DNA from: a virus
Virus record (IMG/VR): IMGVR_UViG_3300018424_010020
Coordinates: 1 to 22,741 of that record
Length of the DNA: 22,741 nucleotides
Strand: one strand, 5' to 3'
Positions 1 through 22,741 of the stretch are shown here, piece by piece. Below the pieces are notes generated by a model that did not search any database, was not told the DNA's origin, and saw only the letters and a program-made list of their open reading frames with translations. How positions within the stretch are numbered: position 1 is the stretch's first letter; every line of letters starts with the position of its first letter. Made by a program: the position numbers and the translations under genes.

Positions 1-557
1 ACTAGATGAGACAAGTCATTTAAGAATACTCTTGCTTTTCCATAATACCCCGATGGATATTCAGAAATATTAGACTTCAATATATATACCATCTCATCTC
101 TTATTTGATAGAATTTTTTTATATCATCCCAGCTTTTACTACTAGTCTTATTCACTATTCTTTCTATTTGTCTCATGTATTTGTAATATCTCTTGTCTTT
201 AAATACAACAGGCCATAGAATCCTACCTTCTGCATAAATCCTTGTAGTATCAAAAGGCTTTCTAGTAATTGTTTTTCTTTCAGGTTGTGGATTATGTTTT
301 TTCCATAATTCTTTTTTCCTCCAATACATTTCTGCTCTATAGTAATCGTTATATATCGCTGCTCTTTGTATAGATGGATCATAATATCCAGAAGTAACAG
401 CAGGACCACTAGAATAGTGATGTAATTGAGAACTCCACATAGCAGGATTACCGTAAGGCATACCACCCCACATCATAGCTGTAGGAGTTCCAATAGGTCC
501 TTGAGCATAGCAGCTAGAAGAGAAAACCAGGAAACCAATTAAAAATATCTTTTTCAT
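1..557 (-). CDS. Secreted protein of unknown function (partial, C-terminus off the left edge)
   Basis: The minus-strand frame from ATG at 557 stays open to the window edge (185 codons). It begins with a clear Sec-type signal peptide: MKK, a hydrophobic core (IFLIGFLVF), then SSSCYA followed by Q, which fits signal peptidase I cleavage after Ala. The Cys at about residue 15 is not in a good lipobox. The mature part is rich in Tyr, Trp, Met and Pro near its start, then turns basic and helical (a WRKK...LWKK stretch). I do not recognise a family. Its ATG overlaps the TGA of the upstream acetyltransferase gene (ATGA), so it is the third or later gene of the minus-strand operon that makes GlcNAc-6-P. 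An export signal in a phage gene suggests action in the envelope or outside the cell; linkage to the sugar genes is by position only. The shorter open frame at 173-466 in this stretch is a shadow. Confidence 0.8.
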   Translation of the reverse strand, partial: MKKIFLIGFLVFSSSCYAQGPIGTPTAMMWGGMPYGNPAMWSSQLHHYSSGPAVTSGYYDPSIQRAAIYNDYYRAEMYWRKKELWKKHNPQPERKTITRKPFDTTRIYAEGRILWPVVFKDKRYYKYMRQIERIVNKTSSKSWDDIKKFYQIRDEMVYILKSNISEYPSGYYGKARVFLNDLSHL

Positions 558-970
558 TTCCTAACCATAAAATTTTGATCTTTTTCAAAGCCTAGACCCT
601 CGTAAAAATCAACGAGACTGTCTTTGCAACTCAATACTATCTTATAGCATTCTTTGTTTTTAGCAACACTTACGCAATGCTCAACCATTTCTTTGCCATA
701 TCCTCTTCCTCTATATAGCTTATTGACCCCCACATCCTCAATAAACGCTTTTGGTTGGCCGTATCTAAGCTTGCTTTCATACATAATGCTTGCTGTTGCC
801 ACTATTTTTCCGTCTAACACCATAACGTACACCTCATAATTCTGAGGCATAAAAATCACTTTACTCCCAAATTCTTTAGCAGTTGCTCTTCTCACCCCTT
901 CTGACATAAGATCTTCTACACACTCATAGTACTCATTTATATTATGACTTGGTTTTATATGCTCTATCAT
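554..970 (-). CDS. GNAT acetyltransferase, GNA1-like (probable glucosamine-6-phosphate N-acetyltransferase)
   Basis: This 138-residue protein is one GNAT domain. Residues 78-93 (IEDVGVNKLYRGRGYG) hold the acetyl-CoA pyrophosphate loop, R-G-R-G-Y-G-K, preceded by the I-E-D-V strand typical of GNA1 enzymes. It is followed by a helix, a C-Y-K-I-V-L-S-C strand and D-F-Y-E-G-L-G-F near the C-terminus, closely matching the yeast GNA1 pattern as I remember it. GNA1 transfers acetyl from acetyl-CoA to the amine of glucosamine-6-phosphate. The gene immediately follows glmS with a 4-base ATGA overlap, and GlmS makes exactly that substrate, which strongly supports the assignment. Bacteria normally acetylate glucosamine-1-phosphate with GlmU, so this order of steps is eukaryote-like. 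Another GNAT substrate (another amino sugar or an amine) remains possible. Size is normal for a single-domain GNA1 and no motif looks broken. Confidence 0.8.
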   Translation of the reverse strand: MIEHIKPSHNINEYYECVEDLMSEGVRRATAKEFGSKVIFMPQNYEVYVMVLDGKIVATASIMYESKLRYGQPKAFIEDVGVNKLYRGRGYGKEMVEHCVSVAKNKECYKIVLSCKDSLVDFYEGLGFEKDQNFMVRK

Positions 971-2802
971 TCTACTGTAACACTTTTTGCTAGATTTCTT
1001 GGTCTGTCTACATTTTTATCTCTAAAAATAGCACTATAATAAGCTAATAATTGTAAAGGTATTACGCTAAATATAGGACTAAGATAAGAATTAGACTTTG
1101 AAATTTTTATACTTTCGTCACAATCCCCAGTAATACTTCCCCAACAATCTATAGCAATCACATAAGCTCCTCTAGCTTTCACTTCTTTAATATTATTTGC
1201 CATTTTTAGCATCTGTTCTTCGCTACTATCGTTATTTATTGCTACAACTATAGTATTCTCATCCACCAAGGCCATTGGTCCGTGTTTTAATTCAGCAGCA
1301 GCAAACCCTTCTGCAAAATTATAGCACAATTCCTTCATTTTTAGAGCACCTTCTAATGCTACAGGATAGTTAAACTTTCTTCCCATAAACATAAATTTTG
1401 TTTTATCTTTTAAATCCTGTGCAATTAACTGTGTTTTTTTATCTACTAACTCTAATACTCTAGATATTCCATTAGATATATTTTTAATCTCAGATACTAA
1501 TTCTGTACGTTTTTTTGTCTCTAGACCCTCAGAACCTCTATTTTGTTCTATCCATAAACTTAACAGGAGTAAACAAACCACCTGAGAAGTAAATGCTTTG
1601 GTGCTCGCCACACCTATTTCCATACCTGCTCTTAAATATACTCCGCAGTTAGTCATTCTGCTTAAGCTAGAATTTACCACATTACATATACCCACTATAA
1701 ATGCCCCCCGCTCTTTTGCCAAACTTAATGCTGCTAGAGTATCTGCTGTTTCTCCAGACTGACTAATACCTATAACGATATCCCCAGCTTGTAAAAAAGG
1801 TTGCCTATATCTAAATTCACTAGCGTATTCTACACTTACTTTAATGTCGCAAAATTCTTCTATATAGTATTTCGCTATCAATCCAGCATTCCAGCTAGTC
1901 CCACATGCTATAATTGTTATATGATCTGTATTTGCAAACATTTTCTCATGACCCAATAATCCTCCTAATTTAATATTATATCCGTCTATCCTTCCTCTCA
2001 CAGCATCATCCAAGCATTTAGACTGCTCGAATATCTCTTTTTTCATAAAGTGTTCGTACTCGCCCTTTTCTATCTTGAATAGCTGTCGATGAAGTTTTTG
2101 AATATTACAATATGTCAAACTTTGCTTGGTCATATTATACACTTCAATTTTTTTATCTATTTTTATCACACTATTATCTTCAGGATATACAACGTTCTCT
2201 ACATGATCACTAAATGCACTAGGATCTGATGCTATATGAAAATCCCCCTCATATTCTCCTATAGCCAAGGGACTCCCTTTCCTGCCACAAACAAGAATAT
2301 TATCTTGACTATTCATTAATATAAAAGCATAAGCCCCCACTACTCTCTCTAGAGCTAATTTAGTAGCTGTATATACATCCCCTGTAGTTTTGGAATAATA
2401 GTCATGTATCAGATAGAGTAACACTTCAGTATCAGTATCGCTATTAAATCTATAGCCTTTTTCTACTAATTCTGTTTTTAATGTAAGATAATTCTCTATA
2501 ATCCCATTATGAACTATACTCAAACTACCATCCAGAGTAACATGAGGATGGGCATTTCTTTTACAAGGCTTTCCATGCGTAGCCCATCTAGTATGTCCTA
2601 TAGCACATTTAGACCGTTTTCGCCTATTAATCTTCAACCTAAGGTCTGTAATACACCCAGGTTGTTTAGCGGTAATTATACCACTATTATTCTTATACGA
2701 TATTCCAGCACTATCATAGCCTCTATATTCAAGCTTTTCTAGTTCATTTAGAACTATGTTGATAGCGTTTCTGGATCCTTTGTATCCGACGATTCCACAC
2801 AT
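967..2802 (-). CDS. glmS: Glutamine--fructose-6-phosphate aminotransferase (isomerising), GlmS
   Basis: The enzyme makes glucosamine-6-phosphate from fructose-6-phosphate and glutamine. At 611 residues it is full length (E. coli about 609). The start is fixed by MCGIVGY, because Cys2 must become the N-terminal nucleophile of the glutaminase domain. That domain also shows GHTRWATHGKP, HNGIIENY and SDTDTEV. The two SIS sugar-isomerase domains follow, with CGTSWNAG, GISQSGETADT, GVASTKAFTSQ, the ALKMKE helix and ELKHGP. The C-terminus ends in the standard DRPRNLAKSVTVE that closes the sugar site. All key residues appear intact, so it should be active. It overlaps the upstream basic-protein gene by 49 bases and the downstream GNA1-like gene by 4 bases, implying one operon. 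No glmS ribozyme can precede it because its leader is coding sequence. It presumably diverts host hexose phosphate and glutamine to amino sugar during infection. Confidence 0.97.
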   Translation of the reverse strand: MCGIVGYKGSRNAINIVLNELEKLEYRGYDSAGISYKNNSGIITAKQPGCITDLRLKINRRKRSKCAIGHTRWATHGKPCKRNAHPHVTLDGSLSIVHNGIIENYLTLKTELVEKGYRFNSDTDTEVLLYLIHDYYSKTTGDVYTATKLALERVVGAYAFILMNSQDNILVCGRKGSPLAIGEYEGDFHIASDPSAFSDHVENVVYPEDNSVIKIDKKIEVYNMTKQSLTYCNIQKLHRQLFKIEKGEYEHFMKKEIFEQSKCLDDAVRGRIDGYNIKLGGLLGHEKMFANTDHITIIACGTSWNAGLIAKYYIEEFCDIKVSVEYASEFRYRQPFLQAGDIVIGISQSGETADTLAALSLAKERGAFIVGICNVVNSSLSRMTNCGVYLRAGMEIGVASTKAFTSQVVCLLLLSLWIEQNRGSEGLETKKRTELVSEIKNISNGISRVLELVDKKTQLIAQDLKDKTKFMFMGRKFNYPVALEGALKMKELCYNFAEGFAAAELKHGPMALVDENTIVVAINNDSSEEQMLKMANNIKEVKARGAYVIAIDCWGSITGDCDESIKISKSNSYLSPIFSVIPLQLLAYYSAIFRDKNVDRPRNLAKSVTVE

Positions 2803-2999
2803 ATGCTAATATTCTGCTTTTTTCTTCCTCGTCGTTTTTTAATCTTGAGTTTCCTGCGTTGAGCCCTAATCATATCTGCCGTAATATTCTCACCTGTCAT
2901 TTTGGCAAGTTTGGCCGCTATATCCTCGTCTTTTAGAACTTGCTGGTTATCTACTATAAACCTAAGTTCACTATCATTCCACCTTTTATATTTTCCCAT
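2754..2999 (-). CDS. Small basic helix-turn-helix-like protein
   Basis: This 81-residue protein is first in the minus-strand operon and ends inside glmS. Residues 7-52 resemble a small helical DNA-binding domain (W-x4-L-x-F-I-V-D-N, then I-A-A-K-L and a recognition-like helix with R-A-Q-R-R-K-L), followed by a very basic segment (K-I-K-K-R-R-G-R-K-K) that would bind nucleic acid. The opening pattern, E-x-x-F-I-x-D-N ... I-A-x-x-L, is also seen at the N-terminus of the putative small terminase at 3782, so the two may share a domain. Since glmS must start at 2802, the overlap of about 16 codons is real if this gene is real. Possible roles are regulator of this operon or a histone-like phage protein; I cannot choose. 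A GGAT stretch lies about 9-12 bases before the ATG. Confidence 0.7.
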   Translation of the reverse strand: MGKYKRWNDSELRFIVDNQQVLKDEDIAAKLAKMTGENITADMIRAQRRKLKIKKRRGRKKQNISICVESSDTKDPETLST

Positions 3000-3001
3000 A
3001 A

Positions 3002-3029
3002 TTGACTTATCCGTGTATTAGTATATAAT
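3002..3029 (+). promoter_or_regulatory. Sigma-70-type promoter before the sigma-like operon
   Basis: TTGACT at 3002-3007 and TATAAT at 3024-3029 are 16 bases apart, one mismatch from consensus in the -35 and none in the -10 box. Transcription would start near 3036, 26 bases ahead of the ATG at 3062. This is the only convincing host-type promoter I saw. It would let host RNA polymerase make the phage sigma-like factor first. The late motif CGTGTATTA lies inside its spacer. Confidence 0.7.
3012..3020 (+). promoter_or_regulatory. Late-promoter motif, CGTGTATTA variant
   Basis: CGTGTATTA at 3012-3020 differs from the other copies only in its first base. It is 50 bases upstream of ATG 3062 and lies between the -35 and -10 boxes of the sigma-70 promoter, so the two promoters overlap. 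If used by the phage sigma-like factor, it would let that factor re-drive its own operon. Confidence 0.6.
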
Positions 3030-3061
3030 AAAGTATTAAACCGTTTTTGAAAGGTCTCTTT

Positions 3062-3205
3062 ATGATTACACCAGTTAATTCAGAATTAAAAATAGTTGCC
3101 TCAGAACAGCTCGAACAGTCTATAGCATCCGACCTAGAAAGCGAACAAAAAGAACCGCTAGAGGAACTTATTGCCAAGAATGAAAAAAACACCACTACCG
3201 AATAA
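3062..3205 (+). CDS. Small acidic protein of unknown function (47 residues)
   Basis: The ATG at 3062 opens a 47-residue frame ending at TAA 3203-3205. A Shine-Dalgarno-like GAAAGG (3049-3054) lies 7 bases before the start, and the gene is the first downstream of the promoter region at 3002-3029. The product is acidic and Ser/Glu/Gln-rich, with a probable helix around residues 14-42 (S-E-Q-L-E-Q-S-I-A through E-E-L-I-A-K). There is no cysteine or membrane segment. Its 3' end overlaps the sigma-like gene by 26 bases, so it may couple translation of that gene. I recognise no family. Position before a sigma-like factor leaves open an anti-sigma, adaptor or leader-peptide role, but nothing in the sequence proves it. 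Confidence 0.6.
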   Translation: MITPVNSELKIVASEQLEQSIASDLESEQKEPLEELIAKNEKNTTTE

Positions 3206-3812
3206 TGTTGATGAAAAAGAGTTTGTAGAAATTCTTCACCGTATTGTTAAAAAGCTTGGCTATAAATTTATTTTTGGCTATCACTCATATGAAGATATGT
3301 ACCAACAAGCCGCCATATTTGCCATAGAGGGCTTAGAAAAATATGATAGCTCTAAACCCCTAGAAAACTTTCTCTGGACCCATCTCCGTAATAGACTATT
3401 CAACTTTAAGAGAGATAACTTTAAACGCCCAGACAAACCATGCATAAACTGCAAATATTATGATAAAGATTGTTTAAAATCTGATAATCAATGCACCGAA
3501 TTCGCCCAAGTCATAGACTGTCCTCTGTACAAAAAGTGGTATATCAGGAATTCTAGCAAACAGAATATCATGAAGCCTACTAGTATAGAAAACGAAAAAA
3601 CAATCGCAAATTATAGAGAAGATGATTTATTGGTGGATCTGTCTAATACAGAATTATTATCTCAAATAGAAAAGGAATTGCGGGGAGAATATCGGGAAAT
3701 TTATCTGAAAATTAAACATGGATCCAAGGTTAATAAGACAGAAACTAGAAAACTACAACAACATATACAAGAAAATATATTATGTCAAAAAAACGAGGAC
3801 AACTATCTCTAG
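3180..3812 (+). CDS. Phage sigma-70-like factor (region 2) with a cysteine cluster, probable late sigma factor
   Basis: Residues 36-80 match sigma-70 region 2: Y-E-D-M-Y-Q-Q-A-A-I-F-A-I-E-G-L-E-K-Y-D, then F-L-W-T-H-L-R-N-R-L-F-N-F, the pattern that binds the RNA polymerase clamp helices and the -10 element. It is followed by a Cys-rich insert with cysteines near residues 88, 91, 98, 105 and 114, a possible zinc site. The C-terminal 60 residues are helical and charged; only a weak region-4-like stretch is visible. This minimal layout recalls T4 gp55, which directs late transcription from a -10-only promoter. I chose ATG 3180; a TTG at 3171 lies closer to the GAGGAA at 3161-3166 and would add three residues. 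The gene overlaps both neighbours (26 and 31 bases). The repeated GGTGTATTA motif in this window is its natural candidate target. An alternative is a general phage regulator with a sigma-like fold. Confidence 0.72.
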   Translation: MKKTPLPNNVDEKEFVEILHRIVKKLGYKFIFGYHSYEDMYQQAAIFAIEGLEKYDSSKPLENFLWTHLRNRLFNFKRDNFKRPDKPCINCKYYDKDCLKSDNQCTEFAQVIDCPLYKKWYIRNSSKQNIMKPTSIENEKTIANYREDDLLVDLSNTELLSQIEKELRGEYREIYLKIKHGSKVNKTETRKLQQHIQENILCQKNEDNYL

Positions 3813-4594
3813 AAGAACAGAAATTTATTGAAGATAATATAGGATCTATGGATGTAGAATCTATTGCAGAATATCTCAACAGAAGCACTAGTCCTATAGA
3901 AAAATATATCAAAGAAAATCAAATTTTCGCCTCTAGAGATGACAGAAAAGATCATGAGATTTTAAAACATAAATTACATGGAAAAAGTTTTTGGCAGGAA
4001 ATTACCAGACAGTTTGACGAAGATAGTGGCGAGTTAGAATATTTTGAAAATACGTGGATTAATTTAGTAAAGCAGTTTCGAGAGGATGTATTAGCCGCAG
4101 AAGAGCTTCAGATCAAGCAGTTTATAACTATAGACATATTGATCAATAGAAGTATGAAAGAGCGTAAGAGACACATCTCAGACACTGAGAAGCTACAAAA
4201 AGAGGTAGACAAAGAGTATGCTAAAAGTGATGAAGATAGAGATGTTCCAAAACTTGCTAATCTAGAAACACAATTAAGCTTTGCTCGCAACAGCATAACA
4301 AATTATACCAATGAATATACGAAACTATTAAATGAGCAGCAAAAGATTAGCAAAGATCTAAAAGCTACTAGAGAGCAGAGAATCAAGAGAATAGAAGACG
4401 GTAAAAGCAGTTGGGTTGGATTAATTAGAATGTTAGAGGATGAAGAGGTTAGAGAAAAAGAAGGTAAAGAAATGGAAATCTTGAAACTTGCTGTCAATAA
4501 AGCTAAAGAAGGATTAAGTGAGTATCACACATACAACGATGACAAAATAGACCAACCGTTTTTACTTCCGGAGACAGTAGCAGATGATGAATAA
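3782..4594 (+). CDS. Putative terminase small subunit (HTH plus coiled coil)
   Basis: This 270-residue protein starts with a short helix-turn-helix-like domain (residues 8-48: L-E-E-Q-K-F-I-E-D-N ... V-E-S-I-A-E-Y-L ... I-E-K-Y-I-K-E-N), followed by a long, highly charged helical region from about residue 105 to 215 that looks coiled-coil, and an acidic tail. An N-terminal DNA-binding domain followed by a helical oligomerisation region, upstream of the large terminase and portal, is the classic small terminase layout, which recognises viral DNA and regulates packaging. Four genes separate it from the large terminase, which is unusual and lowers confidence. It overlaps the sigma-like gene by 31 bases and gmd by 11. 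I see no strong ribosome binding site, consistent with translational coupling. It could instead be another DNA-binding regulator. Confidence 0.5.
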   Translation: MSKKRGQLSLEEQKFIEDNIGSMDVESIAEYLNRSTSPIEKYIKENQIFASRDDRKDHEILKHKLHGKSFWQEITRQFDEDSGELEYFENTWINLVKQFREDVLAAEELQIKQFITIDILINRSMKERKRHISDTEKLQKEVDKEYAKSDEDRDVPKLANLETQLSFARNSITNYTNEYTKLLNEQQKISKDLKATREQRIKRIEDGKSSWVGLIRMLEDEEVREKEGKEMEILKLAVNKAKEGLSEYHTYNDDKIDQPFLLPETVADDE

Positions 4595-5627
4595 AAAAAC
4601 AGCTTTGATTTCTGGAGTCACAGGACAGGACGGCAGCTATTTATCAGAACTTTTGCTAGAAAAAGAGTATATTGTTATTGGGTTGCATAGAAGAACAAGC
4701 ACAAACAGTTTTGATAGAATATCTGGAATATTACAGCACCCAAACTTTTCTTTGTGTGAATTTGACTTGTGTGACAGCAGTAGCGTCTATGAGGTTGTAG
4801 ATCGGTATAAACCAGATGAATTTTATAACCTAGCTGCGCAGAGTCATGTAGCAACAAGTTTCAAACAACCCTCTTTAACGTTTGATATTAACACTCAGGG
4901 AGTGGTGAATGTTCTCGAAGCCATTAGAAAATATTCACCAAATACTAAATTATACCAAGCCGGAACAAGTGAGATGTTTGGTCGTAATTATTCTGTAGAC
5001 GATAAAGGCTTGAAATATCAAGACGAAAATACACAATTTTTACCTCAAAGCCCATACGGAGTGTCGAAATTAGCTAGTTACAGAATGTTGCAAATTTACA
5101 GAGAAGCATATGGGATGTTTGTGTCTAACGGCATTCTTTTTAATCATGAAAGTCCTCGTCGCGGCGAGTTGTTTGTTACTCAAAAAATTGCATTATGGAT
5201 TAAATCTTTTTTAAGATGGTGCAGATCTAATAATTTAAGTCCTATAGAACTAGAATCAAAAGACGATAAATTAGTCTATAATAATCTAATATATGATAAA
5301 TTAAGATTAGGGAATCTGAAAGCAGAAAGAGACTGGGGTCATGCTAAAGATTATGTTAAAGCTATGTGGTTAATGTTGCAGCAGGATAAGTCAGATGATT
5401 ATGTAATTTCTTCGGATCAAACTCATTCTATTGATTTTTTTCTTTCCTTAGCATTTAATAAAATTGGCATTAAAGACTATAAAAAATACATTTATATTGA
5501 TCCCAAATTCTGTAGACCTGCAGAAGTAGATTACTTATGTGGCAGGTCTGATAAAGCCAGAAAAGAGCTGGGCTGGTTACCTTTATTATCCTTTGAAGAT
5601 CTCGTAGCGGAAATGTTAAATGAATAG
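4584..5627 (+). CDS. gmd: GDP-mannose 4,6-dehydratase
   Basis: The enzyme converts GDP-D-mannose to GDP-4-keto-6-deoxy-mannose, the precursor of GDP-L-fucose, GDP-D-rhamnose and GDP-perosamine. The 347-residue protein is an extended short-chain dehydrogenase: NADP-binding G-x-x-G-x-x-G at residues 11-17 (GVTGQDG), LHRRTS soon after, NLAAQSHV, the catalytic T128-S129-E130 (TSEMFG), Y158-x3-K162 (YGVSK), and NHESPRRGE, which is diagnostic for this family. D-W-G-H-A-K-D-Y near residue 250 is also typical. All catalytic residues are present. Length is within the usual range. There is no second-step enzyme (reductase, epimerase or aminotransferase) in the window, so the final sugar is unknown and may depend on the host or on genes elsewhere. 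It overlaps its neighbours by 11 and 8 bases and is thus co-expressed with packaging genes. ATG 4587 could serve as start instead of 4584. Confidence 0.95.
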   Translation: MMNKKTALISGVTGQDGSYLSELLLEKEYIVIGLHRRTSTNSFDRISGILQHPNFSLCEFDLCDSSSVYEVVDRYKPDEFYNLAAQSHVATSFKQPSLTFDINTQGVVNVLEAIRKYSPNTKLYQAGTSEMFGRNYSVDDKGLKYQDENTQFLPQSPYGVSKLASYRMLQIYREAYGMFVSNGILFNHESPRRGELFVTQKIALWIKSFLRWCRSNNLSPIELESKDDKLVYNNLIYDKLRLGNLKAERDWGHAKDYVKAMWLMLQQDKSDDYVISSDQTHSIDFFLSLAFNKIGIKDYKKYIYIDPKFCRPAEVDYLCGRSDKARKELGWLPLLSFEDLVAEMLNE

Positions 5628-5892
5628 AAATTTTGATGATCCAAATTATAAAGCATGGAGAAAAAAGGTTTTCGCTAGAGATAAATTCGCCTGCCAGTGG
5701 CCTAATTGTGTATTTAAATCAAGGCTTAACGCTCATCACATACAAAGGTGGGCGGATAATCCGGGTTTGCGCTTTTTGGTTTCTAATGGCATTACGTTAT
5801 GTCAAAAACACCATAAACTTATCCATAATAATGAAGAAGCATATGCTGCTTTGTTTTTAAAAATCTTATACAATAAACATGGTAGATTATAG
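5620..5892 (+). CDS. HNH endonuclease
   Basis: The 90-residue protein is a compact HNH nuclease. It has the zinc cysteine pair C25-x4-C30, the L-N-A-H-H-I motif with H39-H40, N56-G-I-T-L and C61-x2-H64-H65, giving the full beta-beta-alpha-metal active site. These enzymes nick or cut DNA with a divalent metal. Small stand-alone HNH proteins lie beside terminase genes in many phages, and in HK97-type phages (gp74) the nuclease assists terminase cutting. Here it sits in the packaging block with 8- and 14-base overlaps to its neighbours, so a packaging or DNA-processing role is more likely than a homing one; there is no intron or interrupted gene around it. A freestanding homing nuclease remains the main alternative. 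Confidence 0.9.
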   Translation: MNRNFDDPNYKAWRKKVFARDKFACQWPNCVFKSRLNAHHIQRWADNPGLRFLVSNGITLCQKHHKLIHNNEEAYAALFLKILYNKHGRL

Positions 5893-6349
5893 TAATTTTC
5901 ATATAATTATCGATACTAGAGAACAAAAAGCTTGGGAATTTCCAAGACACTCTACAGCCAATATTAAATTAGACACTGGAGATTACTCTCTTGCTGGGTT
6001 TCAAGATAGATTGTGTATCGAACGGAAAAGAAGCGTGAGCGAAATTGCTTCTAATATTACAGAAAAAAGATTTGTAGATGAATTAGAGAGAATGAAAGAA
6101 TTCAAATATAAATTTATGATTTTTGAATTTAGTTTAACAGATGTATTAAGATATCCAGAAGGATCTGAAATACCTAGACACAAATGGAAATATATTAAAA
6201 TATCTCCTAATTTTATACTCAAAAAATTATCTGAGTATATGGTAAACTACGACATAAACATTATTTTTGGCGACACTCCTAAAAATGCAGAAAAGATAGC
6301 TATGGCTATTATGAGGAGGGTATACGAAATTGAACAACCCAAATCTTAA
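5879..6349 (+). CDS. ERCC4-type (XPF/Mus81 family) nuclease
   Basis: This 156-residue protein is a single ERCC4 nuclease domain. It has I-I-I-D12-T-R-E-Q, then L-D-T-G-D35-Y-S-L and I-E48-R-K-R, which correspond to the D...GD...ERK metal-binding core of XPF and Mus81. The usual Asp of ERKx3D appears replaced by Ser in ERKRSVSE, with a Glu one step later. The C-terminal half (R-F-V-D-E-L-E-R-M ... F-E-F-S-L) fits the rest of the fold; there is no helix-hairpin-helix pair, as in many phage versions. Such nucleases cut branched or flap DNA. Placed just before the large terminase and after the HNH gene, it probably resolves branches in replicating DNA before or during packaging. It overlaps the HNH gene by 14 bases and the terminase by 20. 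Confidence 0.88.
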   Translation: MVDYSNFHIIIDTREQKAWEFPRHSTANIKLDTGDYSLAGFQDRLCIERKRSVSEIASNITEKRFVDELERMKEFKYKFMIFEFSLTDVLRYPEGSEIPRHKWKYIKISPNFILKKLSEYMVNYDINIIFGDTPKNAEKIAMAIMRRVYEIEQPKS

Positions 6350-8360
6350 AATATATGAAGATGCTTGGCTGGGCTTAGGGGATCTGTCTAAGTTAGAACT
6401 TGATTCTAACAAGATGATTCATCGTAGCAAAAAAGACATAGAAAACCCAGATCAGCATTTAATGAGAATTTTTAGAGACACTAATTATTTAGCGTCTACC
6501 TGTAAACTGCTATTTGACATAGAGCTTCATCCGATCCAGGTTGCAATATTACAGGAATTTTGGGTTCGTCCATTTCCTATGTTTATAGCTAGTCGTGGCT
6601 TTGGTAAGTCTTTCTTGATGAGCTTATATTGTATTCTTAAATGTACGTTTGTCCCAGCTACTAAAATTGTGGTGGTTGGTGCTGGTTTTAGACAGAGTAA
6701 AATTTTGTTTGAGTATATGGATACTATTTGGAAAAGTAGTCCCATATTAAGGAGTATTTTTAGCGGTAACGAAGACGGCCCTAGAAGAGATGTGGATAGA
6801 TGCACAATGAGACTTGGAGATAGTTGGACAATTGCTATTCCAATGGGTGATGGAAGTAAAATTAGAGGTTTGAGAGCGCACATCATTATTGCTGACGAAT
6901 TTGCTTCTATGTCTCCAGAAGTTTACGAAACGGTTGTTTCTGGTTTTGCTGCTGTTAGCGCCAGTCCTATTCAGAATGTGAAAGAAGAAGCTAAAAAACA
7001 AGCTATGCAAGATATGGGTATTTGGAATGAAGACTTGGCTACACTAAGCAAAAAAATGGGTAACCAGGCTATAATTAGTGGTACTGCAGACTATAGCTTC
7101 AAACATTTTTCCAGCTATTGGAAAAGATATAAAGCTATTGTTCAGAGCAAAGGCGACCCTGTTAAGCTAAGAGAGGTATTCCAGGGAGAGGTTCCTGAGA
7201 ACTTTAATTGGAGAGATTATAGTGTAATTCGCATTCCATACGAATTGATACCTAAAGGATTTATGGACGATAAGCAGATAGCTAGAGCCAAAGCCACCAT
7301 TCATACTGGTATATATAACATGGAATATGCAGCATGTTTTACCGAAGACAGCGAAGGGTTTTTTAAGAGAAGTTTGATTGAAAGCTGTGTAACATCAGAC
7401 AAAAATCCAATCATGATCAATAATGAAGAAATATTATTTGATGCAATGATTGAGGGCGACAATTCTAAACAGTACGTTTATGGTATTGACCCTGCTAGTG
7501 AACAGGATAATTTTAGTATTGTAGTTATCGAAATCAATCCAACACATAATAGAATTGTATATTGTTGGACTACAAATAGAGGTAATTTTAAAGATAGACA
7601 AAAAACAGGATTGGTTGAAGATCAGGATTTCTACAGTTTCTGTGCTAGAAAAATAAGAAATCTTATGAAAATATTTCCTCCAGTCAGAATAGGTATGGAT
7701 GCTCAGGGTGGTGGTATAGCTATTGAAGAAGCTTTACATAATCCTAAAAATTTGGATCATGGAGAAGTTTTAATATGGCCCGTTATAGATGAGAAAAAAT
7801 CTAAAGAGTCAGACAACCAGGCTGGATTACATATTGTAGAGATGGTACAATTTGCTAGAGCAGAATGGACAGCAGAAGCCAATCACGGATTGAGGAAAGA
7901 CATGGAAGATAAGTTATTGTTATTTCCGAGATTTGATGGTGTTTCTTTAGGTTTGGCTCTCAATAAAGAAAACAGAGATATTATGGATGCAGATCTTAAT
8001 CCTATATATGATAGTTTAAGTGAATGCATTTTAGAAATAGAAGAGCTCAAAAATGAACTAACTACTATTGTTATGACCAAAACGAGCACAGGGCCAAATG
8101 CTAGAGACAGGTGGGATACTCCTGAAGTTAAATTACCAAATGGTAAAAAAGGCAGAATTAGAAAAGATAGATACAGTTCTTTGGTCATAGCAAATATGCT
8201 AGCTCGACAGATAAAAAACAAAATTCCAGCAGTCAAATACGAGGTGGTGGGAGGTAATAGAATAGATGTAAAAATGCATAAAGGAGACATGTATAAAGGC
8301 CCAGCTTGGTTTACAGACGCAGCTAATGACGATATATATACTGGAGTATACTACGATTAG
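6330..8360 (+). CDS. Terminase large subunit (packaging ATPase and nuclease)
   Basis: This is the DNA-packaging motor and headful/cos nuclease. The 676-residue protein has a phage-type Walker A at residues 88-94 (SRGFGKS), a Walker B with the catalytic carboxylate at 185-190 (IIIADE), and a RNase H-like nuclease domain with acidic residues at D387 (YGIDPAS) and D457 (IGMDAQGGG). The start is a TTG at 6330: AGGAGGG at 6314-6320, the strongest ribosome binding site in this part of the window, lies 9 bases upstream, and no in-frame ATG falls near. The gene overlaps the ERCC4 nuclease by 20 bases. The length is somewhat above the common 450-600 residues. It ends in the final base before the GGTGTATTA promoter of the head genes. 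No domain looks broken. Confidence 0.95.
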   Translation: MNNPNLKIYEDAWLGLGDLSKLELDSNKMIHRSKKDIENPDQHLMRIFRDTNYLASTCKLLFDIELHPIQVAILQEFWVRPFPMFIASRGFGKSFLMSLYCILKCTFVPATKIVVVGAGFRQSKILFEYMDTIWKSSPILRSIFSGNEDGPRRDVDRCTMRLGDSWTIAIPMGDGSKIRGLRAHIIIADEFASMSPEVYETVVSGFAAVSASPIQNVKEEAKKQAMQDMGIWNEDLATLSKKMGNQAIISGTADYSFKHFSSYWKRYKAIVQSKGDPVKLREVFQGEVPENFNWRDYSVIRIPYELIPKGFMDDKQIARAKATIHTGIYNMEYAACFTEDSEGFFKRSLIESCVTSDKNPIMINNEEILFDAMIEGDNSKQYVYGIDPASEQDNFSIVVIEINPTHNRIVYCWTTNRGNFKDRQKTGLVEDQDFYSFCARKIRNLMKIFPPVRIGMDAQGGGIAIEEALHNPKNLDHGEVLIWPVIDEKKSKESDNQAGLHIVEMVQFARAEWTAEANHGLRKDMEDKLLLFPRFDGVSLGLALNKENRDIMDADLNPIYDSLSECILEIEELKNELTTIVMTKTSTGPNARDRWDTPEVKLPNGKKGRIRKDRYSSLVIANMLARQIKNKIPAVKYEVVGGNRIDVKMHKGDMYKGPAWFTDAANDDIYTGVYYD

Positions 8361-8368
8361 GTGTATTA
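8360..8368 (+). promoter_or_regulatory. Late-promoter motif before the portal gene
   Basis: GGTGTATTA at 8360-8368 begins on the last base of the large terminase stop codon and is 47 bases before ATG 8407 of the portal. The 46-base gap holds no other recognisable site and is A/T-rich. It would start transcription of the head gene block. Confidence 0.7.
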
Positions 8369-8406
8369 TTTTTTAACAATCGTATTACATTTAAATTACA
8401 ATCAAA

Positions 8407-10590
8407 ATGAACAAATATCCTAAAAGTGAAGCAGAAAATAACAGCGAGTTAATAGGTCAAAATGCCTATGTTGTATGGGGTGATGATCTAGCTAGTAAAA
8501 AAGAGGCTTTGTCTGCTTCTGCAGATTCTCTAGACGAATGTATAGGTATTCAAAAAACCTCTGGTAGCAGAAGATACAGCTTAGACTATTCTAATTTAGA
8601 CACCAACACTTCTGGTCGTCCAGGTTTAACCAAATCAGATTATTATTACTTTCGACCAGACGAAGAACCTCCTCGTAATTTTAAACTTATTGTTAAAAAA
8701 GCAGAGGATATATACAATCGCGTTGGTTTGGTCAAAAATGTGATTGATCTTATGGGTGATTTCTCGAGTCAGGGTATTCGATTAGTTCATCCATCTAGAC
8801 GAATAGAAAAATTTTATCAAACCTGGTTTAACAAAATTAATGGTAAAGATAGAAGTGAGAGATTTTTAAATAATCTCTATAAAACAGGCAATGTTATTAT
8901 TCATAAACAAACAGCAAAACTAAATCGCAAGTCCACACAACAGATGTTCAAAGCTCAAGCAGCCGATATAAAAATTAATGATATTACAGATGTTGTGCTA
9001 GGAGTTAAAGAAATTCCATGGAAATACACATTTATTGATCCTTATTACGTAGATGTTTATGGGGGAGCGGTGGCTTCCTTTTCGAATCATAAAAGATATC
9101 AGCTCACTTTGCCAGCAGCTTTGAGGAAAATAATCAATTCTCCCAAAAGTCCTGAGGAAGTGGATCTTGTTAGTAAGTTACCAGCAGCTATAGTTGAAGC
9201 GGCTAAGCAAAAAAAGGCTTATCCTTTGGATCCAGATAAGACTGCTGTTTACCACTATAAAAAAGATGACTGGCAGAGTTGGGCTTATCCTATGATTTAT
9301 GCAATAATGGATGATATTGTGATTATTGAAAAACTCAAGTTGGCAGATATGGCAGCTTTAGATGGGGCTATCTCTAATATTCGTATTTTTAAGTTAGGTA
9401 ATCTAGAACATAAAATAGCACCAACCAAAGCAGCAACATCTAAGTTAGCTCAAATATTGGGTAATAATGTTGGTGGGGGCACAATGGATCTGGTTTGGGG
9501 TCCAGATATAGAACTGATCGAAAGCAATACAAATGTTCATCAATTTTTAGGGGAAGGTAAATACACTCCACATTTAAACAGTATTTATGCTGGGCTGGGT
9601 ATTCCTCCTACTTTGACAGGAACTTTTGGAGCGGCTGGTACAACAAATAACTTTATTAGCCTAAAAACACTAACACAAAGATTGCAATATGGTAGAGATA
9701 TTTTAACTAAATTTTGGCAGCAAGAAATTATAGCACTACAAAAAGCTATGGGTTTTAAAGATCCTGCTTTCATTGAGTTTGATAGAATGGATCTTTCGAA
9801 CGAAGAGGCGGAAAAAGCACTGCTTATACAATTAGCAGATAGAAACTTAATTTCTGATGAGCTACTACAAGCTAAGTTCGATATTAATTCAAGTATCGAA
9901 AGAATCAGACTCAACAAAGAACAAAGAAGACGGGAAAACGGGAAAATGTGGCCAAAAGCCAGTCCGTATCATGATGCTAATCTTGAAGGAGGTCTTCAAA
10001 AAATTGCATTACAGTCTGGCTCGGTAACGCCAAGCGAAGTTGGTCTGAAGCTTAAGATTCGAGATCCAAATCAAAAAACTAGACTTCAATTACAACAGGA
10101 CTTAAAAGGCGACAGTAACCCACCAACGAAGTTGGGTAAAGATGATCCCGGTAAATCTTTGCCTGATAGATCAGGAAAGGGTAGGCCTCCAAGCTCGCAA
10201 GATACCAAAGAAAGAAAAACAAAAGAATTTGCACCGCAAACAGGAGCAAAAATGATGTTATGGGCGTGTGCCGCTCAAACAAAAATCGATGAAATTATCA
10301 ATCCTATAATATTAGATTATTTTAACAAGAAAAATTTACGCTCATTATCAAGTGAAGAATACAAATATCTAGAAAATATAAAAACACAAATACTATTTGA
10401 ACTTAAACCTTTCGGTGTAATTAATTCAGATAGCGTAGCTTCTTTAATACAGAACAACCATAACCACCACACACTCAAAAAATATAATAGTTGGCTAATT
10501 GGTATGAAAAATGACCCAGAAAAACCATTGACAGTTGAAGAACAAAGAAATGCCAAGGCCATTTTTTACACAAACACCCATGCGAGATAA
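8407..10590 (+). CDS. Portal protein with a long C-terminal extension
   Basis: The portal forms the dodecameric vertex through which DNA enters and leaves the head. Position between the large terminase and the prohead protease is diagnostic. The portal-like core covers about residues 60-500, with a stem-like part around 350-440 (N-x-H-Q-F-L-G-E-G, I-Y-A-G-L-G-I-P-P-T-L-T-G, then N-F-I-S-L-K-T-L-T-Q-R-L). The last 190 residues are different: a Lys/Gly/Pro/Asp-rich low-complexity linker (about 555-600) followed by a helical domain with A-C-A-A-Q-T-K-I-D-E-I-I. At 727 residues it is longer than most portals. ATG 8407 is 47 bases after a GGTGTATTA motif; I see no Shine-Dalgarno sequence in the A/T-only leader. 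The next gene begins 3 bases after its stop. Confidence 0.88.
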   Translation: MNKYPKSEAENNSELIGQNAYVVWGDDLASKKEALSASADSLDECIGIQKTSGSRRYSLDYSNLDTNTSGRPGLTKSDYYYFRPDEEPPRNFKLIVKKAEDIYNRVGLVKNVIDLMGDFSSQGIRLVHPSRRIEKFYQTWFNKINGKDRSERFLNNLYKTGNVIIHKQTAKLNRKSTQQMFKAQAADIKINDITDVVLGVKEIPWKYTFIDPYYVDVYGGAVASFSNHKRYQLTLPAALRKIINSPKSPEEVDLVSKLPAAIVEAAKQKKAYPLDPDKTAVYHYKKDDWQSWAYPMIYAIMDDIVIIEKLKLADMAALDGAISNIRIFKLGNLEHKIAPTKAATSKLAQILGNNVGGGTMDLVWGPDIELIESNTNVHQFLGEGKYTPHLNSIYAGLGIPPTLTGTFGAAGTTNNFISLKTLTQRLQYGRDILTKFWQQEIIALQKAMGFKDPAFIEFDRMDLSNEEAEKALLIQLADRNLISDELLQAKFDINSSIERIRLNKEQRRRENGKMWPKASPYHDANLEGGLQKIALQSGSVTPSEVGLKLKIRDPNQKTRLQLQQDLKGDSNPPTKLGKDDPGKSLPDRSGKGRPPSSQDTKERKTKEFAPQTGAKMMLWACAAQTKIDEIINPIILDYFNKKNLRSLSSEEYKYLENIKTQILFELKPFGVINSDSVASLIQNNHNHHTLKKYNSWLIGMKNDPEKPLTVEEQRNAKAIFYTNTHAR

Positions 10591-10593
10591 AAC

Positions 10594-12243
10594 ATGAATA
10601 TTTTTCAGCAAGAATATGATGACGGCATAGCAGATTTACTCACAGCTAGTAAATCACATATTAGTTTTGCTTCTTTAGCCACGCCGTCTCCAGACCATAC
10701 GATGATAAGAAATAATTTCAAATCTTCTGCATCATATAATGATGACGATCTATACTATGTACAGTCTATTTTAGTGACATCTAATTGGAATAAAAATGAC
10801 GACATATTCGATGCTCCAGAGGTGTGGGCAGCTAGAAAAACTCCAGAAGATAAACCAACTAATTTAGAACATGATGAAAAAACTATAGTTGGACATATTG
10901 TGTCTAATTGGGCAATAGATGAAGCTGGGCAAATTTTAGACGAAACTATGGCTTCAGATGACTTGCCTAGTAAATTTCATATTATTACTGGTTCTGTAAT
11001 TTATAGAGCTTTTACCGATCCAGAATTAAAGTCTCGTGCAGAAAATCTTATTCAGCAGATAGAAAATGGACAAAAATATGTAAGCATGGAATGCTATTTC
11101 AAAGGCTTTGATTATGGCTTAAGAGACGCTCAAGGTAATCTAAAAGTAGTGGCTAGAAATCAAGATACAGCATTTTTAACGAAACACTTAAGAGCTTATG
11201 GAGGTACTGGACAACACGAAGATTATCAGATAGGTCGTGTACTAAGAAGTATCACGTTTTCAGGTAAAGGTTTTGTAGATAAACCAGCTAATCCAGAAAG
11301 TATTATTTTCAATAAGGATGATCTTTCTAAAATAATTTTTGCTAATGAACAAAAAAAACCGGTTTCAGAAAAAACAGGTGTATTAAAAAGTAATAAAATT
11401 TCTAACTCTCAAAATGATGGTGTACATATGAATTTAGAAAACGAAATTTCCCAATTACAACAAACCATGGCTTCGATTAAATCGGATTACGACAGTAGTC
11501 TTGAAACTTCAAAGTCAGAGATCGAACAGCTTAAATCTTTAAACAATGAACTAAAACAGGAGTTAGATAATACTATGAGTAATCAAGAAGAACTTTCTAA
11601 AGCCAATGAAGAAAAAATTTCAGCGCTTGAAGCTCAAGTTGCTGAGCTTAAAAGCGTAATTGAGCAAGCAGAGGCCACCAAGGCAGAACTCTCAGAGCAA
11701 TTAGAAGCTAATGCTGGCGAACATGATAAAAAAATGAAGGAAAAAGAAGAAGAATTAAAGAGCAAAAGTGAAGAAGTGGAGACTTTGACCACAGAAGTTG
11801 CTCAATACAAAGAAGACAAAATGAAGATGGAAGAGAAAATGAAAAAAGACAAAAGAATGGCAACTCTTGTTGAAGCTGGCATGAGCCAGGAAGAAGCAGA
11901 GAAAACAGAAGCCAATCTTAATGCTCTTTCAGACGAACAATTTGACTCTATCGCAGAAACTTTCAAAGCATCTTTGGCAGCAAAAAATGAAGAAGAGACA
12001 GAGGCAGGAATGCCACCAGCTCTTAAAGAAGCCATCGAGAAAAAGAAAGAAAAAGAAGAAGAGTCAAAAGCAGAACAAGAATCAGAAGAAGTTGATGCTT
12101 CTGTACTTGAAGATGTAGAATTGGCAGAAGAAGCCGACCTTAGCGTTGGTAGCGAAGTTTCAGAAGAAGTAGAAAATACAAGAGCGGCTCTTGTAGATTT
12201 TGTGTATAATAGGTTAGGCAAAACAAACCAAAAGGGAGAATAA
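10594..12243 (+). CDS. Prohead protease fused to scaffold
   Basis: The 549-residue protein has two halves. Residues 1-250 form a herpes/phage-type prohead serine protease: an H93 in L-E-H-D-E-x4-G-H-I and S164 in Y-V-S-M-E-C fit the His and Ser of the catalytic pair, followed by I-G-R-V-L-R-S-I-T-F-S-G-K-G-F-V-D-K-P-A-N-P. Residues 279-420 are a long, highly charged coiled coil, then an A-G-M-S-Q-E-E-A-E helical segment and a strongly acidic tail, as in capsid scaffolds. The fused protein would place the protease within the growing head; it would then cut itself and the scaffold away. It starts 3 bases after the portal stop and ends 2 bases before the decoration-protein ATG. A promoter motif and an ATG at the junction suggest the second half is also made alone (see 11428-12243). 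Confidence 0.88.
   Translation: MNIFQQEYDDGIADLLTASKSHISFASLATPSPDHTMIRNNFKSSASYNDDDLYYVQSILVTSNWNKNDDIFDAPEVWAARKTPEDKPTNLEHDEKTIVGHIVSNWAIDEAGQILDETMASDDLPSKFHIITGSVIYRAFTDPELKSRAENLIQQIENGQKYVSMECYFKGFDYGLRDAQGNLKVVARNQDTAFLTKHLRAYGGTGQHEDYQIGRVLRSITFSGKGFVDKPANPESIIFNKDDLSKIIFANEQKKPVSEKTGVLKSNKISNSQNDGVHMNLENEISQLQQTMASIKSDYDSSLETSKSEIEQLKSLNNELKQELDNTMSNQEELSKANEEKISALEAQVAELKSVIEQAEATKAELSEQLEANAGEHDKKMKEKEEELKSKSEEVETLTTEVAQYKEDKMKMEEKMKKDKRMATLVEAGMSQEEAEKTEANLNALSDEQFDSIAETFKASLAAKNEEETEAGMPPALKEAIEKKKEKEEESKAEQESEEVDASVLEDVELAEEADLSVGSEVSEEVENTRAALVDFVYNRLGKTNQKGE
11377..11385 (+). promoter_or_regulatory. Late-promoter motif inside the protease gene, before the scaffold start
   Basis: GGTGTATTA at 11377-11385 lies in the linker between protease and scaffold coding parts, where it reads as G-V-L in frame, and is 51 bases before the in-frame ATG 11428. 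The bases around it match the intergenic copies in being A/T-rich. It would allow a separate scaffold transcript. Confidence 0.62.
11428..12243 (+). CDS. Nested in-frame scaffold protein (internal start)
   Basis: An in-frame ATG at codon 279 of the protease-scaffold gene begins exactly where the coiled coil begins (M-N-L-E-N-E-I-S-Q-L) and would give a 271-residue scaffold without the protease. GGTGTATTA lies at 11377-11385, 51 bases before this ATG, the same arrangement as for four independent gene starts in this window. The A/T-rich low-similarity linker (residues 250-278) in between looks like the join of two proteins. Known phages do the same: lambda Nu3 is made from inside gene C, so scaffold copies outnumber protease copies. 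There is no strong ribosome binding site before the ATG (only GATGGTG), which is the weak point. This is an inference from the motif position and the domain boundary. Confidence 0.6.
   Translation: MNLENEISQLQQTMASIKSDYDSSLETSKSEIEQLKSLNNELKQELDNTMSNQEELSKANEEKISALEAQVAELKSVIEQAEATKAELSEQLEANAGEHDKKMKEKEEELKSKSEEVETLTTEVAQYKEDKMKMEEKMKKDKRMATLVEAGMSQEEAEKTEANLNALSDEQFDSIAETFKASLAAKNEEETEAGMPPALKEAIEKKKEKEEESKAEQESEEVDASVLEDVELAEEADLSVGSEVSEEVENTRAALVDFVYNRLGKTNQKGE
12202..12210 (+). promoter_or_regulatory. Possible late promoter, variant GTGTATAAT, before the decoration-protein gene
   Basis: GTGTATAAT at 12202-12210 (preceded by T) shares the first six bases GTGTAT with the other motif copies but then has AAT. 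It is 44 bases before ATG 12246, at the usual distance. It lies inside the last codons of the scaffold gene, so selection on coding could also explain it. Confidence 0.4.
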
Positions 12244-12245
12244 CA

Positions 12246-12713
12246 ATGGCATTAAAACCTGATCGTTTAGAAACAGTCACAGACGTTTCATTTTTCATGA
12301 ACAATTCCACAGGCTCAACTATTGAGCGTGGTGGCATAGCATCAATTTCAACAGAGGGTAGCGGAGTTGCTATGGACGACGCTAATAGCGTTGTGGCTTA
12401 TGCAGCAGCTGCTAGTGGTGCAAAGCCAGTAGGTGTTCTATTAAATGATGTGGTTGATCTTGATCTTACAAGACAACATATCAATTATCACAAAGACGAA
12501 GTTCAAAAGGGTGGCAAAGTGACTTTGCTACAAGTTGGTCAAGTAACCACTGATCAAATTTCTGGTACTCCTGCTGCTGGTGACGTTGCTTACGTTGCTG
12601 CCAGTGGTCTTATCGGTAATGATTCAGATAGTGGTAATAATGCTCAAATCGGTAGATTCTTGAGTAAAAAAGATTCAGATGGTTATGCAAAAGTAGCAGT
12701 TAACATTGCCTAA
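12246..12713 (+). CDS. Capsid decoration protein (head-stabilising, lambda gpD-like position)
   Basis: The 155-residue protein lies between the scaffold and the major capsid protein, where long-tailed phages keep their decoration protein. It is rich in Gly, Ala, Ser, Val and Thr and reads as short beta strands joined by turns: G-G-I-A-S-I-S-T-E-G-S-G, K-P-V-G-V-L-L-N-D-V-V, K-G-G-K-V-T-L-L-Q-V-G, G-D-V-A-Y-V-A-A-S-G, I-G-R-F-L. That pattern is typical of small beta-tulip or gpD-like capsid surface proteins that bind the expanded head. ATG 12246 has AAGGGAG (12231-12237) 8 bases upstream. A TGTGTATAAT promoter-like element starts 45 bases before it. Like the capsid gene, it has a good ribosome binding site, expected for an abundant structural protein. 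Confidence 0.78.
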   Translation: MALKPDRLETVTDVSFFMNNSTGSTIERGGIASISTEGSGVAMDDANSVVAYAAAASGAKPVGVLLNDVVDLDLTRQHINYHKDEVQKGGKVTLLQVGQVTTDQISGTPAAGDVAYVAASGLIGNDSDSGNNAQIGRFLSKKDSDGYAKVAVNIA

Positions 12714-12738
12714 TTTATACAAAAGGGAGAAAAATAAT

Positions 12739-13743
12739 ATGTCAGCTAATAATTTTAATGCCACCCCAGAGCTTACTGATCTTTTAGTAAAATCTGGTTC
12801 TCTAGACAAAAATGTTGCTTTGGCAGCAACTAGAGAATTTGCTAAAGCTCTCGAACTACCATTGAGACAGGGTATTCTTAGTGGCGATATCCTTAATGGT
12901 ATTTTTGAGCCTATTCAACTAGCTCCAGGAGCAACCCCAGAATTCCAATTGGACTTCTTGGCTCCAGGTACTGAAAAAGATTTTGTGGCTTATACGCTAC
13001 CAAATCACGGCTTAATTCCAGAGCGTCACGTTGAAGGCGATTATGTCATGGTACCAACCTATGACATTGGTTCTTCAATCGACTACTTACTAAAGTATGC
13101 TCGTGATGCCCGCTGGGATGTTGTCGGTCGTGCAATGGAAGTTCTCGAAGCTTCTTTTGTTAAGAAAATGAATGACGATGGATGGCACACCATTCTTGCT
13201 GCTGGTGTTGACCGTAACATCGTTGTGTTCGATGATGACGGCGTTGCTGGTCAATTTACAAAGAGACTAGTGAGCCTTATGAAAACTGTTATGCGCAGAA
13301 ATGGTGGTGGTAACAGCGCCAGCAATAACAGGGGTATGTTGACAGATCTTTATGTTTCACCAGAAGCTATGGAAGATCTTAGAAATTGGAATGTGGATCA
13401 GATTGATGAGGTAACTCGTAGAGAAATCTATACCGCCGCTGATGGCGCTATCAATCGTATTTTTGGTGTTAATTTACATGATCTAGATGAGCTAGGTGTC
13501 GGTCAAGAATATAACGCTTTCTATGATGACACCATGAGCGGTACTTTCCCAACTGATGATACAGAAATTGTTGTGGGTCTGGATCTCAGAAGAAGGGATA
13601 GTTTCGTTATGCCAGTTCGTGAATCGGTTCAGATCTTCGAGGATGATACTCTTCATCGTCAAAAGAGAGCTGGTTTTTACGGTTGGGCAGAGCAAGGCTT
13701 TGCTGTTCTAGACAACCGTAGAGTTCTTCTAGGTTCTCTCTAA
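12739..13743 (+). CDS. Major capsid protein (HK97 fold)
   Basis: This 334-residue protein builds the head shell. Position after scaffold and decoration genes, before a strong terminator, and its composition fit an HK97-fold capsid protein: an N-terminal arm (L-T-D-L-L-V-K-S-G-S-L-D), an E-loop/P-domain-like middle (I-P-E-R-H-V-E-G-D-Y-V-M-V-P-T-Y, then a long spine helix with A-R-D-A-R-W-D-V-V-G-R-A-M-E-V-L-E), an A-domain with L-Y-V-S-P-E-A-M-E-D-L and a C-terminal F-V-M-P-V-R-E-S-V-Q-I-F-E-D-D. ATG 12739 is the start, with AGGGAG (12724-12729) 9 bases upstream; an in-frame TTG at 12706 overlaps the previous gene and lacks such a site. Codon use looks richer in G/C than in its neighbours, as expected for high expression. 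The perfect terminator hairpin follows 27 bases after the stop. Confidence 0.92.
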   Translation: MSANNFNATPELTDLLVKSGSLDKNVALAATREFAKALELPLRQGILSGDILNGIFEPIQLAPGATPEFQLDFLAPGTEKDFVAYTLPNHGLIPERHVEGDYVMVPTYDIGSSIDYLLKYARDARWDVVGRAMEVLEASFVKKMNDDGWHTILAAGVDRNIVVFDDDGVAGQFTKRLVSLMKTVMRRNGGGNSASNNRGMLTDLYVSPEAMEDLRNWNVDQIDEVTRREIYTAADGAINRIFGVNLHDLDELGVGQEYNAFYDDTMSGTFPTDDTEIVVGLDLRRRDSFVMPVRESVQIFEDDTLHRQKRAGFYGWAEQGFAVLDNRRVLLGSL

Positions 13744-13770
13744 TAGAGAGTTAACACTATCGTTGCGATT

Positions 13771-13798
13771 AAGGGCTGGGTTTTCCCAGCCCTTTTTT
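13771..13798 (+). terminator. Intrinsic terminator after the major capsid gene
   Basis: A perfect 10-base-pair hairpin, AAGGGCTGGG / CCCAGCCCTT, with a TTTT loop (13781-13784) is followed by TTTT (13795-13798). It lies 28 bases after the capsid stop codon and directly before a late-promoter motif, so it ends the head transcript. It is the clearest terminator in the window. Confidence 0.92.
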
Positions 13799-13804
13799 GA
13801 TATA

Positions 13805-13813
13805 GGTGTATTA
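13805..13813 (+). promoter_or_regulatory. Late-promoter motif before the neck genes
   Basis: GGTGTATTA at 13805-13813 follows the terminator by 6 bases and is 43 bases before ATG 13848 of the adaptor gene. Between them is GAGGG (13834-13838), a ribosome binding site. It restarts transcription after the capsid terminator. Confidence 0.72.
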
Positions 13814-13847
13814 AATTAGTAGTCAACATCACTAGAGGGCCCACACT

Positions 13848-14378
13848 ATGTCTACAGCTTGGAAAACTCCTGTTAGATTAATGGTAAGAGTTTTAATTAA
13901 TGATTTAGATTCTAGTAATTATTCATACTCAGACAGTAGATTAGATCAGGTAGCAGCTGTTGCTGCTCAGTTTGTTAACCAAGATATCACATTAAATAAT
14001 TCTTATGTAATCAGTGTTACAGACGAAACTATATCGCCAGACCCGTCTGTTGCAGCTACAAAAGATGAAGTTTTCATCAATAGCATTGTACTTAAAGCTG
14101 CTTGTATTATAGACCAAAGTACATTTCGTACAAAAGCAGCCCTAGAAGGTATTAGTGCCAAAATGGGTCCCACAGGACTTGCTGTTAAAGGTAATCTGGG
14201 TGGATATCAGATCCTATTAAAAGAAGGTCCCTGTGCTCTTTACTATAAGTTTGTAGAAGATCGCGAAATAGCTAACGCAACAAATATTGCTGCTATTCTA
14301 AGTCCGTTTGTAGGCAATAAGTTTGATCCTTATATGTTGCCTTATAGTGATGACAGATACAGAAGTATGTACCATTAA
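13848..14378 (+). CDS. Head-tail adaptor (HK97 gp6-like)
   Basis: The 176-residue protein is the first after the capsid gene, where the adaptor that docks on the portal is normally encoded. The N-terminal part reads as a helical bundle: V-R-V-L-I-N-D-L-D-S, Y-S-D-S-R-L-D-Q-V-A-A-V-A-A-Q-F-V, then I-V-L-K-A-A-C-I-I, which is the gp6-like pattern of short N-terminal helix, loop and paired helices. The C-terminal part (Y-x-L-P-Y-S-D-D-R-Y-R-S-M-Y-H) may face the next neck ring. The gene has its own late-promoter motif at 13805-13813, 43 bases before ATG, and GAGGG (13834-13838) as ribosome binding site. I base the role on position and helix pattern; a sequence family match was not possible here. 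Confidence 0.7.
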   Translation: MSTAWKTPVRLMVRVLINDLDSSNYSYSDSRLDQVAAVAAQFVNQDITLNNSYVISVTDETISPDPSVAATKDEVFINSIVLKAACIIDQSTFRTKAALEGISAKMGPTGLAVKGNLGGYQILLKEGPCALYYKFVEDREIANATNIAAILSPFVGNKFDPYMLPYSDDRYRSMYH

Positions 14379-14387
14379 GGAAAAATT

Positions 14388-15296
14388 ATGGCAGATATAT
14401 ACGATTTTGAAATAGAGTCTGGAAATTTATTCCAAATGACATTCAATTATACGGATGAAGATGGAGTGCCAATTAATCTTAACAACTACTGTGTCTTTTT
14501 AAGATGGGTTTCAGATACTGGAATAGAACATAATTTTAGTAGTACAGCAAATACTTCCGATTATGAAATAACAACTAGCGCAACAGGAAGTATTAACATA
14601 TCAATTCCCGCAAAGACGACTCAACTATACACTTTCCAAACCGCTACTTATGATTTAGAAATTCAATCTCCAAACGAAACCTACCCACTTAGTGGCTTTG
14701 AGGTTATAAGATTGGTTTCTGGAACTATTACTTTTATTCAAAAAAATGTTAGCGTAGATATCAATGATTTAAAATGCGACCCATATCTCCAACAGTCAAC
14801 TGAATCATTCAATAGAATTGCAGATATTAATGATGTTCAGTATAACGGAAATAGCATCACCACTTCTTCTGTAGGGGCTGCTAGTGATATTATTGTCATT
14901 AATGAAAATTACACTATTAACTATATAGAAGTATCTATTAACGGTTTTTCTTATAGATATCCTCAAGACTTAAGAATTATTCTTACTCCTCCAACAAGCA
15001 ATCCTATTTTATTATCTGGTCATGAGAAAATTATCAATAATACAGAAAATTTCAATATAGTATTATCGCCCAAAGCAGCATCGGATAAATTTTTATATAA
15101 TGCAAGATCTGGGGAATTAGTAAATATAGTGGATAAAACTAATATTATTAAATATAACGACTTGACTCTTTCTGGTAGCTTAAATTCCGTTCAAGGAACG
15201 AGTTCTCAGGGATCATGGACTTTAACAGTCATAGACGATAGCGAAGTGGGAGAAGGAAGCATAGAATCTTGGGGGCTTGTTATCAATCATGACTAA
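14388..15296 (+). CDS. Virion protein with N-terminal Ig-like and C-terminal P/Homo B-like domains
   Basis: The 302-residue protein has two beta domains. Residues 5-130 start E-S-G-N-L-F-Q-M-T-F-N-Y-T-D-E-D-G and contain I-N-L-N-N-Y, resembling the N-terminal domain of phage baseplate or fibre proteins (BppU type). Residues 165-302 match the proprotein convertase P domain (P/Homo B): Y-I-E-V-S-I-N-G-F-S, Y-P-Q-D-L-R-I-I-L-T-P-P, then the diagnostic G-S-W-T-L-T-V-I-D-D-S-E-V-G-E-G, S-I-E-S-W-G-L-V-I. P domains are known mainly from secreted proteases and adhesins, where they stabilise or bind. A location between neck genes suggests a head- or neck-attached decoration or whisker. RBS AAGGAA (14377-14382) is 5 bases before the ATG. 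A minor structural or head-fibre role is the best guess. Confidence 0.75.
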   Translation: MADIYDFEIESGNLFQMTFNYTDEDGVPINLNNYCVFLRWVSDTGIEHNFSSTANTSDYEITTSATGSINISIPAKTTQLYTFQTATYDLEIQSPNETYPLSGFEVIRLVSGTITFIQKNVSVDINDLKCDPYLQQSTESFNRIADINDVQYNGNSITTSSVGAASDIIVINENYTINYIEVSINGFSYRYPQDLRIILTPPTSNPILLSGHEKIINNTENFNIVLSPKAASDKFLYNARSGELVNIVDKTNIIKYNDLTLSGSLNSVQGTSSQGSWTLTVIDDSEVGEGSIESWGLVINHD

Positions 15297-15411
15297 ATTT
15301 GTGCTTAATACTATTACTACAAAAACAACAACAATAACTAGAATATATCCAAAAGAAAAAATAGTTCAACTGGTTAGATCTGTAATCATAACTATCATCA
15401 ATACATTATGA
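15289..15411 (+). CDS. Very small Thr/Ile-rich overlapping ORF (40 residues)
   Basis: ATG 15289 overlaps the end of the P-domain gene by 8 bases, and the stop TGA 15409-15411 overlaps the next ATG (15408) in an ATGA. The 40-residue product is basic and made largely of Thr, Ile, Val and Lys (N-T-I-T-T-K-T-T-T-I-T-R-I-Y), ending in a hydrophobic stretch (V-I-I-T-I-I-N-T-L). It fills what would otherwise be the only gap of about 110 bases in a run of overlapping neck genes, and both ends are tight overlaps, which favours a translated frame that passes ribosomes to the next gene. I see no Shine-Dalgarno sequence and no family. It could be only a coupling peptide or chance. Confidence 0.4.
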   Translation: MTKFVLNTITTKTTTITRIYPKEKIVQLVRSVIITIINTL

Positions 15412-15917
15412 CCGAAATTATATCCAACGAATTTAAACAATTATTTAATACAGCCATGAATGAATTACTAGCAGAAAATAGTTTAACTCTTCCTTGTAAG
15501 CTTAGCTTTGCTTCTAATAAAGCAACAGATCTTTGCAATAATTGTATTTTTGATCCTTTTACAAAAGCTTCTGCTTATAAATATAATGGCACTGGCCCTA
15601 TATCTTTTCTAGATGGTCAAATATGTCCTGTATGTAGTGGTTTTGGTTTGGTGAAAGGCTCTAATACAGAGACTCTGCATTTAGGTGTTATTTTAGATAG
15701 CAAATACTTTGTTAATTGGGACGCGAAAAATTTTAATGTTCCTGATGGAGCTATGCAATCTATATGCTCAAATAGTCTTTTATCTAAATTGAGATCAGCT
15801 TCTGATATTCAGATAACAATGAATGGTGTGGACTACAATTATCAAAGAGCTGGAGATCCATTACCCATAGGTTTTGGTTCTTTAGATTATATTATCACCA
15901 ATTGGACTAGACAATGA
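15408..15917 (+). CDS. Neck or head-closure protein with a zinc-ribbon-like cysteine pair
   Basis: The 169-residue protein has two Cys pairs: C-x2-C in D-L-C-N-N-C-I-F-D-P (about residues 43-46) and C-x2-C in Q-I-C-P-V-C-S-G-F-G (about 72-75), separated by the F-L-D-G stretch, forming a zinc-ribbon-like knuckle. The C-terminal part (T-L-H-L-G-V-I-L-D, Q-I-T-M-N-G-V-D-Y-N-Y-Q-R) is beta-rich, as in small head-completion proteins. Being second in the neck order after the adaptor, head closure is the expected job. Overlaps are 4 bases on both sides (ATGA at 15408 and at 15914). The cysteine motif looks well preserved and may bind zinc for folding. Family identity is inferred from position. Confidence 0.6.
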   Translation: MTEIISNEFKQLFNTAMNELLAENSLTLPCKLSFASNKATDLCNNCIFDPFTKASAYKYNGTGPISFLDGQICPVCSGFGLVKGSNTETLHLGVILDSKYFVNWDAKNFNVPDGAMQSICSNSLLSKLRSASDIQITMNGVDYNYQRAGDPLPIGFGSLDYIITNWTRQ

Positions 15918-16555
15918 AATTTAATGTGTCACTAAAAGACAAGAATAAAAAAATTGTTGATGACATATTAACGATCATGATGGTAGATTTGAATAAAATA
16001 TTCAGATCGGCTGTAGCAGACTCAGAGGATAGAATTAGAACAATTATTAAAGATAATATAGTTTCAGATCCAGTTTATTTTTCTTTAACTTCTGGCAGAT
16101 TAAGATATGAATTGGGCATTCCTAGAGTTGGTGCGATTAATAGTGTCGTAAACGAAATAGTAGATACTGTAAATATTAAATCCATACCTATTAAAAAAAC
16201 TGCCACTAAACTTACTGGAGGTGTCGATATTACCCTTATAGACATAGGCAGTAATATTTTAGAGGATAAAGACGCCATGGTTAATGATGTAGAAAGAGGA
16301 TATATGCTACCTTGGTTAAAGTGGCTATTATTCGACGGTAGTGCTCCTATTATCATGGACTATCATGTAGAATTTGGTAGCTATAGTCCTAAAAGGTCTA
16401 GAACAGGAGGTGCTGTAATGGCTCCTGGGGGTAAATGGGGTATTAGTAGTAAATATGCTGGTGTGGCATCTAATAATTGGTTAACTAGATCAGTAAATAA
16501 ATCTAGAGACACAATAGTAAGTCTACTCATCAGTAAACTAAAGAGGAAATTATGA
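15914..16555 (+). CDS. Neck / tail-completion protein (HK97 gp10-like)
   Basis: The 213-residue protein opens with a helical segment (residues 10-55, with A-V-A-D-S-E-D-R-I-R-T-I-I-K-D-N-I), has a beta-rich middle, and a distinctive end: L-P-W-L-K-W-L-L-F-D-G-S-A-P-I-I-M-D-Y-H-V-E-F-G, then S-R-T-G-G-A-V-M and W-L-T-R-S-V. I associate the L-P-W-L-x-W-L-L ... S-R-T-G-x-A-V-M pattern with phage neck proteins of the gp10 type, which sit between head and tail. The position (third after the adaptor) agrees. ATGA overlaps on both sides indicate tight co-translation. No broken domain is apparent. Confidence 0.65.
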   Translation: MKFNVSLKDKNKKIVDDILTIMMVDLNKIFRSAVADSEDRIRTIIKDNIVSDPVYFSLTSGRLRYELGIPRVGAINSVVNEIVDTVNIKSIPIKKTATKLTGGVDITLIDIGSNILEDKDAMVNDVERGYMLPWLKWLLFDGSAPIIMDYHVEFGSYSPKRSRTGGAVMAPGGKWGISSKYAGVASNNWLTRSVNKSRDTIVSLLISKLKRKL

Positions 16556-17499
16556 GTGCTCCAGAATATACAACATTTTATAAGGTCGATAAATATGGTC
16601 AATATAATATTATTGGTCAACTAGAAGATAATTTAAAAAGCTTTCTAGACTATGCTTTTTTATCTATAGGAGCATTTACCAACGTTAATAATCCCGCTAA
16701 TAGTTTATATGGTGGTAATTTTCATACTCTGAATAGTGTGAATGATCCTAGTTATGCAGATAATACTGTTTATGAAACAGTAAGAAAAGATTGGGTATGG
16801 GACACTGATGTGTCATATAGTGGGGTTTCTCCGATAGATATATCAGGAGTTTATGTTAATGGTACTATTGCTCCTGGACCTACTGGCAATAGTGATTATT
16901 CATACACCCTAGACTATCCTCAAGGAAGAGTTGTTTTTAATAATCCTTTAAGTTCATCCGATAATGTTACTATGAATTATAGCTATCGAAATGTGCAGGT
17001 TTATAAAGATAACGAATCTGACTGGTTCAAGGAATTACAACAAAACTCCTACGACCCTACTAAATTTTCTAGCATAAGTGGACTTATTAACACCCACAGA
17101 ATCCAGATGCCTTGCATCATTATAGAACTTGTTCCAGGCACAGAATTGGTGCCCTATAGAATAGGCAGTATAGACCACATAATAAGACAAGATTTGGTAT
17201 TGCACATTTTGACCGAAAAATATGTAGATAGAGCATATTTAGTAGATATATTGCTTTTACAAAAAGATAAAGTTATTAAGCTGTATGATATTAAAAAAAT
17301 AGTAGAAAATAGTGTATATCCTATTAACTATAATGGTTCGAAAAATGCGAATTTGTTGAATTATGCAGAAATATCCTCTGATAGCACATACTTTTTGAGA
17401 AGATGCTATTTTAAAGATATGAATTTGGTAGATCTTGATTATTTAACAGGGTCTATACTAAGAGCTTCTATTCGCTTACAAACAGAAATCTATCCTTAG
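16552..17499 (+). CDS. Tail terminator/completion-like protein
   Basis: This 315-residue protein is the last before the tail tube, where tail terminator or tail completion proteins are usually encoded. It is larger than the common 120-150-residue terminator. An inserted beta domain (about residues 90-150: V-S-P-I-D-I-S-G-V-Y-V-N-G-T, then L-D-Y-P-Q-G-R-V-V-F-N-N-P-L, N-V-T-M-N-Y-S-Y-R) separates an N-terminal helix region from the C-terminal core (I-Q-M-P-C-I-I-I-E-L-V-P-G-T ... Q-D-L-V-L-H-I-L-T-E-K), which looks like a terminator fold. It overlaps the previous gene by 4 bases and is the last gene before the promoter motif at 17510. The insert resembles domains seen in some other phage virion proteins, but I cannot name it. 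Confidence 0.55.
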   Translation: MSAPEYTTFYKVDKYGQYNIIGQLEDNLKSFLDYAFLSIGAFTNVNNPANSLYGGNFHTLNSVNDPSYADNTVYETVRKDWVWDTDVSYSGVSPIDISGVYVNGTIAPGPTGNSDYSYTLDYPQGRVVFNNPLSSSDNVTMNYSYRNVQVYKDNESDWFKELQQNSYDPTKFSSISGLINTHRIQMPCIIIELVPGTELVPYRIGSIDHIIRQDLVLHILTEKYVDRAYLVDILLLQKDKVIKLYDIKKIVENSVYPINYNGSKNANLLNYAEISSDSTYFLRRCYFKDMNLVDLDYLTGSILRASIRLQTEIYP

Positions 17500-17509
17500 C
17501 ATTAATAAT

Positions 17510-17518
17510 GGTGTATTA
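17510..17518 (+). promoter_or_regulatory. Late-promoter motif before the tail tube gene
   Basis: GGTGTATTA at 17510-17518 is 48 bases before ATG 17558, in the intergenic space between the terminator-like protein and the tail tube. GGAGAG (17546-17551) is the ribosome binding site. It would give the tail tube gene its own strong transcript. Confidence 0.72.
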
Positions 17519-17557
17519 ATTAACTAATTCCACCCAATACAATATCGGAGAGTAATC

Positions 17558-18709
17558 ATGGCAAAACGCGTTTTTTTCGGTTCAACATCACTTGCAGTAA
17601 GACCAACTACATATGCTCAAACACCTAACGCTTCACCTTCAGTAGGTAGCTGGTACGCCCCTAGAGGCGTTCAGAGTGTAGGTTTTAGTACTAGTGTAGC
17701 TTTCGAGCCATTATTTCAACTAGGCCAAACAGAACTGTACGGCAGAACAGAAAGTCAGTCCCCAGAAGTAGAAGCTACTGTTAGCAAAGCCTTCGACGGT
17801 AATCAGCCTCTTTATGTAACTATGATGGGTGGAGGCGCTGCAGTAAACGACAAACAACCTACAGAATTAGCACTAAATCACTGTGAATTAGAATTGGGTA
17901 TTTATAGTGAAAATGTTCCATATGCTAGTGGCACTCCAGAAAGTAGCGTGTATTGTAGCGGTATGTATATTAGTAATGTTAGTTATACTTTTCCTATAGA
18001 TGGAACTGCAACAGAAGAAATTACTCTTGTAGGAGATACTAGAAAATGGACAACTAGCTCTGAGGCTACTGGCTTTGACAGTATTCCGAGTGCTGGTTCT
18101 GAAGAAGCTCCAGCGCCATATCAAAGATGGACATTAAACGTAACTGGTAGCACTCTTCCTAGTGGCGTTTATGAGAAACCTATACAAAGTGTGAGCGTAA
18201 GTATGGGGATTGGTAGAGAAGCTATTCAAGAACTTGGCACCAGAGGTAAATATTGTAGATATGCTACATATCCTTTTGAAGTTACTACAGATTTTGAAGT
18301 TATAGCAGCAGGCAAGATTCAGGGTAGAGGAGCATCTCCTGGAACTGTTACTAGCGACGATGTTACAGAAGGAGGTTATGACTTTGTTAATGATGTTGGA
18401 TTGGAATGCTTTAGCGCTGCTAAATATGATATTGATCCAAATGGTACTGCTCCTAGCGATGCAAATATTAATGATGGTTATATAGATATGGGATATAGAG
18501 ATCAAACGATCACATTAAAATTCTGTGGAGAAACAACCAGCGACAATCTTACCCTAAATCTTGGATCTAAATGCAGATTAACTTCTCAGAGTTATAGTGG
18601 TGGAGATACTGGAGGCGACAACGTAACTCTTAGTTATAGTTTCCAGAGCTATAACGAATTCAAGATGACATTAGAAGGAGACTTTCTCACAGACCCTCCA
18701 ACTGTATAA
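17558..18709 (+). CDS. Major tail tube protein
   Basis: The 383-residue protein is the main candidate for the tail tube, which forms the DNA channel. It is beta-rich with the tube pattern: S-V-G-F-S-T-S-V-A-F-E-P-L at the start, S-N-V-S-Y-T-F-P-I-D-G-T-A-T-E-E-I-T-L-V-G-D as the inner strand pair, I-Q-S-V-S-V-S-M-G-I-G-R, and G-Y-R-D-Q-T-I-T-L-K-F-C-G near the end. Being between terminator-like and chaperone/tape-measure genes, and preceded by its own late-promoter motif (17510-17518, 48 bases before ATG) plus GGAGAG (17546-17551), fits the high expression such proteins need. At 383 residues it is larger than a simple tube protein, so an added outward domain is likely. A capsid-like function is excluded by order. 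Confidence 0.8.
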   Translation: MAKRVFFGSTSLAVRPTTYAQTPNASPSVGSWYAPRGVQSVGFSTSVAFEPLFQLGQTELYGRTESQSPEVEATVSKAFDGNQPLYVTMMGGGAAVNDKQPTELALNHCELELGIYSENVPYASGTPESSVYCSGMYISNVSYTFPIDGTATEEITLVGDTRKWTTSSEATGFDSIPSAGSEEAPAPYQRWTLNVTGSTLPSGVYEKPIQSVSVSMGIGREAIQELGTRGKYCRYATYPFEVTTDFEVIAAGKIQGRGASPGTVTSDDVTEGGYDFVNDVGLECFSAAKYDIDPNGTAPSDANINDGYIDMGYRDQTITLKFCGETTSDNLTLNLGSKCRLTSQSYSGGDTGGDNVTLSYSFQSYNEFKMTLEGDFLTDPPTV

Positions 18710-18734
18710 GATGGTTTAGATTAAAGGACACTTT

Positions 18735-18887
18735 ATGGACGAATTATTTATTATTATAGGACGTATGTATGTAGAGCTTTCTAATAATCAAAAGTTAATA
18801 GAAGCTCTACAAACTACACTACAGAAAAAAGACGAAGAATTATCTCAACTTAAAAATGGACAAAAGGATGACAGATCAGGAGATTGA
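18735..18887 (+). CDS. Small coiled-coil protein (50 residues)
   Basis: ATG 18735 with AAAGGA (18724-18729) 5 bases before it opens a 50-residue frame ending at TGA 18885-18887. The product is helical throughout, with a leucine-rich amphipathic pattern (L-I-E-A-L-Q-T-T-L-Q-K-K-D-E-E-L-S-Q-L) from residue 21 to 39, suggesting a short coiled coil that oligomerises or binds another protein. Its 3' end overlaps the next gene by 32 bases. It follows the tail tube gene and precedes the chaperone-region genes, so an accessory tail-assembly role is possible. There is no known family match by eye. The good ribosome binding site makes a real gene likely. Confidence 0.55.
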   Translation: MDELFIIIGRMYVELSNNQKLIEALQTTLQKKDEELSQLKNGQKDDRSGD

Positions 18888-19878
18888 GTTATCTTTATAC
18901 AAAATTATCTTAGGAAAAATTAACTTTACTTACAAAAAAAAGAAGTATAGATTTAGATCTCCTAGTATTCAGGAAAAACTTAATTCTATCAATATTTATC
19001 ATAGAGTTTTAAGTTCAGAAAAATATAACGAATGGTTGAGAGAAAGTGGAATAGAAAGATTTTTAATATACACTCAGTGCTGGAGACAGGAAACTCTTTT
19101 CATTATTAAACAGATTGAAAAAGAATTAGAAAGAGCAAAGATTGATCTATATAAAAACAGAATGAATCCTAATATGGTGCAGACTGCTAGAAAAAAAATA
19201 GAATCTATTAATCAGAGAAATGACAGAATTATGAAATACAAATATTCTGTACAAGCAAACACTCTAGAATATTATGCAAATACTATCAAAAATGAATATT
19301 TAATGTGTAAGTGTTTGACTAGAAATGGTAATCCTGTTTTTGTTTTTAAATACAAGTCTAGACCATTAGATTATCAGGAATTAGCCAATAAGTGTTTTGA
19401 ACATACTCCTGATACCTCGACAATTAAAGAAATAGCAAGAAGTAATGTGTGGCGTCCATACTGGACAGCTGGCAAGAGCAAAGTATTTGGTAAGTCTGCG
19501 ATTGATTTAACAGATGAGCAAAGAACTCTTATTAGTTTTAGTCAAATGTATGATAATATTATGGAGCATCCAGAAGCTCCAGAAGAATTTGTTTTACAAG
19601 ATGACGATATGTTAGACGGTTGGATATATTATCAAAAAGACAAGGCTAAGAGAGAAAGTATGCAGAATAATGTAGAAGGACGGCATCCAGGAGCTAGCGA
19701 GGTGTTTATGGTTGCCAATAGTCAAGACCAGTTAGATACTATTCACGGAATGAATGATATGTATTCTAGGGGTATTGTACAAAGCAGAATAAATACAGCA
19801 AAAACAAAAGGTGAGGTGTCTGATGTAGATTTACCAGACATACAACAACAATTTACAAATACTAGCGGGAGAAGATAA
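18856..19878 (+). CDS. Tail-assembly-region protein with an N-terminal RSPS domain (chaperone-like, larger paralogue)
   Basis: The 340-residue protein begins with a short beta-hairpin-like stretch and Y-R-F-R-S-P-S at residues 31-37, followed by charged helices (I-K-Q-I-E-K-E-L-E-R-A-K-I and later repeats of such helices). The same R-S-P-S opening with similar spacing appears in the 299-residue protein at 20170, so the two may be distant paralogues. Position between tail tube and tape measure is where tail assembly chaperones are encoded, and long helical, polar proteins there help fold the tape measure. I do not recognise it by sequence. The tail (residues 260-340) is hydrophilic with Q-Q-Q-F-T-N-T. 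It overlaps the 50-residue gene by 32 bases and the next by 1 base. ATG 18868 is an alternative start. Confidence 0.55.
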   Translation: MDKRMTDQEIELSLYKIILGKINFTYKKKKYRFRSPSIQEKLNSINIYHRVLSSEKYNEWLRESGIERFLIYTQCWRQETLFIIKQIEKELERAKIDLYKNRMNPNMVQTARKKIESINQRNDRIMKYKYSVQANTLEYYANTIKNEYLMCKCLTRNGNPVFVFKYKSRPLDYQELANKCFEHTPDTSTIKEIARSNVWRPYWTAGKSKVFGKSAIDLTDEQRTLISFSQMYDNIMEHPEAPEEFVLQDDDMLDGWIYYQKDKAKRESMQNNVEGRHPGASEVFMVANSQDQLDTIHGMNDMYSRGIVQSRINTAKTKGEVSDVDLPDIQQQFTNTSGRR

Positions 19879-20177
19879 TGAATCACAAACAAAATAAAAT
19901 GTTAGGCAGTATAAAGAAAAGATTTGAGACAAGCCTTATAGGCTCTCTTGCTAGATTTGAAAAATATTTTTCACATTTATGGGAAGAGGATGGAGAAGAT
20001 GCTGAACATTTCTTTGAACTGTGGCAAAAAACAAGAAATGAAATTTTAAACCACGGAAACAACCAGGCTAGAGCAGCTATGGAAGATTTGGAAAATTTTA
20101 TGGACTATAATCAAGGAAGATATAAATATCAATACAAGTTTTATAACAAGAACCAGGAGAATAAATATTATGAATGA
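19878..20177 (+). CDS. Small helical tail-region protein (99 residues), unknown
   Basis: ATG 19878 overlaps the last base of the preceding TAA (TAATG), a coupled start. The 99-residue protein is helical and mixed charged: S-L-I-G-S-L-A-R-F-E-K-Y-F-S-H-L-W-E-E-D-G-E, then F-F-E-L-W-Q-K-T-R-N-E-I-L-N-H-G-N-N-Q-A-R-A, ending in a Tyr/Asn/Lys-rich tail. It has no cysteine and no membrane segment. It lies between the two RSPS-domain proteins in the tail-assembly region and overlaps the next gene by 8 bases. I do not recognise the family. A small chaperone or assembly partner of the tape measure fits the position; nothing more can be said. Confidence 0.6.
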   Translation: MNHKQNKMLGSIKKRFETSLIGSLARFEKYFSHLWEEDGEDAEHFFELWQKTRNEILNHGNNQARAAMEDLENFMDYNQGRYKYQYKFYNKNQENKYYE

Positions 20178-21069
20178 GAGAGAATTTAGTGTTAAAATAG
20201 AGGACAAAGATGTTAAATTCTTAGTCAGGAGCCCATCTTTTAAAAATCAAAGAGAAGCCCAAAAGGTTTATAATACAGCTTTTACAGACGCTATCAAATC
20301 TGATGCGGTGGTGAGGGCAAAAATGGAAGATGTTCTTAGAGAACAGGGTATATGGAATGACGAAAAAGAAAAAGAGCTTACAGAACTACAAAATGAAATT
20401 ATTAAAGCAGAAAGAGTGTTGGCTCAGGGTGGTATTTCTTTGAAAAAGGCTAAATCTATCGCTTTAGAAATGAAAGAAACCAGGGATAAAATTAGAGAGC
20501 TTCTTATGGATAGAAATTCTCTAGACAATAATAGTGCTGAGGGACAGGCTGATAACACTAGGTTCAATTATCTAGTAACAGTTTGTACGGTGTATAAAGA
20601 TACAGAAAAGCCATATTTTAAGGATATGGACGATTATTTGGAAAAGAATACAGATCCTGTTGCTGTGAAAGCTGCGCAGGTGTTGGCTAATATGCTTTAT
20701 GGACTAAGCGAAGATTACGAACAAGATCTAGCAGAAAATAAGTTCTTAAAGAAATATAAATTTATAGACGAAAAACTAAGATTAATTAATGATAAAGGTC
20801 AATTAGTTGATGAAGAAAATCGACTAATAGATGAGAATGGTAGATTTATTAATGAAAAGGGTGAATATGTTGATAAGTTTGGATTTAGAATTGATTTCGA
20901 TGGAAATTATGTTGTTGAATTTTCTCCATTCTTGGACGATGATGGCAAGCCAGTTGAGGTTGCCGCAGTTAAAGAAGAAGAACCGGTTAAGGCTGAGGAA
21001 CCAGCAGAGGAAAACAAACAGGAACCCGTAGCAGAAGAAAATAAACCAGACAATCCAGAAACCCCGTAG
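20170..21069 (+). CDS. Tail-assembly chaperone-like protein with heptapeptide repeats
   Basis: This 299-residue protein is immediately upstream of the tape measure. It starts with a beta-like stretch, R-S-P-S at residues 20-23 and F-K-N-Q-R-E-A-Q-K-V-Y-N, then long charged helices to about residue 130. Residues 198-246 are seven tandem 7-residue repeats of the type (L/F/Y)-(I/V)-(D/N)-(E/D)-x-(G/x)-(R/x). The tail (from 262) is Pro/Glu/Lys-rich and probably disordered. The pairing with a tape measure gene 12 bases downstream, and its helical polar nature, suggest a tail assembly chaperone. I saw no convincing slippery heptamer, so the common -1 frameshift of such genes is not supported. The repeat block is unusual for a chaperone and could be a structural or binding segment instead. 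Confidence 0.55.
   Translation: MNEREFSVKIEDKDVKFLVRSPSFKNQREAQKVYNTAFTDAIKSDAVVRAKMEDVLREQGIWNDEKEKELTELQNEIIKAERVLAQGGISLKKAKSIALEMKETRDKIRELLMDRNSLDNNSAEGQADNTRFNYLVTVCTVYKDTEKPYFKDMDDYLEKNTDPVAVKAAQVLANMLYGLSEDYEQDLAENKFLKKYKFIDEKLRLINDKGQLVDEENRLIDENGRFINEKGEYVDKFGFRIDFDGNYVVEFSPFLDDDGKPVEVAAVKEEEPVKAEEPAEENKQEPVAEENKPDNPETP
20761..20907 (+). repeat. Seven tandem 21-base units coding heptapeptide repeats
   Basis: Codons 198-246 of the tail-region protein at 20170 give FIDEKLR, LINDKGQ, LVDEENR, LIDENGR, FINEKGE, YVDKFGF and RIDFDGN in direct succession. The DNA is diverged between units, so the repeat is old or selected at protein level. The pattern is hydrophobic-hydrophobic-Asp/Asn-charged-x-Gly-polar, a short strand-turn unit rather than a coiled-coil heptad. 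Confidence 0.8.
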
Positions 21070-21080
21070 GGTAATATAAT

Positions 21081-22741
21081 ATGGCCTCAGCATTTAATTT
21101 AACAGCTCAAATTAATTTAGCTGGGCCTGCTAATATCAAGCCTGTTGTAGGACAAATACAAAAGGGCTTAAAAGGGATTAAAGCTAATGTTGATATTAAT
21201 ATTGACAAACGTACTGCTGCTCAGTTACGCGCAATCAATAAAAATATCACATCACTCAATGCCTCTCTGAAAAATTTGAATCAGGCTGCGTCTCAAGCTG
21301 GCAGAGGCTTGGGTATGGTTAATAATGCTGCTTCTAGTAACAAGGTTTCTAGAGCAGCAGGATCAATGAATAAGTTAGCTAGCTCTAGCAAAAATGCTGC
21401 AACTAGTTTGCAGGGTGCCAACAAGCAATTAGCAAAATCTAATAATCTTATGCAGGCATTTGGCAAGCATGTAAGTTTAGCTGCCAAAAAATTTGCTGCA
21501 TTTAGTCTTGTGACTGGTGTGATATATAGGGTTAGTAATGCTATTGATGTCGCCGTTAGCGAGTTTATAGAGTTTGACAGACAATTGACCAGAGTTAGTC
21601 AAGTGACCGGTACATCCATGCAGGGTTTACAGGGTTTGGAAAGAACTGTTAGAAGTCTTGCTACTGGTCTTGGAGTGAGTTCGCAATCTTTAATCAAAGT
21701 TTCTACTACATTAGCTCAGGCCGGTCTTACTGCAGAACAAACTAGACAAGCCTTGAGCGCTCTAGCTAAGACTAGTCTTGCTCCTACGTTCGGTGATATT
21801 AATGAAACTGTCGAAGGAAGTATTGCTCTTATGAGACAGTTTAATATTAGCACTAAAGATCTCGAGCAGGCTTTAGGTAGCATCAATGCTGTTGCTTCTC
21901 AATTTGCTGTTGAATCTCAAGACATTATAACTGCTGTTAAGCGTGCTGGTGGTGTTTTTGCAGCTGCTAGTAAAGGTATCGCAGAAGGAACGGACGCTCT
22001 TAATCAGTTTATTGCTATCTTTACTAGTGTTAGAGCTACGACTCGTGAAGGTGCAGAAACTATTGCTACTGGTCTTAGAACTATCTTTACTAGAATTCAA
22101 AGAGGAGACACCATTGAAAAGCTTAAAGGTATTGGTGTTGAACTAACAGACTTGGAAGGTAAATTCGTTGGTCCCTATGAGGCAGTTCGTAGGTTAAGTA
22201 TTGCCTTGGGCGGTCTTGATCCTAGAAGTGCAAAGTTTGCTGCTATCGCAGAAGAACTTGGTGGCTTCCGACAGATAGGTAAAGTTATTCCATTATTACA
22301 GCAATTTAATACAGCTCAAGCAGCCTATTTTGCTGCTCAAAAAGGTGGTAACAGCTTAACAAAAGACGCCACCATTGCTCAACAAGCTTTGTCTACACAA
22401 ATACAAAAAACAAGAGAGCAGTTTATTAGTTTTATAGCGTCTCTATCTAATAATCAGGGTCTTAAAAATATGGCAACGCTAGCTCTTAAGGCAGCTAGTG
22501 CAATACTAAAAATAGCAGAGGCAATAGGTCCTGCATTACCAGCTCTTAGCATCATGCTTGGAGGCAAACTTGCCAGGACTGGACTAGGAATGATAACAGG
22601 CAAAAAATTTGCTGCTGGCGGTGTTGTTCCTGGAACAGGAAGTGGAGATACTGTTCCGGCAATGCTTACTCCTGGTGAATTTGTTATTAGAAAGAAAGCA
22701 GTAGAAAGTATTGGTGTTGGTAATTTGCAGAGGATGAATAA
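21081..22741 (+). CDS. Tape measure protein, TP901 type (partial, C-terminus off the right edge)
   Basis: ATG 21081 opens a frame that runs to the window edge (553 codons). The tape measure sets tail length. Residues 1-110 are a Ser/Asn/Ala-rich helical segment. About residues 160-410 are the TP901 core: F-I-E-F-D-R-Q-L-T-R-V-S-Q-V-T-G, then L-A-T-G-L-G-V-S-S-Q-S-L, L-A-Q-A-G-L-T-A-E-Q-T, F-N-I-S-T-K-D-L-E, V-A-S-Q-F-A-V-E-S-Q-D-I and T-G-L-R-T-I-F-T-R-I-Q-R. Residues 513-541 have the glycine-rich G-G-V-V-P-G-T-G-S-G-D-T-V-P-A-M-L-T-P-G-E-F-V-I motif common in tape measures. AGGG (21068-21071) is 9 bases before the ATG. The rest of the gene, which would give total length, is not in the window. 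Confidence 0.95.
   Translation, partial: MASAFNLTAQINLAGPANIKPVVGQIQKGLKGIKANVDINIDKRTAAQLRAINKNITSLNASLKNLNQAASQAGRGLGMVNNAASSNKVSRAAGSMNKLASSSKNAATSLQGANKQLAKSNNLMQAFGKHVSLAAKKFAAFSLVTGVIYRVSNAIDVAVSEFIEFDRQLTRVSQVTGTSMQGLQGLERTVRSLATGLGVSSQSLIKVSTTLAQAGLTAEQTRQALSALAKTSLAPTFGDINETVEGSIALMRQFNISTKDLEQALGSINAVASQFAVESQDIITAVKRAGGVFAAASKGIAEGTDALNQFIAIFTSVRATTREGAETIATGLRTIFTRIQRGDTIEKLKGIGVELTDLEGKFVGPYEAVRRLSIALGGLDPRSAKFAAIAEELGGFRQIGKVIPLLQQFNTAQAAYFAAQKGGNSLTKDATIAQQALSTQIQKTREQFISFIASLSNNQGLKNMATLALKAASAILKIAEAIGPALPALSIMLGGKLARTGLGMITGKKFAAGGVVPGTGSGDTVPAMLTPGEFVIRKKAVESIGVGNLQRMN

Follow-up and report, generated by a model that had tools for sequence, protein, structure and literature searches.

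A promoter-like motif and an in-frame scaffold start nested in the head-protease gene of a tailed-phage clade

The window, by which we mean the whole 22,741-nt stretch of viral DNA that was analyzed, carries on its + strand a protease-scaffold fusion gene of 549 aa (10594–12243), whose product is predicted to combine a protease domain with a long helix. The protease domain and its N-terminal extension (residues 1–240; 10594–11313) are supported by invariant alignment columns, by structural models and by PDB matches, and are followed by a disordered, length-variable linker (residues 241–278; 11314–11427) with pLDDT below 50, indels and low conservation. In the AlphaFold model of the protein, a beta-rich protease domain (residues ~53–240) leads through a low-confidence linker (241–280) into a long helix (281–427). 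Pfam and PHROGs give the 549-aa protein no name, a tblastn search with the gene against an annotated phage collection returned no match at the threshold used, and a PDB sequence search with the full protease-scaffold alignment returned coiled-coil matches only. When the protease domain was modelled alone (mean pLDDT 79.5), the top 15 PDB matches were all herpesvirus proteases, the assemblins, with probabilities up to 1.00, a best E value of 4e-3 and a TM of ~0.4, and the alignments contain an invariant GH (G100-H101) and YVSMEC (S164) as candidate catalytic residues. Moderate structural evidence therefore identifies the first domain as a predicted maturation protease. A first scan of IMG/VR gave at least 58 relatives of the gene, and a profile scan covering 600 candidate stretches gave at least 595; both counts lean toward the closest relatives and come from uncultivated contig fragments.

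Inside this ORF, the sequence GGTGTATTA is found on the + strand at 11377–11385 (core GGTGTA, 11377–11382), in the non-conserved linker, with an in-frame ATG 51 nt further on (11428), just as a preliminary description of this DNA had reported. The same description had the coiled coil begin at this ATG, and the AlphaFold model agrees, as the ATG encodes residue 279, at the beginning of the predicted coiled-coil helix. The nested scaffold ORF (11428–12243, + strand) has 271 codons, shares its stop codon with the fusion gene and starts MNLENEIS, with MNLENEISQLQQTMASIK as the predicted N-terminus of its product. It is preceded by a weak Shine-Dalgarno-like GGTG (11419–11422, + strand), the form of the ribosome-binding site in the window and its closest relatives, and most other members of the window's clade, here clade A, have GGAG. 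In the 3′-terminal part of the scaffold coding sequence lies an inverted repeat (TACAAGAGCGGCTCTTGTA; 12177–12195), which could act as a weak terminator or simply be coding sequence.

The + strand of the window contains four exact copies of GGTGTATTA, whereas 500 dinucleotide shuffles average 0.09 copies and never exceed 2. The three non-nested copies, at 8360–8368, 13805–13813 and 17510–17518, lie 47, 43 and 48 nt ahead of the ATGs of structural genes at 8407 (the portal gene), 13848 and 17558, respectively. The copy at 13805 is situated directly 3′ of an intrinsic terminator (13771–13794, + strand) composed of a 10-pair hairpin and a T run, which follows the capsid gene. Between the scaffold ORF and this terminator, the + strand encodes a capsid cement/decoration protein (12246–12713; Pfam Phage_cement 5e-6; PHROG 563) and the major capsid protein (12739–13743; PHROG 2522 major head protein 4e-5; Bacillus phage G major head protein 2e-5). 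On the − strand there is one exact copy (2649–2657), ~150 nt into the sense strand of the gene at 967–2802, which is likely a chance occurrence. This − strand gene, which we take by eye to be glucosamine-fructose-6-phosphate aminotransferase-like, and the gene at 4584–5627, presumably GDP-mannose dehydratase-like by the same kind of inspection, lie near the head genes and suggest that the phage carries sugar metabolism genes.

To characterize the motif more generally, an unbiased ranking was made of the hexamers found 30–62 nt ahead of genes in 23 related genomes. GTGTAT ranks first (39 occurrences vs 2.8 expected) and GGTGTA second (28 vs 2.7), so that the nested site is a copy of the top-ranked gene-upstream motif, and other hexamers enriched in the same interval (GACTCG, ACTCGG, CATTGC) are candidates for a further control element. 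Alignment of the gene-upstream sites yields the consensus RGTGTAT, many of the sites are preceded by a hairpin and a T run, and no −35-like block was found upstream of them. The upstream sites of clade A begin with G in 132 cases, A in 50, T in 18 and C in 1, and the distance from motif to ATG at non-nested genes has a median of 48 nt (10–90% range, 35–57), the nested sites mostly falling at 39–51 nt. As these first-base and distance figures agree, the nested site has the promoter form and spacing that are clade A's own. From the position of the RGTGTAT motif, its association with terminators and its enrichment, we infer that it is a promoter. Host sigma-70 promoters were rejected as a candidate, as a scan for them was no richer than in shuffled sequence (41 vs 40.7).

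A possible reader of the motif is encoded at 3180–3812 (+ strand), where a 210-aa protein with sigma-70 region 2 (Pfam Sigma70_r2 3e-6; PHROG RNA polymerase sigma factor 4e-6) is a candidate late sigma factor with relatives in loci of all three clades considered here (A, B and C). A one-mismatch copy of the motif, CGTGTATTA, occurs at 3012–3020 (+ strand) in the region upstream of its gene. One weak domain match suggests that this phage sigma-like protein might recognize the motif, and a sigma factor having only region 2 would fit a motif that has no −35 element, as in T4 late transcription. The likeness to T4 late promoters lies in the short single-block motif without a −35 element and in the detection of region 2 only in the sigma-like protein; the consensus here is RGTGTAT and differs from the T4 late (gp55) consensus TATAAATA, the resemblance being one of layout.

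Comparison within clade A reveals that the nested elements are fixed in an otherwise fluid region. RGTGTA and the in-frame ATG are kept in all 94 distinct clade A linkers checked, usually with GGAG between them (all three are present in the linker of L138), while the surrounding linker is hypervariable in both sequence and length, the pattern that the preliminary description had anticipated. A count of 93/95 linkers has two exceptions, L066, which does carry the motif, and L145, a contig from a bacterium that does not belong to the clade proper. For 37 fourfold-degenerate conserved columns, third-base changes were counted along a tree built from 98 different clade A sequences, and the two motif codons show none at all (GGT in 95/95 Gly, GTA in 97/97 Val), compared with at least 14 changes in each of the other 35 columns and a median of 31 over all 37. 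As GGT accounts for ~50% of Gly codons and GTA for ~32% of Val codons in clade genes, codon preference is an unlikely cause of the fixed motif codons. The motif starts GGTGTA in all clade A relatives except L130 and L136, which have AGTGTA; the resulting Gly-to-Ser codon AGT carries the other base permitted by the promoter consensus, and AGTGTA is also the variant ahead of the portal genes of these two members. The absence of third-base changes together with a Gly-to-Ser replacement that follows the consensus indicates that the constraint on the motif codons, as judged by this substitution pattern, is on the DNA rather than on the protein. On the same two observations, a Gly-Val constraint acting on the protein (a cleavage site, for instance) was rejected, and on the shuffle counts combined with the zero synonymous changes, so was a chance occurrence. 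The nested Met (Met279) is conserved in 24/24 representatives, and the Glu codon at the Shine-Dalgarno position is GAG in 79/81 relatives, with GAA leading at every other Glu column scored.

The sister clades B (relatives of L061) and C (relatives of L144) have GGAG and an in-frame ATG at the end of the linker in the sequences listed, among which no conserved nested motif was found; AGTGTA in some clade B linkers was set aside as synonymously unconserved. The promoter-like motifs of clades B and C read TTTGTGTAT and occur ahead of the portal gene and 26–31 nt before the protease's own ATG, where a TTTGTGTA site is present in nearly all members, and strong TTTGTGTAT copies are seen ahead of the protease gene in, e.g., L158 and L237. 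The first motif base is R in clade A and mostly T in clades B and C, and promoter specificity may have shifted between the clades. As clades B and C have the ATG and GGAG without the motif, the promoter is separable from the translation start; from the sequences compared, the predicted internal start is a feature common to clades A, B and C, and the predicted promoter is restricted to clade A. Loss of both motif and ATG from a retained fused gene, the outcome that the preliminary description had set against its own proposal, is not the pattern seen, with clade A keeping both and clades B and C keeping the ATG. A tree built from 76 protease domains recovers clade A as monophyletic (support 1.0) and, having no true outgroup, is compatible with a gain of the promoter in A or a loss in B and C.

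Protease-domain relatives are also present in bacterial sequences. L146, the chromosome of the planctomycete isolate Limnoglobus roseus, has one at 7992–10380 that is split by a transposase-like ORF (8528–9564), which suggests a decayed prophage and a possible clue to the host group, and L145 is a GC-rich bacterial contig encoding a 298-aa relative at 3668–4564. No scaffold coiled coil was detected in either of these two contigs.

The genes served by the nested motif can be predicted from the distribution of sites across clade A, in which the motif lies ahead of 85/90 portal, 53/100 protease, 5/97 cement and 0/92 capsid genes. With no motif before the capsid gene and few before the cement gene, the nested site is the last one ahead of the capsid gene, and as a terminator follows that gene in the window, the nested promoter probably serves the scaffold, cement and capsid genes together. 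This refines the earlier proposal of a promoter dedicated to the scaffold: a DNA-constrained motif does precede the nested ATG, but it is likewise the sole motif ahead of the cement and capsid genes up to the terminator. Tailed-phage heads in general contain 12 copies of the portal protein and hundreds of copies of scaffold and capsid proteins, and a short RNA for scaffold, cement and capsid fits these copy numbers.

The organization that we regard as very probable treats the 549-aa gene as a pair of genes sharing a single frame, with a nested promoter and a nested start that would make the scaffold separately. Long transcripts, e.g., from the promoter before the portal gene, would yield the protease-scaffold fusion, which would bring the protease into the forming head. 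The RGTGTAT-type promoter in the disordered linker would yield a shorter RNA starting ~10 nt downstream, with a leader of ~40 nt and translation from the ATG at 11428 to give the 271-aa scaffold alone, and this RNA would go on to cover the cement and major capsid genes, ending at the terminator at 13771. The high-copy head parts (scaffold, cement, capsid) would thereby receive extra RNA and the low-copy portal and protease none. The sequence itself supplies the motif with its conservation at the DNA level, an ATG and a Shine-Dalgarno sequence that are both conserved, the order of the genes and the terminator. Predicted from these are the identity of the motif as a promoter, its reading by a phage sigma factor, the 5′ end of the short RNA and a 271-aa product.

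Other explanations divide according to which of the nested elements they take to be functional. The translation start could act alone on one long mRNA, in the manner of lambda Nu3 or Mu, with the motif a by-product of a conserved Gly-Val pair, and clades B and C, to judge by their sequences, would do exactly this, having GGAG and the ATG without a conserved nested motif. In clade A, however, a constraint on the protein would leave third bases free, and the Gly-Val codons instead show no synonymous change and a Gly-to-Ser replacement along the promoter consensus, which makes this explanation very improbable for the window's clade. Conversely, the promoter could be real and belong to the capsid operon, driving the cement and major capsid genes, with the nested ATG incidental. 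The lack of any other motif ahead of the clade A capsid gene and the terminator after it fit this arrangement, but the ATG and its Shine-Dalgarno sequence are conserved independently, including in the promoter-less clades B and C, and this ATG would come before any other start on the short RNA, with a leader of the usual length; an incidental ATG is accordingly very improbable.

Instead of being a promoter, the GGTGTA element could act in the RNA, in processing or in the control of translation, and the location of the motif inside transcribed sequence would allow for this. Such a role is very improbable given that the motif is often found directly after terminators, where a new transcription start is needed, and that the nested leader has no notable RNA structure (z −0.23).

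Nested scaffold genes are known from both herpesviruses and phages. UL26 and UL26.5 of HSV-1 and PrV overlap in frame and have identical 3′ ends (PMC4498786), with a promoter located within the UL26 frame according to Liu and Roizman 1991, as cited in PMC4498786. In HCMV, the UL80.5 transcript encodes the scaffold only and is thought to set stoichiometry (PMC9732275). Clade A resembles the UL26/UL26.5 and UL80/UL80.5 pairs in having an in-frame, 3′-coterminal scaffold gene inside a protease-scaffold gene. Herpesviruses make the scaffold-only product from a separate internal transcript, for which the counterpart in clade A is a nested promoter predicted from sequence. The window's predicted protease domain also best matches assemblins, a moderate similarity seen at the level of predicted structure only. 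The UL26/UL26.5 type is further characterized by autocleavage at release and maturation sites. Unlike the herpesvirus systems, the arrangement here is in a tailed phage, uses a short phage-type promoter motif and a Shine-Dalgarno sequence, and would have the scaffold share its RNA with the cement and capsid genes. By analogy of organization, HSV UL26/UL26.5 is the closest mechanistic parallel to the predicted clade A system.

Among phages, lambda and P2 use one gene for both protease and scaffold, C and Nu3 overlapping in lambda (PMC8508860, which cites Shaw and Murialdo 1980 for the C/Nu3 nesting), and the scaffold of Mu-like phages begins at an internal start equipped with a Shine-Dalgarno sequence (PMC4378225). 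The clade A gene shares with these a nested in-frame scaffold start and a ribosome-binding site in the protease gene, weak in the window. The nesting in lambda C/Nu3 and Mu-like phages is described as translational, whereas clade A adds a promoter-like motif and clades B and C look lambda-like; the assemblins as top structural matches of the protease model are a further difference from the lambda and Mu-like genes. The parallel with Nu3 in gene C offered by the preliminary description consequently holds for the internal start, and the nested promoter is better matched by UL26/UL26.5. The literature searched, of which coverage was partial, yielded no report of a phage in which a scaffold promoter lies inside the protease gene; within that literature, the arrangement in a head-protease gene is known from herpesviruses, and a nested promoter-like motif plus start in a phage, as read from sequence, appears to be new.

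Tailed phages and herpesviruses have a common head-assembly pathway, and both need much more scaffold than protease. The scaffold-nesting phages described in the literature searched use internal translation and herpesviruses use a nested promoter, and clade A appears to do it in the herpesvirus style. It is likely that in this large uncultivated phage clade the ratio of protease to scaffold is governed by transcription initiated at the nested promoter, and in its sister clades by translation alone, which would make the clade A arrangement a counterpart of UL26.5, most likely of independent origin within one clade. The linker of clade A would offer an example of a promoter held inside coding sequence by means of two fixed codons in a disordered linker, and the promoter-less sister clades mean that the gain or loss of such a promoter can be studied in comparable genomes.
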